Below are positions 1 through 64,000 of a stretch of 64,000 nt of DNA, in pieces. The translations under genes were made by a program, and so were the position numbers. The notes under the pieces are model-generated. The model did no database searches. It saw only the letters and a program-made list of their open reading frames with translations, and was not told the DNA's origin. Source of the DNA: Chryseobacterium scophthalmum (lineage in GTDB: Bacteria; Bacteroidota; Bacteroidia; Flavobacteriales; Weeksellaceae). Numbering within the stretch: the first letter of the stretch is position 1; every line of letters starts with the position of its first letter. The DNA lies in assembly GCF_900143185.1 (NCBI RefSeq), contig NZ_FSRQ01000005.1:225405-289404 (forward strand). The letters run 5' to 3'.

Positions 1-695
1 TTCTTATAATGAAAAACTTTAAAAAGGGGTTCTTTAGGGAAAAGAGGGATAACATTGCTCTTCAAAAGCCATTCACCGTACCATGTAAATTCACTTGGAA
101 ACTCGTGAATAAGATCCGGATAATTGATATTGTTTGCGTCTAAGTAATTTTCTTGAAAATCTTTCCAAACTTTGTTTGACCAGATTGTTGGTGAAGGACC
201 ATAATCGTAGCAAATCCCTTTACGTCCGAATTTAGCCATTATTTTTCTGCTTATATCTTCAAAATATTGTTTCGGATCATCTTTAAAATGCTTACGATTA
301 TTGCTCAACCAAGAAAACATCTCTTTCTGTTGATGAATGATCGTATAAGGAACATCATCCTGAATAAAATCAGATATGTAAAAATCTTTGATAAAATAAG
401 AATCTGAATCTAAACACACATAGTTTTCTGTGATGTTTAGTCTATGTAACTGAGATTTTACAATTTGTTGATATTGCCAAGGATCTTTATTTTCCATGGC
501 AATAATATCACTGTCTTTTATAATATCAAAAAGATCGGTTTGTAGATTTTGTTTAAAAAAACTAATATCTTCGTCATTTACAGAAATCAGAAGTTTTATT
601 TTATCTTTATTATGTTGATTAATTGACTCAATCAACTTACTGCAAGACTCAAAATCAGCTCTGTAAGTTTTTACGAATAATATTAATTTTTCCAT
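1..695 (-). CDS. DUF6492-like protein (partial, runs off the window)
   Basis: Open frame read by eye from an ATG at 693-695 through the window edge, with no stop in about 231 codons, so the C-terminus is missing. It begins MEKLILFVKTYRADFESC and contains an acidic CLDSDSYF motif near residue 98, like the DxD-type sites of nucleotide-sugar-binding folds. The pattern (FVKTYRAD, LDSD, DYGPSP, WYGEW) resembles DUF6492 proteins, which sit in polysaccharide gene clusters. It starts 4 bases after the stop of the cupin gene, so the two are probably cotranscribed. A role in O-antigen or capsule synthesis is inferred from context; the activity is unknown. Confidence 0.7.
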   Translation of the reverse strand, partial: MEKLILFVKTYRADFESCSKLIESINQHNKDKIKLLISVNDEDISFFKQNLQTDLFDIIKDSDIIAMENKDPWQYQQIVKSQLHRLNITENYVCLDSDSYFIKDFYISDFIQDDVPYTIIHQQKEMFSWLSNNRKHFKDDPKQYFEDISRKIMAKFGRKGICYDYGPSPTIWSNKVWKDFQENYLDANNINYPDLIHEFPSEFTWYGEWLLKSNVIPLFPKEPLFKVFHYK

Positions 696-699
696 TTAA

Positions 700-1044
700 T
701 TATTGTCTGTCATATTCATCACTCAGCCTTACAATATCATCCTCACCAAAGTAAGTTCCTGTTTGTACTTCGATGAAGACAACTGGTTTTTCTGAAAGAT
801 TCATGATTCTGTGTTTGGCTCCTAAAGGAATGAAAATACTTTCGCCGTAAGACAATTTTATTTCTTTATCATCCAAAATTATGGTAGCATCACCTTCAAT
901 GATCGTCCATTGCTCTTGTCTTTTGTGGTGGTATTGGTATGATAGTTTTTGTCCCGGATTTACCTCAATTCTTTTCAGTTTATAATTAGGTTCGTCTGCC
1001 AAAACATAATATTTACCCCAAGGTCTTTCGCCAATTTCTAACAT
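700..1044 (-). CDS. Cupin, mannose-6-phosphate isomerase type II-like
   Basis: Single-domain cupin of about 114 residues matching the C-terminal isomerase domain of ManC/AlgA-type bifunctional enzymes. Visible motifs are ERPWGKY at the N-terminus, the first cupin motif PGQKLSYQYHHKRQEQW with metal-ligand histidines, and the second motif GAKHRI. Standalone versions may act on mannose-6-phosphate or just bind a sugar nucleotide. I chose the ATG at 1042-1044. The frame extends to a TTG at 1057-1059, but that lies only a few bases from the expected transcription start of the promoter at 1068-1098. It is the first gene of a minus-strand unit continuing into the DUF6492-like gene, which suggests surface-polysaccharide synthesis. 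Confidence 0.75.
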   Translation of the reverse strand: MLEIGERPWGKYYVLADEPNYKLKRIEVNPGQKLSYQYHHKRQEQWTIIEGDATIILDDKEIKLSYGESIFIPLGAKHRIMNLSEKPVVFIEVQTGTYFGEDDIVRLSDEYDRQ

Positions 1045-1067
1045 ATTTTTTGAATTCAAAATTTATA

Positions 1068-1098
1068 CAAATGTAAATATTAAGATTAAAAATCCCAA
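1068..1098 (-). promoter_or_regulatory. Bacteroidota-type promoter of the cupin gene
   Basis: On the minus strand there is a -7 box TACATTTG (1068-1075) and a -33 TTG (1096-1098) separated by 20 bases. This fits the Bacteroidota consensus TTG-N19..21-TAnnTTTG. The predicted start of transcription lies just upstream of the ATG at 1044. Confidence 0.65.
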
Positions 1099-1139
1099 CA
1101 TAGAAAACATTAAACATCATTAAAACATTTAATTTTAAG

Positions 1140-1147
1140 TAAATTTG
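1140..1147 (+). promoter_or_regulatory. -7 box upstream of gltX
   Basis: TAAATTTG matches the Bacteroidota -7 consensus TAnnTTTG and lies 17 bases before the gltX ATG. No clear -33 TTG is seen. Confidence 0.5.
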
Positions 1148-1164
1148 CAAAAATTTTATTTAAA

Positions 1165-2673
1165 ATGGAGAAAGTAAGAGTCCGTTTTGCACCAAGTCCT
1201 ACAGGACCTTTGCATTTGGGAGGCGTAAGAACCGCATTGTATGATTATCTTTTTGCTAAAAATCAGGGCGGCGAATTTGTTTTGAGAATAGAAGACACCG
1301 ATACTGCAAGATACGTAGAAGGAGCCGAAGAATACATTGAGGAAGCCTTGGAATGGTGCGGAATCATCCCCGATGAAAGCCCTAAAAAAGGCGGAAAATT
1401 TGCTCCATACAGACAATCTGAAAGAAGAGATATTTACGATAAATACACAGAGCAGATCCTAAAAACAGATTATGCTTACATCGCTTTCGACACAGCGGAA
1501 GAATTAGATGCAATCCGTGCTGAATACGAAGCTAAAGGCGATGTTTTCTCTTATGACAATAAAACCAGAAACCGCTTAAGAAACAGTCTTGCTCTTTCTG
1601 AAGAGGAAGTTCAAAAGTTGTTGGAGGCAAAAACACCTTACGTTGTAAGATTTAAAATGCCTGTTGACAGAACTTTAGGTTTGGTAGACATCATCAGAGG
1701 AAACTCTGCGGTAAATACAGATACTTTAGACGATAAAGTTTTGGTAAAAAACGACGGAATGCCAACTTACCACTTCGCCAACATTATCGACGACCATGAG
1801 ATGGAAATTTCTCACGTTATTCGTGGTGAAGAATGGTTGCCTTCTTTAGGTTTACACACTTTATTATATGAAGCAATGGGTTGGGAAGCGCCTCAGTTTG
1901 CCCACCTTTCTTTAATTTTAAAACCAGAAGGAAAAGGAAAATTAAGCAAAAGAGACGGTGACAAATTCGGATTCCCGGTATTTCCTTTAAACTTTACAGA
2001 TCCTGCAACTGGAAACGTATCTAAAGGTTACAGAGAAAGCGGTTATCTTCCTGAAGCTTTCATCAATATGGTCGCGCTTTTAGGATGGTCTCCTGCAGAT
2101 GACAAAGAAATTTTGTCTTTGGATGAAATGGTAAAAGAATTTGATTTACATAAAGTTCATAAAGCCGGAGCAAGATTCAGTAAAGAAAAATCTGAGTGGT
2201 TCAATCATCAGTATATTCAAAAAACTTCTGATGAAGAATTATCAAATATTCTTAAAAATTCAGATCTAAGCTTGAATATGGATGATGAAAAATTATTAAA
2301 GATCATTCATCTGATGAAAGAAAGAGCGACCTTCCCGAAAGATATTTATGAAAACGGAAAGTTTTTCTTTGAAGCACCTACTTCTTATGATGAAAAGGCT
2401 TCAAAAAAAGCTTGGAATGACGAAACGTCAAATCTTTTGACTGAATTTGCTGTCACGTTGAGCGGAGTCGAAGCGTTTACTGCTGAAAACATCAAACAGA
2501 ACTTACACGACTTTGCTGAAAACAAAGGTTTGGGAATGGGGAAAGTAATGATGCCTCTTCGTTTAGCTTTGGTAGGAGAATTGAAAGGACCAGACGTTCC
2601 GGATATTTTGGAACTCATTGGAAAAGAAGAAAGTATCGCCAGAATAAGCAATGCTGTAAATAATTTTAAATAG
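1165..2673 (+). CDS. gltX: Glutamate--tRNA ligase
   Basis: Cytoplasmic class I aminoacyl-tRNA synthetase that charges tRNA-Glu (and tRNA-Gln in bacteria lacking GlnRS). The 502 residues are normal for the family. The N-terminal Rossmann fold carries the HIGH-type signature as HLGG (residues 17-20) after FAPSPTGP. The KMSKS-type loop is KLSKR (residues 259-263). The anticodon-binding helical domain fills the C-terminal part. It has its own -7 box. accA follows in the same direction 47 bases downstream with its own -7 box. Confidence 0.97.
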   Translation: MEKVRVRFAPSPTGPLHLGGVRTALYDYLFAKNQGGEFVLRIEDTDTARYVEGAEEYIEEALEWCGIIPDESPKKGGKFAPYRQSERRDIYDKYTEQILKTDYAYIAFDTAEELDAIRAEYEAKGDVFSYDNKTRNRLRNSLALSEEEVQKLLEAKTPYVVRFKMPVDRTLGLVDIIRGNSAVNTDTLDDKVLVKNDGMPTYHFANIIDDHEMEISHVIRGEEWLPSLGLHTLLYEAMGWEAPQFAHLSLILKPEGKGKLSKRDGDKFGFPVFPLNFTDPATGNVSKGYRESGYLPEAFINMVALLGWSPADDKEILSLDEMVKEFDLHKVHKAGARFSKEKSEWFNHQYIQKTSDEELSNILKNSDLSLNMDDEKLLKIIHLMKERATFPKDIYENGKFFFEAPTSYDEKASKKAWNDETSNLLTEFAVTLSGVEAFTAENIKQNLHDFAENKGLGMGKVMMPLRLALVGELKGPDVPDILELIGKEESIARISNAVNNFK

Positions 2674-2690
2674 GTTTTCATAATTTTTCA

Positions 2691-2698
2691 TACATTTG
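2691..2698 (+). promoter_or_regulatory. -7 box upstream of accA
   Basis: TACATTTG fits TAnnTTTG and lies 22 bases before the accA ATG, so accA probably has its own start in addition to read-through from gltX. Confidence 0.5.
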
Positions 2699-2720
2699 AA
2701 AGATTTAATTTACTTCAAGA

Positions 2721-3677
2721 ATGGAATATTTAAGTTTCGAACTTCCTATAAAAGAGCTGATGGATCAATATCAAACATGTTCTTTGGTAGGAGAAGAAAG
2801 TGGTGTTGATGTAAAATTAGCATGCAGTCAGATCGAAGACAAGATCAGAGATACCAAAAAAGAGATCTATGGAAATCTTACCCCTTGGCAAAGAGTACAG
2901 TTATCACGTCATCCGGATCGCCCTTATACTTTAGATTACATTAAAGGTATGGTAGATAAAGGAAGCTTCCTTGAGCTTCACGGAGACAGAAACTTTGCAG
3001 ATGACCCTGCATTGATTGGTGGTTTGGCTACATTGGATGGTCAAAGAATCATGATTTTGGGAACTCAAAAAGGGAGAACAACCAAAGAAAGACAATACAG
3101 AAGATTCGGAATGCCAAATCCTGAAGGATACAGAAAAGCTTTAAGACTAATGAAGCTTGCTGAAAAATTCAAAATTCCTGTAGTTACTTTGGTAGATACA
3201 CCAGGAGCTTATCCTGGTTTGGAAGCTGAAGAAAGAGGACAAGGTGAAGCAATTGCAAGAAACATTTTCGAAATGACAATGCTTAAAACTCCTATTTTCA
3301 CTTACATTATCGGTGAAGGAGCAAGTGGTGGTGCATTAGGAATTGGCGTTGGTAACAAAGTGTATATGTTAGAAAACACTTGGTACACCGTAATTGCACC
3401 GGAAAGTTGTTCTTCAATTCTTTGGAGAAACTGGGATCATAAAGAAGATGCTGCAAACGCATTAAATCTTACCCCGAAAGATGCATTGAGAGAAAAATTC
3501 ATCGACGGAATTATAGAAGAACCACTTGGTGGAGCTCATTATGACCCGGAAGTTGCTTATTTAAATTTAAAGGCTTCTATTTTACAGAACATAAAAGCTT
3601 TCTCTAAATTTACAGGTAAGGAACTAGAAACTCACAGACAAGACAAGTTTATTGCGATGGGGCAATTTAAAGGATAA
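2721..3677 (+). CDS. accA: Acetyl-CoA carboxylase carboxyltransferase, alpha subunit
   Basis: AccA forms the carboxyltransferase with AccD and passes the carboxyl group from carboxybiotin to acetyl-CoA, giving malonyl-CoA for fatty acid synthesis. The 318 residues equal the usual length. Typical blocks are [19 protein letters not shown] near residue 60, [11 protein letters not shown] near residue 90, VDTPGAYPG near residue 157 and the glycine-rich [12 protein letters not shown] near residue 200, which forms the oxyanion-hole region. accD is not in the window. A strong bidirectional terminator follows immediately. Confidence 0.97.
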
Positions 3678-3713
3678 AAAAAGCGGTTAAGAAAAATCTT
3701 AACCGCTTTTTTA
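3678..3713. terminator. Bidirectional terminator between accA and the DUF6759-like gene
   Basis: Perfect 11-bp stem AAGCGGTTAAG/CTTAACCGCTT (3681-3691 with 3698-3708) flanked by A-run and T-run, so it can end transcription from both convergent genes. Confidence 0.85.
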
Positions 3714-3736
3714 TTTTACACTTTTTCTATTATTTT

Positions 3737-4444
3737 TTATTCAGCAACATTCAGCTGAATTTCAATATCTCTTGTTACTTTTTTGAGTGAAGAATATTTG
3801 GCATCACAAACCATGGTTGTCAAAACATATTCTCCTTTTTCAACCATCACAAAATTTTGCCCGTTTGGCGGCACATCAAGATTATAATATTTTTTTCCGC
3901 TTATTTTTACAATCAATCTGCATTTCGATTTATTTTTAATATTAATATAAGCTTCATTATCGTTAGGATCATTATTGAAGAGATGAGTCAAATAAGAAGC
4001 TGTTTTTTTTGCTTCAGCACTTGGCTCGGATTTTTTACTTGAGCTTCCTACTGCAGCATAATTAACCGTTCTTTCTGGTGTAGCGACCGTTTTTGCATTG
4101 GTATTTGAAGCTAAAGTTTTACCTTTATTAAGTTCGTTATTACTTACAATTTTTTCAATTTTATTTTTACTTAAAGGTTTTATGGTAGGTTTCGCCTCGA
4201 TAGAATTATCTGCCATAATAATATCAATAAGTTTTCTTTTTAACTTGTCGTTTTTTTCGTGTCCCGGATTTTGTTTAATAAAACCCGCTATAATTCTTGC
4301 TTCTGCAGTAGACTCAGCTTCTTCAAGCGTATAAATAATAACTGTTTCTTTTTCAGCAACAACTTTAGTTTTGGCTTTTTTCTTCTTTTGAGCAAAGCCT
4401 ACACTGAAAATGGAAAGGAATATGATTAGAAATAGTTTTTTCAT
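3737..4444 (-). CDS. Secreted DUF6759-like protein (paralog A)
   Basis: 235 residues with signal peptide MKKLFLIIFLSIFSVGFAQ, then a lysine-rich stretch. The N-terminal part contains FIKQNPGHEKNDKLKRKL, a linker follows, and the C-terminal domain of about 75 residues has conserved blocks NKSKCRLIVKISGKKYYNL, PPNGQNFVMVEKGEY and MVCDAKYSS. The same C-terminal pattern with two invariant cysteines recurs in the proteins at 20516, 24491 and 25029. I believe the family is catalogued as DUF6759; this needs a profile search. Function is unknown; export to the periplasm is inferred. It is divergent from tsf. Confidence 0.8.
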   Translation of the reverse strand: MKKLFLIIFLSIFSVGFAQKKKKAKTKVVAEKETVIIYTLEEAESTAEARIIAGFIKQNPGHEKNDKLKRKLIDIIMADNSIEAKPTIKPLSKNKIEKIVSNNELNKGKTLASNTNAKTVATPERTVNYAAVGSSSKKSEPSAEAKKTASYLTHLFNNDPNDNEAYINIKNKSKCRLIVKISGKKYYNLDVPPNGQNFVMVEKGEYVLTTMVCDAKYSSLKKVTRDIEIQLNVAE

Positions 4445-4518
4445 GTAAAATCTTTAAAAATTTATTAAATAAATACTATAACGTTAAAAGTCATTTTTTA
4501 GTTTATCATTAAAATCAT

Positions 4519-4526
4519 TATCTTTG
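4519..4526 (+). promoter_or_regulatory. -7 box upstream of tsf
   Basis: TATCTTTG fits TAnnTTTG, 61 bases before the tsf ATG. It gives tsf an independent start here, where rpsB is not next to it. Confidence 0.5.
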
Positions 4527-4587
4527 CCCTGCTCAAAAATAAACTATTAAAGTTAATTATAATTTTAAATAAAAAATAATAAATATT

Positions 4588-5412
4588 ATGTCTTATTCAC
4601 CAGCTGCTGCAGACGTAGCAAAATTAAGAAACCAAACAGGTGCAGGTATGATGGACTGCAAGAAAGCTCTAGTTGAAGCAGAAGGAGACTTCGAAAAAGC
4701 AGTAGATATCCTTAGAAAAAAAGGACAGAAAGTTGCTGCTAACAGAGCTGACAGAGATTCTTCTGAAGGTGCAGTAATCGCAAGAGTAAACGAAGATAAT
4801 ACTTTAGGTGTTATTATTTCTTTAAACTGCGAAACTGACTTCGTTGCTAAAAACGAAGCGTTCATCGAGTTAGCTTACGAATTAGCTGAAATGGCTATTT
4901 TCGCTGCTACTAAAGAAGAATTATTGGCTACAGATTTCCACGGATTAACTGTTGCTGATAAATTAATCGAGCAAACTGGAGTTATCGGTGAGAAAATCGA
5001 GATTGGTGCATTCGAAAGAATTACAGGACCTTTCTTGGGAGCTTACATCCATGCTGGAAACAAAATCGCTGCAATCACTGCACTTTCTGCTAAAGTAGAC
5101 GGAGCTGACGAAGCTGCTAAATCTGTTTCTATGCAGGCTGCTGCTATGAACCCAATTGCTCTTGACGAAACTTCTGTTTCTCAGGAAACTATCGACAAAG
5201 AATTGGAAATCGAAAGACACAAACTTACCGAAGAAGGTAAACCTGCAAATATTATCGATAATATCTTGAAAGGTAAAATGCAGAGATTCTACAAAGACAA
5301 TACTTTGGTACACCAAGATTTCATCAAAGACAGCTCTATTTCTGTTGCTGATTACGTAAAATCTGTAAACGGAGATCTTAAAGTAACAGGATTTGTAAGA
5401 GTTAGCTTATAA
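4588..5412 (+). CDS. tsf: Elongation factor Ts
   Basis: EF-Ts is the nucleotide exchange factor of EF-Tu in translation. The N-terminal UBA-like segment holds the signature LRNQTGAGMMDCKKAL (residues 13-28). The core domain carries TDFVAKNEAF near residue 81, the region that enters the EF-Tu nucleotide site. The length of 274 residues is normal. In most bacteria tsf follows rpsB directly. Here rpsB is at 25.8 kb on the opposite strand, and tsf stands alone with its own promoter and terminator. See the finding on a possible inversion. Confidence 0.97.
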   Translation: MSYSPAAADVAKLRNQTGAGMMDCKKALVEAEGDFEKAVDILRKKGQKVAANRADRDSSEGAVIARVNEDNTLGVIISLNCETDFVAKNEAFIELAYELAEMAIFAATKEELLATDFHGLTVADKLIEQTGVIGEKIEIGAFERITGPFLGAYIHAGNKIAAITALSAKVDGADEAAKSVSMQAAAMNPIALDETSVSQETIDKELEIERHKLTEEGKPANIIDNILKGKMQRFYKDNTLVHQDFIKDSSISVADYVKSVNGDLKVTGFVRVSL

Positions 5413-5435
5413 TAACTTTTCAAATTTAAAATAAT

Positions 5436-5468
5436 AATCCCGATGATTCTTTCATCGGGATTTTTTTT
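5436..5468 (+). terminator. Terminator of tsf
   Basis: Stem AATCCCGATGA/TCATCGGGATT with a 5-base loop, followed by a run of eight T. Confidence 0.9.
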
Positions 5469-5585
5469 GTGAAAACTTCAATTTACGATATTAATAATAT
5501 ATGAAATTAGTTTTAAGTTTTCCACATTTCGTTAAATATTAAAAAAGTGTTAAAAAAATACTGTAAAAAATTGATTATTAATACT

Positions 5586-5593
5586 TAAATTTG
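5586..5593 (+). promoter_or_regulatory. -7 box upstream of the first IgGFc-like gene
   Basis: TAAATTTG fits TAnnTTTG and lies 19 bases before the ATG at 5613. All four genes of the array carry such a box, so they are probably transcribed separately. Confidence 0.5.
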
Positions 5594-5612
5594 TCGCCCC
5601 TAAAACTGAGGC

Positions 5613-8600
5613 ATGAAAAGATTTCTACTTATTATCTGTACATTTTGGTGTTTTATCCTTAATGCTCAACTTGATACAGAGCACTGGTTTGCTCCAATGT
5701 CTGCAAAGGCCGGAACCGGTGGTCTTGAAGGATATTTATATTTATCAACCAATGAAACAGTGCCTTTTTCGGTACAGATCTTCAACAATAACACATTGTA
5801 TACAACGGTACAGGTAAGTAAGAATAATCCGACACAAGTAATTATTCCCAATAATTTTTTGATCGCTTCAGCTCAAAACCAGTTGTTTACCCCGAATAAC
5901 ATGGGATTGAATGTGAAAGGTCCTAAAAAATTCTTTGCCAATTATAGGTTTGCAATGTCGAATCATGCTGAAATTCTTACTTCAAAAGGAGCAGCAGGTT
6001 TAGGAACAACATTTTATGCGGGAGTAGCTCCTATTTCAGGATCTGAAAACCACATGAATGCTACAATCGGAGTTACTGCGACTGAAGACAATACGGTCGT
6101 TACAATTTCCGGCTACAATCCGAGTATTACTTTTTCAGACGGAATATCTTCACCCACAAGAACATTTACGCTTAATAAAGGTAAATCTTACATCTTAGAT
6201 GTTGTAAGTTCTACTTCTAATATCAATAAAACAGGACTAGTAGGAGCAAAAATTGTTGCTACAAAAGCTATTTCAGTGACCAACGGAAACTTTAACGCAG
6301 CCTATACTTCTCAAAACCTTACCAACAATGATATTTTGATGGATCAGGCGGTTCCTGTAGATCGTTTAGGAAAAGATTTCGTAGTAGTAAAAGGAAATGG
6401 AACGGTAACTTCTGAAATGGAAACCGCTCTGATTATTGCTACAGAAAACAATACGCAGATCACATTTAACGGAAGCGGAGCTGTAATAACCCTTAATGAA
6501 GGTCAACATTATTTAGTACCAAGTACAAGATACCAACATCAGGGAAATGGTCATTATAATATGAATATTTCTTCAACTAAAAATGTATATGTTTACCAGC
6601 TTCTTTCGGGTGCTACCAACGGAAACGAATATGCTTCAGGAGGAATGAATTTCATCCCGCCATTAAGCTGTTTTATGCCAAATAAAATTGACGAAATTGG
6701 ATTTATCAACAGAATCGGAGGACAGACTTTTGCGACAAGATTAAATATTATCACTCAAGTCGGAGCTACCGTAACCTTAAACGGAGGTAATATTGCAGCA
6801 GGAAACGGACCTTATCCTGTAACAGGAAATCCGAATTGGGTAAGTTATTCTATCCAAAATGTGACAGGAAATGTAACATTAAACTCTACGAAAGCAATGA
6901 CTGCAGGAATTGCTGCAGGAAGTGGCGCTGTAGGATACGGAGGATATTTTGCTGGATTTTCATCAGTTCCGGCAATTACAAAAACCGGTGATTGCTACGC
7001 AGGAATTATTTTGCAGGTTGATAATAATTACGATGGTTATCAATGGTATTTAAATGGTGTTGCTATTCAAGGCGCAACTACTTTTTCCATTAATCCTGAA
7101 CTATATGGAGCGGGAGCTTATACTTGTTCGGTAACAAAGAACAATTGTGAAACAAAATTGACTACAATATACAATTACACACTTTGTCCGCCAATTTCAA
7201 CAACAACTTTTACCATCGGGTCTTGTAATACCAAAATGAGTACTCCGGCATTTACTAGTTCTACACAAACCATTGTTCCATCATTAACTGCGATTATTTC
7301 TCAGCCAACGAATGGAACCGCAACAGTAAACCCAACCACAGGACAAATTACTTACACCCCCAATGCAACGACTGTAAATACTACAGACCAATTTGTTTAT
7401 TATATTCAGGGAAATGGAAATCCTTTTGCTTTTGAATATTTTAGAATCATCATTAATACAGATGTTCTTCAGGTAAACAATGCCTCAATAAGCATTTGTA
7501 ATAGCGCTGCAGGAAATGGAACCTATAATTTAACGACTGCAAGTGTTACATCAGCTGTTGGAGCCAATATTACTTATTTTACCAATGCAAATTTAACAGG
7601 GCAAATTACTGATCCAACCAATTATACAGGACCTGCAGGAATTATTTATGCTAATGTAACTTCGGCTTACGGATGTTCTAAAGTTGCACAGATTACATTG
7701 ACAATGAATCCGGCTCCAAACATCAATACAAGCACTTATAATGCAGAGTTTTGTGATGATAATTCTTCTGGAGTTATCAACATCAATTTTGCAACAGTTA
7801 CTCCACAAATTGTTACCAATTCAGCGAATTTTACTGTAAAATATTATTTAAATCAAGCTGATGCAACTGCAGGAAATAACAATACATTGCCAACGAACTG
7901 GAGCTACTCTACAAATACTACAGTTTATGTAAGAGTTGAAAGCATAAACGGTTGCCCTCCTGCTTTTGGGCAAATTAATTTTGTTATTAAAAACAAAGTT
8001 CCTTTGCTAACTCCAACGCACGTTGTAGAAATTTGCGATACAGATATGAATGGATCTGAAACAGTGAATCTAAATACTTATAAAAACATTTTCACTACAG
8101 ATCCTGGAACCAGTGTTACTTTCCACAATAGTTTGGCAGATGCACAATCTGGTGCAAACGCAATTCCAGCAACGCAAACAATCAATAACGGAGCAACGGG
8201 AACTTTTTATTTAAGATTTACAAATGCAACACAGTGTTTTAACACCGCAAGTTTAGCAATCAAAGTAAATGCTATTCCTAATATTAATATCTCAAATTTT
8301 AATGGTAATCTTTGTGATGATAATTTTGACGGAATTGTGAATGTAAATTTCAATACTATTACTCCGCAAGTTGTAACAAATTCTGCCAATTTTACGGTAA
8401 GATATTATTTAAGTCAAGCTGATGCAAATGCTGGAAATACGAACACACTTCCAACTAACTGGACTTATACATCAGCAACAACCGTTTATATAAGAGTAGA
8501 CGGTACAAGTACAATTTGCCCGACTGCTTTTGGACAAATTAATTTTACCATAGGTAATAAAATCACCTTACTTACTACAAACTTCACTGCTGAAATTTGT

Positions 8601-9515
8601 GATAATGATTTAAATGGTTCGCAAAGTGTTAATCTAAATGATTATAGAAATCAATTTACTGCAGATCCTTCTGTAACATTAACTTACCACGCAACTTTGG
8701 CAGATGCGCAATCAGGAATCAACGGATTAGCAGTAAATCAAATCATTACAACTCCGGCTACATTTTATATTAGATTCACGAGTAATAACGGATGTCCGAA
8801 TACAGCAACTTTAAAAATCAGTTTAAGATCTCCAAAAAAATCTGAAGTTTTGAAAGACCAGATTATTTGTTCAAATGACAAAGCAGTTTTAAATGCAGGA
8901 GACGGATTCACTTCTTATTTATGGAGTACAGGAGCCACTACTTCTACCATTACTGTTGGCGTAGGAACTTATTATGTAGATTTAGGCTTTAATGGTTGCA
9001 CATACAGACAAACTGTAACGGTAACTGCTGCACAATCCCCAACTATTACGAGCATTGTTGTTACAGGAACTACTGCCACAATTAATGTTACGGGAGGTAA
9101 TGCACCATACCAATATTCATTAAATGGTTCAGATTATCAAAACTCTAATGTATTTACAGGTTTATCGAGAGGACCTTACAAAGTTTATGTAATTGGAAGA
9201 GATGGTTGTCAACCAGTAATCAAAGATTTTTTAATTTTAAATTTAATTAATACCATCACTCCAAACGGAGACGGAAGAAATGATGTTTTAGATTATTCTG
9301 ATTTAAGAATAAAAGATCAGGTAAGCATTGAAGTTGTTGACCGTTATGGTGCAGCAGTTTACAAATCCTCAGGCAACAACTACAAGTGGGACGGAAAATC
9401 TGGCGGAAGAAATCTTTCAACAGGAACTTATTGGTACATTATCAAATGGATTGAGCCTGACACAAAATTACCGGTTTCTAACTCTGGTTGGTTATTAATA
9501 AAGAATCGAGAATAG
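5613..9515 (+). CDS. Giant T9SS type-B surface protein, IgGFc-binding-like, copy 1
   Basis: 1300 residues. Signal peptide MKRFLLIICTFWCFILNAQ is followed by a paralog-specific LDTEHWFAPM start. Residues about 110-460 match the IgGFc-binding-like domain: TSKGAAGLGTTFY, ATEDNTVVTISG, GAKIVATKAISVTNGN, PPLSCFMPNKIDEIG. Next come an Ig-like unit, a cadherin-like unit (NGTATVNPTTGQITYTPN) and two long tandem modules of 187 residues with CDDN or CDTD motifs. The end, ITPNGDGRNDVLDY through WLLIKNRE, is the gliding-type (type B) C-terminal sorting domain that directs export by T9SS. It is probably a cell-surface adhesin. IgG binding itself is not implied. No PorP/SprF-type partner is nearby. Confidence 0.85.
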   Translation: MKRFLLIICTFWCFILNAQLDTEHWFAPMSAKAGTGGLEGYLYLSTNETVPFSVQIFNNNTLYTTVQVSKNNPTQVIIPNNFLIASAQNQLFTPNNMGLNVKGPKKFFANYRFAMSNHAEILTSKGAAGLGTTFYAGVAPISGSENHMNATIGVTATEDNTVVTISGYNPSITFSDGISSPTRTFTLNKGKSYILDVVSSTSNINKTGLVGAKIVATKAISVTNGNFNAAYTSQNLTNNDILMDQAVPVDRLGKDFVVVKGNGTVTSEMETALIIATENNTQITFNGSGAVITLNEGQHYLVPSTRYQHQGNGHYNMNISSTKNVYVYQLLSGATNGNEYASGGMNFIPPLSCFMPNKIDEIGFINRIGGQTFATRLNIITQVGATVTLNGGNIAAGNGPYPVTGNPNWVSYSIQNVTGNVTLNSTKAMTAGIAAGSGAVGYGGYFAGFSSVPAITKTGDCYAGIILQVDNNYDGYQWYLNGVAIQGATTFSINPELYGAGAYTCSVTKNNCETKLTTIYNYTLCPPISTTTFTIGSCNTKMSTPAFTSSTQTIVPSLTAIISQPTNGTATVNPTTGQITYTPNATTVNTTDQFVYYIQGNGNPFAFEYFRIIINTDVLQVNNASISICNSAAGNGTYNLTTASVTSAVGANITYFTNANLTGQITDPTNYTGPAGIIYANVTSAYGCSKVAQITLTMNPAPNINTSTYNAEFCDDNSSGVININFATVTPQIVTNSANFTVKYYLNQADATAGNNNTLPTNWSYSTNTTVYVRVESINGCPPAFGQINFVIKNKVPLLTPTHVVEICDTDMNGSETVNLNTYKNIFTTDPGTSVTFHNSLADAQSGANAIPATQTINNGATGTFYLRFTNATQCFNTASLAIKVNAIPNINISNFNGNLCDDNFDGIVNVNFNTITPQVVTNSANFTVRYYLSQADANAGNTNTLPTNWTYTSATTVYIRVDGTSTICPTAFGQINFTIGNKITLLTTNFTAEICDNDLNGSQSVNLNDYRNQFTADPSVTLTYHATLADAQSGINGLAVNQIITTPATFYIRFTSNNGCPNTATLKISLRSPKKSEVLKDQIICSNDKAVLNAGDGFTSYLWSTGATTSTITVGVGTYYVDLGFNGCTYRQTVTVTAAQSPTITSIVVTGTTATINVTGGNAPYQYSLNGSDYQNSNVFTGLSRGPYKVYVIGRDGCQPVIKDFLILNLINTITPNGDGRNDVLDYSDLRIKDQVSIEVVDRYGAAVYKSSGNNYKWDGKSGGRNLSTGTYWYIIKWIEPDTKLPVSNSGWLLIKNRE
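7717..8830 (+). repeat. Two in-frame tandem modules of 561 bp in IgGFc-like copy 1
   Basis: TGTGATGATAAT occurs at 7752 and 8313, a period of 561 bp or 187 residues. Both units carry TPQ-VTNSANFTV, a YYL-QADA segment, NTLPTNW, and a second half with CD-D-NG and SLADAQSG-type segments. Each unit is itself two weakly similar modules of about 93 residues. Copy 4 has one such pair; copies 2 and 3 have only shorter related units. Confidence 0.8.
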
Positions 9516-9638
9516 ATTTCAATTTCGTTACTAATACATCATATCTTTTTATATATTAACCTACCAACTAATAACAAAAAAAAAAATAATCTTACAGTGG
9601 AGTTTTGTAAAAAAATACACAAAGTAAGTAATCAAATT

Positions 9639-9676
9639 TAAAAAAGGAGAATTCATAATGAATTTTCCTTTTTTAT
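9639..9676 (+). terminator. Probable terminator after IgGFc-like copy 1
   Basis: Stem AAAAAGGAGAATTCAT with ATGAATTTTCCTTTTT, one mismatch, then T-rich sequence. It sits 123 bases after the stop codon of copy 1. Confidence 0.6.
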
Positions 9677-9699
9677 TCACACAATAATATCTAAAAAAC

Positions 9700-9789
9700 A
9701 TGTTTAAGTACGTTCTAAATGGTTTAATTTTAATATCATTAATTTGTAATTTCAACAGGTCACACAATAGAATCGAGAATAAATTTTAA
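9700..9789 (+). pseudogene. Possible relic of a lost array member
   Basis: The short frame starts MFKYVLNGLILISLICNFN, a signal-peptide-like stretch, then runs into AGAATCGAGAATA (9770-9782). The same 13 bases end copy 1 (its NRE stop codons) at 9503-9515, and the next 15 or so bases are also similar. The simplest reading is the fused 5' and 3' remains of a deleted array copy. A chance match cannot be excluded. Confidence 0.35.
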
Positions 9790-9830
9790 ATTTTGTTTAT
9801 GATTTATTAACAATATATTAAATATTATTT

Positions 9831-9838
9831 TAATTTTG
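9831..9838 (+). promoter_or_regulatory. -7 box upstream of IgGFc-like copy 2
   Basis: TAATTTTG, 24 bases before the ATG. The leader AAATCCTAATTCCATA is nearly identical to that of copy 3 (AAATCCTAATTCTATA), evidence of recent duplication including the control region. Confidence 0.5.
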
Positions 9839-9862
9839 TAGAAATCCTAATTCCATAATTTT

Positions 9863-12800
9863 ATGAAAAGATTTCTACTCAGCTTAGCATTAATACTCGG
9901 CATGTTTACGTCTCTGTTTGCACAGAGAGATACAGAACATTGGATCGCACCCTATTATGCTACCGCTGGAGGGTACACAAATAAATTATATTTGTCTACC
10001 GACAATGCAACACCTTTTGCAGTCACTGTCTATAGCAATAATGCAGTTATAGGAACGGTAACAATTAGCAAAAACAACCCAATGACCTTCGACATTCCGG
10101 TCACTACAATCTCAGCTAATCTTGCTGCGGATGCATTTAATGTTATTACTAAAGGAGTGTATCTACAAGGAAGTAAACCATTCTACTGTACGCTAAGAAT
10201 GGGGCAGTTCTCACATGGAGAAATTGTTACCAGTAAAGGTAAAGCAGGCCTTGGAAAGGAGTTTTACGTAGCTAATACTCCATCTCTTGCAACATTTAAT
10301 AACTTTACAGCGGGAGTTTTAGCAACAGAAAACAATACAGTAGTTACAGTAACCTGGAATGGTAGCGTCACATTTTTTGGAGCGCCTACAAACCCAGCAC
10401 CAACAAACACCCATACTTTCACTTTAAACAAAGGGCAATCTTTTATTTTTGCAGGAAACACCTCAGGAACAGCACCTTTTATGGGAGCTAAAATTGTTTC
10501 AGATAAACCGATTACATTAACCAACGGAAACGTTAACGGAAATTTCGGAGCTACAGGAACTGCGGGCGGATCTGACGCCATTTTAGACCAATCTGTTCCC
10601 GTAGAAAGACTAGGTAGTACTTTTGCAATGGTGAGAACTAAATCTACCACCTCAGATTTAGAAGGTGGAATTGTAATCGCTACAGAAAATAATACAGACA
10701 TATTTTTAAATGGTGCGGGAGCCGCCGTTGCCACTATCAATCAAGGGCAATGGTATAGAATTCCGGGAAGTGCTTATCAATTACAAGGGACTAATAACCA
10801 TTACAATATGTTGGTTACAACTTCCAAAAATGCATATTTATATCAGTTGGTTTCTGTAAACGATAATAGTGCAACTTGTGGGTTTAACTATATTCCCCCA
10901 TTGAACTGTTTTTTACCTAGAAAAATCGATGAAATTGGAAAAATCAACGAAATGCCTGGTTATACCGGTACGATTAATCTAAAATTAAATATCTTAACAG
11001 AAGCAGGAGCTACAGTATTAGTAAACAATGTCCCTCCAACTCCAGCACAAGGGCCTTATCCTCTCACAGGAAATACAACATGGGTAACCTATGCTATTGA
11101 AGGAATACCAGACAATTTAACCATTACATCGACCAAAGCCGTTACAGCAGGTATTAACGGCGGATATGAAACAGCTGGATACGGAGGATATTTTGCAGGA
11201 TTCTCTTCAATTCCGGTAATTTCAAAACAGACGGGAGAATGTATTCCCGGAATTATTTTAGAAGTTGATGATGGTTATGACAGTTATCAATGGTTTTTGA
11301 ACAACGTCGCAATTCCTGGAGCAACTGCTCACACAATAACTCCTGCGGTTGCCGGAAACTATACTGTTAAAGTAACGATGGGAACTTGCCCACCAGTGAC
11401 AACACCAATATACAAGGTATTTACTTGTTTGGCGCAAACCACTCAAAACATAAATATCTGTGGTACAAAAGCAATTGTTCCTACATTTACAAACTCAACT
11501 CAAACACCAGTTCCAGGAACTGTTGTAATTGTTACAGCACCAACAAATGGAACTGCAACACCTAATCCAGCTACAGGAGTAATTACTTATGTTCCAAACC
11601 CTGGATACTTAGGACCAGATAAAATTGTTTATAAATTCTGTGGTAATGCTACCGAATTTGTAGATTGTGAACAGATAACTTTAAATTTAAATGTGGTTCC
11701 TTTTGTACTGACAGACAGAACTATTAAAGCTTGTCAATACGCAGGAAATGGATTTTTTGATTTAACAACAGCAAATGTAACAGACAATGCGGTACCAACA
11801 ACAAAAAAATTCTATCCTACTCTAGCTGATTTAAATGCAAACACCAATCAGATTACTAATCCAACTAATTATTTCTCAGGATTAGGCTCAGTATATGTAA
11901 GAGTTTTAACGGCTGAAGGTTGTGTAGGAAATGCTAAAATTACTTTAGATTTCTTCCCTACTCCAGTAGTTAAGGAAGCAACTTTAACAGAATGTTTCAT
12001 AGAAAACAATGAAACTAAAGGTAAATTTAATCTACTAAACGCAAATATAACGGCTGAAGCACCGGTTACAAAAAAATTCTATCCTACTTCCACGGATGCA
12101 AGTAACGGAACTAATGAAATTTTAGGAGTTGATGCATATATTTCAGGAAACGGAGCTGTATATGCAAGAGTTTTCAACTCAAATGGTTGTTATGCAATAG
12201 CAAAAATCAACCTTAAAGTAACTCCTCCGAAACGATCTCCGTTATTGGTTGATAAATACATCTGTATTGACGACAGAACTACTTTAGATGCAGGTCCTGG
12301 ATATCAATCTTACCGTTGGAGCACTGGTGCAACTACCCAATCAATAGTAGGAGTGGCAGTAGGTGATTACTGGGTAATTCTTCAGGATTCAGGATGTTCT
12401 GTGAAACAGTTTGTAAGCGTGAAGAAAGCACAAGATCCTGTTATTACTTCAATTGAAATTTCTAACAATACAGCAACAGTAATTGTAACTGGAGGAATAG
12501 CACCATATAAATTCTCTGCAGACGGAGTAACTTGGCAAGACTCTAATGTGTTTACCAATCTTACAAGAGGACAGCAAACATTCTATGTAAAAGATTCTTT
12601 CAATTGTAATCCTATTTCAGTGGAGGTTACTATTCCTAATTTAGTAAATGCAATTACACCTAATGGAGATAACGTAAATGACTACATAGATTATAGAGAA
12701 TTAGCTTATAAGGATAATCTTATCTTCGTAATTTATGACAGATATGGTAACAAAATATTCACAGGTGATAAGTCTAATAATTACAGATGGGATGGAACCC

Positions 12801-12919
12801 ATTCTAATAAAAAGATTGTAACAGGAACATATTGGTATCACATCAACTGGAATGAACCCAACGCAACAAAAACTCCAATTAAATATACAGGTTGGATTCT
12901 TGTTAAAAACAGAGAATAA
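9863..12919 (+). CDS. Giant T9SS type-B surface protein, IgGFc-binding-like, copy 2
   Basis: 1018 residues with the same plan as copy 1 but fewer modules. After the signal peptide (MKRFLLSLALILGMFTSLFAQ) it starts RDTEHWIAPYYAT, as copy 3 does, while copies 1 and 4 have LD-EHWFAPM. The IgGFc-like region includes TSKGKAGLGKEFYV, GAKIVSDKPITLTNGNVNG and PPLNCFLPRKIDEIG. Then come an Ig-like unit, a cadherin-like unit and two shorter modules with KKFYPT. The type-B sorting end is ITPNGDNVNDYIDY through WILVKNRE. Copies 2 and 3 are the closest pair of the array by eye. It is a probable surface adhesin with unknown ligand. Confidence 0.85.
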   Translation: MKRFLLSLALILGMFTSLFAQRDTEHWIAPYYATAGGYTNKLYLSTDNATPFAVTVYSNNAVIGTVTISKNNPMTFDIPVTTISANLAADAFNVITKGVYLQGSKPFYCTLRMGQFSHGEIVTSKGKAGLGKEFYVANTPSLATFNNFTAGVLATENNTVVTVTWNGSVTFFGAPTNPAPTNTHTFTLNKGQSFIFAGNTSGTAPFMGAKIVSDKPITLTNGNVNGNFGATGTAGGSDAILDQSVPVERLGSTFAMVRTKSTTSDLEGGIVIATENNTDIFLNGAGAAVATINQGQWYRIPGSAYQLQGTNNHYNMLVTTSKNAYLYQLVSVNDNSATCGFNYIPPLNCFLPRKIDEIGKINEMPGYTGTINLKLNILTEAGATVLVNNVPPTPAQGPYPLTGNTTWVTYAIEGIPDNLTITSTKAVTAGINGGYETAGYGGYFAGFSSIPVISKQTGECIPGIILEVDDGYDSYQWFLNNVAIPGATAHTITPAVAGNYTVKVTMGTCPPVTTPIYKVFTCLAQTTQNINICGTKAIVPTFTNSTQTPVPGTVVIVTAPTNGTATPNPATGVITYVPNPGYLGPDKIVYKFCGNATEFVDCEQITLNLNVVPFVLTDRTIKACQYAGNGFFDLTTANVTDNAVPTTKKFYPTLADLNANTNQITNPTNYFSGLGSVYVRVLTAEGCVGNAKITLDFFPTPVVKEATLTECFIENNETKGKFNLLNANITAEAPVTKKFYPTSTDASNGTNEILGVDAYISGNGAVYARVFNSNGCYAIAKINLKVTPPKRSPLLVDKYICIDDRTTLDAGPGYQSYRWSTGATTQSIVGVAVGDYWVILQDSGCSVKQFVSVKKAQDPVITSIEISNNTATVIVTGGIAPYKFSADGVTWQDSNVFTNLTRGQQTFYVKDSFNCNPISVEVTIPNLVNAITPNGDNVNDYIDYRELAYKDNLIFVIYDRYGNKIFTGDKSNNYRWDGTHSNKKIVTGTYWYHINWNEPNATKTPIKYTGWILVKNRE

Positions 12920-12937
12920 AACTCACTACTTAATACT

Positions 12938-12968
12938 AAGCCACAACTTAACGGTTGTGGCTTTTTTT
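12938..12968 (+). terminator. Terminator after IgGFc-like copy 2
   Basis: Perfect stem AAGCCACAAC/GTTGTGGCTT with 6-base loop, then T-run. Confidence 0.9.
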
Positions 12969-13033
12969 AGCTATTCATTACTTATTTTTTAGTTATTTTT
13001 AATATTTTTTATAATACTTTTAAATTATTCTAT

Positions 13034-13041
13034 TATTTTTG
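13034..13041 (+). promoter_or_regulatory. -7 box upstream of IgGFc-like copy 3
   Basis: TATTTTTG fits TAnnTTTG, 21 bases before the ATG at 13063. Confidence 0.5.
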
Positions 13042-13062
13042 TACAAATCCTAATTCTATATT

Positions 13063-15900
13063 ATGAGAAAACTTTTACTCACATTTTTATTGATGCTTTT
13101 TAGTAGCAATATACTCTTTGCACAAAGAGATACAGAGCACTGGATAGCACCCTATTATGCATCCACAGCTGTTACAGCACAATCACTTTATCTTTCTACA
13201 GATTCGGTAACACCTTTTATAGTAACTGTATACAGCAATAATGTTGCATTGGGAAATGTAACAATCAGCAAAGGAAGTCCTCAAACCTTTATTGTTCCTA
13301 TCGCAAATGTTTCCGCTACTATGGTTTCGGAAGCTTTTACTGTAATTAATAAAGGATTATATATTAAGGCAGATAAACCTTTTTACTGTACCCTTCGATT
13401 AGTAAATTCAACTCAACATGCTGAAGTAGTAACCAGCAAAGGTAAAGCGGGCATTGGTACAGAGTTCTTTGTTGCAAGTACTCCTTCTACTCAGCTTGAT
13501 TCCAATAATTTTACTGCGGGGGTTTTGGCAACAGAAGATAATACTATAGTTACTGCCACCTGGAGTGCTACAGCAGTTTTCACATTTTTTGGAGCTACTC
13601 CGACAACTAATACTCATACATTTGTTTTAAACAAAGGGCAATCTTTTATTTTTGCGGGTCCAATATCTGCTACTGTTCCATTCATGGGAGCAAAAATTGT
13701 TGCCAACAAGCCCATTACTCTTACCAACGGAAATGTAACTGCTAATTTTGGAATTAACACTGCTTCCGGAAGAGATATTATTTTAGACCAGTCAGTACCA
13801 ACAAGCAGACTTGGAAGCACTTTTGCAATGGTAAGAACGAGATCAACCTTCCCAGATCTGGAAGGAGGAATAGTGATTGCCACTGAAAATAATACAGAAG
13901 TATATTTAAATGGATCTACAACTCCCGTTGCAACTTTATCCCAAGGACAATGGTACAGAATTTCTGGAAGCAGCTATATTGTACAGGCAGGAGGAACACA
14001 TGCCAATATGCTAATCAGTACTTCAAAAAATGTTTATTTATATCAATTAGTTTCGGTAAATAATGACAGTGCTACTTGTGGTTTTAATTATATTCCACCT
14101 TTAAACTGCTTTTTACCAAGAAAAATTGATGAGATAGGTAAAGTGGGCGAAATGCCTACAGGTACAGGAGGAGCAAGTGTTGTCCCTACTGGTACCATTG
14201 TAAAGCTTAATATTTTAACTGAAGTGGGCGCTACGGTTACTTATACTGTTAATGGAGGAGCACCAATAACTCCAACAGCTGCGCAGGGACCATTTCCATT
14301 GACAGGAAATGCTAACTGGGTAACCTATGCAATACAGCCTATTGCTGGCAATATAGCTATACAATCTAATAAAGCAGTCACTGCCGGAATTAACGGGGGA
14401 CATAGTACCTCAGGATACGGAGGATATTTCGCTGGATTTTCTTCAATCCCACTTATTGCAAAACAGACCGGAGATTGTATTCCGGGATTGGTTTTGGAAG
14501 TAGATGATAGTTATGATACATATCAGTGGTTTAGAAATGACGTTCCAATTCCTGGAGCAAATAGTAATTCTTATACACCAATCCAATCTGGAAATTATAC
14601 CGTAAGAATTACCGTAGGATCTTGTATCCCGGTAACAACTCCTGTATATAAAGTATTCACTTGTCTTGAAGAAACTACTAAAGCAAAAACTGTATGTGAA
14701 GGATATTTAAATATCATTCCACAATTTACTACATCTCCGCAGACATTCTCGCCAAGCAGTGTTCAAATAATTACACCTCCTACAAATGGTACAGCCATCA
14801 TCAACCCTATAACAGGTGTTATTGGATATACTCCAAACAATGGTTTTGTAGGTACAGATACTATCGTTTATAAATTCTGTGGAAACGATCCTGAATTTGT
14901 AGATTGTGAGCAGATTACTCTTACATTAACTGTAGCAGAAAGCCCGGTAGTAAATGATGCAATATTAAGAACTTGCTTCTTAGAAGAAAATATTGCGACA
15001 GGATTATTTAATCTTACCAATGCAATTGTAACTACTCAACCTGGTATTACTAAAAAATATTATCCTTCTGTAACTGATGCTCATAATCAAACAAATGAAA
15101 TATTGGTTCCAGATAATTATATTGCTCCAAGTGGTGTTGCTTACGTGAGAGTCAGTAATGCAAATGGATGTTATCGTGTGGCAAAAATAACATTGGTTGT
15201 TTTAGCACCTGTAGAATCTGCTGTATTAGTAGACAAAGTAATATGTGTTGAAGACAAAACGGTATTAGATGCAGGACCAGGATTTGACGGATACGAATGG
15301 AGCACAGGAGCTACTACACAAACTATTTCTAATGTAGGAGTAGGAACTTATTGGGTAAAACTGAAAACAGGAGACTGTATTACTAAGCAAGCTGTAAAAG
15401 TTTATGCTTCTGAGCAGCCGGTTATTACAAACATTGAAGTTACAGGAACAAGCATTACAGTATTTGTTACCGGTGGTGTTGCACCTTATGAATATTCTAT
15501 AAACAATATCAATTGGCAGTCTTCAAACGTATTTACAGATCTTCCGAGAGGTGATGTAAAAGTGTATGTAAGAGATACATTCAGTTGTGTACCAATTGAA
15601 GTAAAAATTACAATTCCTAATATTGTGAATGTAATTACTCCAAATGGAGACGGGGTAAATGATGTTTTAGATTATTCTGCTCTTGCCAATAAGCCAAATT
15701 TGGTATTAGGAATTTTTGATCGTTATGGAGTACAAATCTTCGAAGGAAACAAAGACACTGGTTACAAATGGGACGGAACAATAAATAAAACTAAAAAAGT
15801 TTCTACAGGAAATTACTGGTTCAGTATTACTTGGAATGAAGCAAAAACCAAAACTCCAATCAAATTCTCAGGCTGGATTTTAGTGAAAAACAGAGAATAA
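13063..15900 (+). CDS. Giant T9SS type-B surface protein, IgGFc-binding-like, copy 3
   Basis: 945 residues, the shortest of the four. Signal peptide MRKLLLTFLLMLFSSNILFAQ is followed by RDTEHWIAPYYAS. The IgGFc-like half (TSKGKAGIGTEFFV, GAKIVANKPITLTNGNV, PPLNCFLPRKIDEIG) is nearly collinear with copy 2. It keeps the cadherin-like unit (TNGTAIINPITGVIGYTPN) but only one KKYYPS module where copy 2 has two. The sorting domain is ITPNGDGVNDVLDY through WILVKNRE. The main difference from its neighbours is module number, which suggests recombination between modules. Secretion by T9SS is inferred from the tail. Confidence 0.85.
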   Translation: MRKLLLTFLLMLFSSNILFAQRDTEHWIAPYYASTAVTAQSLYLSTDSVTPFIVTVYSNNVALGNVTISKGSPQTFIVPIANVSATMVSEAFTVINKGLYIKADKPFYCTLRLVNSTQHAEVVTSKGKAGIGTEFFVASTPSTQLDSNNFTAGVLATEDNTIVTATWSATAVFTFFGATPTTNTHTFVLNKGQSFIFAGPISATVPFMGAKIVANKPITLTNGNVTANFGINTASGRDIILDQSVPTSRLGSTFAMVRTRSTFPDLEGGIVIATENNTEVYLNGSTTPVATLSQGQWYRISGSSYIVQAGGTHANMLISTSKNVYLYQLVSVNNDSATCGFNYIPPLNCFLPRKIDEIGKVGEMPTGTGGASVVPTGTIVKLNILTEVGATVTYTVNGGAPITPTAAQGPFPLTGNANWVTYAIQPIAGNIAIQSNKAVTAGINGGHSTSGYGGYFAGFSSIPLIAKQTGDCIPGLVLEVDDSYDTYQWFRNDVPIPGANSNSYTPIQSGNYTVRITVGSCIPVTTPVYKVFTCLEETTKAKTVCEGYLNIIPQFTTSPQTFSPSSVQIITPPTNGTAIINPITGVIGYTPNNGFVGTDTIVYKFCGNDPEFVDCEQITLTLTVAESPVVNDAILRTCFLEENIATGLFNLTNAIVTTQPGITKKYYPSVTDAHNQTNEILVPDNYIAPSGVAYVRVSNANGCYRVAKITLVVLAPVESAVLVDKVICVEDKTVLDAGPGFDGYEWSTGATTQTISNVGVGTYWVKLKTGDCITKQAVKVYASEQPVITNIEVTGTSITVFVTGGVAPYEYSINNINWQSSNVFTDLPRGDVKVYVRDTFSCVPIEVKITIPNIVNVITPNGDGVNDVLDYSALANKPNLVLGIFDRYGVQIFEGNKDTGYKWDGTINKTKKVSTGNYWFSITWNEAKTKTPIKFSGWILVKNRE

Positions 15901-15924
15901 TTAATTTTCAAATAAAATATTATT

Positions 15925-15953
15925 AAAACCACGATATCATTATCGTGGTTTTT
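15925..15953 (+). terminator. Terminator after IgGFc-like copy 3
   Basis: Perfect 12-bp stem AAAACCACGATA/TATCGTGGTTTT with loop TCAT. Confidence 0.85.
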
Positions 15954-15987
15954 GTTTATTTTTAAAACTATTAACGTATTTTATTAT

Positions 15988-15995
15988 TAAATTTG
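15988..15995 (+). promoter_or_regulatory. -7 box upstream of IgGFc-like copy 4
   Basis: TAAATTTG fits TAnnTTTG, 19 bases before the ATG at 16015, the same spacing as copy 1. Confidence 0.5.
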
Positions 15996-16014
15996 TGGTA
16001 AAATCGAGTTCAAA

Positions 16015-19000
16015 ATGAAGAAAATTTTATCTTTTTTCCTTATTTTTTATATATTCTCTACTTCGCTAGCTCAGCTGGATCGAGAACATTGGTTTGCTCC
16101 TATGGTAGATCGTACAGGAAACCCAAATCCTTATCAAAAACTTTATCTTTCCACAAACCGTACTACTCCATTTGCTGTTACTATTTACAATAACAATGTT
16201 GTGATTGGTACAGTTACGATTAGCAAAAACAATCCTCAAAAATTCGATGTTCTTCGGGATTATATTATTACAACTCAGCAGACAGATTTGTTTACACCAA
16301 CCTCAAAAGGTTTATATTTAAAAGCTGACTTTCCTTTTTATGCCAACTTAAGATTTTCGGTATTTAACCATGCCGAAATTATTACTTCAAAAGGAATCGC
16401 TTCCACGGGTACAACTTTTCACGCAGCTTCTGCTCCTATTACGGTAAATAATGACATTCTCAATTTCATGACCAGTGTTTTGGCTACTGAAGATAATACA
16501 ACAGTTACGATCTCCGGGTACAAAAATACCGTACAGTTCTCAAACGGAACATCAGGAGCGACAAATCCTACTCTAACTTTTACATTAAACAAGGGACAAT
16601 CTTATATTATTGACGGTATTGGAAATATCACCGAAAATTTTGATGGATTTATTGGAGCTAAAATTGTCGCCACAAAACCTATAAACATTACCAACGGAAA
16701 CTTCAACGGCCAATATGCAGGAAACAATCCTACCAGTTCTGATATTTTGATGGATCAGTCAATACCGGTAAGTCAACTTGGGACTACTTTTGCTCTTGTA
16801 AAAGGGAACGGAAATATCGGCAGCAATATGGAAGGCGCAATGGTAATTGCCACTCAAGATAACACAGCAGTCTACGTAAATAACGAATTGACACCTATTG
16901 CTAACCTGAATACCGGGCAATATTTTGTAATTCCTGACACAAAATATCAGCTTCAGGGGACCACTCATTATAATCTTTATTTGGTAACAAGCAAAAATGC
17001 TTACGTGTATCAAATATTGGCAGGTGCAGCAACTACAGGAAATGAAGTTGCAACGGGCGGTTTTAATTTTATTCCGGCACTTAATTGCTACCTTCCAAAG
17101 CAGATTGACGAGATTGGACTCATTAATGAAAACTTTGTACATACCAATAACAATCCTACAGGAATTCTTGCCATTCCAACCAAATTAAATCTTATTACAG
17201 AAAGAGGAGCAACCGTTTTTGTCAACGGAAACCCTCCTCCTCCAGGAACAGGACCGTTTGATATGACCGGTACAACCAACTGGGTGACATATGGCATTCC
17301 CAATACAACAGGAACAATTACGGTAACTTCAACAAAAGCAATCACTGCAGGAATTACTGCAGGAAGTGATGCTGTAGGATATGGTGGTTTTTTTGCAGGA
17401 TTCTCTACGCAACCCGTTATTTTAAAATCTGGTGGAGACTGTGTTCCGGGAATTGTACTTACTGTAGACCCAGTTATCTACGACTCTTACCAATGGTATG
17501 TAGGCGGAGTTCTTATTCCAGGAGCTACGTCACCCACTTATACTCCTACCGGATCAGGAAATTATACCTGTTCAGTGACTATGGGGACTTGTGCACCACT
17601 TATAACAGCACCTTTCAAAGTTTTAAACTGTATGAAACAAACTGCTGTAACGTACAATATTTGTGATACTAAAGTGATTACTCCCGCATTTACAAGTTCT
17701 ACGCAGACTCCGGTAGCTTCAACTGTTGCCATTACTACTGCTCCAACTTTGGGAACGGCAACTATTAATGTTGCAACAGGAGTTATCACCTATACAGCGA
17801 CCAATCCTTCAGCTGGAGGAACCGACACGTTGGTATATACTTTCTGCGGAAATGATCCCAACTTTACAGATTGCGAAACCGTTACAGTAACTATTAATAT
17901 TCACCCTGTAACCGTAAACAATGCTACTTTAAACGCTTGTAATATCAACGGCAACGGAACTTTTAATCTTACAACGGCTGTTGTTACTACAAACACACCG
18001 GTTACGATTACTTATTACCCAAGTTTATTTGATGCGCAAAACGAAAATTTAGCAGCATTAATAACTGTTCCCACAACATATTCAGCACCAAATGGAACTA
18101 TCGTTTATGCCGTTGTAAAAAATCCTACTGGATGTAAAGGCATTGCACAGATTACTTTAAATCTGTTTCCTCTAGCAATTGTTACTCCCGCTAATATGGG
18201 AAATCAGTGCGACGAAAATATGGATGGAACTGTGAATGTTGTACTTTCAGATATTACCCAACTAATATTAAATAACGCGGCTTATTTTACCAACGTAAGA
18301 TATTATGCTCAATTAGCAGATGCCAATTTAGGAAACGCAAATACCCTCCCAAATAACTGGAGCTACAACATCAATACTACTATTTTTATTCGTGTAGAAT
18401 CTCCTAATGGATGTGCTCCTGTTATTCAACAAGTCAATTTTACAGTGGGTACGAAACTTACTTTAATTAAAAATACTTTCAACACCGATTTCTGCGATGA
18501 CGATTTAGACGGAATAAAACCGATGAATCTATCATTTTTCTTAAATCAGTTTACTGTAGATCCACTTGTTACCGTTACTTATCATGCAACTCTTGCAGAT
18601 GCACAGAATGATGTCTCACCAATTAGTGGTGCAGTAACTCTTACCGGATCTCATACTTACTATATAAGATTTGAAAAAAGTGGCTTCTGTCCGGATGTAG
18701 CAACCATAAGAATTAATCTTAAAGTTCCTAAAAAGTCTGATATCTTATCCAATAAAATAGTTTGTCCTAAAACCAAAACAAACTTAGATGCAGGTCCAGG
18801 ATTTGACGCTTACCTTTGGAGCACAGGCGAAACAACGCCTGCAATTTCTAATGTTTCTGCAGGAAATTATTGGGTTGAGCTTAGTTTTAACGGATGCGTT
18901 TACAGACAGTTTGTAAATGTTTCAGAATCTACTTTACCGATAATTACCTCAATTGAGATCAACGGATCTACAGTCACAATTGGAGTAAGCGGCGGTACAC

Positions 19001-19434
19001 CTGCTTACGAATATTCTCTTGACGGTTTTATTTGGCAGACTTCTAATATATTTAATAATGTAGGAAGAGGAACTCACACGATCTATGTAAGAGACTCTTT
19101 GAATTGCGAAATTGTGAAAAAAGATTTTGTAATCATTAATCTGATTAATACCATAACACCAAATGGTGACGGCAGAAATGACGAAATAGATTATTCTGCA
19201 TTGATGGGCAAAGACAATCTTGAGTTTAGAATTTTTGACAGATATGGTGCAGAAGTTTTCCGTGGAACGCCTTCCAACAAATTTACCTGGGACGGAAACA
19301 TGAAAGGAAGACCGGTTTCTACTGCAACGTATTGGTATTTTATAAGTTGGACAGAACTAGGCAATGTAACCAGCGTAAAATATTCGAGTTGGCTATTGGT
19401 AAAACACAGAAACAATAGCCTTTGGGATAAATAA
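16015..19434 (+). CDS. Giant T9SS type-B surface protein, IgGFc-binding-like, copy 4
   Basis: 1139 residues with signal peptide MKKILSFFLIFYIFSTSLAQ and LDREHWFAPM, as in copy 1. The IgGFc-like region shows TSKGIASTGTTFH, ATEDNTTVTISGYK and GAKIVATKPINITNGNFNG. Its PALNCYLPKQIDEIG departs slightly from the PPLNCFLP of the others. It has an Ig-like unit, a cadherin-like unit, a YYPSLFDAQ module and one pair of CDEN/CDDD modules homologous to the tandem modules of copy 1. The type-B sorting domain ends WLLVKHRNNSLWDK, extended beyond the usual KNRE end of the others. The intermediate module count fits expansion and contraction within the array. Confidence 0.85.
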   Translation: MKKILSFFLIFYIFSTSLAQLDREHWFAPMVDRTGNPNPYQKLYLSTNRTTPFAVTIYNNNVVIGTVTISKNNPQKFDVLRDYIITTQQTDLFTPTSKGLYLKADFPFYANLRFSVFNHAEIITSKGIASTGTTFHAASAPITVNNDILNFMTSVLATEDNTTVTISGYKNTVQFSNGTSGATNPTLTFTLNKGQSYIIDGIGNITENFDGFIGAKIVATKPINITNGNFNGQYAGNNPTSSDILMDQSIPVSQLGTTFALVKGNGNIGSNMEGAMVIATQDNTAVYVNNELTPIANLNTGQYFVIPDTKYQLQGTTHYNLYLVTSKNAYVYQILAGAATTGNEVATGGFNFIPALNCYLPKQIDEIGLINENFVHTNNNPTGILAIPTKLNLITERGATVFVNGNPPPPGTGPFDMTGTTNWVTYGIPNTTGTITVTSTKAITAGITAGSDAVGYGGFFAGFSTQPVILKSGGDCVPGIVLTVDPVIYDSYQWYVGGVLIPGATSPTYTPTGSGNYTCSVTMGTCAPLITAPFKVLNCMKQTAVTYNICDTKVITPAFTSSTQTPVASTVAITTAPTLGTATINVATGVITYTATNPSAGGTDTLVYTFCGNDPNFTDCETVTVTINIHPVTVNNATLNACNINGNGTFNLTTAVVTTNTPVTITYYPSLFDAQNENLAALITVPTTYSAPNGTIVYAVVKNPTGCKGIAQITLNLFPLAIVTPANMGNQCDENMDGTVNVVLSDITQLILNNAAYFTNVRYYAQLADANLGNANTLPNNWSYNINTTIFIRVESPNGCAPVIQQVNFTVGTKLTLIKNTFNTDFCDDDLDGIKPMNLSFFLNQFTVDPLVTVTYHATLADAQNDVSPISGAVTLTGSHTYYIRFEKSGFCPDVATIRINLKVPKKSDILSNKIVCPKTKTNLDAGPGFDAYLWSTGETTPAISNVSAGNYWVELSFNGCVYRQFVNVSESTLPIITSIEINGSTVTIGVSGGTPAYEYSLDGFIWQTSNIFNNVGRGTHTIYVRDSLNCEIVKKDFVIINLINTITPNGDGRNDEIDYSALMGKDNLEFRIFDRYGAEVFRGTPSNKFTWDGNMKGRPVSTATYWYFISWTELGNVTSVKYSSWLLVKHRNNSLWDK

Positions 19435-19555
19435 TTTAAAAATTTTAAGCCTAATAATCCTTTCTATAACATACATTAACAGTTTATTATAAAGTTTAAT
19501 ATAACTTTAACCACATATTGATAAATCTCACATAAAAACTGACGTAATTCTTATG

Positions 19556-19563
19556 TAATTTTG
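19556..19563 (+). promoter_or_regulatory. -7 box upstream of the gene at 19572
   Basis: TAATTTTG ends 8 bases before the ATG, so the transcript would have almost no leader. Confidence 0.5.
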
Positions 19564-19571
19564 CACTACAT

Positions 19572-20360
19572 ATGAAGAAACTCTTATTAATTATATTGTT
19601 GGTTTTTATAAGTAAGATTAATGCGCAGAATTATTCCGGTGAAGTCTTTTTACGAGACAATTCGGTACTGTATCTTAATCAGGTTTATGTGACCAATCTT
19701 ACAACACTCAAAACTGTTCTTACAAGCTATAGTGGAGAATTTAACATAAAAGCAGAACCCGGAGATGTTATACGCTTCACATCAATTATTACAGAAAGAA
19801 AAGATGTAAAGCTGAACCCGCAAATGTTCAGTTCTAAAAATTTAGTAGAATTAAAAGTAGCGTATTACGATATTCAAGAGGTTGTGATCAGCAGATTCAG
19901 ACCTACAGGAAACCTGAGATATGATGTAAACTCTATTCGTAAAGAAGATAAAACACTTGCTTTGAAAAAAGTAATTGGTCTTCCTGAACCCAAAGGTGAT
20001 GGTACTTCTCCTGTACTTCCTGTTGCAGGTTTAAGAGACGGCGGTCTTACCTTCAGTTTAGAAAGTATATTTGATATTCTTTCCGGTGACCGTAAGAAAA
20101 AACAACGTTTAGTAGCTTATGAAAGAATGAACAGCTCTGTAACCAACATCAAAAATTATTTAGGAAATGACTATTTTACAAGGCTCAAAATTCCTGAAAA
20201 CCTGATCGATAATTTCCTTCAATTTGTTTATACTTCAGAAAATATAGAAGTCTATGTACAGACCGGAAATTTTGAAGCCATTAAACTTCCTATCGAGAAG
20301 TATCTTCCTATTTACCAAAGAAGATTAAAAAATTCGCATCTTCAGGAGGTTGTAAAATAA
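19572..20360 (+). CDS. Exported protein with carboxypeptidase-regulatory-like domain
   Basis: 262 residues. After signal peptide MKKLLLIILLVFISKINAQ the first 90 residues (YSGEVFLRDNSVLYLNQVYVTN, TSYSGEFNIKAEPGDVIRFTS) resemble the carboxypeptidase-regulatory-like fold found at the start of SusC-type transporters. No TonB-dependent barrel follows. The C-terminal half (residues 150-262) is unrecognised, with a basic RKKKQR patch near residue 175 and a PIYQRR end. It sits directly downstream of the giant-protein array on the same strand with its own promoter. A role at the cell envelope is a guess from the signal peptide. Confidence 0.7.
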   Translation: MKKLLLIILLVFISKINAQNYSGEVFLRDNSVLYLNQVYVTNLTTLKTVLTSYSGEFNIKAEPGDVIRFTSIITERKDVKLNPQMFSSKNLVELKVAYYDIQEVVISRFRPTGNLRYDVNSIRKEDKTLALKKVIGLPEPKGDGTSPVLPVAGLRDGGLTFSLESIFDILSGDRKKKQRLVAYERMNSSVTNIKNYLGNDYFTRLKIPENLIDNFLQFVYTSENIEVYVQTGNFEAIKLPIEKYLPIYQRRLKNSHLQEVVK

Positions 20361-20515
20361 TTATTTTAAGTTAAAAAAATTCACCAGAAACAAATCTTAA
20401 CACTTTAAAGAATACTCTTTTTTAAAAATTTGTTTAATTTTATTGAAACTAATAACACCAAAGATCTAAATAATTAAAAAAATTTATTTAGACCACATCA
20501 TCAAATATTATTTCA

Positions 20516-21301
20516 ATGAAAAAGGTAATTTCACTTTTCACCACTTTATTGTTTCTTACATTTTCGGCACAGAAGCAAGGTAAAGATTACAGCAATATTC
20601 TTAAAAGCAAGAATATCTATGAAATCAACGCCTTCCTGAGAGATGCACATCCGGATGATCCTCGAAGATCTGTTCTGAAACCGAGAGTAATGGATTTTAT
20701 GAAAGATTATATCAAAAACGCTCCACCCGGTGATAAGAAAGTAAAAGAAATGCAGGATAACCTTGCGAGACTGAAGAGAGGTCCCTCTACAAAAGTTTCT
20801 TTCGAGGAGATGAATGCAATGATCAAACAAAAGCAAATCTTAAAATATCAAAAACAATTACAGGTCGGTCAGTCTGCGATAGTTTATACGCCAAGTTCAG
20901 CGCAAAATGTCTATGTAACCACTTCTTCTGCAGCAAAAAGCACCAAAGTAATTGCTGATACAGAAGCCTCTGAATTTAATATGTTGATGGGAGAAAATCC
21001 TATAGAACATAAAAATAAAACCGTAAAAATCCTGAACTCTTTATTTGACAATGATCCAAATTCAAAAGAGTGCATTGTGATGATTGAAAACAAATCTGAC
21101 TGTAATATTATCGTAAGAATTGAAGGTGTCGGAAATACAAAGTACAGACTTCCTGTTCCGGCTCATGGCGACAACTCTATTGTGGTAGAAAAAGGAGATT
21201 ATTTATTTACAAGTATAGTTTGCGGAGCGCAGTATGCTTCACAAAAAACAATCCAAAAACCATTAATGGTAGCATTGGGAAGCTCTAATAATAAAAATTA
21301 A
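20516..21301 (+). CDS. Secreted DUF6759-like protein (paralog B)
   Basis: 261 residues with signal peptide MKKVISLFTTLLFLTFSAQ. The N-terminal part, ILKSKNIYEINAFLRDAHPDDPRR, is clearly homologous to that of paralog D at 25029 (VLKSTNISEIEEYLGKAHPEDPK). A variable linker of about 60 residues follows. The conserved C-terminal domain has NKSDCNIIVRIEG, the PVPAHGDNSIVVEKGDY block and IVCGAQYAS, with the two family cysteines. The fold is probably a small beta-sandwich; the cysteines could form a disulfide in the periplasm. Function is unknown. Confidence 0.8.
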   Translation: MKKVISLFTTLLFLTFSAQKQGKDYSNILKSKNIYEINAFLRDAHPDDPRRSVLKPRVMDFMKDYIKNAPPGDKKVKEMQDNLARLKRGPSTKVSFEEMNAMIKQKQILKYQKQLQVGQSAIVYTPSSAQNVYVTTSSAAKSTKVIADTEASEFNMLMGENPIEHKNKTVKILNSLFDNDPNSKECIVMIENKSDCNIIVRIEGVGNTKYRLPVPAHGDNSIVVEKGDYLFTSIVCGAQYASQKTIQKPLMVALGSSNNKN

Positions 21302-21393
21302 ATTCTCCCTTTGAAACATGTTCTCTTAATATTTTAAGATAACAACAATCATAATTATTTTTACATTTTCAACTATTTCATCTACGAAAGCAT

Positions 21394-21401
21394 TAGTTTT
21401 G
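21394..21401 (+). promoter_or_regulatory. -7 box upstream of the AraC-type gene
   Basis: TAGTTTTG fits TAnnTTTG, 19 bases before the first ATG at 21421. Confidence 0.5.
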
Positions 21402-21420
21402 TAATAACATTTACAACACA

Positions 21421-22236
21421 ATGATGAATTATATAAAGTATCCTCCACCAAAGGAATTAGAGAATTTTGTACAATACTTTTGGAGCTACGATTTTAATCG
21501 TCCAGATATTTCTATTATAAAATTAGAGAGTTTTGCTGATCGATTTCCTCGTTTGATTTATCAAGATATAAATAATTTCCAGTCGATATTTTATGAAAAA
21601 GGCAGAGATATGCCCAAATGTTATATAAGTGGTGTTGTATCTGAAAAATTATCTGCTTTTACTACAGGTACATATTCTCATTTTGGAGTAAGCTTTTACC
21701 CTCATGGTCTTTTTGCATTTTTCCCAATAAATAGTTTTGAACTTATCGATAAAGAATATGACATTAGTGACTTTGATAAAACCAATATTGGTAATATATT
21801 AGACAATTGTATTTCTCATCAGGACAAGGTTTCTAAAATGAGTCAGTATTTAATTGAAAAATTAAGACATAATAAAAGCAATCTTTCTCTTATGAATCAG
21901 ATTATCCATTCTAATGTTATTGATTATGAGAAGAAAATACACGAATTGCAAAAAGAAAATAATATTTCTGAAAGACATTTAGAAAGAATATTCAAGACCA
22001 TGATAGGAATTTCGCCTAAAAAATATCAGAGAATTATACGGTTTGAAAAAGCCCTAACTTTACTAAATGGTCTGCAATATTCTGAGCTTACCGCATTGGC
22101 TTATGAGCTTCATTATTCTGATCAATCTCATTTTATCAAAGATTTCAAACAATTTTCAGGTATTACGCCCTACGAATTTGTACAATCAAATATTATAGGG
22201 TCTGAAAGTTCTTCTTTTATTACACTCATAGAGTAA
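21421..22236 (+). CDS. AraC-family transcriptional regulator
   Basis: 271 residues. The N-terminal half (IKYPPPKELENFVQYFWSYD, GVSFYPHGLFAFFP) matches the sensor-like domain DUF6597 that precedes many Bacteroidota AraC regulators. The C-terminal 100 residues form the double helix-turn-helix: ISERHLERIFKTMIGISPKKY, then ALAYELHYSDQSHFIKDFKQFSGITPYEF. The start is one of two adjacent ATGs. No sugar or transport genes adjoin it, so the regulon is unknown. The gene downstream at 22507 may or may not be a target. Confidence 0.88.
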   Translation: MMNYIKYPPPKELENFVQYFWSYDFNRPDISIIKLESFADRFPRLIYQDINNFQSIFYEKGRDMPKCYISGVVSEKLSAFTTGTYSHFGVSFYPHGLFAFFPINSFELIDKEYDISDFDKTNIGNILDNCISHQDKVSKMSQYLIEKLRHNKSNLSLMNQIIHSNVIDYEKKIHELQKENNISERHLERIFKTMIGISPKKYQRIIRFEKALTLLNGLQYSELTALAYELHYSDQSHFIKDFKQFSGITPYEFVQSNIIGSESSSFITLIE

Positions 22237-22506
22237 AAATTCCTCATAACTATATTTTGTCAGTGTCGTTTTTTTACAATTCTGATACATCTTCTTTGTA
22301 TAATTTTATTCATGTAAACTAATTATAAAAAGCAAATGACTGTTATTTTTTAGCATATTTCAATTTTTTACAAAAAGCAAAAATAAGATTACAAATCAAT
22401 CATTTACAGCTTTATAGAATCTTTACGCTATGCAATATAATATTAAACAAGCAGTCAGTTAATATTTATAAAAATTGCAAATATTATTAATTAAAAAAAA
22501 GAAATC

Positions 22507-22977
22507 ATGAAAAAAATTATTGTATTCGGTATTGCATTTATTGCATTTAGTATTTCAACCGTAAAAGCTCAGGGTATTTTAGACAAAATTGACAATGTCG
22601 TAAATAAAGCCGATCGCGCGGCCAATTCTGCTGACCGTGCCAATAAAACAGGTAGCAAAATAGGTTCCATATTTGGAAAGAAAAACAAATCAAAAAAAAC
22701 AACCGACACAAATGACGCAAGCTCTATTGTAACAGTAATTTCAGTTGAGAATGCAGATCTGTCCACTTTGAAAAAGCTTAATTCTATTGCTGAAGGAACA
22801 TCTGGAGTTTCGGGAACTACGATGAAATTCAATGCTACTCGTTCTACCATTAAAGTAACTCATACCGGAAGTTCGGAAAAATTGCTCGATAAAATACAGA
22901 CAAAAGCTGGAGGAATTTTTACGGATAAAAATGTACAGAGTATTGATGAAGGAAGTATTGCGATTAAATTAAAATAA
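22507..22977 (+). CDS. Exported hypothetical protein
   Basis: 156 residues with signal peptide MKKIIVFGIAFIAFSISTVKAQ. Residues 23-60 form a charged, alanine/asparagine-rich helix (NKADRAANSADRANKTG) followed by a lysine cluster KKNKSKK. The C-terminal 80 residues look like an alternating alpha/beta unit (IVTVISVENADLSTLKKLNSI, STIKVTHTGSSEKLLDKIQ). I do not recognise a named family. The 270 bases upstream hold no other gene. The lysine cluster could bind nucleic acid or phospholipid, but nothing proves it. Confidence 0.65.
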   Translation: MKKIIVFGIAFIAFSISTVKAQGILDKIDNVVNKADRAANSADRANKTGSKIGSIFGKKNKSKKTTDTNDASSIVTVISVENADLSTLKKLNSIAEGTSGVSGTTMKFNATRSTIKVTHTGSSEKLLDKIQTKAGGIFTDKNVQSIDEGSIAIKLK

Positions 22978-23146
22978 ACAAATTATGGGAAACTTTTCAG
23001 GAACCCAAACTGAGATTTTCACAATATGCAGAAGCCTAATTCAAAATTATATTGAAATTGCTTGTTCGGGTAAGAAACAAGAATGGTAATGCAATCCGAA
23101 ATGAATATTTATTCATATTAATTTTAACAAAAAAACAGTCAACAAA

Positions 23147-23338
23147 ATGAAAAATTTACGTCCAAATGCTTTATCGTTTAAAAACATAAAAGCTTTATCC
23201 AGAGAACAATTAAAAAATATCTCCGGTAATGGTATTAAAAACGATTGGTGTTCTTATGAATGTTGTAGTGGGAAACCAATGTGCCCAGATTCACCCCACC
23301 ACTGCTTAGATGTGGTTTGTCAACCACTTCTTGAGTAG
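23147..23338 (+). CDS. GG-leader-type cysteine-rich peptide 1
   Basis: 63 residues. The leader-like half, MKNLRPNALSFKNIKALSRE then QLKNISGNG, follows the pattern M-NLK...LSR-QLK-ISGG of bacteriocin-like Chryseobacterium peptides, though the double glycine is replaced by GN. The predicted mature part after GN/G has six cysteines including an adjacent pair (EC CSG). The peptide at 23418 lies 79 bases downstream and another is at 53540. No C39-type exporter, lanthipeptide enzyme or radical SAM gene is in the window, so processing enzymes must be elsewhere. A bacteriocin or signalling role is inference. Confidence 0.65.
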   Translation: MKNLRPNALSFKNIKALSREQLKNISGNGIKNDWCSYECCSGKPMCPDSPHHCLDVVCQPLLE

Positions 23339-23417
23339 GTAAAATTTCTAACTTCAAAAGGTCAAAATCTCAATTGACTTAAAATGTTTGAGTTATATAC
23401 ATTTTAATTTTTTTACT

Positions 23418-23603
23418 ATGGAAAATTTGAAAAAAGCAAAAGCACTCAATCGAAATGATTTGAGAACAATAAACGGAGGTGCATCTTCTTGTAATCGACC
23501 AGGAGGAGAGAGGCCTTGTTGCGAATATCGTGTGGAAGGAAATTCGTCATCTGGCTGTAGAGTTCGGGCTGTTTGTGCAGGAGGAAGCTTCCAGTGCCCG
23601 TAA
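23418..23603 (+). CDS. GG-leader-type cysteine-rich peptide 2
   Basis: 61 residues from the ATG at 23418; a longer frame from 23388 would add ten residues of no leader character. The leader MENLKKAKALNRNDLRTINGG ends in a clean double glycine. The cleaved product would be 40 residues with six cysteines (SSCNRPG, PCCEYR, SGCRVRAVC, FQCP) and is rich in glycine and arginine. The two neighbouring peptides share leaders but not core sequence, typical of a family under diversifying pressure. A terminator follows at 23631. Confidence 0.65.
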   Translation: MENLKKAKALNRNDLRTINGGASSCNRPGGERPCCEYRVEGNSSSGCRVRAVCAGGSFQCP

Positions 23604-23630
23604 TTAATAAAAATATAATTTATGTAAATC

Positions 23631-23659
23631 GAGAGAATAGTTCCCCCTATTCTCTTTTT
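23631..23659 (+). terminator. Terminator after the peptide pair
   Basis: Stem AGAGAATAG/CTATTCTCT with a 6-base loop, followed by a short T-run. Confidence 0.75.
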
Positions 23660-23686
23660 ATATTGTAACTAAGCATTATTTTTTTA

Positions 23687-23694
23687 TATTTTTG
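23687..23694 (+). promoter_or_regulatory. -7 box upstream of trmB
   Basis: TATTTTTG fits TAnnTTTG, 14 bases before the trmB ATG. Confidence 0.5.
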
Positions 23695-23708
23695 CTGAGA
23701 TTAACATT

Positions 23709-24386
23709 ATGGGCAAAAATAAATTAAGAAGATTCGCAGAAAACAAAACATTACCAATCGTTGTACAACCTACAAGAGAAGAAGCCCTCAATGGTTTTGA
23801 ACTGAAAGGAAACTGGAGAAAAGATTTCTTTAAAAACGACCAACCTATCGTTTTAGAATTAGGTTGTGGAAAAGGTGAATACACAGTAGGTCTTGCAAAA
23901 ACTTTCACAGATAAAAATTTTATCGGAATTGATATAAAAGGAGCAAGATTTTGGTTCGGTGCAAAAGAAGCAGTAGAAAACGGAATGCACAATGTTGGTT
24001 TTCTAAGATCACAAATCGAATTGGTAGAATATTATTTTGCTGAAAACGAAGTTGACGAAATCTGGATTACCTTCCCGGATCCGCAGATTAAATATAAGCG
24101 TACGAAACACAGATTAACGCATCCTGATTTCCTTGAAAGATATAAGAAATTTTTAAAACCTGGTGGAATTGTACATTTAAAAACCGATTCAGAGTTTTTG
24201 CATGGCTATACTTTAGGTTATTTACAAGGTGCCGGTTACGAAATTATTTCTGCGCATCACGATATTTACGGAGCTTTGGAATATGATCCGAATACGCCTC
24301 ATTTAAGAGACATCCGAACATATTATGAAGAATTGTTTTCAGCAAAAGGAAAAACAATTACGTATATAAAATTTAAGATTAATTAA
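23709..24386 (+). CDS. trmB: tRNA (guanine-N7-)-methyltransferase
   Basis: TrmB uses S-adenosylmethionine to form m7G at position 46 of tRNA variable loops. 225 residues, a normal length. The SAM-binding motif is LELGCGKGEYTVGLA near residue 52, followed by the acidic IGIDIKGARFW strand end. The family signature WITFPDPQIKYKRTKHRLTHP lies near residue 118. The C-terminal part shows LKTDSEFL. It is monocistronic with its own -7 box and terminator. Confidence 0.96.
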   Translation: MGKNKLRRFAENKTLPIVVQPTREEALNGFELKGNWRKDFFKNDQPIVLELGCGKGEYTVGLAKTFTDKNFIGIDIKGARFWFGAKEAVENGMHNVGFLRSQIELVEYYFAENEVDEIWITFPDPQIKYKRTKHRLTHPDFLERYKKFLKPGGIVHLKTDSEFLHGYTLGYLQGAGYEIISAHHDIYGALEYDPNTPHLRDIRTYYEELFSAKGKTITYIKFKIN

Positions 24387-24396
24387 ATCAATATTG

Positions 24397-24424
24397 AAGC
24401 TGTAAATTATTTGCAGCTTTTTTT
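24397..24424 (+). terminator. Terminator of trmB
   Basis: AAGCTGTAAAT pairs with ATTTGCAGCTT (one G-U), then seven T. It also argues against the upstream start at 24425 for the next gene. Confidence 0.8.
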
Positions 24425-24490
24425 ATGGCAATAAAGCAAGCTTTTCTGAGTTTAATAAAAAGTTTAAATTTAAATCTGGAATATATTATT

Positions 24491-24946
24491 ATGAAAAAGT
24501 TTCTTCTCTTTTCTCTTTTTATCACTTTGCTTCTGAATAGTTGTGGCAGCGTTAATCAGAATACCAGACAACCCATACGAAAACCTTTTCCAACAGCTTC
24601 AAATACAGGAACAACAACGAGTTCTGCAGCGCAAACTGAAAGAGAATATCAAGCTTTGTTAAAGACCTATAAACCTGAAACCGCAGAAGTTTTAAACAGC
24701 TTGTTGAATGATTCTTCAAACAGCCCAACCGTCTCGATTTCTGTAGAAAATAAATCAAATTGCAATATGGTTTTAACAATTAGCGGTAAAAACTATTTCA
24801 AAAAAATTCCGATTGGAGCTAATAAAATCGGGTCTGCCATGGTTCCTAAAAATCAGAATTACAATGTATCGGGAATGCTTTGCAATTCAGTTTATGAGAA
24901 AACAAAATACGTTACCAATTCTTTCAGTATAAAATTATCAAACTAA
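24491..24946 (+). CDS. DUF6759-like lipoprotein (paralog C)
   Basis: 151 residues from the ATG at 24491; the frame is open back to 24425, but that start lies against the trmB terminator and would bury the lipoprotein signal. MKKFLLFSLFITLLLNSC ends in the lipobox LNSC, so the protein should be lipid-anchored at Cys18. A low-complexity Thr/Ser linker leads to the C-terminal DUF6759-like domain: NKSNCNMVLTISGKNYFKK and MLCNSVYEK, with both family cysteines. It is the shortest paralog and lacks the N-terminal conserved region of B and D. Function unknown. Confidence 0.78.
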   Translation: MKKFLLFSLFITLLLNSCGSVNQNTRQPIRKPFPTASNTGTTTSSAAQTEREYQALLKTYKPETAEVLNSLLNDSSNSPTVSISVENKSNCNMVLTISGKNYFKKIPIGANKIGSAMVPKNQNYNVSGMLCNSVYEKTKYVTNSFSIKLSN

Positions 24947-24969
24947 AAGAATCTTATTCATAATTTGAT

Positions 24970-24977
24970 TAACTTTG
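24970..24977 (+). promoter_or_regulatory. -7 box upstream of DUF6759-like paralog D
   Basis: TAACTTTG fits TAnnTTTG, 51 bases before the ATG at 25029. Confidence 0.45.
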
Positions 24978-24990
24978 TAATCAACAAAAC

Positions 24991-25009
24991 TTCCGAATCA
25001 TATTCGGAA
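24991..25009 (+). other. Hairpin in the leader of DUF6759-like paralog D
   Basis: Perfect inverted repeat TTCCGAAT-CAT-ATTCGGAA between the -7 box and the ATG. It is followed by A-rich, not T-rich, sequence, so it is not a standard terminator. An mRNA-stability or translation-control element is possible. Confidence 0.4.
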
Positions 25010-25028
25010 AAATAAAAAACACAATTTG

Positions 25029-25736
25029 ATGAAGAAAAAAACACTTACTTTTTTCTTCTTCGGTCTCATTCTTTCATCTTGTGCAAGTAATACGGTTGAC
25101 AAAGTTGACGTTCTTAAGAGCACAAATATTAGTGAGATTGAAGAATATCTAGGGAAAGCACATCCCGAAGATCCCAAAACAAGAATTCTAAAACAGCGTA
25201 TCATCGCATTGAAAAATGCCGAATGGACGAAAGGTGCAAAAAATGCAAGACCTGTTTTCATGGAGTTACCAGACCAGTTAAACAGCAAAAAAAAATCTGA
25301 AGCTAATCTGGAGGTTTTTAAAAAACTAATGTCTGAAACTTCAGAAGAACATAGGGAGAAGACCAAAAAGCTTTTAAACAATATGTTTAATGAAGATATT
25401 ACTCACAATGAAGCCATTCTTCTGCTTAAAAATAATTCTGATTGTAATTTGGTTTTAGAAATCTCCGGAAAGAAATTTTACAATCTTGCCGTTCCGGCGA
25501 AAGGTGAAAATTTTATTGTTTTGAATAAAGATACTTATACTTTCTCGGGAAATGTTTGTGATGTAAAATATCAAAGCTCAAAAGAGATTAACAAAAGTCT
25601 GGTTGTTGTTTTACAGAATCCGGGATTCAAAGCAACACCCGAAAAAGAATTAATCGCAGAAAACAGGCTCAATAAAGATTCAGAAAAAGCAAAAACAAAA
25701 CAGAATGTTTCCCCTAAAAGAAAGAAGAAAAAATAG
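25029..25736 (+). CDS. DUF6759-like lipoprotein (paralog D)
   Basis: 235 residues from the ATG at 25029; a TTG codon sits directly before it. The N-terminus MKKKTLTFFFFGLILSSCAS has lipobox LSSC. The N-terminal domain (VLKSTNISEIEEYLGKAHPEDPK) matches paralog B. The C-terminal domain (NNSDCNLVLEISGKKFYNL, PAKGENFIVLNKDTY, VCDVKYQS) matches all four paralogs. A basic tail rich in lysine, about 35 residues ending KRKKKK, is unique to this copy. It runs convergent with rpsB. Anchoring in the outer or inner membrane facing the periplasm is inferred from the lipobox. Confidence 0.8.
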   Translation: MKKKTLTFFFFGLILSSCASNTVDKVDVLKSTNISEIEEYLGKAHPEDPKTRILKQRIIALKNAEWTKGAKNARPVFMELPDQLNSKKKSEANLEVFKKLMSETSEEHREKTKKLLNNMFNEDITHNEAILLLKNNSDCNLVLEISGKKFYNLAVPAKGENFIVLNKDTYTFSGNVCDVKYQSSKEINKSLVVVLQNPGFKATPEKELIAENRLNKDSEKAKTKQNVSPKRKKKK

Positions 25737-25760
25737 TAGCTTTTTAAGCTATAACAAACA

Positions 25761-25790
25761 AAAACCGCTGAATAAATTCAGCGGTTTTAT
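25761..25790. terminator. Bidirectional terminator between paralog D and rpsB
   Basis: Perfect 13-bp stem AAAACCGCTGAAT/ATTCAGCGGTTTT with A and T runs on either side. Confidence 0.85.
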
Positions 25791-25811
25791 TATTTTAAGA
25801 TAATCTTTAGA

Positions 25812-26576
25812 TTATTCAGCAGAATCGAAATCTGCATCTTTATCAGCAGAAACTACTTCTCCTTCTTCTTTAGATTTTTCTTTATCAGCTTTTCTCTGAG
25901 ACTGACCGTCTTTGATAGATTCTGAAACAACGCTCAAGATCATATCGATAGACTTAGAAGCATCATCGTTTCCTGGGATAACGAAGTCAACTTTTCTAGG
26001 GTCAGAGTTTGTATCAACAATACCGAAAACTGGAATACCTAATTTCTTAGCTTCAGTTACAGCGATGTGTTCTCTCATGATATCTACAACGAAGATTGCA
26101 GAAGGAAGACGCACCATGTCAGAGATAGAACCTAAGTTTTTCTCTAAGTTAGCTCTTTGTCTGTCAACTTGTAATCTTTCTTTTTTAGATAAAGTTTCGA
26201 ACGTACCGTCTTTTTTCATTTTGTCGATAGAGTTCATTTTCTTTACAGCTTTTCTGATTGTAACGAAATTCGTTAACATACCTCCCGGCCATCTTTCTGT
26301 AATATAAGGCATATTAAGTTCAGCAGCGTGCTTAGCAACTACTTCTTTCGCTTGCTTCTTAGTAGCTACGAAAAGAACTTTTTTACCTGCAGAAGTTAAT
26401 TTTTCTAAAGCGCTGCACGCTTCATCCAATTTAACAGCTGTTTTATGTAAGTCTACAATGTGAATACCATTTTTCTCCATAAAAATGTATGGAGCCATAT
26501 TTGGATTCCACTTTCTAGTCATGTGACCGAAGTGTACACCAGCCTCTAGAAGGTCTTTTACATTTGCTTTTGCCAT
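25812..26576 (-). CDS. rpsB: 30S ribosomal protein S2
   Basis: S2 binds the 30S head/platform junction and is needed to recruit S1. 254 residues. The start is LLEAGVHFGHMTRKWNPNMAPYI and the ligand blocks include TERWPGGMLTNF and IFVVDIMREHIAVTEAKKLGIP. The C-terminus is an acidic tail typical of Bacteroidota (GEVVSADKDADFDS). It is the last gene of the rplM-rpsI-rpsB run. tsf, its usual neighbour, is missing downstream and lies at 4.6 kb. A repeat-bearing spacer of 187 bases separates it from rpsI. Confidence 0.97.
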   Translation of the reverse strand: MAKANVKDLLEAGVHFGHMTRKWNPNMAPYIFMEKNGIHIVDLHKTAVKLDEACSALEKLTSAGKKVLFVATKKQAKEVVAKHAAELNMPYITERWPGGMLTNFVTIRKAVKKMNSIDKMKKDGTFETLSKKERLQVDRQRANLEKNLGSISDMVRLPSAIFVVDIMREHIAVTEAKKLGIPVFGIVDTNSDPRKVDFVIPGNDDASKSIDMILSVVSESIKDGQSQRKADKEKSKEEGEVVSADKDADFDSAE

Positions 26577-26763
26577 GTTTTCTGTTTTTGTTAGTTTACT
26601 TTCCGTTTCTTAAACAATCAACAACTTCTTTAGATGGGAGAAGCGTTTGGATGCTAAACGTAACGGGCAATTTTTGTTTAGATAATAGAGCCAAGAACCA
26701 AGAGCCGAGATTGAAGACTGAAAAAAATCTTGAATCTTGCGTCTGAAATCTTGAATCTCGAAA
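26577..26763 (-). repeat. Repeat-bearing spacer between rpsI and rpsB
   Basis: On the minus strand 26660-26762 holds AGATTCAAGATTT twice, separated by CAGACGCA, then CTCGGCTCTTGGTTCTTGGCTC. Such CAAGATTCAAGA and GGCTCTTGG motifs recur as short interspersed spacer repeats in Chryseobacterium genomes (recalled, not searched). No second promoter is clear; the part near rpsB (26577-26650) is a plain leader. Confidence 0.5.
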
Positions 26764-27150
26764 TTAACGTTTTGAGAACTGGAATCTCTTTCTTGCTTTT
26801 TTCTGACCTGGTTTCTTTCTTTCCACCATTCTTGCATCTCTTGTAAGTAAACCTGCAGGCTTCAATGCTAATCTGAACTCAGCATTAATTTCGCAAAGTG
26901 CTCTAGAAATACCTAATCTGATAGCTTCTGCCTGACCTGTATTACCACCACCGAAAACATTTACGGTAACGTCATACTGACCAACAGTTTCAGAAAGGAT
27001 AAACGGCTGGTTTAATTTGTAAACCATCACGTCTGTAGAGAAATAAGTTGCAGCATCTTTACCGTTTACTGTAATGTTACCAGTTCCTGGCTTTACATAA
27101 ACTCTAGCTACAGAAGTTTTTCTTCTTCCGATTTTGTGAACTATAGACAT
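26764..27150 (-). CDS. rpsI: 30S ribosomal protein S9
   Basis: 128 residues, the normal length. It begins [19 protein letters not shown] and ends in the basic tail [17 protein letters not shown], whose last residues contact P-site tRNA. The [19 protein letters not shown] block lies mid-protein. It follows rplM after 6 bases, the universal L13-S9 pairing. Confidence 0.97.
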
Positions 27151-27156
27151 AATTAA

Positions 27157-27612
27157 TTATTTAAATTCGTTAACATTAATTGTTTTAGGCTGTTGAGCTT
27201 CATGCTTGTGCTCAGTTCCTTCATATAAATAAAGGTTTTTAAGCAATGCAGATCCTAATCTGTTTTTTGGAAGCATACCTTTTACAGATTTTTCCAATAC
27301 TTTTAAAGAATCTTTTTTCTGAAGTTCAAGAGCTGTCATAGACTTCTGTCCACCAGGATAACCTGTATGCCAGATGTAAGTCTTATCGTTCCACTTGTTT
27401 CCTGAAAGAGTAACTTTCCCAGCATTCAAAACAATAACATTATCACCACAATCTACGTGAGGTGTAAAGTTTGCTTTGTGCTTACCTCTCAAAATCTTTG
27501 CAACCGTAGAAGCTAGTCTTCCTAACGGTTGTCCTTCAGCGTCTACCACAACCCATTCTTTATTAGCAGTAGCTTTGTTCGCTGAAACAGTTTTGTAACT
27601 TAATGTATTCAC
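27157..27612 (-). CDS. rplM: 50S ribosomal protein L13
   Basis: 151 residues. Typical blocks are WVVVDAEGQPLGRLASTVAKILRGKHK, DCGDNVIVLNAGKV, WHTGYPGG and the KGMLPKNRLG signature near residue 112. L13 is an early 50S assembly protein. It is the first gene of the operon. Its leader (27613-27659) contains CCCTTAAAAGGG, a small inverted repeat that could take part in the autogenous control known for L13 in other bacteria; this is speculative here. Confidence 0.97.
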   Translation of the reverse strand: MNTLSYKTVSANKATANKEWVVVDAEGQPLGRLASTVAKILRGKHKANFTPHVDCGDNVIVLNAGKVTLSGNKWNDKTYIWHTGYPGGQKSMTALELQKKDSLKVLEKSVKGMLPKNRLGSALLKNLYLYEGTEHKHEAQQPKTINVNEFK

Positions 27613-27659
27613 ACGTTTTAGTTAAAGATTAAACATAATTTTTCCCTTAAAAGGGTGTG

Positions 27660-27667
27660 CAAAGGTA
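27660..27667 (-). promoter_or_regulatory. -7 box of the rplM-rpsI-rpsB operon
   Basis: On the minus strand TACCTTTG fits TAnnTTTG, 47 bases before the rplM ATG. Confidence 0.5.
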
Positions 27668-27850
27668 CACATATTTTTCTAATCTGAAAACTTATTTTAA
27701 ATTAAAGTATTGAAAATAAAGATATTTAATAAGTTAGCACTTTCAAAAGAATCAATATTTATCCATTAAAAGGTGAGAGCCAATCTTATATAAATTAAAA
27801 ATCCGGCAAATATGTGCTCCGCCAATTTCTTTCCAAAAATGATTTCCTAA

Positions 27851-28183
27851 TTAATTACGTAACGATTTACTTCCTTTGAAGCTTGCAAACAAATAATAAG
27901 CAACAAAAACAGTCGAAAACTTAATAATTGAAGGAATTGCCAGTTCTAAATTAAAAATAAGAGCTCCAACCACAACCAAAAGCGCCATCGCTCCAAAAGA
28001 CAATCCCATTTTTTGGAAAAGAGAAAATTTAACATCATCTAAAAAATAAGCCAATCCCCATGCAAGACCGAAAGCAATAGCATAATAAAGTTCTAAACCA
28101 AGATCTTTGGTTTCCATAAACAAATAGTTGAACATAAAAATAATTCCGGTTCCTACTATAAAATAAATCAACGCTCTTTTCAT
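27851..28183 (-). CDS. Small integral membrane protein
   Basis: 110 residues with about four hydrophobic segments: residues 4-22, 31-48, 58-75 and 83-101. Short charged turns separate them, such as DDVKFS after the second segment. No motif of a known family is visible. The C-terminus KGSKSLRN is basic and probably cytoplasmic. It is monocistronic with its own -7 box, between the ribosomal operon and icmF. Function unknown. Confidence 0.7.
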   Translation of the reverse strand: MKRALIYFIVGTGIIFMFNYLFMETKDLGLELYYAIAFGLAWGLAYFLDDVKFSLFQKMGLSFGAMALLVVVGALIFNLELAIPSIIKFSTVFVAYYLFASFKGSKSLRN

Positions 28184-28200
28184 ACTATAATATAATAGTG

Positions 28201-28208
28201 CAAAAATA
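28201..28208 (-). promoter_or_regulatory. -7 box of the small membrane protein gene
   Basis: On the minus strand TATTTTTG fits TAnnTTTG, 17 bases before the ATG. Confidence 0.45.
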
Positions 28209-28438
28209 AAGAATTAAATTTTGCAATCATTTTAAACATATCGGTAAAGCTTATATAATTTTAGGCAAATATTTTTATAAAGAACATCAACCAAATATTT
28301 AAAAATAAAACCAATCTATAAATATCTAAACAACAGAACGAATGCTTGTTAAGTTGGAGAAAACCACAACACTAAAAACAGATTAATCATTTAAAAATCA
28401 AACAATTAATTACAGATTATCGGTTTTTAATTTATTGT

Positions 28439-28446
28439 TATATTTG
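28439..28446 (+). promoter_or_regulatory. -7 box upstream of icmF
   Basis: TATATTTG fits TAnnTTTG, 25 bases before the icmF ATG. The 288-base gap before icmF holds nothing else I recognise. Confidence 0.5.
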
Positions 28447-28471
28447 GAATTCAGAAATTTCTAGATTTTTT

Positions 28472-31400
28472 ATGGAAACCCAAAAATATACTCCAACAAA
28501 TAAAGTAAGAATTGTAACAGCTGCGTCGTTATTCGACGGGCACGATGCTGCAATTAATATCATGCGTCGTGTGATTCAGGGAACGGGATGCGAAGTGATC
28601 CACCTTGGTCACGACAAATCTGCCGAAGAAGTTGTAAATACAGCTATTCAGGAAGATGCCAACGCAATTGCTCTAACATCTTATCAAGGCGGTCACAACG
28701 AATATTTTAAATATATCTACGACCTTTTAAGAGAGAAAAACTCTCCGCAAATCAAAATTTTTGGCGGCGGTGGCGGTGTAATCTTGCCTGAAGAAATCGA
28801 AGATATCATGTCTTACGGAATCGACAGAATTTATTCTCCGGACGACGGTCGTGAACTTGGTCTTCAGGGAATGATCGACGATTTGGTGAAAAGATCGGAT
28901 TTCGCGACAGGAAAAGAAGTAACTGCAGAAGATTTAGATTCAATTAGTTTTGAAAATTCTACAAGTATTGCTAAAATTATTTCTGCTGTTGAAAACTTCT
29001 CAGAAGAAAAACCGGATTTAGTAAAAGCGATTGATGAAAAATCAAAAGACTTAAATATTCCAATCATCGGTATCACAGGTACAGGTGGAGCCGGAAAATC
29101 TTCATTGACAGATGAATTGGTAAGACGTTTTATCCGTTCAAATCCAGATAAAAAAATCGCAATCATTTCAATCGACCCTTCGAAAAAGAAAACCGGAGGT
29201 GCGCTTTTGGGTGACAGAATTCGTATGAATGCGATTAATGACCCAAGAGTTTATATGCGTTCGATGGCAACAAGAGAAAACAATGTTTCTGTTTCTCCGT
29301 TCATTCATTCAGCATTGAATGTATTAAAATTAGCTCATCCGGATGTAATCATTTTAGAAACTTCGGGTATCGGACAATCCGGTTCGGAAGTTTCAGATTT
29401 TGCAGATGTTTCAATGTACGTGATGACTCCTGAATACGGAGCTTCTACACAGTTGGAAAAGATCGACATGTTGGATTATGCAGATTTAGTAGCTTTAAAT
29501 AAATCTGACAAACGTGGTGCTTTAGATGCACTTCAGGCTGTAAGAAAACAATTCCAGAGAAACCATTTGTTGTGGGAAAGTCCGTTGGATGATATGCCGG
29601 TTTATGCGACAAAAGCATCTCAGTTCAACGATCACGGAACGACAGAATTATACAACAGATTAATTTCAAAAGTAAACGATAAGTTTTCAGATTTAAATCT
29701 GCAAGGTTTTGTTGAACAGGAAATTACAGACGAAGTAACGATCATTCCTCCAAAAAGAGTGCGTTATCTTTCTGAAATTGTTGAAAACAACAGACAATAC
29801 GATGCTAATATTGAAAAACAAGCAGAATTAGCAAGAAAAATGTATCATATTGAAGGGGTGAGAAATTTCCTTTCTAATGAAACTTTAGATGCCGAATATC
29901 AAAAGGCTGAAAAAGACCTTCAACAGGAAAATATTGACTTCCTCAAAACTTGGGATGACACAAAGAAAGCTTTCCACGCTGAGTTTTACTCGTATTTTGT
30001 AAGAGGAAAAGAAATTAAGGTTGAAACTTCAACAGAATCTTTATCTCACTTAAGAATTCCAAAGATTGCTTTACCAAAATATACCGATTGGGGTGATTTG
30101 ATTAAATGGAAAGGTCAGGAAAATCTTCCGGGAGGATTCCCTTACACAGCCGGAATTTATCCTTTCAAAAGAACAGGTGAAGATCCGACAAGAATGTTTG
30201 CCGGAGAAGGAGGTCCTGAAAGAACGAACAGAAGATTCCATTACGTTTCTGCGGAAATGGATGCAAAACGTTTATCTACAGCGTTTGACTCTGTAACTTT
30301 ATACGGACAAGATCCAGCTTTACCACCAGATATTTATGGTAAAATCGGAAATGCGGGAGTTTCTATCGCAACATTGGATGATGCAAAAAAATTGTATTCC
30401 GGATTTGATTTAGTGAATGCGATGACTTCGGTTTCAATGACGATCAACGGACCAGCTCCGATGTTGTTAGCTTTCTTCATGAATGCAGCCATCGACCAAA
30501 ATGTTGAAAAATATATCGCTGAACATAAGCTTGAAGCTAATGTTGAGAAAGCTTTAAAAGCAAAATTCGATGACAAAGGTTTAGAAAGACCAAAATATAA
30601 CGGTGAATTACCACCATCAAATAACGGATTAGGATTAAAATTATTAGGACTTACCGGAGACGAAGTAATTCCTGCGGAAGCTTATGCTGAAATTAAGGCT
30701 AAAACCATTGCAACCGTTCGTGGAACTGTTCAGGCTGATATTTTAAAAGAAGACCAAGCTCAGAATACTTGTATTTTCTCTACTGAATTTGCCTTGAGAT
30801 TGATGGGTGACGTTCAGGAATATTTTATCACAGAGAAAGTGAGAAACTTCTACTCTGTTTCAATTTCCGGTTATCACATTGCAGAAGCAGGAGCAAATCC
30901 GGTTTCTCAGTTGGCATTTACCTTAGCAAATGGTTTCACTTATGTGGAATATTATTTATCAAGAGGAATGAACATCAATGATTTTGCACCGAACTTATCA
31001 TTCTTCTTCTCCAACGGTATCGATCCTGAATATTCAGTAATCGGACGTGTTGCTAGAAGAATCTGGGCAAAAGCCATGAAGCTAAAATATGGAGCCGATG
31101 AAAGAAGCCAGATGTTGAAATACCACATCCAAACTTCAGGACGTTCGCTTCACGCTCAGGAAATTGATTTCAACGATATCAGAACAACTTTACAGGCGCT
31201 TTACGCAATCTATGACAACTGTAATTCACTGCACACGAATGCCTATGACGAGGCGATTACGACTCCGACTGAACAATCTGTAAGAAGAGCAATGGCAATT
31301 CAGTTGATTATCAATAAAGAATTAGGTTTAGCGAAAAACGAAAATCCGCTTCAAGGTTCATTTATTATTGAAGAATTGACGGATTTGGTTGAAGAAGCTG

Positions 31401-31819
31401 TGTATGCAGAATTTGACAGAATTACAGAAAGAGGTGGTGTTTTGGGTGCAATGGAAACCATGTACCAACGTTCAAAAATTCAGGAAGAATCTATGCATTA
31501 CGAATGGTTGAAACACACCGGAGAATATCCGATTATCGGAGTAAATACTTTCTTAGGAAAAGACGGTTCGCCAACGGTTCGTCCGGGAGAAGTTATCCGT
31601 TCAACTGAAGAAGAAAAGCAGGTTCAGATCGAAACCCTTCATAATTTCCAAAAATCTAATGAAGACAAATCTGAAGAAGCTTTAAAAACTTTACAACACG
31701 CAGCGATCAATCAGCAAAACCTATTTGCCGTAATGATGGATGCTGTGAAATATTGTTCTCTTGGACAAATTACTAACGCTTTGTTTGAAGTAGGCGGTAA
31801 ATACAGAAGAAACATGTAG
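28472..31819 (+). CDS. icmF: Fused isobutyryl-CoA mutase (IcmF)
   Basis: 1115 residues in three fused parts. The cobalamin-binding domain (about 10-140) carries [12 protein letters not shown] (residues 22-33), with the histidine that ligates cobalt. A MeaI-type GTPase chaperone (about 195-420) has P-loop GTGGAGKSS near residue 203. The mutase domain (about 540-1115) shows [13 protein letters not shown] and [11 protein letters not shown], typical of IcmF rather than of methylmalonyl-CoA mutase. IcmF interconverts isobutyryl- and n-butyryl-CoA, and some members also act on isovaleryl/pivalyl-CoA. The fusion lets the G-protein load and repair the B12 cofactor. It is monocistronic; no B12 riboswitch is seen upstream. 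Confidence 0.93.
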
Positions 31820-31840
31820 TCCGGCCCGTGTCGGGCAGAC
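31819..31840 (+). repeat. GC-rich hairpin after icmF
   Basis: GTCCGGCCCG-TGT-CGGGCAGAC forms a 5-bp GC core with a further GTC/GAC pairing across a small bulge. It is much richer in GC than its surroundings and overlaps the last base of the stop codon. It resembles a fragment of an interspersed palindromic repeat. Confidence 0.4.
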
Positions 31841-31877
31841 AATTTTGAATACAAACTGTTTCAAGAATTATAAAGTA

Positions 31878-31908
31878 AACCTCAAGGAATTTTCTTTGAG
31901 GTTTTTTG
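31878..31908 (+). terminator. Terminator of icmF
   Basis: AACCTCAAGGA pairs with TCTTTGAGGTT, followed by TTTTTT. Confidence 0.85.
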
Positions 31909-31958
31909 TACTTTTGAATTATCTGTCTAATTTATTTTTAACTTAAAAAAACTAATTA

Positions 31959-32156
31959 ATGAAACGATTTTTTTTGATAACACTTATAATTTTAGGTATA
32001 ATATTCTTAAAAAGCTGCAATTCATATCCAATGGACAATAAGTATACAAGCGATATGAACAAGAACACGCAAGAATTACAAAAAAGGCAAGAGGCCGAAA
32101 AAAATAAAACCTTACCTAACGAACTAAATAATTTCGGAAAACCTGATAATAAATAA
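31959..32156 (+). CDS. Small lipoprotein
   Basis: 65 residues. MKRFFLITLIILGIIFLKSC ends in lipobox LKSC, followed by a 45-residue hydrophilic tail rich in Asn, Lys and Glu with a helical ELQKRQEAEKNK segment. An equally long minus-strand frame overlaps it, but the lipoprotein signal makes this strand the better choice. No family or function recognised. Confidence 0.55.
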   Translation: MKRFFLITLIILGIIFLKSCNSYPMDNKYTSDMNKNTQELQKRQEAEKNKTLPNELNNFGKPDNK

Positions 32157-32214
32157 ATCATTATTAGAAAGATTTAAACAGTTAAACCTTTGAATTTTTG
32201 AAAACCTTGAAGGT

Positions 32215-32222
32215 TATATTTG
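32215..32222 (+). promoter_or_regulatory. -7 box upstream of the PP-loop ATPase gene
   Basis: TATATTTG ends only 4 bases before the ATG, so the mRNA is probably leaderless. Confidence 0.5.
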
Positions 32223-32226
32223 CAAC

Positions 32227-32940
32227 ATGAAACCAAAAGCCCTATTCAACTGGAGCAGCGGAAAAGATTCTGCGCTTGCTTTATATAAAATTTTAAAAGA
32301 AGAACAATTTGAAGTTACTACTCTACTGACAAGTATCAATAAAGAATTCCAAAGGATTTCTATGCACGGCGTTCATGTTTCGTTATTGGAAAAACAAGCT
32401 GAAAGTTTAGGCTTTCCGTTAATAAAAATGGAAATCCCGAAAGAACCTTCGATGGAAGAATACAGCGAGATTATGTCTAAAACCATGAATGACATAAAAT
32501 CTCAGGGTGTTACTCATTCTATTTTCGGAGATATTTTTCTGGAAGACTTAAGGAAGTACAGAGAAGATCAATTACAATCCATCGGAATGAAGGGAGTTTT
32601 CCCGTTATGGAAACAAAATACAACAGACCTCATCAACGAATTTTTAAGTTTAAGCTTTAAAACCATTGTAACCTGCGTTAACGAAACTTATCTCGATAAG
32701 AGTTTTGCCGGAAGAGTTATTGATCAGAATTTCATTAAAGATTTACCTGATAATGTTGATCCTTGTGGAGAAAATGGTGAGTTCCATACTTTCACTTTTG
32801 ACGGACCTATTTTCAACAATCCAATTCAATTTGAAATTGGTGAAATTGTAAAGAAAACTTATCCTAAACCAAAGTCTGATGAAAACGAAGAAGATGAAGA
32901 ATATGCATTCTGGTTTTGCGATTTGATTTCAACAAAATAG
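32227..32940 (+). CDS. PP-loop ATPase, diphthine--ammonia ligase (Dph6)-like
   Basis: 237 residues of the N-type PP-loop ATP pyrophosphatase superfamily. The PP-motif is SSGKDSA (about residues 10-16). Further family marks are ISMHGVHVSLLEKQAE, FGDIFLEDLRKYRE and the C-terminal VDPCGENGEFHTF block. The name comes from archaeal/eukaryotic Dph6, which amidates diphthine on EF-2. Bacteria lack diphthamide, so the true substrate here is unknown. It lies downstream of icmF but is separated by a terminator and a lipoprotein gene, so a B12 link is not supported by operon structure. Confidence 0.85.
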   Translation: MKPKALFNWSSGKDSALALYKILKEEQFEVTTLLTSINKEFQRISMHGVHVSLLEKQAESLGFPLIKMEIPKEPSMEEYSEIMSKTMNDIKSQGVTHSIFGDIFLEDLRKYREDQLQSIGMKGVFPLWKQNTTDLINEFLSLSFKTIVTCVNETYLDKSFAGRVIDQNFIKDLPDNVDPCGENGEFHTFTFDGPIFNNPIQFEIGEIVKKTYPKPKSDENEEDEEYAFWFCDLISTK

Positions 32941-32948
32941 TCAATAAA

Positions 32949-32987
32949 AAAGCCTCTTAAACTTTTATTTTAAGAGGCTTTAGTTTT
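32949..32987. terminator. Bidirectional terminator between the PP-loop gene and the LamG-like gene
   Basis: Perfect 12-bp stem AAGCCTCTTAAA/TTTAAGAGGCTT with flanking A and T runs. Confidence 0.85.
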
Positions 32988-32991
32988 TATT

Positions 32992-33930
32992 TTAATATTT
33001 AAATAGAGTTGATATATTGCCGTATTTGATAATATAAACTCCTTTTTGTATCGATTTTAGATTAATTGAATTAGAAGATTCATCACCCGACAGGATTTCT
33101 CTTCCCGAATAATCATAAATGCTGTATTTTCCGAAATTTCCTTTACTTAATATCAGATTTCCTGCTTTTACCGCAATCTTAGAATTGTTATTTTTTATCA
33201 CCTCATCGGTACTCAATGCAGAACAGAAGTTATTGAGAGAAGCAATTTCCGCATCGGTAATCGCTCTGTTGAAAAGACCAAACTCATCCATTGTCATCCC
33301 GGCTTTCATACCAGTATTAGTAGCATATGTGCCAAGTTTAAATAATGCGCCATTAAAAACCAAAGGAACTGATTGGGCCGCTGTTGTTTTAAGAACCCCA
33401 TTTACATAAGCTTTTATATTTTGTAAACTGCTGTCGTAAACAAATATTAAATCTACAAGCGACGACGTCGTAGAAAAAACCCCGGGAACATCCACATTAG
33501 ACATTCCGTTAGCGGTTAACCTCACACCTCCTGTACCCGGAGCACCGTTTGTAAACATGCGGAAAGAATTTCCACCGGTTATAGCATCTCCCAAAAGGTA
33601 ATATACTGTGGTTACATTGCTGGTGTAATTATTAAATTTTAAATGTATCGTCCAAGATCCACCTAAAGCGAGATTCCATTTAGTATTAAAATAATTTGAG
33701 CCTCCAGTAGAGCCACTGCCTACCAAACCATTACCTAAGCAAGTTGTATTGCTTCCTAAAGTTAAATTCCCCACAATTTCGCCTATCTGCGTTCCTGTAG
33801 GCGGACTGGTTGCAAGATTCGGAATATTGGATGCAGTTCCTTCAAATTTATAATATAAAAGTTCAGGAGTTTGAGATTGGGCTATAGAGAATGTAGCCAT
33901 CAAAAGTAAAAGATAGATTTTGTTTTTCAT
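32992..33930 (-). CDS. LamG-like jellyroll protein with T9SS type-A sorting tail
   Basis: 312 residues. Signal peptide MKNKIYLLLLMATFSIAQS is followed by a concanavalin A/LamG-like beta-sandwich from about 20 to 230 (WTIHLKFNNYT, YDSSLQNIKAYVNGVLKTT, GMTMDEFGLFNRAITDAEI). The DEFG--NRA-TDAEI ending is typical of the family. The last 65 residues (KYSIYDYSGREILSG, INLKSIQKGVYIIKYG) are a Por-secretion-type C-terminal domain, so the product should leave the cell by T9SS. Such proteins often bind carbohydrate; the ligand is unknown. Confidence 0.82.
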   Translation of the reverse strand: MKNKIYLLLLMATFSIAQSQTPELLYYKFEGTASNIPNLATSPPTGTQIGEIVGNLTLGSNTTCLGNGLVGSGSTGGSNYFNTKWNLALGGSWTIHLKFNNYTSNVTTVYYLLGDAITGGNSFRMFTNGAPGTGGVRLTANGMSNVDVPGVFSTTSSLVDLIFVYDSSLQNIKAYVNGVLKTTAAQSVPLVFNGALFKLGTYATNTGMKAGMTMDEFGLFNRAITDAEIASLNNFCSALSTDEVIKNNNSKIAVKAGNLILSKGNFGKYSIYDYSGREILSGDESSNSINLKSIQKGVYIIKYGNISTLFKY

Positions 33931-34160
33931 AGGAATATTGGATAATTAGTAGCGCTAATTTAACAATTAAATTAACATAATTATATTTTTAATTTAAAAT
34001 AAATCAAATATTATTAAATTATCAATAGTAAAATATCACAAAAAGAGGATTTTTACAAAAACAAAATAATTGGATGTAAGAAAAATATATCTAAAATTTG
34101 ATTAGTAAATGATTTCACCTTTACAAGATTTTTTATTATTTTTAGTAAAAAACCAACTTC

Positions 34161-35252
34161 ATGCTGAAAAAAACCTTGCTGCTTTCTATACTTTCTCTTT
34201 TACTCTTTTCATGTCAGAAAACAGAATCGGTACAACAACCAGTTAATAGAAAAGCAATTGCAGATTCTGCCGTTGTAATATTTCAAAAAAAATTATATAA
34301 AACACAAATTGATTCTGTTTTTAATCGATACAGCTTTAATGGTAGTGTTGCTGTTTTTAAAGATACAATTCAATTATACAGACGAAATAATGGCTTTGCA
34401 AATTTTGAAAATAAAACAGAAATCAACGATTCTACGGTTTTTTCTATTGCATCGATCAGCAAACAATTTACTTCTGTTCTTATCCTCCTTCAAATGGAGC
34501 AAGGAAAACTCGACCTCAACGATAAAGCTTCAAAATACATTAAAGATTTTCAGAAAAAAGAATATGAAAACATTACCATTCAACAGCTTTTGAATCATAG
34601 TTCTGGTTTAAATAATTTCGGAGAAAAACTATTGTTTAAAAGCGGTTCAGGATTTAATTATTCAAATGATGGTTTCAATGCTTTAGGCAAAATCGTAGAA
34701 ACAGTTTCCGGGAAATCTTTTGATGAAAATATACAGGAGTTATTGAAAAAAGCAGGAATGAAAAGCTCATCAACAGGAACTACTTTTAAAGGAGGAAATT
34801 TCGCACAAACCTATGTTGGGAATTCAAAAACTCAAAAAAAGGTAGAAAATATGCCGAAAAGACTGAGCAATAAAGAAATCGGAATTCCTGCAGGCGGAGT
34901 TTTATCAACCATCAACGATTTACATATTTGGAACAACGCTTTATATGCGGGAAAGATTATTCAACCTGAAACGTTGAAAAAATTTACTTCTAAAAGTACA
35001 GAAAGACATCATCAAATTTTCGGAACGATGGGTTACGGATTGGGAATTATGATGAATGACAACAAGCCTATTTCTTATTTTCACAGTGGTTATGTGAAAG
35101 GTGCGCCTTCGCTCAATATTTATTATCCTGAAACAAAAACTTCAGTCATTATTCTTTCTAATATTGCAGACGAAGAAAAAGGTAAGCCTGCGTCTTTCAG
35201 ACCTCATCTAAAGATCAAAGAAATTGCAGATATTTTGGAAAATATCAATTAG
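34161..35252 (+). CDS. Serine hydrolase of the beta-lactamase/class C family, lipoprotein
   Basis: 363 residues. MLKKTLLLSILSLLLFSC is a lipoprotein signal with lipobox LFSC. The catalytic SxxK motif is SISK near residue 98, followed by QFTSVLIL. The second motif is YSN (FNYSNDGFNALG) near residue 171. HSGY near residue 313 takes the place of the KTG-type box. The family (Pfam Beta-lactamase) covers penicillin-binding-like DD-peptidases and esterases, so antibiotic hydrolysis should not be assumed. It converges on the minus-strand operon and overlaps the end of its last gene by 8 bases. Confidence 0.85.
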   Translation: MLKKTLLLSILSLLLFSCQKTESVQQPVNRKAIADSAVVIFQKKLYKTQIDSVFNRYSFNGSVAVFKDTIQLYRRNNGFANFENKTEINDSTVFSIASISKQFTSVLILLQMEQGKLDLNDKASKYIKDFQKKEYENITIQQLLNHSSGLNNFGEKLLFKSGSGFNYSNDGFNALGKIVETVSGKSFDENIQELLKKAGMKSSSTGTTFKGGNFAQTYVGNSKTQKKVENMPKRLSNKEIGIPAGGVLSTINDLHIWNNALYAGKIIQPETLKKFTSKSTERHHQIFGTMGYGLGIMMNDNKPISYFHSGYVKGAPSLNIYYPETKTSVIILSNIADEEKGKPASFRPHLKIKEIADILENIN

Positions 35253-35949
35253 AAACTTTAAAATTCTCATGTAAATACGGAACGATGTTTTTAATCATCT
35301 CAAGATATTTTTGTTGAGCAATAATTATCGTCGCTTCAAAAAAGAAAAAGAAAGCAAATAAGAAATTGACCACAATTCCTTTCATAAAGTTTAAATCTAA
35401 AAAACCATCATTCACCTCAAATACAAACCGGAAAAGCCAACCCGAAGACATCGGCAGAATAAAAAACACCGTTACCAAATCCTGATACGCAGAAAGACGA
35501 ATATTTTTATATTTTTTTGGAAGGTCAAAATATTTCTTTTCTTTAATATAAATAATCAACGGAAAAACCATGATTAATAAAATCAAAATACCGAAGCTAA
35601 TTCTAAAGACATTAAAAGGAACTGTGCTATAACATAAAATCATCACAGCTTGGCAAAGCACAGCGACAACAAAAGATTTCTTTAAAATAGGATATAATTT
35701 TTGTCTCGTCGATTTTTTAATTAATACCGAAGTATCTTCCAAACTCCAATTCCCGTCCCAAGATAATTTCAAATCATCATACCACGAAATAATTGCGACA
35801 TTAAAAGCTTCGTCAAAAGATAAGTTCTTTTCAGCCTGAACTTCATTAATTTGGCTTATAAAATGATCTTCCACCTCCATCAGTAAATCGACAGGAAGTT
35901 TCTTTGATAAAAGATATTGTCTTATTTCGTTTTTTTGTTCTATCGTCAT
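35245..35949 (-). CDS. HAAS-like membrane protein, third of three paralogs
   Basis: 234 residues. The first 70 (EIRQYLLSKKLPVDLLMEVE then DHFISQINEVQAEKN, FDEAF) match the N-termini of its two upstream neighbours and resemble the HAAS signalling domain that accompanies PadR regulators. Four hydrophobic segments follow (about 88-108, 113-130, 148-170, 185-210). Its start overlaps the stop of the preceding gene by 4 bases, so translation is probably coupled. Regulation through PadR is inferred. Confidence 0.7.
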   Translation of the reverse strand: MTIEQKNEIRQYLLSKKLPVDLLMEVEDHFISQINEVQAEKNLSFDEAFNVAIISWYDDLKLSWDGNWSLEDTSVLIKKSTRQKLYPILKKSFVVAVLCQAVMILCYSTVPFNVFRISFGILILLIMVFPLIIYIKEKKYFDLPKKYKNIRLSAYQDLVTVFFILPMSSGWLFRFVFEVNDGFLDLNFMKGIVVNFLFAFFFFFEATIIIAQQKYLEMIKNIVPYLHENFKVSN

Positions 35950-36560
35950 GCCAGTAAAACATTTATTTTTTTAGCTCTGAAATAAAGCAATTGAATCTGA
36001 AGCACCACTGAAAAAGTTACTGCCATATGATTGAAAGGAAAACTCCATAAATTTTCAGTTGTAAAAAACATCGTATTTACAGAAAGAATAATTAACATCA
36101 ACAATAAATTCCTCAGCAGCAATGGATGAAAAGACATTTTTCTGTATTCGGAAAACCTCATTTTTTTTAATATAAAATGATACATTAAAAAGAATAAATG
36201 GATGATGATCAAAACTCCCTGAACACACAGATAAATATTTTCATTACAATAAAATAGAGTTCCTACGATCACAGAAAACACAAACGATATCATCATCATT
36301 TTTCTGAACCTGTCTTGTAAAATACCCTTTTCAATTTTTGCAATTTTTTTAAAGGAAAACAAGTCTGCTTTCACCATTTCCAGTTCGCTTTGCCAATTGA
36401 CCTTAGTCTGAAGAAAAGCTTCCTGAAAACCGATCTCTTGTTTATTGATCATTTCTGAGATCTGCATTACAAAATGATCATAAACCTCCGCAAATACAGC
36501 TGAGCTTAAGTTTTTACTTTTTAAATATTTTTCTATTTCTATAAGTTGATCTTTTTCCAT
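35946..36560 (-). CDS. HAAS-like membrane protein, second of three paralogs
   Basis: 204 residues with the shared N-terminal pattern IEKYLKSKNLSSAVFAEVYD, HFVMQISEMINKQEIGFQEAF, W--EL. About four membrane helices fill residues 85-195. It lies 5 bases after the first paralog and overlaps the third by 4. The three proteins have diverged strongly outside the N-terminal unit, pointing to old tandem duplication. No catalytic motif is seen. Confidence 0.7.
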   Translation of the reverse strand: MEKDQLIEIEKYLKSKNLSSAVFAEVYDHFVMQISEMINKQEIGFQEAFLQTKVNWQSELEMVKADLFSFKKIAKIEKGILQDRFRKMMMISFVFSVIVGTLFYCNENIYLCVQGVLIIIHLFFLMYHFILKKMRFSEYRKMSFHPLLLRNLLLMLIILSVNTMFFTTENLWSFPFNHMAVTFSVVLQIQLLYFRAKKINVLLA

Positions 36561-36565
36561 AAAAC

Positions 36566-37285
36566 TTAATAATTAGCAATTGCAGTTATGTCTTTTAGTG
36601 TCTTTTTATGTTCGAAAAAATTCATAATTCCGAAAATAACAAAGCATTGCACAAAAAGAGGTACAATAAATGTTAGAAGAGTATAAAAAATATTTGTGTG
36701 ATTATCTGTTCTGAAAAACCAGTATGCATATTTTCCTTCTTTCATCGCAACCTGTACCATTGAGATCGTAGAAATAGCAAGTAGACCCACGTTTTTTTGA
36801 TACATTGTATAAAAGATCCTCCCCTTGAATTTAAAGTCATATCTCATATATTTCAGAAGTTTATAGTTCAAAACTAAAATAATCGATGGAGCCACTACAA
36901 AAAGAGCATTCTGTAAATGGAAAAAAGTTTTATATTGCTCAACATTATCTGCATAAAAAACAAGCAATATGCTAATGAAAAAAGACACTAATGCAAACAC
37001 AAATGCTTTTTTTAAAATCTGATAGTATTTTTCTTTAATGATTTTCTTAACAATGAGAGGTATCTTTTCATTCCCGTAGAACAGCCAATATTTTGTCAGC
37101 GAAAAACTTCCTCTCCAAGATAGCTCAACTTTTGAAAAAGCTTCTGCAAAACCAACTCTCTCATCATTCATACAATCTTCGATTTGCGAGATCATATGAT
37201 CTTTCACTTCTAATAAAATATCTAAAGGTAATTTCTTCCAAATAAGATAATTCTCAACCTGCAATTTTTCTTCCGCTGAAATCAT
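36566..37285 (-). CDS. HAAS-like membrane protein, first of three paralogs
   Basis: 239 residues. The N-terminal unit reads VENYLIWKKLPLDILLEVKD, HMISQIEDCMNDERVGFAEAF, ELSWRGSF. Four to five hydrophobic segments follow (about 88-110, 118-138, 160-178, 195-222). It begins inside the last codons of padR (4-base ATGA overlap), so it is translationally coupled to the regulator. In known PadR-HAAS pairs the HAAS protein is the regulator's target or partner; the same is inferred here. Confidence 0.72.
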   Translation of the reverse strand: MISAEEKLQVENYLIWKKLPLDILLEVKDHMISQIEDCMNDERVGFAEAFSKVELSWRGSFSLTKYWLFYGNEKIPLIVKKIIKEKYYQILKKAFVFALVSFFISILLVFYADNVEQYKTFFHLQNALFVVAPSIILVLNYKLLKYMRYDFKFKGRIFYTMYQKNVGLLAISTISMVQVAMKEGKYAYWFFRTDNHTNIFYTLLTFIVPLFVQCFVIFGIMNFFEHKKTLKDITAIANY

Positions 37286-37605
37286 ATATCAAAAATAGTT
37301 TTTAGATTAAACAAATAAGATCTCATTTCATCTTCCTGTGTTGCCTGCTGCTTTTTACCTTTATCGGTAAGCAAATAATATTTTCGACTTCTTCCGTTAA
37401 TCTCCTGTACTTCAGACCTAATAATTCCATCAGCTTCCAATTTATGCAAAAGCGGATACAAAGCTCCTTCTGTCATTTCCAGTTCGCCTTCCGTTAATTC
37501 TTTTGCACGCTGGGTAATTTGATAGCCATACATTTTCACTTCTTTTGAAAGCAATTTTAAAATGATATTCTGAAGCGTTCCTTTGTAAAGGCTGTTTTTT
37601 TTCAT
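37282..37605 (-). CDS. PadR-family transcriptional regulator
   Basis: 107 residues, the short PadR form. The winged helix-turn-helix includes LYKGTLQNIILKLLSKEVKM, YGYQITQRAKELTEG, MTEGALYPLLHKLEADG and the wing GRSRKYYLLTDKGKK. It heads a four-gene operon with three HAAS-like membrane proteins. A perfect palindrome (37633-37653) touches its -7 box, so autorepression is likely. The inducing signal is unknown. Confidence 0.92.
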   Translation of the reverse strand: MKKNSLYKGTLQNIILKLLSKEVKMYGYQITQRAKELTEGELEMTEGALYPLLHKLEADGIIRSEVQEINGRSRKYYLLTDKGKKQQATQEDEMRSYLFNLKTIFDI

Positions 37606-37625
37606 CGTGAAGATTTAATACCTCA

Positions 37626-37653
37626 CAAAGCTATGCATAATTTTCTTATGCAT
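37626..37653 (-). promoter_or_regulatory. padR promoter with probable PadR operator
   Basis: The minus-strand -7 box TAGCTTTG (37626-37633) abuts the perfect inverted repeat ATGCATAA-TTTTC-TTATGCAT (37633-37653). The palindrome would lie between the -33 and -7 elements, a classical repressor position, and resembles the ATG...CAT dyads bound by PadR proteins. Confidence 0.6.
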
Positions 37654-37695
37654 TGAAATTAATTTTAAAATCAAGAGAAATATTATATTTACAGA

Positions 37696-38223
37696 ATGAA
37701 AAAAATGTACTTCATTGCTATTTATCCTGATCAGAAAATTATTGATGAGGTGAGAGTTTTTAAAGAAGATTTAGCTTTAAATTTCGGGAATTCCAAAGCT
37801 TTGAAAAATGATGCACACATTACATTATTTCCACCTTTTGAAAGAAAAATAGAACTGGAAGAAGACATTCATACCGCTTTTCAAAAAATTGACACCAACA
37901 TCGCTCCTTTTGAAATTAGTTTAAATGGTTTCGGAAATTTTCCTAATCCCAAAAATCCTGTTTTGTTTATAAAACCTGAAGAAAATGAAAATTTAAAACA
38001 GCTTTATTACAATGTAACAGAAAAATTTAGTTTTGGAAAATATTCATTTAGTCCGCATGTAACCGTCGGTTACAGAGATCTTACTTATGAAAATTTTCTC
38101 AAAGCTTGGGAGATCTATAAAGGCAAAAATTACGAAACTAAATTCTTAGTTGATAAAATCTTATTATTAAGACATGATGGAAAATGGGTTTCTATTAATG
38201 AAAAGAAATTATCCCGGGAATAA
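37696..38223 (+). CDS. 2H phosphoesterase, 2'-5' RNA ligase-like
   Basis: 175 residues with the two catalytic motifs of the 2H superfamily: HITLF (near residue 42) and HVTVG (near residue 121). Members act on 2'-5' linkages or cyclic phosphates of RNA and nucleotides; the substrate cannot be told from sequence. It is divergent from padR, whose operator lies in the shared upstream region, and ruvC follows 41 bases later with its own promoter. Confidence 0.85.
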   Translation: MKKMYFIAIYPDQKIIDEVRVFKEDLALNFGNSKALKNDAHITLFPPFERKIELEEDIHTAFQKIDTNIAPFEISLNGFGNFPNPKNPVLFIKPEENENLKQLYYNVTEKFSFGKYSFSPHVTVGYRDLTYENFLKAWEIYKGKNYETKFLVDKILLLRHDGKWVSINEKKLSRE

Positions 38224-38251
38224 TAATTGAATTCTAAAATAAAGAAAGCCG

Positions 38252-38259
38252 TATCTTTG
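38252..38259 (+). promoter_or_regulatory. -7 box upstream of ruvC
   Basis: TATCTTTG ends 5 bases before the ATG, so the ruvC transcript is probably leaderless. Confidence 0.5.
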
Positions 38260-38264
38260 CCAAG

Positions 38265-38822
38265 ATGGTTTCAGCAGAGAAAATAATTTTAGGAATTGAC
38301 CCCGGAACAGCCGTGATGGGATTTGGTTTGATATCGGTAAAAAAAGGAAAAATGGAAATGATTTCCATTCATGAATTGATTTTAAAAAAATATCCGAATC
38401 ATGAAACCAAGCTTAAATATATTTTCGATAAAACCTTAGCATTGATTGACGAGTTTCATCCAGACGAAGTTGCACTCGAAGCTCCTTTCTTTGGCAAAAA
38501 TGTACAGTCGATGTTGAAATTGGGAAGAGCTCAAGGTGTTGCAATGGCGGCAAGTCTGCACCGAAATATTCCTATTACAGAATATTCTCCAAAAAAAATA
38601 AAAATGGCAATCACCGGAAACGGGAATGCCAGTAAAGAACAGGTTGCAGGAATGCTACAAAATCTTTTAAACCTGAAAGAATTTCCTACAAAATATCTGG
38701 ATGCTTCCGATGGTTTGGCAGTTGCGGTTTGTCATCATTTTAATTCAGGAACGATTACAGACACAAAATCTTATTCAGGATGGGATAGTTTTCTGAAACA
38801 AAACCCTGATCGACTGAAATAA
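38265..38822 (+). CDS. ruvC: Holliday junction resolvase RuvC
   Basis: RuvC cleaves Holliday junctions with RuvAB during recombinational repair. 185 residues, normal. The four acidic catalytic positions are visible: Asp12 in LGIDPGTAVMGFG, Glu72 in VALEAPFFGKN, and Asp146/Asp149 in LDASDGLAVAVCHH. The conserved FFGKNVQSMLKLGRAQGVA block lies between. The stop abuts the convergent lipoprotein gene with no spacer. Confidence 0.95.
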   Translation: MVSAEKIILGIDPGTAVMGFGLISVKKGKMEMISIHELILKKYPNHETKLKYIFDKTLALIDEFHPDEVALEAPFFGKNVQSMLKLGRAQGVAMAASLHRNIPITEYSPKKIKMAITGNGNASKEQVAGMLQNLLNLKEFPTKYLDASDGLAVAVCHHFNSGTITDTKSYSGWDSFLKQNPDRLK

Positions 38823-39272
38823 TTATTTTTTCCGCTGATAATAGTCTTCAATTTCCGTCACTTTTCCATTAATAATATCACCGTATATAATTGAAAATTT
38901 ATTCTGTGAATAGATTTTATAATGCTCTATTTTTTTAAGGTCATCTTCTCTGTATGAAAAAGAACCACCGGTAATCGTGACCATAAAATCGTCTGTTTTG
39001 CTTTTTACTTTACAATCTTTGCCTGTAGCAAATGTTTTCGTCATTATTGTATTTTGATTTTGACTTTTAAAAATAAGCTCATACTGTTTCATGCATTCAT
39101 GAAGATCAAAAACTTTTGTTTCTCCACCTTCTTTATATTTTTTTTGTACAAACGTCCATGTTCCTAAAAAATATTTTGCGTTGTTTTCATTATTTTGCCT
39201 GTCAACCATTTTCTGTGATTGGCAACTGATAATTAACAGGCAGAAAAATAAAAGACTGAATGATTTTTTCAT
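38823..39272 (-). CDS. Lipocalin-like lipoprotein
   Basis: 149 residues. MKKSFSLLFFCLLIISC is a lipoprotein signal with lipobox IISC. The mature part opens with LGTWTFVQKKY, a GxW motif like that of lipocalin-like families, and continues as alternating beta strands (YELIFKSQNQNTIMTKTF, DDFMVTITGGSFSYRED). A small beta-barrel is likely; the ligand is unknown. It converges with ruvC. Confidence 0.7.
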   Translation of the reverse strand: MKKSFSLLFFCLLIISCQSQKMVDRQNNENNAKYFLGTWTFVQKKYKEGGETKVFDLHECMKQYELIFKSQNQNTIMTKTFATGKDCKVKSKTDDFMVTITGGSFSYREDDLKKIEHYKIYSQNKFSIIYGDIINGKVTEIEDYYQRKK

Positions 39273-39287
39273 ATTATTTTTAGAATG

Positions 39288-39322
39288 AAATAATAAAAGC
39301 CCTTTTTCAAGAGCTTTTATTG
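39288..39322 (-). terminator. Terminator of the M43 protease gene
   Basis: On the minus strand AATAAAAGCTCTT pairs with AAGGGCTTTTATT around a GAAA tetraloop (one G-U). The tail is only moderately T-rich. Confidence 0.6.
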
Positions 39323-39325
39323 AGT

Positions 39326-41215
39326 TTAGTTATTTAAAAATTTCTTAGAAGCTTGTTGATCACCATCAGAATAATTAATGATATATGAACCTTTAATTAA
39401 TGGTTGATTGATACGAACTTCATTGGTCTCTGAATTTCCTTTCTGTATCAGTTTACCACTCATATCATAAATTTGATAATTCCCGAATTTTAAATTCTTG
39501 TTACCGAAAAGCTGAAGTTTGTTTTCTCCTTTTAAGTAAACAATTTTGGTATCAGATTTATTTACTGTCTCAGAAGTAGATAATGCTCCTAATATTTTAA
39601 CAGCGTAATCTTCTATCTGACCATACTGTAATACAGAACATGATGTAAATTCCGGTAAATTCACCGAGTTTCTTGTCGCTGCATCTACACCAATTCTTAC
39701 TCTTAAATAGGTATTTTGTACTGCAGTTGCAGCAGGAGTTACATTTACTGTATAGGTACTACTCTGTCCTGATGTTATGTTATTAGAAAGATAGTTAGTA
39801 ACTAATTCCGCATCTTCGAATGTCCCGTTATTATTATAGTCAACCCATGCTTTTACTCTGAATTTTTCTGTCTGTCCAAAACCATTCATAAAAGTAATTT
39901 TTAACGGAGTTGCAGTAAGAGCAGGTATTTCTGTAGCATAAGCTGGTCTTATACAAGTAGCATTAGCATAATCTGCATAATAAATAGGATTCGCCTCATC
40001 AGAATCATATCCATTGGTAACACTGTTGATATCTCCAAAAACTACTCTGTAAGGTCCAGTAGCAAAATTATTATTTGTAGGATTTGCAATACCTGAAGGG
40101 TTACATTGCGCATTAATTACAGAAACTGGTGATGGTATAACCGTCGCAGGATCTTTTCCGCCCAAAGAATTTATAAGATTCTTTCTGTATTCCATCATCA
40201 TCAAAATTGCTCTGTCACGTTGCCCTGCAGTAAACTTACGGTTTGAATTGGTATAATTCATAATGTTATACTGGGTTCCGTCATAGTTCTGACTGGTACA
40301 AGGATCGGTTGCATTATTATTTGGAACAGAAACGCCATACATACTTCTTGATGGAGATGTATCACAAACTCTGTCACCATCTGTAGCACAATTGTTGTTC
40401 ACAGGACAAGTTGTCTGGCTATTAGCTGAAATCCCTTGAAAAGTATGATAAAGCCCAAAAGCATGACCCAATTCGTGGGTTAATGTAGTATCATTTTGAT
40501 TCTTTATCGTTGCAACTTTCATAAAACTTTCATAATCGTAATCATACGAACTAGGGAACGCAGCGTAACCCATAAGACCATACGATAATTGTTGCTGACC
40601 GTCGAAACCAATTACTACATAAATATTAAAATATGAGTTTTCTGGCCAGTGCGGAGCTAACTGATTCTTAATTTGTGTATCTGTAGCTCCGGTATCTGTT
40701 ACTCCATTTTGGTCATAATCAGGAAGCGTACTTCCGTTATATCGTATAATACCTGTAGTAGGCATACATGATGGCGATCTTTTTGCCAAAACAAGTTTAA
40801 ATGGTATTACATTTCCACCTGTAGCACCGGTTCCTTCAGGATAAAAGTTTCCACCATAAGTAGTTGCATACATATTGTTTGCTCTTGCTATCCAATTGAT
40901 AATTTCCTGATCTGTAACTGCCAAGTTAGCATTTGCAGGATCCTGAGATTCGATTACATGAACAACTACGGGGATTTCATAAATCTGTCCCGTATAAAGA
41001 GCATTCTTTGAAGTTGTAGCACCTACTTTATTTAGAAAAGCCTGTTGATTCATTCCAAGAATCTTTTGCTCTCCTTCTTCTCTGTATCTTTTTAGACCAG
41101 GATGTCTGTCATCCAATTTTTTCATTACTTTATCAAAACCGCATTCTTTGTGAAAGTCCTGCGAGAATGCATTAATAAAAAACATAAGTACTAATAGGGT
41201 ACTGAATTTTTTCAT
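39326..41215 (-). CDS. Secreted M43-type zinc metalloprotease with GEVED domain and T9SS tail
   Basis: 629 residues. Signal peptide MKKFSTLLVLMFFINAFSQ is followed by a propeptide-like stretch. The catalytic domain (about 75-350) carries the zinc site HELGHAFGLYH near residue 245 and the later NIMNYTNSNRKF Met-turn region, typical of pappalysin/M43 enzymes. A GEVED domain follows (about 400-540: KAWVDYNNNGTFEDAELV, GQIEDYAV). The last 70 residues form a type-A sorting domain (NYQIYDMSGKLIQKG, LIKGSYIINY). The enzyme should act outside the cell on protein. It has its own promoter. Confidence 0.92.
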   Translation of the reverse strand: MKKFSTLLVLMFFINAFSQDFHKECGFDKVMKKLDDRHPGLKRYREEGEQKILGMNQQAFLNKVGATTSKNALYTGQIYEIPVVVHVIESQDPANANLAVTDQEIINWIARANNMYATTYGGNFYPEGTGATGGNVIPFKLVLAKRSPSCMPTTGIIRYNGSTLPDYDQNGVTDTGATDTQIKNQLAPHWPENSYFNIYVVIGFDGQQQLSYGLMGYAAFPSSYDYDYESFMKVATIKNQNDTTLTHELGHAFGLYHTFQGISANSQTTCPVNNNCATDGDRVCDTSPSRSMYGVSVPNNNATDPCTSQNYDGTQYNIMNYTNSNRKFTAGQRDRAILMMMEYRKNLINSLGGKDPATVIPSPVSVINAQCNPSGIANPTNNNFATGPYRVVFGDINSVTNGYDSDEANPIYYADYANATCIRPAYATEIPALTATPLKITFMNGFGQTEKFRVKAWVDYNNNGTFEDAELVTNYLSNNITSGQSSTYTVNVTPAATAVQNTYLRVRIGVDAATRNSVNLPEFTSCSVLQYGQIEDYAVKILGALSTSETVNKSDTKIVYLKGENKLQLFGNKNLKFGNYQIYDMSGKLIQKGNSETNEVRINQPLIKGSYIINYSDGDQQASKKFLNN

Positions 41216-41245
41216 TTCTTTTTATTTTTATTTAATATTCGATTG

Positions 41246-41274
41246 CAAAACTATCAATTTATTATTAATTCCAA
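41246..41274 (-). promoter_or_regulatory. Promoter of the M43 protease gene
   Basis: Minus-strand -7 box TAGTTTTG (41246-41253) with -33 TTG (41272-41274), spacing 18 bases. Confidence 0.55.
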
Positions 41275-41404
41275 CACATTAAAGATTAAAAACTTAAATA
41301 CTGTTTATAATTTAACATATTTTAAAACCTTTTCTACAATTATCAATTTAAAATTACTTGGTAAAACATATTACTATTTGTAACAATGGTATGCTTTTTA
41401 ATAC

Positions 41405-41412
41405 TAATTTTG
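41405..41412 (+). promoter_or_regulatory. -7 box upstream of the DUF4407 gene
   Basis: TAATTTTG, 15 bases before the ATG at 41428. It lies inside the longer open frame that begins at 41386, which supports the later start. Confidence 0.5.
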
Positions 41413-41427
41413 TATAAATTTTCAACA

Positions 41428-42498
41428 ATGAAAAACACACAAGCAACTATATATCAAACGAATCACAAGATAAATTGGTTCCAAAAGTTTCTCTTGATTT
41501 GTTCAGGAGGGAACATTCACATTTTGAGAAAAACACCAAGTGAATGGAATAAATTCGCAGGAATTGGAGGAATTGTTCTTTTCACCGCAGTTTTCGCAAC
41601 ACTATCTGCAGCCTATGCAATGTTCACTATTTTCGATGATATTTGGGCATCAATTGGTTTTGGAATTCTTTGGGGTTTAATGATTTTTAATCTGGATCGA
41701 TACATTGTTTCTTCCATTAAGAAAACAGGATCTTGGTGGAATCAGATCCTGATGTCTATCCCAAGATTGATTTTAGCAACATTTTTAGGAATTATTATTT
41801 CTAAACCTTTAGAACTGAAAATCTTTGAGAAGGAAGTTAACAAACAGCTGAATACCATTATTCAACGTAACAAAACAGACCTGCAAAAACAAATGAACGG
41901 CAGAATTCTTCAACAAAGCGGTCCTTTTGAAACTGAAAAAAAACAAATCACAGAAAAGATTGCCCAATATCAGAAGTCTTATGATTCTGCTTCTGTTGAA
42001 CTTGAAAAAGAAATTTTAGGAAAGCAGACCAATTTAACCAGCGGAAAAGTAGGTTTTGGTTCTAATGCAAAAAGAAAGCAGGAATTAAAAGAACAACGCA
42101 GACAAGATTTAGAAAACTATCAAAAGCAGGTAGCGGCAAGACAAGAATATCTCGACAAAGAAATCTCTAAAGTCTACACCAATCTTGAAACAGAAAGAAA
42201 ATCTACAGAAACGTTTGAAGATAAATTCAACGGATTTGCGGCAAGATTACAAGCTTTGGACGAATTAGGAAAAAACTCAGCAATCATTGCTACTGCAGCA
42301 GCTTTTATTATGGGATTGTTTATCACTCTTGAAATTTCACCTGTTTTGATTAAACTAATTTCTTCAGTGGGTCCTTATGATTACCTTTTAGAGAAAACGG
42401 AAAATGATTTCCGTCTCTATTCCAAAGAAAAAATTGAAAAAGGAAATGCATTGACTGATTTTCGGATCGATGATTTTAAAGATCAATTAAAAAACTGA
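41428..42498 (+). CDS. DUF4407-family membrane protein
   Basis: 356 residues from the ATG at 41428. The N-terminal part has the family blocks LICSGGNIHILRKTPSEW, KFAGIGGIVLFTAVFATLS and IFNLDRYIVSS. Three membrane helices lie at about 46-66, 72-92 and 112-130. A long charged coiled coil follows (about 135-280, KQEL-EQRR, E-ERKSTETFEDKFNGF), then a fourth helix near 285-310. The coiled coil is probably extra-membrane and oligomeric. The biological role is unknown. A terminator follows. Confidence 0.85.
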   Translation: MKNTQATIYQTNHKINWFQKFLLICSGGNIHILRKTPSEWNKFAGIGGIVLFTAVFATLSAAYAMFTIFDDIWASIGFGILWGLMIFNLDRYIVSSIKKTGSWWNQILMSIPRLILATFLGIIISKPLELKIFEKEVNKQLNTIIQRNKTDLQKQMNGRILQQSGPFETEKKQITEKIAQYQKSYDSASVELEKEILGKQTNLTSGKVGFGSNAKRKQELKEQRRQDLENYQKQVAARQEYLDKEISKVYTNLETERKSTETFEDKFNGFAARLQALDELGKNSAIIATAAAFIMGLFITLEISPVLIKLISSVGPYDYLLEKTENDFRLYSKEKIEKGNALTDFRIDDFKDQLKN

Positions 42499-42530
42499 CG
42501 ACTTAATAACAACAGATGGTATAAAATCAA

Positions 42531-42560
42531 AAAAAACTCGCAAACAAATGCGAGTTTTTT
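42531..42560 (+). terminator. Terminator of the DUF4407 gene
   Basis: AAAAAACTCGCA pairs with TGCGAGTTTTTT, loop of 6 bases. Confidence 0.85.
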
Positions 42561-42734
42561 AATTTAAACAACAATAAAATTGAATATTCATTATTTATTT
42601 TATTATATAGATAAATATCTACAAACATATTGACATATATCTAAAGGAATTATTATGATTGTGTTTATTATGTTGATAAATTTACATTATAAAAGTTGAG
42701 AGAAAAACTTGATTGCTTTTAGCTCAGATTTTAT

Positions 42735-43043
42735 AAAACACAAATGATGAAAATTTAATTATTCGGAGGTGAAAACTCAGTGATGAAAAAAATTAGATTG
42801 TATTTATTCGCAGAGCCTAAAAAAGGTTCTCGGGTAAATACTTAAAAAAGAAAAACACAAATGATGAAAATCTAATTATTCGAAAACGAAAACTCAGTGA
42901 TGAAAAATTAGATTGTATTTATTCGCAGAGCCCCAAAAAGGCTCTCGGGTAAATACTAAAAAAAGAAAACACAATGATAATTTAAAAACACAAATGATGA
43001 AAAATTTTGTATTCTGAGAGCCAAAAAGCTCAATAATGAATAC
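42735..43043 (+). ncRNA. Candidate structured noncoding RNA, two copies plus a remnant
   Basis: Unit 1 (42735-42850) and unit 2 (42851-42964) repeat with a 117-base period; a shortened third unit spans about 42983-43043. Each full unit has ATGATGA, an outer stem (AATTTAATT or AATCTAATT with AATTAGATT), an inner TTCG...TGAA or TTCG...CGAA hairpin, an unpaired GTGATGA, then a long hairpin GTATTTA...AGAGCC/GGTTCT or GGCTCT...TAAATAC. Differences between copies swap G-U for G-C and so keep every stem. Unit 3 keeps a stem of changed sequence, GTATTC/GAATAC. There is no protein-coding frame. Strand is assigned by the G-U logic and is tentative. I match it to no known RNA family. Confidence 0.5.
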
Positions 43044-43087
43044 ATCAATTTTTACTCACTCTTTTCATATTTAATTTTTGGTTCAAA

Positions 43088-43117
43088 AAAATACCTCCGA
43101 ATTTTCGGAGGTATTTT
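43088..43117. terminator. Terminator of guaB
   Basis: Perfect 14-bp stem AAAATACCTCCGAA/TTCGGAGGTATTTT; works for guaB on the minus strand and can also stop read-through from the left. Confidence 0.85.
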
Positions 43118-43136
43118 ATATATGTATCTTGATTTA

Positions 43137-44597
43137 TTACAAAGAATAATTCGGAGCTTCCTGAGTGATAATCACATCATGTGGATGAGATTCTTTCAAA
43201 CCGCTTCCTGTAATCATTACCATTTTAGTATCTTTCTGCAAAGCCTCAATATCTTTAGCTCCACAATATCCCATTCCTGCTCTAAGGCCTCCAGTTAATT
43301 GGAAAACAACTTCCTCCAGTTTACCTTTACTTGGAACTCTTCCTTCAATTCCTTCCGGAACGAATTTTTTAGCCTCACTTTGGAAATATCTTTCTTTTCC
43401 ACCTCTTTTCATAGCAGAAAGACTTCCCATTCCTTGGTAAGTTTTGAATTTTCTACCTTGGAAAATAATTTCTTCACCCGGAGCTTCATCAGTTCCCGCT
43501 AAAAGAGATCCTAACATTACTGCTCCTGCTCCACTTGCAATTGCTTTTACGATATCACCAGAAAGCTTGATTCCTCCATCAGCAATTACCGCAACATTTT
43601 TAGTTTGAGCATATTCGTAAACGTTGTAAATCGCAGATAACTGCGGAACACCAACTCCTGCAACAACTCTCGTTGTACAGATAGAACCTGGACCAACTCC
43701 TACTTTTAAAACATTTGCTCCAGCTTCAATCAGATCTTTTGCGGCTTCAGCAGTTACAATATTCCCACCAACAATATCCAAATCCGGATAAGCTTTTCTT
43801 ATTTCAGAAATTTTGTTTAAAACCCCGATAGAATGTCCGTGAGCAGAATCGATACCGATAATATCTACTCCGGCCTTTACCAAAGCTTCAATTCTGTCTA
43901 AAGTATCTTCACCCACTCCAACACCTGCTCCAACGATCAAACGACCGTTTTCGTCTTTATTGGCATTTGGATATTCTAATTGATTGTCGATATCTTTTAT
44001 GGTAATTAAACCTACCAATTTATTATTCTTATCAACGATAGGAAGCTTTTCAATTCTGCTTTTAAGAAGAATTTCTTTTGCTTTTTCAAGGTTGGTATCT
44101 TTATCAGAAGTGATCAGATTTTCTTTCGTCATGATCTCTTCCACTTTCATATCAAGGTTTTCCTGATATTTTACATCTCTGTTGGTAATAATTCCGATCA
44201 AAGTATTTTCTGCATCCACAACCGGAAGACCAGAAATCTTATATTTTGCCATCGTTTCTTTAGCTTCAGCCAAAGTATGATCTTTAGAAAGCGTTACAGG
44301 ATCAGAGATCATTCCGTTTTCAGAACGCTTCACTCGGTTTACCTGAGCAGCCTGTTCTTCAATCGTCATATTTTTGTGAATGAAACCCAAACCACCAACT
44401 CTTGCCAAAGCAATCGCTAAATCACCCTCTGTAACGGTATCCATTGCAGCGGAAACAATCGGAACATTAAGCGTAATTTTATCGGTAAGTCTTGATTTTA
44501 ATGAAACCTGGTTAGGTAAAACTTCAGAATAAGCAGGGACTAGAAGCACGTCATCGAAAGTGATGGCTGTCTCTACAATTTTGTTATGAATAGACAT
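43137..44597 (-). CDS. guaB: Inosine-5'-monophosphate dehydrogenase
   Basis: GuaB oxidises IMP to XMP with NAD, the committed step of GMP synthesis. 486 residues. The TIM barrel has [16 protein letters not shown] at the start and the catalytic loop [16 protein letters not shown], with Cys near residue 305. Two CBS domains are inserted at about 95-205 ([26 protein letters not shown]). The flap region GRVPSKGKL and GYCGAKDI lie near the C-terminus. It is monocistronic with its own promoter and terminator. Confidence 0.97.
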
Positions 44598-44610
44598 CTT
44601 TACTTTCTTG

Positions 44611-44618
44611 CAAAATTA
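44611..44618 (-). promoter_or_regulatory. -7 box of guaB
   Basis: Minus-strand TAATTTTG fits TAnnTTTG, 13 bases before the ATG. Confidence 0.5.
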
Positions 44619-44744
44619 AGTCTTTTTGCTGGAATATGAAAATGCTTTTAAATAGTTTAAATAAAACTTAACAATACATGATATAAATCGAAAAAAGTCA
44701 CCTAAAACAGTGACTTTACAAAATTAATATGGTTGAATATGAAG

Positions 44745-45245
44745 TTATTTATCTGATGCGATATTGATCATTTTAGAAATATCGTCTGCCGTAAAGCTGC
44801 CTTTAACATCTAAAAACACCATATCTTTTTTTGAATTTACGGTAATCAGCATATTATTAATCATCTCACCTTTTTGTTTTACTCTGATGTTTACATTATC
44901 ACCATCGTGTTTGATGGTTGCCCAATCTTCGTAATGATTGTCTTTAAGATAATTGGCGTAATCTTTCAACATTTTTTCGCTTCCGTTGGCAACAGTCATC
45001 ATTTTTATTTTTGAAACTTTCTTTACCATTGCAATCGCGGCTTCACTTTCTCCTTCTTCTCTTAACGCTTTTTTGATATAAGGTTTAGCTAAAAACAATG
45101 GCACATTGAAGCTGGCAAATTTCGCATCCTCGGAATCATATTTTGATTTTGAGAAAAAATCGATGTTTGGTTTGCTCGAAACAATACAAGACTGTAGTAA
45201 GAATAAAGCGCAACAAACGAGAAAAATGTTTTTTAAGATTTTCAT
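44745..45245 (-). CDS. DUF4252-type lipoprotein
   Basis: 166 residues. MKILKNIFLVCCALFLLQSC is a lipoprotein signal (lipobox LQSC). The mature part (ASFNVPLFLAKPYIKKALRE, KIKMMTVANGSEKMLKDYANY, VFLDVKGSFTADDISKMI) follows the DUF4252 pattern and also resembles the N-terminal domain of the upstream gene product. It is the last gene of the ECF sigma operon, 12 bases after its neighbour. Function unknown; probably an envelope protein under the sigma factor. Confidence 0.8.
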   Translation of the reverse strand: MKILKNIFLVCCALFLLQSCIVSSKPNIDFFSKSKYDSEDAKFASFNVPLFLAKPYIKKALREEGESEAAIAMVKKVSKIKMMTVANGSEKMLKDYANYLKDNHYEDWATIKHDGDNVNIRVKQKGEMINNMLITVNSKKDMVFLDVKGSFTADDISKMINIASDK

Positions 45246-45257
45246 GGCTAAAGATTT

Positions 45258-46511
45258 TTAGTTGATTTGATTTAGACTTGCTGCAGATGATTTGCTAATA
45301 TTTGAATCAATTCTTGGATTTCCTTTATATCGTACAGATCCTGCAGAAGAAGCTTTTACAGTCAATTTGTCTTTGGCATTTACAGAAGCACTACTTCCGG
45401 ACGTAGATTCCACAACTCCAACATTAGCTCTAAGTTGATCAGTTTTGCATGAAGCCCCGCTACTTGCGTCGATTGCTATGTATTCAGCATTTCCTTCTAA
45501 AGTTACACTGGAACCGCTTGAACTTTTTACCAAAACTTTATCTGAACTGATTGAAGCTTTTATATTCGAACCAGAGCTTGCCTCAAGATTTGATGTTCCA
45601 GAAATCTGAAATTTTCCAACAACAGCAGATCCCGAAGATGCATCCAAAGTCATCTCTTTTCCACTAATCTGATTTACTGTTGTAAAATTAGAGCCTGAGG
45701 AAGCCTTAATTCTTTCCATTTTTGGGGAAGAAACATTTACACTTAGATTTTTAAATCTTAAATTTTTTGTTCCTTTATTATCAATATAAACCTTCAAAAC
45801 ACCATTTTCAACTTTTGTAATCACATTATTAAGTTTATCGGCATCCGCAAAAACTTTTACACTTGTATTACTTTCTTGTGTGAAAATCACTTTTACTCCT
45901 GTACTTACATCGATTCCTGAAAACTGTCCCACATTTCTGTTTTCACCATTAAGATAGGAAGACGTATTTTCTGATGCAAAGCTGTTAGTTACTGAAGTTC
46001 TTGTCGTACTAGTTTTAGTTTCACTGGAATTAATAATTTTATTCACATCATCCATTGAAAGCTTTCCATCAAGCATTACCAAAATATTTTCTCCACCACC
46101 ACTGTCGATACTTAAAAGCATATCATCTAGCGTTCCGTCACTTTTTGTTTCTGCTGAAAGAAATTTAATTTTACTTCCTGCATTTTTCACAGACATAATT
46201 TCATTGTAATTCAAATTATTTAAATACGATGAAATTTCTTTGTTCACATTAGCAAGCTCCCCTTTTGTTCCTTCTGTAATCAATACTTTAAGCCCATCAA
46301 TCTTTGAAAGCAAAGGTTTAATTTGGTCTAATTCTGCATCTGCAATATTTAAATTACTGAGCATCCCAAACATTGGTTTTGCAATCTTAATAGAAGTTAC
46401 ACCTTCAACATCCTGATATTTATCAAAAAGTTGGTTCAATTTATTTTTCTGTCCGTACACATTGAAAAAATGTGAAAGTACAAGAGTGCATATAATAAGT
46501 ATTTTTTTCAT
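45258..46511 (-). CDS. DUF4252 plus GIN-type (DUF2807) exported protein
   Basis: 417 residues. After signal peptide MKKILIICTLVLSHFFNVYG, residues 25-160 form a DUF4252-type domain (VTSIKIAKPMFGMLSNLN, ILVMLDGKLSMDDVNKII). Residues about 195-410 are a GIN/DUF2807 beta-helix: FSGIDVSTGVKVIFTQE, then repeated ASSGS-type turns (IKASSGSNF, LDASSGSAV, LEASSGSNI, KSSSGSSV, DASSGASC). GIN domains are putative adhesin heads. The fusion links the two families that co-occur in this operon. Confidence 0.85.
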   Translation of the reverse strand: MKKILIICTLVLSHFFNVYGQKNKLNQLFDKYQDVEGVTSIKIAKPMFGMLSNLNIADAELDQIKPLLSKIDGLKVLITEGTKGELANVNKEISSYLNNLNYNEIMSVKNAGSKIKFLSAETKSDGTLDDMLLSIDSGGGENILVMLDGKLSMDDVNKIINSSETKTSTTRTSVTNSFASENTSSYLNGENRNVGQFSGIDVSTGVKVIFTQESNTSVKVFADADKLNNVITKVENGVLKVYIDNKGTKNLRFKNLSVNVSSPKMERIKASSGSNFTTVNQISGKEMTLDASSGSAVVGKFQISGTSNLEASSGSNIKASISSDKVLVKSSSGSSVTLEGNAEYIAIDASSGASCKTDQLRANVGVVESTSGSSASVNAKDKLTVKASSAGSVRYKGNPRIDSNISKSSAASLNQIN

Positions 46512-46567
46512 GAGTTTAATCGAATTTTTTGTTGGATTATAGGCCTGATCAGTTGCATAATCTGTTG

Positions 46568-47242
46568 TTAATAATCTACGTTGTCCATCACTTTCGGAGC
46601 CAATGCCTGATTAACATTGTTGGCTACAACCTGAAATGAATATTTTGTTATATTGATAGCTTCTTCCATGTTTTCGATACGCTTTCCGTTGACGATAACA
46701 TAAGAATCTTTATATCCTGTGGAATCTTTTAATGTTTGATTTTTTAGTACTGAATTGTAAACATATCTCGGTTTAGATTCTTTTTTAATTCTGCTTTTTT
46801 TAGAGAGAATTTCATCCAGAACATCTTTTTCTGCAATCGAGTTTTCCACAAAAATAGAATCTTGCTTTGGTCCCGAAACAGAATCAGTAATATGAACTGC
46901 AACCTGCGTATTGGGATTATGATTTTCGTTAATAAAATCATTTTTCTGTTTCTGAATTTCGTTTTCAACCAATTTCGCCTGATCTGCAACCTCTCCGTTT
47001 TGATTATAGTTAAATAAAAAACCAACACTTAAAAGTATTACTGCACTTGCAGCCATCCAAAACCATTTTGGGAGCGAAGGTTTTTTACTCTGAATAGGAA
47101 TTATTGGAGCTTCATTACCAGAAACCTCATCTTCATTTCCGTCTGCTTTTTTCAGGAAATCATCAAAATCCCAATTCATCTTTTCTTCCTTTAAACCTTG
47201 GAAGATTTCGTCGTATTTATCTTGAAATTTGTCTTTGCTCAT
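46568..47242 (-). CDS. Probable anti-sigma-like membrane protein
   Basis: 224 residues. A charged cytoplasmic N-terminus (KYDEIFQGLKEEKMNWDFDD) leads to one membrane helix at about 56-76 (WFWMAASAVILLSVGFLF), then a periplasmic region of about 145 residues with no known domain. It begins 26 bases inside the sigma factor gene, so the two are coupled. The single-helix topology and position fit an anti-sigma factor; no zinc-finger anti-sigma motif (HxxxCxxC) is present, so the call rests on context. Confidence 0.65.
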   Translation of the reverse strand: MSKDKFQDKYDEIFQGLKEEKMNWDFDDFLKKADGNEDEVSGNEAPIIPIQSKKPSLPKWFWMAASAVILLSVGFLFNYNQNGEVADQAKLVENEIQKQKNDFINENHNPNTQVAVHITDSVSGPKQDSIFVENSIAEKDVLDEILSKKSRIKKESKPRYVYNSVLKNQTLKDSTGYKDSYVIVNGKRIENMEEAINITKYSFQVVANNVNQALAPKVMDNVDY

Positions 47243-47726
47243 AGCTCATCAGTTGTGAGATTTGTTCTTTTACTTTTTGTCTTGCTCGCATGAGATTTAC
47301 TCTTACTGCGTTTTCTTCCATTTCCAGCATTTCAGAAATTTCCGACACTTCATACTCTTCTACATCTTTCAGGTGAATCACCGCTTTCTGTTTCTCCGGA
47401 AGCTGGTTGATAAACCCTATGATCTGCTCTTTCAGATTATTGACTTCCATACTGTAAAGTTCTGAACGATGAATCTGCATATCTGCGAAACCTAACTTTA
47501 CATCGTGATGCTTCAATCGGTTGAGACATTCATTTCTTACAGATTTCAAAGCATAGGATTTAAAATTTCCGAGCTGCTCCAGTTCATCTTTCTTCTGCCA
47601 GAATTTAATCATCAAATCTTGTACTACATCTTCGGCTTCATCGCTGCTCATGACAAACCTTTTTGCAAAACGGAACATCTCATCTCTGAGAATAAATACC
47701 GTATTCCTAAAAGTTTCTTGGGTCAT
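47217..47726 (-). CDS. ECF-family RNA polymerase sigma factor
   Basis: 169 residues. Region 2 spans about 5-75 (EMFRFAKRFVMSSDEAEDVV then QDLMIKFWQKK), with the EDVVQD core-binding motif. Region 4 spans about 105-160 (FINQLPEKQKAVIHLKDVEE, YEVSEISEMLEMEENAVRVNL). There is no region 1 or 3, as expected of ECF sigmas. It heads a four-gene minus-strand operon with the anti-sigma-like gene and two DUF4252-type genes, which are its likely regulon. Confidence 0.92.
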   Translation of the reverse strand: MTQETFRNTVFILRDEMFRFAKRFVMSSDEAEDVVQDLMIKFWQKKDELEQLGNFKSYALKSVRNECLNRLKHHDVKLGFADMQIHRSELYSMEVNNLKEQIIGFINQLPEKQKAVIHLKDVEEYEVSEISEMLEMEENAVRVNLMRARQKVKEQISQLMSYEQRQISR

Positions 47727-47823
47727 AAGTTTTGTTTCTATAAATAAGACAATCTGAAATCAAAATATATTACACTAAAAATAAAAAAACTTCAAAAAAA
47801 ATTGAAGTTTCTCATTATTATGA

Positions 47824-48984
47824 TTAATATTCATTAAAAATATGTTTCAAAATTGCTTTATCATCGTCTGTTAAAGGCAATTTTCTTCTTGCCATTACTT
47901 TTTCGGCAACTTCGTATGCTTTATCTAATTTAAATCGTTCATCATCTTTAAAACCACCCCACGAAAAATTTTCAATTAGATTCGGAGGAAAACCTTCTTT
48001 AAAAATATTAGATGCGACTCCAATTACAGTTCCTGTATTCAATTGGGTATTGATTGCCGTTTTAGAATGATCTCCCATAATTAAACCAGCAAATTGCAAA
48101 CCTGTATCCTGGAAGTCTTTGGTTCTGTAATTCCATAGTTTTACATTTCCGTAGTTATTTTTTAAGTTGGATGAATTGGTGTCCGCTCCGAGATTACACC
48201 ATTCCCCAATCACAGAATTTCCAACAAATCCGTCGTGACCTTTATTTGAATAACCAAAAATAATGATGTTACTCACTTCACCACCCACTTTAGAATGTGG
48301 ACCAATCGTGGTTGCACCGTAAATTTTTGCTCCTAAATTAAATTTAGAACCTTCACAAAGGGAAATCGGACCACGAAGATTACAACCTTCCATCACCTCA
48401 GCATTTTTTCCAATATAAATTTTTCCAGTTTTGGTATTGATGGTTGAAAATTCTATTTCTGCGTCTTCTTCAATAAATAAATCTTCTTTATTTCCTAAAA
48501 ACCCGTTGGTAGAAGATAATTCCTGAGAAACTTTTCCTTTTGTCAGCAATTCAAAATCAAAATCGATGGCTTCTTTATTATATGTAAATAGATCGGTCGG
48601 TTTTTTAAAGAAAACAAGCTCTTCTTTAATGTCGGTCATTTTCTCAATCTGGTTCAGAGAAAAACCTTCCATATTTATTTTTGCAGCAACCAATTCATCT
48701 TCATAAACCAAAGCTTCACCTTGCTTCAAATCTTTTATTTGCTGAATTACCGTTTCTGTTGGTAAAAAATTGGTTACCAAAAACAGACTTTCTTTTTTTT
48801 CAGGCTCTCTGAATTTTTGCTGAAGATACATTTCTGTAAACCAAGAAACTTCGGTAGTCTCTAAAATCTTCTGCCATCTTTCGGAAAAAGTAAGGATTCC
48901 GCATCGCATTTCTGCGACAGGTCTTGTAAAAGTAAGCGGAAGAAAATCTTCCCAATATTGTGCATCTGAGAATACGAGTTGCAT
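47824..48984 (-). CDS. GlmU-family sugar nucleotidyltransferase-like protein
   Basis: 386 residues of the Bacteroidota alternative GlmU-like family. The N-terminal part (VFSDAQYWEDFLPLTFTRPV, EMRCGILTFSERW) resembles a degenerate nucleotidyltransferase domain. The C-terminal part from about 165 has left-handed beta-helix hexapeptides (KIYIGKNAEVMEGCNLRGPI, IYGATTIGPHSKVGGEV) and acyltransferase-type turns (GHDGFVGNSVIGEWCNLGA). It probably makes UDP-GlcNAc or a related sugar for the envelope. Own promoter. Confidence 0.85.
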   Translation of the reverse strand: MQLVFSDAQYWEDFLPLTFTRPVAEMRCGILTFSERWQKILETTEVSWFTEMYLQQKFREPEKKESLFLVTNFLPTETVIQQIKDLKQGEALVYEDELVAAKINMEGFSLNQIEKMTDIKEELVFFKKPTDLFTYNKEAIDFDFELLTKGKVSQELSSTNGFLGNKEDLFIEEDAEIEFSTINTKTGKIYIGKNAEVMEGCNLRGPISLCEGSKFNLGAKIYGATTIGPHSKVGGEVSNIIIFGYSNKGHDGFVGNSVIGEWCNLGADTNSSNLKNNYGNVKLWNYRTKDFQDTGLQFAGLIMGDHSKTAINTQLNTGTVIGVASNIFKEGFPPNLIENFSWGGFKDDERFKLDKAYEVAEKVMARRKLPLTDDDKAILKHIFNEY

Positions 48985-49029
48985 GAGGGTTTCGGGTTTA
49001 AAGTTTTATATTCAATGTTTCGAGATTAA

Positions 49030-49037
49030 CAAAAATA
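49030..49037 (-). promoter_or_regulatory. -7 box of the GlmU-like gene
   Basis: Minus-strand TATTTTTG fits TAnnTTTG, 45 bases before the ATG. Confidence 0.45.
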
Positions 49038-49173
49038 CGAATCATTGAGAGAAGTTTGTTCTTTGAATTTAAAAATTTAGCCTTATACATATTTATTCCA
49101 AGTATGAAAATCTGCTCAATCTACAAAATCAGCGAGTGCTTTTTAACAAATTTAAAATAACATAAACCAATAA

Positions 49174-49202
49174 AAAAGTCTCCCGAAAATCGGAAGACTT
49201 TA
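49174..49202 (-). terminator. Terminator of rpmE2
   Basis: On the minus strand AAAGTCTTCCG pairs with CGGGAGACTTT (one mismatch), then a run of T. Confidence 0.8.
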
Positions 49203-49223
49203 AATATTTTTAATATCAAAAAA

Positions 49224-49475
49224 TTACTTAGCGAATTTTTTGTATTTGTTCATGAACTTGTCTACTCTACCTGCAGTATCAACTAATTTAGTTTTTCCTG
49301 TGTAGAAAGGGTGAGAAGTAGAAGAGATTTCCATTTTGATCAATGGGTACTCAGTTCCTTCAAACTCGATTGTGTCTTTTGTGTCTGCAGTTGACTTACA
49401 AAGAAATACCTCGTCGTTACTCATATCTTTGAAAACAACAAGTCTATAATTTTCTGGGTGAATTCCGTTTTTCAT
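49224..49475 (-). CDS. rpmE2: 50S ribosomal protein L31, type B
   Basis: 83 residues, the type-B length. Signature blocks are [34 protein letters not shown], and [20 protein letters not shown]. It lacks the CxxC pairs of zinc-binding type-A L31; type B is often the zinc-independent form. Monocistronic with its own promoter and terminator. Confidence 0.96.
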
Positions 49476-49549
49476 AATACAATTTTTTAAAAAATTAAAG
49501 TTTTGCTTTCGAAATAGTAATGGTATTTCTTCTGCTAAATTTTAGGTTG

Positions 49550-49557
49550 CAAAAATA
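49550..49557 (-). promoter_or_regulatory. -7 box of rpmE2
   Basis: Minus-strand TATTTTTG fits TAnnTTTG, 74 bases before the ATG. Confidence 0.45.
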
Positions 49558-49628
49558 CAATAATTTTTATAATATACAAATACCTTGTCAACAATTTTTA
49601 AAAGATAAGAAAATTAAAGTATTTTCGT

Positions 49629-49636
49629 TAAATTTG
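49629..49636 (+). promoter_or_regulatory. -7 box upstream of the beta-helix lipoprotein gene
   Basis: TAAATTTG fits TAnnTTTG, 114 bases before the chosen ATG at 49751. A 17-codon frame (49661-49714) lies in the leader and might be a short upstream ORF. Confidence 0.45.
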
Positions 49637-49750
49637 AAACTTATATAAATTTTAATTTCTATGAAATCGCCTAAACTGCATTTGATTACAAAAAACAATC
49701 ATGACAAGCGATAGCATATGAGCTTAAATAGAACAAAAAAATTTCTACCT

Positions 49751-51154
49751 ATGAAATTCAAATCATTACTTTTTTTATCATTCTGGATATTACTTCTTGC
49801 GGTTTCTTGTAATAAGGATGAAATCACTTTTGATGCTCCATCTCAGGAACTGAGATTTTCAAGAGACACCGTATTCTGTGATACCGTTTATCATCAGGTA
49901 CGCTCAGAAACCTATGTAGTAAAAGTATTTAACAATGAAGATAAAGATGTAATGATCCCAAGAATCAATCTTGAAAAAGGAGCTGCATCATTATATAAAA
50001 TTAATGTAGACGGAAAAACGGGACACGATTTCCAAAACGTTCCTCTAAGAAAAAAAGACAGTCTTTATATTTTTGTAGAAATTGCACCTCAAGCGACAGG
50101 TCCTGAAGCGATTGCTGAAGACAGAGTTTTGTTTACAACCGGAGCCGGGCAACAGCATGTCACTTTATTTTCTGTTGTTCAGGATGCTGAATTTTATATT
50201 AAAACGCCTACCAATCCCAATGTAATTACTTCTGATGTAACATGGTCCAATAATAAAGCTAAAATTATTTACGGAGATCTGAAGGTTGATACCGGAGTTC
50301 ATTTAAATGTACAGGCGGGAACAAAAATATATTTCCATAAAAACAGCGGAATGAAAATTTCATCCGGTGCAACGTTGAATATCAACGGAACTGCAGATAA
50401 TCAGGTAATTATTCGTGGTGACAGAAATGATACGTATTACGATACCATCCCAAGAAACTGGAATTCTATAAAAATGGAAGCTGCTTCTGTTTTAAATATG
50501 AATCATACCCGACTTTTCGGTGGAACAAGAGGTTTGGAAATGACTGAAACCAATGCCACAATAAGCAACTCATTCATCCATACATTTCAGGAATATGGTA
50601 TTTATTCGGTAAGATCGAATATCAATGCAAAAAATCTGGTGATGAATAACTGTGGCGAATCTTGCGTTGGAATATTTAAAGGTGGAGTTTATGATTTTGT
50701 ACATTCTACCATTGCTAATTATTCTGAAGTTTTAGGACAATTTACCCGCAACGGAATTTTTGCCACTAATGAATTTAAGGAGGAAAACGGACAAACCGTA
50801 CAAGGTTCTCTTCATATCAATATCAGAAACAGTATTGTTTATTCTGATCGCGATAATGCCGTAAGTTTCGCACAGACTCCTGGTCAGCTTTTCAATTTCA
50901 CTATTCAAAACTGTTTACTCAAATATTCGGGAATAAGCGCAGCAGGTTTTGATTTTACGAGTTCCAGCGTTACTCAAAGTATAAAAAATCAGGATCCTAG
51001 ATTTATGAATTATTTTGCTGCTAAAATGAATTTAAGGGTAAAAGCAGATTCTCCCGCAAAAAATATAGGAGATGTAACGGTGGCCAATTCGGTTCCTACA
51101 GATATTGTAAATGTTTCAAGAACGACCAGTCCAACATTAGGAGCTTATCAGTAA
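49751..51154 (+). CDS. Beta-helix lipoprotein
   Basis: 467 residues from the ATG at 49751. This start gives a clean lipoprotein signal, MKFKSLLFLSFWILLLAVSC, where the earlier ATG at 49718 would add 11 polar residues. After lipobox AVSC an N-terminal beta domain runs to about 165. Residues 180-440 look like a right-handed parallel beta-helix: LNVQAGTKIYFHKNSGMKIS, GATLNINGTADNQVIIRG, then short repeating strands (TRLFGGTRGLEMTETNATIS, NSFIHTFQEYGIYSV). The end NIGDVTVANSVPTD...GAYQ is like that of choice-of-anchor beta-helix proteins. Ligand unknown. Confidence 0.78.
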   Translation: MKFKSLLFLSFWILLLAVSCNKDEITFDAPSQELRFSRDTVFCDTVYHQVRSETYVVKVFNNEDKDVMIPRINLEKGAASLYKINVDGKTGHDFQNVPLRKKDSLYIFVEIAPQATGPEAIAEDRVLFTTGAGQQHVTLFSVVQDAEFYIKTPTNPNVITSDVTWSNNKAKIIYGDLKVDTGVHLNVQAGTKIYFHKNSGMKISSGATLNINGTADNQVIIRGDRNDTYYDTIPRNWNSIKMEAASVLNMNHTRLFGGTRGLEMTETNATISNSFIHTFQEYGIYSVRSNINAKNLVMNNCGESCVGIFKGGVYDFVHSTIANYSEVLGQFTRNGIFATNEFKEENGQTVQGSLHINIRNSIVYSDRDNAVSFAQTPGQLFNFTIQNCLLKYSGISAAGFDFTSSSVTQSIKNQDPRFMNYFAAKMNLRVKADSPAKNIGDVTVANSVPTDIVNVSRTTSPTLGAYQ

Positions 51155-51157
51155 TAT

Positions 51158-51190
<33 letters not shown>

Positions 51191-51234
51191 AAATTAACTT
51201 GATTCTTTAAACTTTTAACTTGGCTCTTAAAAAA

Positions 51235-51561
51235 ATGGAAATTACAAATCTGCAGCAACAAGTCGACGAATGGATAAAAACCATCGGTGTAAGATACTTT
51301 AATGAATTAACCAACATGGCAATGTTGACCGAAGAAGTTGGCGAAGTTGCAAGAATTATCGCAAGAAGATATGGTGAACAAAGCGAAAAAGAAAGTGATA
51401 AAAATAAAGACTTGGGTGAAGAATTAGCAGATGTTTTATTTGTCACATTATGTTTAGCCAACCAAACCGGAGTCAATTTACAGGAAGCTTTCGATAAAAA
51501 AATGAAAATAAAAACTGATCGCGACAAAGACCGCCACCAGAATAATGAGAAATTAAAATAA
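51235..51561 (+). CDS. MazG-like nucleotide pyrophosphohydrolase
   Basis: 108 residues from the ATG at 51235; a TTG start at 51220 is possible but less likely. The metal-binding helices of the all-alpha NTP pyrophosphatase fold are seen as LTEEVGEVARIIARR (EEVGE) and LGEELADVLFVTLCLANQTG (EELAD). The family hydrolyses nucleoside triphosphates, often modified ones, to monophosphates. aroA follows 84 bases later across a spacer with repeats, probably in the same transcript. Confidence 0.85.
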   Translation: MEITNLQQQVDEWIKTIGVRYFNELTNMAMLTEEVGEVARIIARRYGEQSEKESDKNKDLGEELADVLFVTLCLANQTGVNLQEAFDKKMKIKTDRDKDRHQNNEKLK

Positions 51562-51608
51562 TGCCGGAAGATGGATGATGGAAGCCGGAAGTTTAGTGAG
51601 ATATTAGA

Positions 51609-51636
51609 CTTCCAGCTTCCAACTTCCAGCTTCCAA
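51609..51636 (+). repeat. 14-bp tandem repeat before aroA
   Basis: CTTCCAGCTTCCAA occurs twice in a row; related GGAAG/CTTCC words fill 51564-51640. This is spacer low-complexity sequence. Confidence 0.85.
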
Positions 51637-51645
51637 CTAAAGAAG

Positions 51646-52866
51646 ATGAAGTTAGAAAAATCAAAATTAAAAGGAAACAAAACCATACAAATCAGCGGTT
51701 CGAAAAGTATTTCGAATCGTTTATTGATTTTAGAAAGTTTGTTTAAAAACATAAAAATCGGGAATTTATCTAATTCTCAGGATACGCAATTATTAAAAAA
51801 AGCTCTTTCAGAAAATAGCGAGATTGTCGACATTCATCATGCTGGAACAGCGATGCGTTTTTTAACGTCATATTATTCTATTCAGGAAGGAAAAACGACC
51901 GTTATTACCGGTTCCGGAAGAATGAAAGAAAGACCGATTAAAAATCTGGTTACTGCTTTACAAAATCTCGGCGTTGAAATTGAATATCTTGAAAATGAAG
52001 GTTTTCCTCCTTTAAAAATCATTGGAAGAAAAATCACGGAGACAAAAGTAGATGTTCCGGCAAATATTTCTAGCCAGTTTATCACTTCCCTTCTTTTGAT
52101 AGCCGGAAAACTGGAAAACGGTTTGGAAATAAACTTAATTGGTGAAGTTACTTCCAGATCTTATATTGAAATGACCTTATATATTTTAACCAAATTCGGA
52201 ATAAAAAACAGCTTTGTTGGAAACACTATTAAAGTAGAATCAACTATCAACCATCAACTACCAACCATCAACTATGAAGTGGAAAGTGATTGGAGTTCGG
52301 CTTCTTACTTCTACTCTTTTGCAGCTTTAGGAAGAGAAACTATTCACCTGAAAAGCTTTTACAAAGAATCTACTCAGGGCGATTCTGCGATTGCCAATAT
52401 TTATGAAAAGTTTTTTGGAATTAAAACCACATTCACTGAAGACGAGCACAAATTAATACTTCAGCCGATTGAAGATTTCATATTCCCGGAAAAAATTGTT
52501 TTGGATATGAATAATTGTCCGGATATTGCTCAAACACTTTGTGTAACCGCTGCAGCATTGAAAATTCCTTTTGAAATTTCAGGTTTGGGAACATTGAGAG
52601 TAAAAGAAACCGACCGACTTTTAGCTTTATACAATGAGCTGAAAAAGCTGGGAACAGAAACTGAAATCACAGATTTAACCATCAAATCAATCAGCTTTAA
52701 TGAAGCTGAAGACAATATTTCTATTAAAACCTATCAAGATCACAGAATGGCGATGAGCTTTGCACCATTTTGTTTATTTAAAGAATTGAATATTGAAGAT
52801 GAAAATGTAGTCGAAAAATCTTACCCGATGTTTTGGGAAGATTTAAATACTATTTTGACAAAATAA
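51646..52866 (+). CDS. aroA: 3-phosphoshikimate 1-carboxyvinyltransferase (EPSP synthase)
   Basis: AroA joins shikimate-3-phosphate and phosphoenolpyruvate in aromatic amino acid synthesis. 406 residues from the ATG at 51646; the frame is open to 51571, but that part encodes the spacer repeats. Active-site blocks: SGSKSISNRLLIL near residue 16, HHAGTAMRF near 64, GSGRMKERPI near 88, SSQFITSLLL near 140, KETDRL near 320 and YQDHRMAMSF near 363. Residues about 198-210 (TINHQLPTINYEV) are encoded by a 14-bp repeat like spacer sequence and look like an insertion. Confidence 0.93.
   Translation: MKLEKSKLKGNKTIQISGSKSISNRLLILESLFKNIKIGNLSNSQDTQLLKKALSENSEIVDIHHAGTAMRFLTSYYSIQEGKTTVITGSGRMKERPIKNLVTALQNLGVEIEYLENEGFPPLKIIGRKITETKVDVPANISSQFITSLLLIAGKLENGLEINLIGEVTSRSYIEMTLYILTKFGIKNSFVGNTIKVESTINHQLPTINYEVESDWSSASYFYSFAALGRETIHLKSFYKESTQGDSAIANIYEKFFGIKTTFTEDEHKLILQPIEDFIFPEKIVLDMNNCPDIAQTLCVTAAALKIPFEISGLGTLRVKETDRLLALYNELKKLGTETEITDLTIKSISFNEAEDNISIKTYQDHRMAMSFAPFCLFKELNIEDENVVEKSYPMFWEDLNTILTK
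52240..52275 (+). repeat. 14-bp repeat inside aroA
   Basis: CAACCATCAACTA occurs at 52248 and 52262, period 14, with a further partial CAACTATCAACC before it. It resembles ATCAACCATCAACT-type spacer repeats but is in frame. Confidence 0.8.
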
Positions 52867-52872
52867 TTTAAA

Positions 52873-53367
52873 ATGAAAAAACTTGTATTCATTTTCGCAT
52901 TTTTAATTCCAGTTACATTTTGGGCTCAATATCTTTTGCCCAATGAAGAAGTTATTTATTCTTTTGAAACCAAAAACGGCAAGAAAATGTCTTTGGTAAA
53001 GGATAAAACCAATAAATACATGCAGTATCGCTTCGGAACTAAGGCTAAAGTTGAAATGGAATTTCCTGCCGACAGAACCAAAGAAAGCTGGAAAAAATTT
53101 CATTACAATTCTTATTGGCGAGGTGGCGGAATACAAAATGCAGGAATGGAAGTCGATAATTTATCATTTAAAAATAACGGATATGAATATTTGTTATTCA
53201 GAACGTATCATGCGGAAGGTGAAGATTATTCTGCAGGAATTATTATTACAGACAGCAAAGGAAAAGAAACACGCATTAATGGAAATTATAAGACAGTAAA
53301 AGGTTGCATCTGTAATTTGGAAGAAACCGGAATGATTCAAAAAGAAGATATTGGCTTAAACTTTTAA
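52873..53367 (+). CDS. Exported hypothetical protein
   Basis: 164 residues, 6 bases after aroA, so probably cotranscribed. Signal peptide MKKLVFIFAFLIPVTFWAQ. The mature part alternates beta strands (EEVIYSFETKNGKKMSLVKD, YEYLLFRTYHAEGEDYSAGI, ETRINGNYKTVKGCICNLEE) and has two close cysteines (GCIC) near the C-terminus. No named family is recognised; a small secreted beta protein is likely. Confidence 0.7.
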   Translation: MKKLVFIFAFLIPVTFWAQYLLPNEEVIYSFETKNGKKMSLVKDKTNKYMQYRFGTKAKVEMEFPADRTKESWKKFHYNSYWRGGGIQNAGMEVDNLSFKNNGYEYLLFRTYHAEGEDYSAGIIITDSKGKETRINGNYKTVKGCICNLEETGMIQKEDIGLNF

Positions 53368-53478
53368 TGATTGATTACTTATAAACGTTTCTCACCATTT
53401 TTTTACAAAAACTTTTCATTCAAAATATTAATAAAAAAATAAAAGCATAAACTTCCCTCTAAGTTGATAAATAATTTA

Positions 53479-53486
53479 TATATTTG
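53479..53486 (+). promoter_or_regulatory. -7 box upstream of GG-leader peptide 3
   Basis: TATATTTG fits TAnnTTTG, 53 bases before the ATG at 53540. Confidence 0.45.
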
Positions 53487-53539
53487 ATAGTGTGGATATT
53501 ACATACCACAAATGTAAAAATCATTTAAAACTAATTACT

Positions 53540-53710
53540 ATGAAAAATTTAAAAAAAATTTCAAGAAAAGAATTGAAAAGTATTAGCGGGGGAATCGAAG
53601 TGTGTATTCAAAATTGTATGGTAGGATATTATAAATGCTGCATTCCACGTCAACGTTATTATTGTACTCCTAATGGGAGCCAATGTGGAAGTATTATTAT
53701 AGAACCTTAA
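53540..53710 (+). CDS. GG-leader-type cysteine-rich peptide 3
   Basis: 56 residues from the ATG at 53540; an upstream start at 53492 falls next to the -7 box and is unlikely. Leader MKNLKKISRKELKSISGG has a clean double glycine. The predicted 38-residue product has six cysteines (EVCIQNC, YKCCIP, YYCTPN, SQCGS), again with one adjacent pair, like the two peptides at 23.1-23.6 kb. Own promoter and terminator. No processing genes nearby. Bacteriocin-like or signalling role is inferred only. Confidence 0.65.
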   Translation: MKNLKKISRKELKSISGGIEVCIQNCMVGYYKCCIPRQRYYCTPNGSQCGSIIIEP

Positions 53711-53730
53711 TTAAAACTGTTAAATACTAA

Positions 53731-53764
53731 AAAATTCCTGAAGCATGTCTTCGGGATTTTTTTT
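53731..53764 (+). terminator. Terminator after GG-leader peptide 3
   Basis: AATTCCTGAAG pairs with CTTCGGGATT (imperfect), then a run of T. Confidence 0.75.
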
Positions 53765-53966
53765 GAAATATCGTTTCATCTATTTTACATTGGTTTTGTG
53801 GATTTATTACATCGAAAGTCTTATTTTTTGGTTCTTTTACATAAATTTACCATTTATAAAATGAACAGCTTTAGGGAATTCAAAAATGATAAAACTCTTT
53901 ATTTATAATTTTAAAACCACAAGAATAACCCAGAAGGAGAATATTTGTTTAAATTTTTAATGATTA

Positions 53967-54644
53967 ATGAAAAAAATCTGTTCTTTTTTTACCCTTCTAC
54001 TCTTTACAATTTTTAGCTCGCAGGAATTGAAAAATTTTGTAATCCCAAAAGGTTATACTAAAATTGTAGAAACAAAAGGAGATCTGGATAAAGACGGAAA
54101 AGATGAAACAGTAATTGTTTTTAATTCAGATAAAATGAATAATGAAGATTTTAACAGAGGTTTTCAAAGAGAAATTTTTATTCTAAAAAACAATAACGGA
54201 CAACTGAAAATCTGGAAGAAAAATTCAACTGTCATTTTAGGATCAAAAACAGGATTCGCTCCGGGGTATAACACTTTACCTGAAGTCATTATAAAAAATG
54301 GAGCAATAATCATTTCGCAATCATATAATACAAATTCAAGACATACCTATACTTATAAACATACCTATAGATTTCAAAATAATGATTTTTATTTAATTGG
54401 ATCAGTCGTTAAATTTGATGATACTTGCCAATTTAACAGACTTAGTGAAGTCAACTTTTCAACAAGCAAGGTTATTGTTGATGACCAGTATTATCCTTGT
54501 TTTGAAGATGATAAAGAACCTCCCGAAAAAGATTTCCATAAAGAATTCAAATATAAATGGAAAACACTTATAAAAATGGATAATTTTACACCGGGAGAAA
54601 CAGTAATACAAATCCCAAATTCAAAACAATATTTTATTTATTAA
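53967..54644 (+). CDS. Exported hypothetical protein with VCBS-like motif
   Basis: 225 residues. Signal peptide MKKICSFFTLLLFTIFSSQ. A calcium-loop-like GDLDKDGKDETVIVFN motif near residue 38 resembles FG-GAP/VCBS repeats. The rest is beta-rich (YTYKHTYRFQNNDFYLIGSV) with cysteines near 151 and 177. Its stop codon directly abuts the SDR gene ATG, so the two are one transcript. Function unknown. Confidence 0.7.
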   Translation: MKKICSFFTLLLFTIFSSQELKNFVIPKGYTKIVETKGDLDKDGKDETVIVFNSDKMNNEDFNRGFQREIFILKNNNGQLKIWKKNSTVILGSKTGFAPGYNTLPEVIIKNGAIIISQSYNTNSRHTYTYKHTYRFQNNDFYLIGSVVKFDDTCQFNRLSEVNFSTSKVIVDDQYYPCFEDDKEPPEKDFHKEFKYKWKTLIKMDNFTPGETVIQIPNSKQYFIY

Positions 54645-55439
54645 ATGTCAAAAACAATCATCATTACGGGAACTTCCTCAGGAATTGGTTTCGTATTAGC
54701 AGAATATTTCGGAAAAAAAGGTCACCACGTTTACGGTTTAAGCCGAAAATATACCGAAAGTCAGTATTTTAAATCAATTCCGACAGATATTACAGATAAT
54801 GATGCTGTTCAGAACGCCATTGCTGAAGTTTTAAAAACAGAAACCAGAATTGATGTTTTAATTAACAATGCAGGAATGGGAATGGTAGGTTCTGTGGAAG
54901 ATTCTACAAAAGAAGATATTTTAAAATTATTTAATCTGAATCTTGTCGGTTCAGTTCAGATGATGACCGCTGTAATGCCAAAAATGCGGGAAAATAAATT
55001 CGGGAAAATCATCAATGTTTCCAGTATCGGAAGTGAGATGGGACTGCCTTTCCGTGGATTTTATTCTGCCTCAAAATCTGCTCTCGACAAAGTTACCGAA
55101 GCAATGAGATACGAAGTTTACCCTTGGAATATTGATGTTTGCTCACTTCATTTGGGTGATATTAAAACCAATATTGCAGAAAACCGTGTAAAAACAAAAG
55201 TTTCTGAGCCTTATAAAAATGTATTCGATAAAGTGTACGCTTTGATGAATTCTCATGTTGGCGACGGAACCGAACCTTTGAAAGTTGCAGAATATATCGA
55301 TCAGCTTTTAACTAAAAATAAGTGGAAAGCTCATTATTATTTTGGTAAATTCGGGCAGAAAATCGGCGTTCCTTTAAAATGGATTCTTCCACAGGGAACT
55401 TATGAGAATTTGATGAAGAAATACAATAAACTGCCGTAG
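54645..55439 (+). CDS. Short-chain dehydrogenase/reductase
   Basis: 264 residues of the classical SDR family. Cofactor motif TGTSSGIG (residues 8-15), NNAG near 77, catalytic Ser in NVSSIGS near 127, and the YSASK catalytic pair near 143-147. The C-terminal part (WKAHYYFGKFGQKIGVPLKW) is typical of the SDR subgroup acting on lipids or carbonyls, but the substrate is unknown. Transcriptionally linked to the exported protein upstream. Confidence 0.9.
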   Translation: MSKTIIITGTSSGIGFVLAEYFGKKGHHVYGLSRKYTESQYFKSIPTDITDNDAVQNAIAEVLKTETRIDVLINNAGMGMVGSVEDSTKEDILKLFNLNLVGSVQMMTAVMPKMRENKFGKIINVSSIGSEMGLPFRGFYSASKSALDKVTEAMRYEVYPWNIDVCSLHLGDIKTNIAENRVKTKVSEPYKNVFDKVYALMNSHVGDGTEPLKVAEYIDQLLTKNKWKAHYYFGKFGQKIGVPLKWILPQGTYENLMKKYNKLP

Positions 55440-55479
55440 TTTCAGTTATTAAAGGAAATTTTATTATAAAAAAGATTTG

Positions 55480-55592
55480 AACCATTAAGAAGACTTAAGA
55501 AGTTAAGTTTAATTAAGATCATCATTCTGATTTTTAAGCTTACAGCGAAGCTTGTCTTAATATTCTTAACAACTTAATAAACCTTAATGGTT
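55480..55592. repeat. Palindromic intergenic element before the Omp85 gene
   Basis: AACCATTAAG (55480-55489) faces CTTAATGGTT (55583-55592), with further TTAAG/CTTAA words in between, for example AAGACTTAAGAAGTTAAG and GTCTTAATATTCTTAAC. The whole 113 bases can fold on itself. It looks like a small interspersed palindromic repeat. Confidence 0.6.
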
Positions 55593-55605
55593 TAAATAAA
55601 TTGAA

Positions 55606-57210
55606 TTGAAATTATTTTTAAACATATTTTTTATTCTGTTTTGCGTTTTTGTACAAGCGCAAAAGAAGCATTATTTTCTGATTGACACCGAAACGAAGGT
55701 CAAGAAAAAAGTAAAAGATTCGCTTTCTGCAGTAAAATTTCTCGATTCTTTAGCTCAAAACAATTACTTTTTCACCGAGCTGAAAGATGTAAAAATAAAA
55801 GGTGACAGCACAGAAATTTTCTACGACAAAGGCAAAAATTTCAACCAGACCTACGTTAATTTATCAGATTCTATTGTTGACCGTTTCAAACTTGAAAAAG
55901 AATTTTTTACTAAAAATTTAGATTCAGTTAAAAAAAACATCAACAAAAAATATATTGATGATGGGTTTGCTTTTAGCAGAATCAAGTCTCAGTTTAAAGG
56001 ACAGAAAAACGGAATTCCTGTTGTAGAGCTTGATATTAATAAAAATAATAAAAGAACCATCGATGGTTTTGTAGCAAAAGGGTATACCCGAGTTCCTAAA
56101 AGATTTATAAAAAATCTTGAGAAAGAATTTAAAGGAAAAACTTACGAGGACAAAAACCTGATTGCCATCAATAAAAATTTCCAAAGCCATCCTTTTATCA
56201 CTTTGGAACGGCAACCACAAACGCTTTTCACAAAAGATTCTACACAGATTTATCTGTTTATGGAAAAGAAGAAAACCAATACTTTTGATGGAGTTATCGG
56301 TTTTGGAAATGATAAAACTGATAAATTTACGCTGAACGGAACTCTGAATGTGAATTTTAAAAACATGTTTAACGGTTTTGAAGCCGTCAATCTTTATTGG
56401 CAAAGAAACCCCGACAAAGGTCAGACTTTTGATCTGCAGACTGATATTCCGTATTTATTTAACTCTAATGTAGGTTTGAATATGAAAGTAAATATCTTCA
56501 GACAAGATTCTACTTTTGCCAATGTAAAAGCCTTACCTGCGTTTTATTATCATCTCAACAGCAGACAAAAAATCGGACTTCGAGGAACTTTTGAGTCATC
56601 CGCAATTCTCGACAGTCTTTATATTCAGGGGAAAGATTACAACAAAAAAGGGATCGGTATTTTCTTTGACATGACCGAACCTACCGATATTGATCTTTTC
56701 CTTTACAAGTCTAAATTAAATGTAGGATACGATTTCTTAGCAACCAATTATACCGGTGAAAATATAAAAGCCAACCAAAATCAGTTTTACTTTTTTGGGG
56801 AATATAATTATCATATCAACGGAAATCACTTTCTCAATATAAAAGGAGAAGGTGCGATGATGGATTCTAAAATAGATTTCTCGGCCAACGAATTATACCG
56901 TTTTGGTGGCTGGAATTCTCTCCGGGGTTTTAATGAAAATTCTCTCGCCGCAGATTTTTATTATTATGGAGGATTAGAATATCGATATCTCATCGGAAAT
57001 CAGGCATTTTTTGATGTCTTCGGACAATACGGACAACTCAATAACAAATCGCTCAACGTAAAGCCTAAATTATACAGTGTTGGTCTTGGTTTTAATTTCT
57101 TTATTCCAATAGGTTTGATGAGTTTTCAGCTTTCTAATGGTAACGAATTTGGCAATCCTTTTAAGTTTAATGATATAAAAATCCACTGGGGAATCTTAAG
57201 TAGATTTTAA
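55606..57210 (+). CDS. Omp85/BamA-family outer membrane protein
   Basis: 534 residues. The start codon is TTG at 55606; no ATG precedes the signal peptide MKLFLNIFFILFCVFVQAQ, so TTG is the probable start. Residues about 70-200 look like POTRA-type units (KYIDDGFAFSRIKSQFKGQK, RVPKRFIKNLEKEFKGKTYE). From about 220 to 534 alternating strands form a 16-strand-type barrel, with the family motif GGWNSLRGF near residue 435, and the chain ends in ILSRF, an aromatic C-terminus. It is shorter than BamA, so more like accessory members. The role, either protein or lipid insertion, is unknown. Confidence 0.82.
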   Translation: MKLFLNIFFILFCVFVQAQKKHYFLIDTETKVKKKVKDSLSAVKFLDSLAQNNYFFTELKDVKIKGDSTEIFYDKGKNFNQTYVNLSDSIVDRFKLEKEFFTKNLDSVKKNINKKYIDDGFAFSRIKSQFKGQKNGIPVVELDINKNNKRTIDGFVAKGYTRVPKRFIKNLEKEFKGKTYEDKNLIAINKNFQSHPFITLERQPQTLFTKDSTQIYLFMEKKKTNTFDGVIGFGNDKTDKFTLNGTLNVNFKNMFNGFEAVNLYWQRNPDKGQTFDLQTDIPYLFNSNVGLNMKVNIFRQDSTFANVKALPAFYYHLNSRQKIGLRGTFESSAILDSLYIQGKDYNKKGIGIFFDMTEPTDIDLFLYKSKLNVGYDFLATNYTGENIKANQNQFYFFGEYNYHINGNHFLNIKGEGAMMDSKIDFSANELYRFGGWNSLRGFNENSLAADFYYYGGLEYRYLIGNQAFFDVFGQYGQLNNKSLNVKPKLYSVGLGFNFFIPIGLMSFQLSNGNEFGNPFKFNDIKIHWGILSRF

Positions 57211-57347
57211 GTAAATTTTAATTATCTTCTCTAATTCACAAAAAAATTCACATTCATATTATCATTATGTTAAATTTTAACACTATTTTTACCAAAATAA
57301 TATTTCAATATTAATAAATAATTAAAAAACAGGTAATACTGTTCGTC

Positions 57348-57355
57348 TAAATTTG
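57348..57355 (+). promoter_or_regulatory. -7 box upstream of the orphan phospholipase C domain gene
   Basis: TAAATTTG fits TAnnTTTG, 104 bases before the ATG at 57460. Confidence 0.45.
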
Positions 57356-57459
57356 ATATCAGAAATATTTTTTTTGAAAAACTAATTCTACACACCATAT
57401 CTCAAATATATACTGAAAAAAATCAATGTAAAAACTATTGAAATTCAGGGAAAAGAGAC

Positions 57460-57987
57460 ATGAAACCACCTACTCTACTACAGTACAATTACGATGTCAA
57501 TCTCAAACACAATAAGATTGTAATGACCAACCTTAAAGATACCTCTGTACCTTTAATTATCTACAATAAAAATAAATTTAATACAAAAGATTATTATTCT
57601 TCCTACGAGCTTAATTCAAATGACGAGATTTCGCATTTGGTAGATGTAGATTCATACAGTTATGAAGTAACAGGGCCAAATGGTTTTGTAAGAAAGTTTA
57701 AAGGCACAAAAAATCCTGAGCTTGAAGTAACCCTATTCTGCAATCTCTATAAAAATGAAGTTGATGTAACATTGATAAACATCTCAACAAATACTCTAAA
57801 TATCAGTTTAGAAAATCAGTATGATGAAAACAAAAAAAATATCTCCCTTCATGTTTCTGAAGAAAAAATAACTATAAACTTAGACAAAACAAAAGGTTGG
57901 TACGATATTAAAATAAAATCTAACAATAACAGTTGGCATTTTGCGGGAAGAATAGAACCCGGAAGACCTGTTAGAAATCTTAATTAA
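57460..57987 (+). CDS. Orphan phospholipase C C-terminal (DUF756-like) protein
   Basis: 175 residues without signal peptide or catalytic domain. The sequence matches the two C-terminal DUF756 units of phosphocholine-type phospholipase C: the first ends YEVTGPNGFVRKFKG (residues about 70-85), the second ends GWYDIKIK...FAGRIEPGRPVRNLN. In full-length enzymes these units follow a large alkaline-phosphatase-like catalytic domain, which is absent here; the 249 bases upstream are AT-rich and show no remnant. It may be a cut-down gene or a true standalone protein. It has its own promoter and a strong terminator, which favours a working gene. Confidence 0.7.
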   Translation: MKPPTLLQYNYDVNLKHNKIVMTNLKDTSVPLIIYNKNKFNTKDYYSSYELNSNDEISHLVDVDSYSYEVTGPNGFVRKFKGTKNPELEVTLFCNLYKNEVDVTLINISTNTLNISLENQYDENKKNISLHVSEEKITINLDKTKGWYDIKIKSNNNSWHFAGRIEPGRPVRNLN

Positions 57988-58009
57988 TCTTATATTAATT
58001 TGAAAACAA

Positions 58010-58044
58010 AAATCTTATACAGAAATCTGTGTAAGATTTTTTTT
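58010..58044 (+). terminator. Terminator after the orphan phospholipase C domain gene
   Basis: 13-bp stem AATCTTATACAGA/TCTGTGTAAGATT (one G-U), then a run of eight T. Confidence 0.9.
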
Positions 58045-58212
58045 ATATTGATTACAGTCATAAAATGGTATGTTTTTTATTAATAATTATGTATAATAAT
58101 ATTTTAAAACATATTAAAATATTGTAAATGAATATTTAACAATAAAATTCTATCATTAAGTATATCATATTATAATGAATTTTATTACCTTCACAATACA
58201 AAAACTAACACC

Positions 58213-58791
58213 ATGAAAAAAACAACAATTACCCTAGCTATGTCTTTGGCTACATTTGCTCTTTCCTCAAATCTTAAGGCTCAAGATACAAACAAAGACA
58301 ATCACACGGTAACGATCTCTGTGCCTGAAGTTGCACTAGTTGATATAGAGCCAGCCGCAACTAAAAACATTACTTTAGGATTCACAGCACCTACAGAAGC
58401 AGGAAATCCGGTAGTTCCAAACACTGCAAACAGTACACTTTGGCTCAATTATTCTTCTATTAAATCTGTTGCAGACCCAACCCGTAATGTATCTGTAAGT
58501 GTAAATGCTATTATCCCGGGGATTGATATTCATGTAACTGCAGCGGCAGCTACAGGTTCTGGAGGAGGATCATTGGGAAATCCGGCTGCTCAGCTGACAC
58601 TGAGTGCTACAGATCAAACAATTATTTCAGGAATAGGAAGTGCTTATACAGGCAACGGAGCCAATAACGGTCATAATCTTACGTATGCTTTAGCTGCAGG
58701 AAGTGGTCCCGGTGGAGTTGCAGTTTATGAAGATTTACAGGCAACCGCAACAACTGTTGCAACGGTTACTTATACCATTTCGGATAATTAA
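58213..58791 (+). CDS. Pilin-like secreted subunit (copy 1 of the chaperone/usher-like operon)
   Basis: 192 residues with signal peptide MKKTTITLAMSLATFALSSN ending LKAQ. The mature chain shares most blocks with the product at 62396: DIEPA, FTAPTEAGNPVVPNTANST, GGGSLGNPAAQLTL, QTIISGIGSAYTGNGANNGH. It ends VATVTYTIS, an alternating hydrophobic strand like the last strand of fimbrial subunits. It is small, exported, cysteine-free and glycine-rich. First gene of five in a row; 94 bases separate it from the chaperone-like gene. The pilin role is inferred from context and the paralog. Confidence 0.6.
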   Translation: MKKTTITLAMSLATFALSSNLKAQDTNKDNHTVTISVPEVALVDIEPAATKNITLGFTAPTEAGNPVVPNTANSTLWLNYSSIKSVADPTRNVSVSVNAIIPGIDIHVTAAAATGSGGGSLGNPAAQLTLSATDQTIISGIGSAYTGNGANNGHNLTYALAAGSGPGGVAVYEDLQATATTVATVTYTISDN

Positions 58792-58885
58792 TCTGTCATA
58801 CTTTATCTTTTACAGGTAAGAAGAAATTTCTTTCTCTTCTTGATCTTGTTTCATCAATGTTTTAAACACCAAACTTTACATTAAT

Positions 58886-59686
58886 ATGATAAAGCGCATT
58901 CTCCTATCGCTAATTTTCATACTACAATTCTCTTTCTTGAAAGCCGGAATTGTTGTTCTGAATGGACTTTCTCACTCTTATCAGGTAGAAAACGGGAAAG
59001 TTTACAAGGGAAAAATTGAAATAGAAAATACCGGCAATCAATCACAAAATGTAAAACTTTTTCTTCAGGATTACAGTTATCAATCTGACGGCACCATCTA
59101 TTATTCTACTCCTCATACCAACAGTAAAACCAATACAGATTGGATTACAATGAATACCAATCTTATTACTCTCAAAGCCAAACAAAAAACAGAAGTTTAC
59201 TACGAAATAACCGTTCCTAACAGTCTTTCTGTGCCAGGAAGTTATTGGAGTGTGATTATGGTAGAACCTTTAGAAGATATAAAACCTAATGACAGTAAGC
59301 AGGGAGTAAGTATTACCTCCATTATTCGCTATGCCATTCAGATAATCACAGATTTTGATTCAGAAAAAGCAAAACCAGATTTGAAATTTGAAGATGTGAA
59401 AATTGAAAAAGAAGAAGGAAAACAAATCTTAAAAGTTGCTATTACCAACAAAGGAAATCTTTATTGTAAACCAACCGCCAACATTGAAATTTACAACAAA
59501 AAAACAGGAGAAAAACTCGGAAATTTCTCAAGTCAGGCATCGGGATTATTACCGCAAACTTCAAAATATTTTTATATCGATATCAGCAAAATACCTCCCG
59601 AAAAATATAATGCGGTACTGATTGCCACTGACGAAGAAGAAAATGCATTCGCCCTAAATGTAGAACTAGAAGTAAAGAATGATTAA
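58886..59686 (+). CDS. Periplasmic chaperone-like two-domain protein
   Basis: 266 residues with signal peptide MIKRILLSLIFILQFSFLKA. It has two beta-sandwich halves. Residues 22-140 (YQVENGKVYKGKIEIENTGN, LITLKAKQKTEVYYEITVPN, GSYWSVIMVEPLED) resemble the N-terminal Ig-like domain of PapD-type or WxL-interacting proteins. Residues about 165-266 form a second domain (LKVAITNKGNLYCKPTANIE, LLPQTSKYFYIDISKIPPEK). The invariant Arg/Lys pair of classic pilus chaperones is not obvious. Its 3' end overlaps the barrel gene by 8 bases. A subunit-chaperone role is inferred. Confidence 0.6.
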   Translation: MIKRILLSLIFILQFSFLKAGIVVLNGLSHSYQVENGKVYKGKIEIENTGNQSQNVKLFLQDYSYQSDGTIYYSTPHTNSKTNTDWITMNTNLITLKAKQKTEVYYEITVPNSLSVPGSYWSVIMVEPLEDIKPNDSKQGVSITSIIRYAIQIITDFDSEKAKPDLKFEDVKIEKEEGKQILKVAITNKGNLYCKPTANIEIYNKKTGEKLGNFSSQASGLLPQTSKYFYIDISKIPPEKYNAVLIATDEEENAFALNVELEVKND

Positions 59687-62399
59687 AAAATGGATAATTT
59701 ATTTTACTCTATTATTCCCGGCATTTATTTTTTCTCAAAAAAAAGATAGTCTGAAACCGGGGACAACTACTTCTATTTCCTTCACCATAGAAAACAAAAA
59801 TTCTGTAGCAAAAGCCTACAATCTAAAAGCAGAAACTTCTAACAATTTCATTATTCCTATTCTAAAAAATGGAGAAATAACCGTTTCACCGAATGAAAGT
59901 AAAATTTATATTGTTCCTTTACAAATAGCGACTGAAACTCCGCAAGGAAAATATTCTGTTTTACTACAGGGAACTGAAATTACAACAGGCGAAAATATTA
60001 TTGAAACGGCTGAATTATTAGTTTCCGGAAACAGAAAACTTTCTCTTACTCTTTTAGATTCCCCGGAGTTTGTGAAAGCAGGAGAGACAATACAATCAAC
60101 TTTTTTATTAAAAAATCATGGAAACGTTTCTGAAAATTTAATTTTAGAAAGCAAAAATGCCGTCATTGATCTGGGCGCAACTTTAATTTTGGCTCCCAGC
60201 GAAAGCAAAAAAATTACAGTAAGTAAAAGAACTCCATCAGATTTAGGGAAAAATGAATATCAGAATTTAAATCTTTCAGTTTTTTCAAAAGATAATCCTC
60301 AGGAAAATCAGACTGCCTATTCAAGTGTAAAAATCATTTCTGTAAAACCCGTCGAGGAAGATGTTTTCCACAGATTTCCAGTTTTGGCTTCTGTGTCTAT
60401 GATTGGAATGCAAAATCGGGGGCGTTATGACAGTGGTTTCCAGGGCGAATTGTATGGAAAAGGAAGTTTAGATGACGAAAATAAAAACCTTTTAGAATTT
60501 CATGCAGTTACCAAAAATCCGGTAGAATTTAATTCTTTTACTCAATATGAAGAATATTTTGTGAATTATAAACGAGAAAATTTCTGGGTTCATTTAGGCG
60601 ATAAAAATTATTTTGCCTCTTTTTTAACTGAATACGCAAGATACGGTCGAGGTGCAGAAATCCGTTTCGACCTAAAAAAAATAAGCTTTGGTGGGTTTTA
60701 TAATCATCCACGATTTTTCAGAGATATTAAAGATGAATTTAATGTTTATTCAAAATTAAAAATCGGGAAACAATCTGAAATTACAGCAGGATATTTATAT
60801 AAAATTCCAAGAACAGAAAGTACAGATGTAATCCTTACTAATATGAGAATAGATTCAAATGCGTATTTGCCTTATCTCACAGGAAAATTTAATATCAATA
60901 AAAATCTTGAGATTTCAGGAGAAACATCGTACAGTAAAACAGCAAAAACAGACGGCACTGCTTTTATGATTCAAACCATTGCCAATTATGAAAGAGTAAA
61001 AGGAAATGTAATGTATATGAGAGCAAGTCCGGAATATGCAGGATATTTTAATAACACGAGCAATATCAATATTAATCTTCAGTATCAGTTATCAAAACAG
61101 ATTCATTTTATTGCCAACTATGTACAGGATGCTAAAAACTTTCAGCGTGACACTTTGTTTCTTGCGGCTCCTTATCGCAAATATTTGCAGTATGGAATTC
61201 AATATAAATATTCTAAAAACGGAAATGTAATATTTTACGGAGGCACCCAAAGATATGAAGACCGATTAATGCCCAAAGAATTTGATTATAACGACCGTTT
61301 TTTTAAACTTTCCGTTAACCAGCAAATCGGAATTTTCCAGTTGAATGTTGAAGGACAGTTGGGGAAAACAGAAAACTATCTGACCGGAGTTTCGGGAAAT
61401 TCAAGTTTTTATACTGCAAACATAAGCTTTGATAAATTTAAAACTTCATTTAATATCTATGGAAGTTATGCACTTACTTCCCGTTATCAATTACAGAATC
61501 AACGGCAGTTTTATTTTGGAGCAAGAATTTTAAATCGGTTTTCAGATAAAACACAGTTCAGTCTTTTTTATCAGAACAATTATATGCCTGAAGATTATTA
61601 TACTGACAGAAATCTTTTTGAACTCCTTTTTCAGCAGCAAATTTTTTCTAAACATGAGATTGGCGTTTCTGCGAGATATAATTTACAGCGTGGAGAATTG
61701 GGGAATAAAGATTTTATTTTTTCGTTGCGTTATACTTTAAAAATGAATATTCCGACTCAGAAAATTGCAGAATACACTACTTTATCCGGAAACATAAAAA
61801 ATTTAGGCGTAAAAAAGGTTGACGGAATCCGACTGATTATGGGAAATCATCTTTCGATAACCGACAGAAATGGAAATTATTTATTCAAAAATGTTAATCC
61901 AGGTGATTATGTTTTGGAAATTGACAGATCAACAACAGACATTAATGATATTGCCGATCAAAATGTTCCTGCCTCTTTAGTTTTAACTGATAAAGAAAAT
62001 ATTTTCAACTTTGGATTGACAAGTGCTGCAAAGATTCAGGGAAAAATTGATTATACAGAAAACGAAAATAGATTGAGCTTCGCCCAGCTTTCAACCAAAA
62101 AAAAGAAAAACGAAAATGTAATTGTTGAAGTGAGTAACGGTAATCAGACATTTAGAAAAATAGCTCTATTGGGAGACTCTTTTGATTTCACTTATTTGCG
62201 TCCCGGAGATTGGAAAGTGAAAGTTTACAGAAACGGCTTAGATAAAAGATATAAAATACCAATTGATCATTTTGAATTTAATCTACAATCTGCCGAAACA
62301 AAAAATGTAACAATTAATATCATCAAGCAGTCATCCGAAATAAAATATCAACAGGAAACCATTAAAGTAAGTTATAACCAAAACAAAAAACAAAAATGA
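59679..62399 (+). CDS. Large usher-like outer membrane protein
   Basis: 906 residues. Signal peptide MIKKWIIYFTLLFPAFIFSQ. Residues about 25-225 are two NEW3/CARDB-like Ig domains (TTSISFTIENKNSVAKAYNL, VKAGETIQSTFLLKNHGN). About 235-700 is a long beta-barrel-like stretch of aromatic alternating strands. About 705-790 is a carboxypeptidase-regulatory-like domain (ISGN-like start, SITDRNGNYLFKNVNPGDYV), followed by another beta domain to about 880. A barrel flanked by beta-sandwich domains and sitting between a chaperone-like gene and subunit-like genes is the layout of an usher, although FimD-type motifs are not seen. It overlaps both neighbours. Confidence 0.6.
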   Translation: MIKKWIIYFTLLFPAFIFSQKKDSLKPGTTTSISFTIENKNSVAKAYNLKAETSNNFIIPILKNGEITVSPNESKIYIVPLQIATETPQGKYSVLLQGTEITTGENIIETAELLVSGNRKLSLTLLDSPEFVKAGETIQSTFLLKNHGNVSENLILESKNAVIDLGATLILAPSESKKITVSKRTPSDLGKNEYQNLNLSVFSKDNPQENQTAYSSVKIISVKPVEEDVFHRFPVLASVSMIGMQNRGRYDSGFQGELYGKGSLDDENKNLLEFHAVTKNPVEFNSFTQYEEYFVNYKRENFWVHLGDKNYFASFLTEYARYGRGAEIRFDLKKISFGGFYNHPRFFRDIKDEFNVYSKLKIGKQSEITAGYLYKIPRTESTDVILTNMRIDSNAYLPYLTGKFNINKNLEISGETSYSKTAKTDGTAFMIQTIANYERVKGNVMYMRASPEYAGYFNNTSNININLQYQLSKQIHFIANYVQDAKNFQRDTLFLAAPYRKYLQYGIQYKYSKNGNVIFYGGTQRYEDRLMPKEFDYNDRFFKLSVNQQIGIFQLNVEGQLGKTENYLTGVSGNSSFYTANISFDKFKTSFNIYGSYALTSRYQLQNQRQFYFGARILNRFSDKTQFSLFYQNNYMPEDYYTDRNLFELLFQQQIFSKHEIGVSARYNLQRGELGNKDFIFSLRYTLKMNIPTQKIAEYTTLSGNIKNLGVKKVDGIRLIMGNHLSITDRNGNYLFKNVNPGDYVLEIDRSTTDINDIADQNVPASLVLTDKENIFNFGLTSAAKIQGKIDYTENENRLSFAQLSTKKKKNENVIVEVSNGNQTFRKIALLGDSFDFTYLRPGDWKVKVYRNGLDKRYKIPIDHFEFNLQSAETKNVTINIIKQSSEIKYQQETIKVSYNQNKKQK

Positions 62400-62926
62400 G
62401 TTACTTCAAATTAGTTTTCTTGATCTGTTTTATCATTTCTTCTCATCTGTTTTCACAACTTTCAGGAAACAGTACTTTGAGCGTAAATTTACCCATTGTT
62501 ACTTTAATGGATATTGAACCAACCGGAGCAATTTCAATGAATTTTACAGCTCCTACAGAAGCTGGGGTGGCAATTGTTTCGCCTGCTACAAATACAACAA
62601 AATGGATTAACTATACATCAGCAATTACCTCTAGTGGAGCAACACGGAAAATAACAGCCTCCGTCAACCCAGTAATTTCTGGAGTTGATATAAAAATTCA
62701 AGCTGCAGCAGCTTCGGGAGCTGGAGGAGGAACATTAGGAACTCCAACTTCTCAAGTCACTCTCAATACAACATCACAAACGATAATCAGTGGAATAGGC
62801 GGCGCATTCACCGGAAATGGAGTAAATAACGGGCATCGATTGACCATAAGTTTATCAACAAATACTTATGCCAATCTATCAAGAACCAATACACCTGTAG
62901 TAATTGTGTATACCATCACCGAATAA
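62396..62926 (+). CDS. Pilin-like secreted subunit (copy 2)
   Basis: 176 residues. Signal peptide MSYFKLVFLICFIISSHLFS. It is a paralog of the 58213 product with conserved blocks DIEPTGAISMNFTAPTEAGV, NTTKWINYTS, GGGTLGTPTSQVTL, QTIISGIGGAFTGNGVNNGH and a final strand VVIVYTITE. The ATG overlaps the stop of the usher-like gene by 4 bases (ATGA), so translation is coupled. The presence of two related subunits around the chaperone and barrel genes is the main support for a fibre system. Confidence 0.6.
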   Translation: MSYFKLVFLICFIISSHLFSQLSGNSTLSVNLPIVTLMDIEPTGAISMNFTAPTEAGVAIVSPATNTTKWINYTSAITSSGATRKITASVNPVISGVDIKIQAAAASGAGGGTLGTPTSQVTLNTTSQTIISGIGGAFTGNGVNNGHRLTISLSTNTYANLSRTNTPVVIVYTITE

Positions 62927-62936
62927 ATAAAAAAAT

Positions 62937-63461
62937 ATGAGAGCAAATTATATTAATCATAATAGAAGATATTTATTCAAAATAAGTTTTATATTCTTTT
63001 TAATATTTTCCTGTGTATTAAAAGCACAAAGAACTATAACTGTAGCGGGTGGTAATTGGGCAGTACCTATACCATCAATCACAGAAGCAGGATCAAACTA
63101 TGTAGGAACTTATGAAAGCTTAGACAACCAAGTGCTATTAACTGTAAGTGTTCCTCTTGCATTAAGCAATGGTAAAATTTCTGTACATTATGAGCCTAAC
63201 CCGACATGGAACTCCAATTTAATATTGAATGTTAAAAGAACAGGTGACGGATCAACACTATGTGTATTGTGTACAATAAGCGGAGGAAGCGTTTACCAAG
63301 CCGTGACACTTACAGATTTAGAATTATTTAGAATTACAGCAGTATTAGCCTTAGGTTCTTATTCAAATATTCCAATTAAAATACAACTCAGCGGAGTTTC
63401 AGTCACTATTCCAGCCGCAACTTACAATAGTAAACTTGTATTTACAATAGGTCCAATTTAA
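62937..63461 (+). CDS. Third secreted subunit-like protein of the operon
   Basis: 174 residues, starting 10 bases after copy 2. The signal region is long, with a polar lead MRANYINHNRRYLFK before the hydrophobic core ending VLKAQ. The mature part has beta strands (VAGGNWAVPIPSITEAGSNY, QVLLTVSVPLALSNGKISVH), two cysteines (LCVLC) and a C-terminal SVTIPAATYNSKLVFTI, like the end strand of spore-coat-U/fimbrial subunits. It is not an obvious paralog of the other two and could be a tip or anchor subunit. Confidence 0.55.
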   Translation: MRANYINHNRRYLFKISFIFFLIFSCVLKAQRTITVAGGNWAVPIPSITEAGSNYVGTYESLDNQVLLTVSVPLALSNGKISVHYEPNPTWNSNLILNVKRTGDGSTLCVLCTISGGSVYQAVTLTDLELFRITAVLALGSYSNIPIKIQLSGVSVTIPAATYNSKLVFTIGPI

Positions 63462-63728
63462 TTTCTCAAGAGCTTATTCCGGCTATCCGCTTTTACTCTT
63501 CACGCCGTTGCTTTCCACCTCTAAATCCCTCTTCTCTCCTACTCATGTTGCGGGGTAATCGCTGCTATCCGCGCTAGAATCGTAGTCATTCGATATTAGT
63601 TTTTGGCCTAATTGAGACAAATAAATTTATTCAGCTTTAGTTTCTCTTTATCTATTACAATTCTAGAATTAATACGTATCGCTCATGCGGAGCTCTGAGA
63701 GATGTGATTATGATTATTCTCTTCTACA

Positions 63729-63755
63729 AAGGTTCGCTCCGGAGGAGCGAACCTT
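63729..63755. repeat. GC-rich perfect hairpin
   Basis: AAGGTTCGCTCC-GGA-GGAGCGAACCTT, a 12-bp perfect stem with 3-base loop and no T-run after it, in AT-rich surroundings. REP-like rather than a simple terminator. Confidence 0.6.
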
Positions 63756-63889
63756 AACCAATTAGCAATAGGCAAAACTACTTATTATTTATTATTTATT
63801 ATTCATTACCTATTGTTTATTAGTGATCAATGATCATTTATCAATTATCATTGATCTATATTGTTGATTTTCTGAGTTTATAACAAAAA

Positions 63890-63921
63890 AAAGTCTCATA
63901 GAAATAAATCTATGAGACTTT
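63890..63921 (-). terminator. Terminator of the rRNA operon
   Basis: Perfect 12-bp stem AAAGTCTCATAG/CTATGAGACTTT directly after the 5S gene, flanked by T-run on the minus strand. Confidence 0.85.
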
Positions 63922-63930
63922 AAAAAAAAC

Positions 63931-64000
63931 TGGCGGCGACCTACTCTCCCGCTTTCGCAGTACCATCGGCGCTAGAGGGCTTAACTTCTGTGTTCGGAAT
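63931..64000 (-). rRNA. rrf: 5S ribosomal RNA (3' part, runs off the window)
   Basis: On the minus strand the last 70 bases read ATTCCGAACACAGAAGTTAA, then GCCCTCTAGCGCCGATGGTA, then CTGCGAAAGCGGGAGAGTAG and GTCGCCGCCA, the conserved 3' two thirds of bacterial 5S rRNA. The 5' part and the rest of the rrn operon lie beyond the window. Confidence 0.95.

Follow-up and report, generated by a model that had tools for sequence, protein, structure and literature searches.

What does a five-gene operon of Chryseobacterium scophthalmum, laid out much like a fimbrial locus, export, and with what machinery? In the stretch of DNA analysed here (the window, 64,000 nucleotides; G000:C5:225405-289404 of a 4.47-Mb genome in 9 contigs), an original prediction had recognized a chaperone-usher-type surface fibre system, composed of subunit-like proteins, a two-domain periplasmic protein and a large barrel protein. 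From the genes alone, we conclude that the locus probably encodes a divergent chaperone-usher-like exporter of a fibre or adhesin. All five genes are open reading frames on the + strand, at the coordinates originally predicted:

58213..58791, + strand: subunit A1 (192 aa), open reading frame and first gene, with a Sec signal peptide recognized by eye; a pilin-like small beta-protein
58792..58885, + strand: intergenic hairpin between the A1 and chaperone genes, from a 38-sequence alignment
58886..59686, + strand: WxLIP-family two-domain periplasmic protein, candidate chaperone (266 aa), from Pfam, PDB and profile comparisons
59679..62399, + strand: candidate usher (906 aa), from sub-threshold Pfam matches, strand alternation and coupling to the WxLIP gene
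62396..62926, + strand: subunit A2 (176 aa), paralogue of A1, from the open reading frame and its conservation
62937..63461, + strand: subunit B (174 aa), a small exported beta-protein, from the open reading frame and its conservation

The gaps between these genes are 94, -8, -4 and 10 bases, so genes 2–5 overlap or sit no more than 10 bases apart, as had been predicted. The order is also kept in relatives, on which the original prediction had depended. Among 63 related loci that we fetched (62 from Chryseobacterium or Weeksellaceae and one from Arundinibacter), the order fimA1-wxlip-usher-fimA2-fimB is complete in 59, a recurrence exceeding chance, and with it the succession of subunit, chaperone, usher and minor subunit that marks chaperone-usher operons. 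These 59 include L061, with an usher frame of just 327 aa in the fetched DNA, and L009, whose first gene spans 76 aa there. In three others A2 and B are fused into single products of 345 aa (L036), 348 aa (L040) and 338 aa (L056) with B at the C-terminal end, and one locus (L032) starts at the contig end that cuts it; the A1 gene is present in 62 of the 63. With the window counted, 61 of 64 loci have an overlap of exactly 8 bases between the chaperone and usher genes, and 55 of 64 have one of exactly 4 bases between the usher gene and the subunit gene that follows.

The WxLIP gene is common in the genus and recurs across the phylum. A nine-row profile matches 99 of 246 sampled genomes of the family, a lower bound because the window's own genome has a second WxLIP that escaped this profile and was detected by a larger one. 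Of 99 sampled genomes from the same genus, 86 have a window-type or related WxLIP protein (83 at E < 1e-60 and three near 1e-12), and 13 give no match. In a phylum-wide sample of 395 genomes, the WxLIP profile finds 26 with a match. By our reading of the loci, a barrel-sized gene lies directly beside the WxLIP gene in 19 of these 26 (in G097 it is cut by a contig end) and two genes away in G002; the matches without a barrel gene beside them fall in five genomes of family f18, genus g64 (G114, G121, G153, G193 and G276) and, separately, in G254.

The product of the second gene had been described as a two-domain PapD/WxL-like periplasmic protein, and both halves of that wording proved apt. By Pfam, it matches PF11797 (WxLIP_HBD) at 36 bits against a cut-off of 28.9 and PF06030 (WxLIP_PGBD) at 25.1 bits, 2 bits below the cut-off of 27.3 (E 1.9e-5). 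Among proteins in the PDB, its relative is EfmWxLIP1 (9i25/9i1y), found with E 6e-5 and, when a profile was used, 8e-7, and comparison of the window family with Gram-positive WxLIP proteins gives 97.9 (score 100, versus 20 for reversed profiles). Judged by these matches, the protein is a homologue of WxLIP, the WxL-interacting protein, and the locus thus contains the two-domain WxLIP that characterizes WxL/WxLIP systems.

This membership raises an alternative, in which the locus would be the Gram-negative equivalent of the WxL surface complex. In this case, the small beta-proteins would join WxLIP in a fixed adhesive complex on the cell surface, the 906-aa protein would do no more than secrete or anchor it, and no polymer would be made. 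As in the Gram-positive WxL/WxLIP systems (DUF916-DUF3324; Lactobacillales, Bacillales), the two-domain WxLIP scores over a Pfam cut-off; as in their plasmid clusters, a gene for a small exported beta-protein lies directly upstream of the WxLIP gene. Gram-positive clusters also have the order small WxL protein, WxLIP, large protein. One source even names the A1 relative P0190 a ‘WxL domain-containing protein’. Unlike the Gram-positive systems, however, the window operon contains no detectable WxL domain and no LPXTG gene, adds a large barrel-like protein, and has a WxLIP in which we see by eye no C-terminal transmembrane helix, the sequence ending ...ENAFALNVELEVKND. Moreover, no WxL match lies beside any of the 26 WxLIP genes searched, and 25 of the 26 genomes have none at all; the sole match is weak (E 0.006, in G029) and away from the WxLIP locus. 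The A1 profile (SubA) compared with WxL gives 0.4, which establishes no link, and several near-identical pilin-like genes in a second locus of the same genome, described below, suit a polymer better. We consider a fixed WxL-type complex unlikely.

For a chaperone-usher-like system, the key question is whether this WxLIP is related to PapD. Pfam gave no PapD_N match to the window protein at E values as high as 1, nor to any protein of its genome at E values as high as 0.01, and the profiles of the window WxLIP family and PapD, when compared directly, show no link (2.6; score 24 versus 21 reversed). Intermediates supply one. In profile–profile comparisons with signal peptides removed, groups kept separate and reversed profiles as the null, the window family (wxb) compared with 28 chaperones from one family (c18, among them those of L160 and L210, both above the Pfam PapD_N cut-off) gives 98.5, with a score of 115 versus 17 reversed and an alignment colinear over both domains; c18 compared with E. 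coli PapD-type chaperones gives 87.3 (score 47 versus 18 reversed). Pfam matches form a corresponding gradient, from L148 (WxLIP_PGBD over the cut-off at 27.8 bits, PapD_N E 0.03) through L149 (PapD_N 9e-4, WxLIP_PGBD 3e-3) to L160 (PapD_N 29 bits against a cut-off of 23, WxLIP_PGBD 0.03). By these comparisons, the candidate chaperone is homologous to PapD through intermediates. Judged by Pfam, the system as a whole would not belong to the classical chaperone-usher families, and its chaperone appears to join them just through these intermediates.

The alignments also point to the part of the protein that could act on subunits. Across 87 WxLIP sequences, W121, S122 and R148 are invariant where present, and a 32-residue stretch of EfmWxLIP1 aligns with the same region as GSYWSVIMVEP...GVSITSIIRYAIQIIT of the window protein. 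In the c18–PapD alignment, ESLFWMNVKAIP...LQLAIISRIKLYYRP of PapD stands opposite the c18 residues that are themselves opposite this window segment, marking residues 121–156, approximately, as a candidate donor hairpin and G1-like strand. As the relevant passages of PMC10599100 describe it, an AlphaFold2 model has a long hairpin loop of the first WxLIP domain fill a gap in WxL, a parallel strand completing the WxL sandwich; the donor hairpin of PapD aligns with the part of WxLIP that forms this inserted loop, and the two are presumably the same hairpin. The two WxLIP domains are perpendicular to each other (PMC10599100). The role proposed for Gram-positive WxLIP in those passages is binding of peptidoglycan and host, and the word ‘chaperone’ is absent from PMC10599100. 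A putative folding helper in a family described from Gram-positive bacteria suggests that separately studied systems are related. It may be, with a likelihood we place slightly short of even, that WxLIP and PapD form one chaperone superfamily, that a single donor-strand machine was ancestral to both the Gram-positive WxL/WxLIP system and chaperone-usher pili, and that Bacteroidota retain a version in which a WxLIP-type chaperone is paired with an outer-membrane exporter and with subunits peculiar to them; this genome would hold two such systems.

The 906-aa protein is harder to classify. It had been predicted to be a barrel with Ig-like flanks and, by architecture and gene order, an usher. Its layout comprises two N-terminal Ig-like domains (about residues 22–222), a predicted barrel (about 222–700) and two C-terminal transthyretin-like domains (about 700–890). 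The 478-residue segment has 23 alternating-strand centres, rising to 25 when the threshold is loosened; its alternation z of 7.6 (mean versus permuted values) is the strongest of the segments tested, compared with 3.6 for the FimD barrel, using domain borders for FimD that, like the name ‘plug’, we take to be the accepted ones, and 4.9 for a single BamA-like neighbour. Ushers of the chaperone-usher pathway have a 24-strand outer-membrane barrel with a plug and C-terminal domains; the sequence here offers these 23–25 strand centres and two C-terminal sandwich domains, and no plug was identified. Pfam recognizes N-terminal Ig-like and C-terminal carboxypeptidase-regulatory-like stretches, all under curated cut-offs, and Usher (PF00577) matches neither this protein nor anything else in its genome. 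The nearest named relatives are from Chryseobacterium (95–97%) among the phmmer matches listed, the best 120 of 414, and a profile of 97 relatives retrieved just carboxypeptidase-like stretches from the PDB.

The window type compared with b18, a set of 17 barrels, gives 97.1 as a whole, and the C-terminal domains alone give 96.0; the barrel alone has no profile link with FimD (1.5) or b18 (0.8). Shuffling the barrel columns of the window type–b18 comparison gives a score of 82.1 (maximum 82.9) and rotating them gives 91.4 (maximum 102.3 in 20), compared with 101.7 observed. We therefore make no claim of barrel homology to FimD-type ushers: rotated columns reach the observed score, indicating a generic barrel likeness. 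A link between ushers through the C-terminal domains is also rejected as generic, these domains matching the carboxypeptidase-regulatory domains of other outer-membrane proteins in the same genome (95.5, score 54). The N-terminal domains resemble c18 (86.6), Gram-positive WxLIP (79.1) and window WxLIP (75.2), and Ig domains of this kind are widespread.

Might the 906-aa protein then be an unrelated outer-membrane channel or scaffold, such as a TonB-receptor-like protein whose Ig and carboxypeptidase-regulatory domains are incidental, with export taking another route? The missing Usher match, the generic C-terminal domains and the failed barrel-only comparisons all fit that idea. Against it, the barrel gene shares its exact 8-base overlap with WxLIP in all but three of 64 loci and adjoins WxLIP in 19 of 26 genomes. 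In addition, the same test cannot join FimD and EcpC, accepted ushers that served as a positive control (3.5), and the barrel test is thus low in power and its failure weak evidence. We regard an unrelated channel as improbable.

The original prediction had also stated that Bacteroidota are not known for classical chaperone-usher pili. For ushers, absence at family level agrees with our survey, in which none of the 395 sampled phylum genomes has a Pfam Usher match over the cut-off; for chaperones it does not, as PapD_N is over the cut-off in 23 of 395 genomes (31 at E up to 0.01), all from one family of the GTDB-style phylum, and the phylum is therefore not free of PapD-type chaperones. Four of the 395 genomes have Usher matches below the cut-off (E 2e-5 to 7e-4), each adjoining a WxLIP-like chaperone gene (L206-L209; E 5e-12 to 8e-26) that directly precedes the barrel gene. 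In three of these four loci, genes with DUF4402 matches are located upstream; the fourth starts at a contig end. The barrels of the four-genome loci (b24) match b18 at 100 (score 1009, 862 columns), and b18 matches FimD at 87.6 over 603 colinear columns, including plug- and C-terminal-domain-like stretches, with 61 versus at most 21 for shuffled columns. Compared with L160 and L206-L211, which have PapD_N or WxLIP-like chaperones, the window has a homologous chaperone (98.5) and similar C-terminal domains (96.0), whereas their subunits, of DUF4402 or another family, and their barrels have no demonstrable homology to those of the window.

A1 and A2 were correctly predicted to be paralogues, aligning at 47% over 180 residues with E 2e-40. 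Both had been said to end in an alternating strand. This is clear for protein 1 (score 3.85) and weak for protein 4 (2.38), with protein 5 at 3.72; 214 of 232 homologues of proteins 1 and 4 reach at least 3, versus 19 of 43 other open reading frames in the window, so the feature is enriched but not specific. The A1-like profile matches small proteins of distant WxLIP loci (SubA-SubR1, 97.8) and the pilin-like group of the sister locus (84.9). A1 has no Pfam match, and profile comparison detected no homology of SubA (3.4) or SubB (6.7) to FimA and no link between the subunits and DUF4402 (0.2–0.4). Subunit B has no firm profile link (best 23.5). A PDB profile search with the subunits returned nothing useful, and one with a Gram-positive WxL protein likewise gave nothing.

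The second locus of the same genome (L252, G000:C1:408000-427000) holds five pilin-like genes, a WxLIP (265 aa), a 933-aa barrel-like protein and a 477-aa protein. Four of the pilin-like products are of 181 aa and 92–99% identical, and one, of 195 aa, is 53–56% identical. Residues 350–477 of the 477-aa protein match the pilins (E 2e-10), as do residues 217–291 weakly (E 3e-4), an arrangement that would be expected for a fibre with a multi-domain tip protein. The predicted surface fibre system is partly supported, by architecture, gene order, the WxLIP–PapD link and L252; a Pfam Usher match and subunit homology to FimA, WxL or DUF4402 were not found.

The phylum context might instead suggest the machinery usual for Bacteroidota, a type V (lipoprotein) pilus or a cluster of type IX secretion substrates. 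Context is all that favours this; in the five proteins, Pfam found no lipoprotein fimbrillin or type IX substrate family, no lipobox was seen by eye, and no C-terminal sorting domain was seen by eye or by Pfam. We judge either identity extremely unlikely.

A chaperone-usher-like mechanism, by contrast, would follow the E. coli FimA-FimC-FimD-FimF/G/H plan, which the window resembles in its succession of subunit, two-domain Ig chaperone, large outer-membrane-like protein and minor subunits, in the C-terminal sandwich domains of the large protein, and in a chaperone related to PapD via intermediates. It differs from that plan in having no PapD_N, Usher or fimbrial-subunit Pfam matches, and two N-terminal Ig domains resembling WxLIP/chaperone profiles replace a FimD-like N-terminus. 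We propose that Sec delivers the small proteins to the periplasm as subunits with an incomplete Ig-like fold, and that each is capped there by the WxLIP-family protein with a hydrophobic strand from the hairpin at the end of the first chaperone domain. The chaperone–subunit complex could then dock at the outer membrane, where the 906-aa protein would receive it with its N-terminal Ig domains; donor strand exchange with the N-terminus of the next subunit would build a fibre or short adhesin. The product would exit through the barrel while the two C-terminal domains hold its growing end. A1, a candidate major subunit, would be the main component, its gene being separated from the rest by a conserved hairpin; minor or tip positions would fall to A2 and B, with B the candidate for the tip.

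If this model is correct, there are several implications. First, a widespread and unannotated chaperone-usher lineage exists in Bacteroidota, invisible to Pfam Usher. Second, WxLIP may act as a donor-strand chaperone, an alternative role that can be tested. Finally, that role would explain the reported instability of the first WxLIP domain without WxL. Among the matches listed in the open-licence literature, we found no prior report of a WxLIP–PapD link or of a Bacteroidota chaperone-usher system.

Upstream of gene 1, the Bacteroidota promoter motif TAnnTTTG occurs in 4 of 61 loci, the window not among them, and scans for sigma-70 promoters (38 versus 30.5) and terminators (4 versus 3.0) are near chance. 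In the 94-base gap after gene 1, a hairpin of 8 pairs is kept in an alignment of 38 sequences, a subset of the loci, with 94.4% of cells paired. Changes on both sides affect 14 cells, versus a shuffled mean of 4.9, and none of 500 shuffles reaches 14; pairs with a both-side change number 3, versus a shuffled mean of 2.1, a value that 127 of 500 shuffles reach. The element at 58792..58885 is possibly an attenuator or mRNA-stabilizing structure that sets subunit excess. The five genes are flanked by a shortened phospholipase-C-like gene and, at the end of the window, a 5S rRNA.

Two features flank the five-gene fibre-like operon.

57460-57987: phospholipase C-like frame of 175 aa, upstream, matching TIGR03396
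63928-64000, minus strand: 5S rRNA, at the window's end

The upstream frame looks like the remnant of a phosphocholine-specific phospholipase C gene, because its match is limited to the C-terminal part of that protein (TIGR03396 positions 512-680) and the frame at the same place is at least 700 aa long in 45 of the 63 fetched related loci. One relative, L006, has a 167-aa frame there. At the other flank, the contigs of many relatives likewise stop 1-2 kb past the operon, as if in these genomes too it adjoined an rRNA operon.

WxLIP-family genes, the family of the operon's candidate chaperone, and usher-like barrel genes also occur elsewhere.

L252 435-9807 (G000:C1:408000-427000): second WxLIP-barrel locus, in the window's own genome
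L206 7391-10906: f24-type barrel protein region, C-terminal SPOR domain
L207 6058-10575: f24-type barrel protein region, C-terminal SPOR domain
CP069367.1 101758-102423: WxLIP, on a plasmid record labelled Klebsiella pneumoniae

L252 carries four near-identical pilin-like genes in tandem and a fifth related to them, and encodes a 477-aa protein with a pilin-like C-terminus. The SPOR domains (PF05036) ending the f24-type barrel proteins (E = 5e-23 in L206 and 7e-15 in L207) could link an usher-like protein to peptidoglycan. The WxLIP of CP069367.1 is 73% identical to one from Enterococcus faecium, and its presence there seems likely to reflect contamination or misassembly. Within genus g64 of the phylum sample, WxLIP-family genes lack an adjacent barrel gene at five loci (L126, L127, L130, L134 and L142); one of these genomes, G153, has a separate locus elsewhere, L160, comprising in this order DUF4402, a PapD_N chaperone and a 918-aa barrel.
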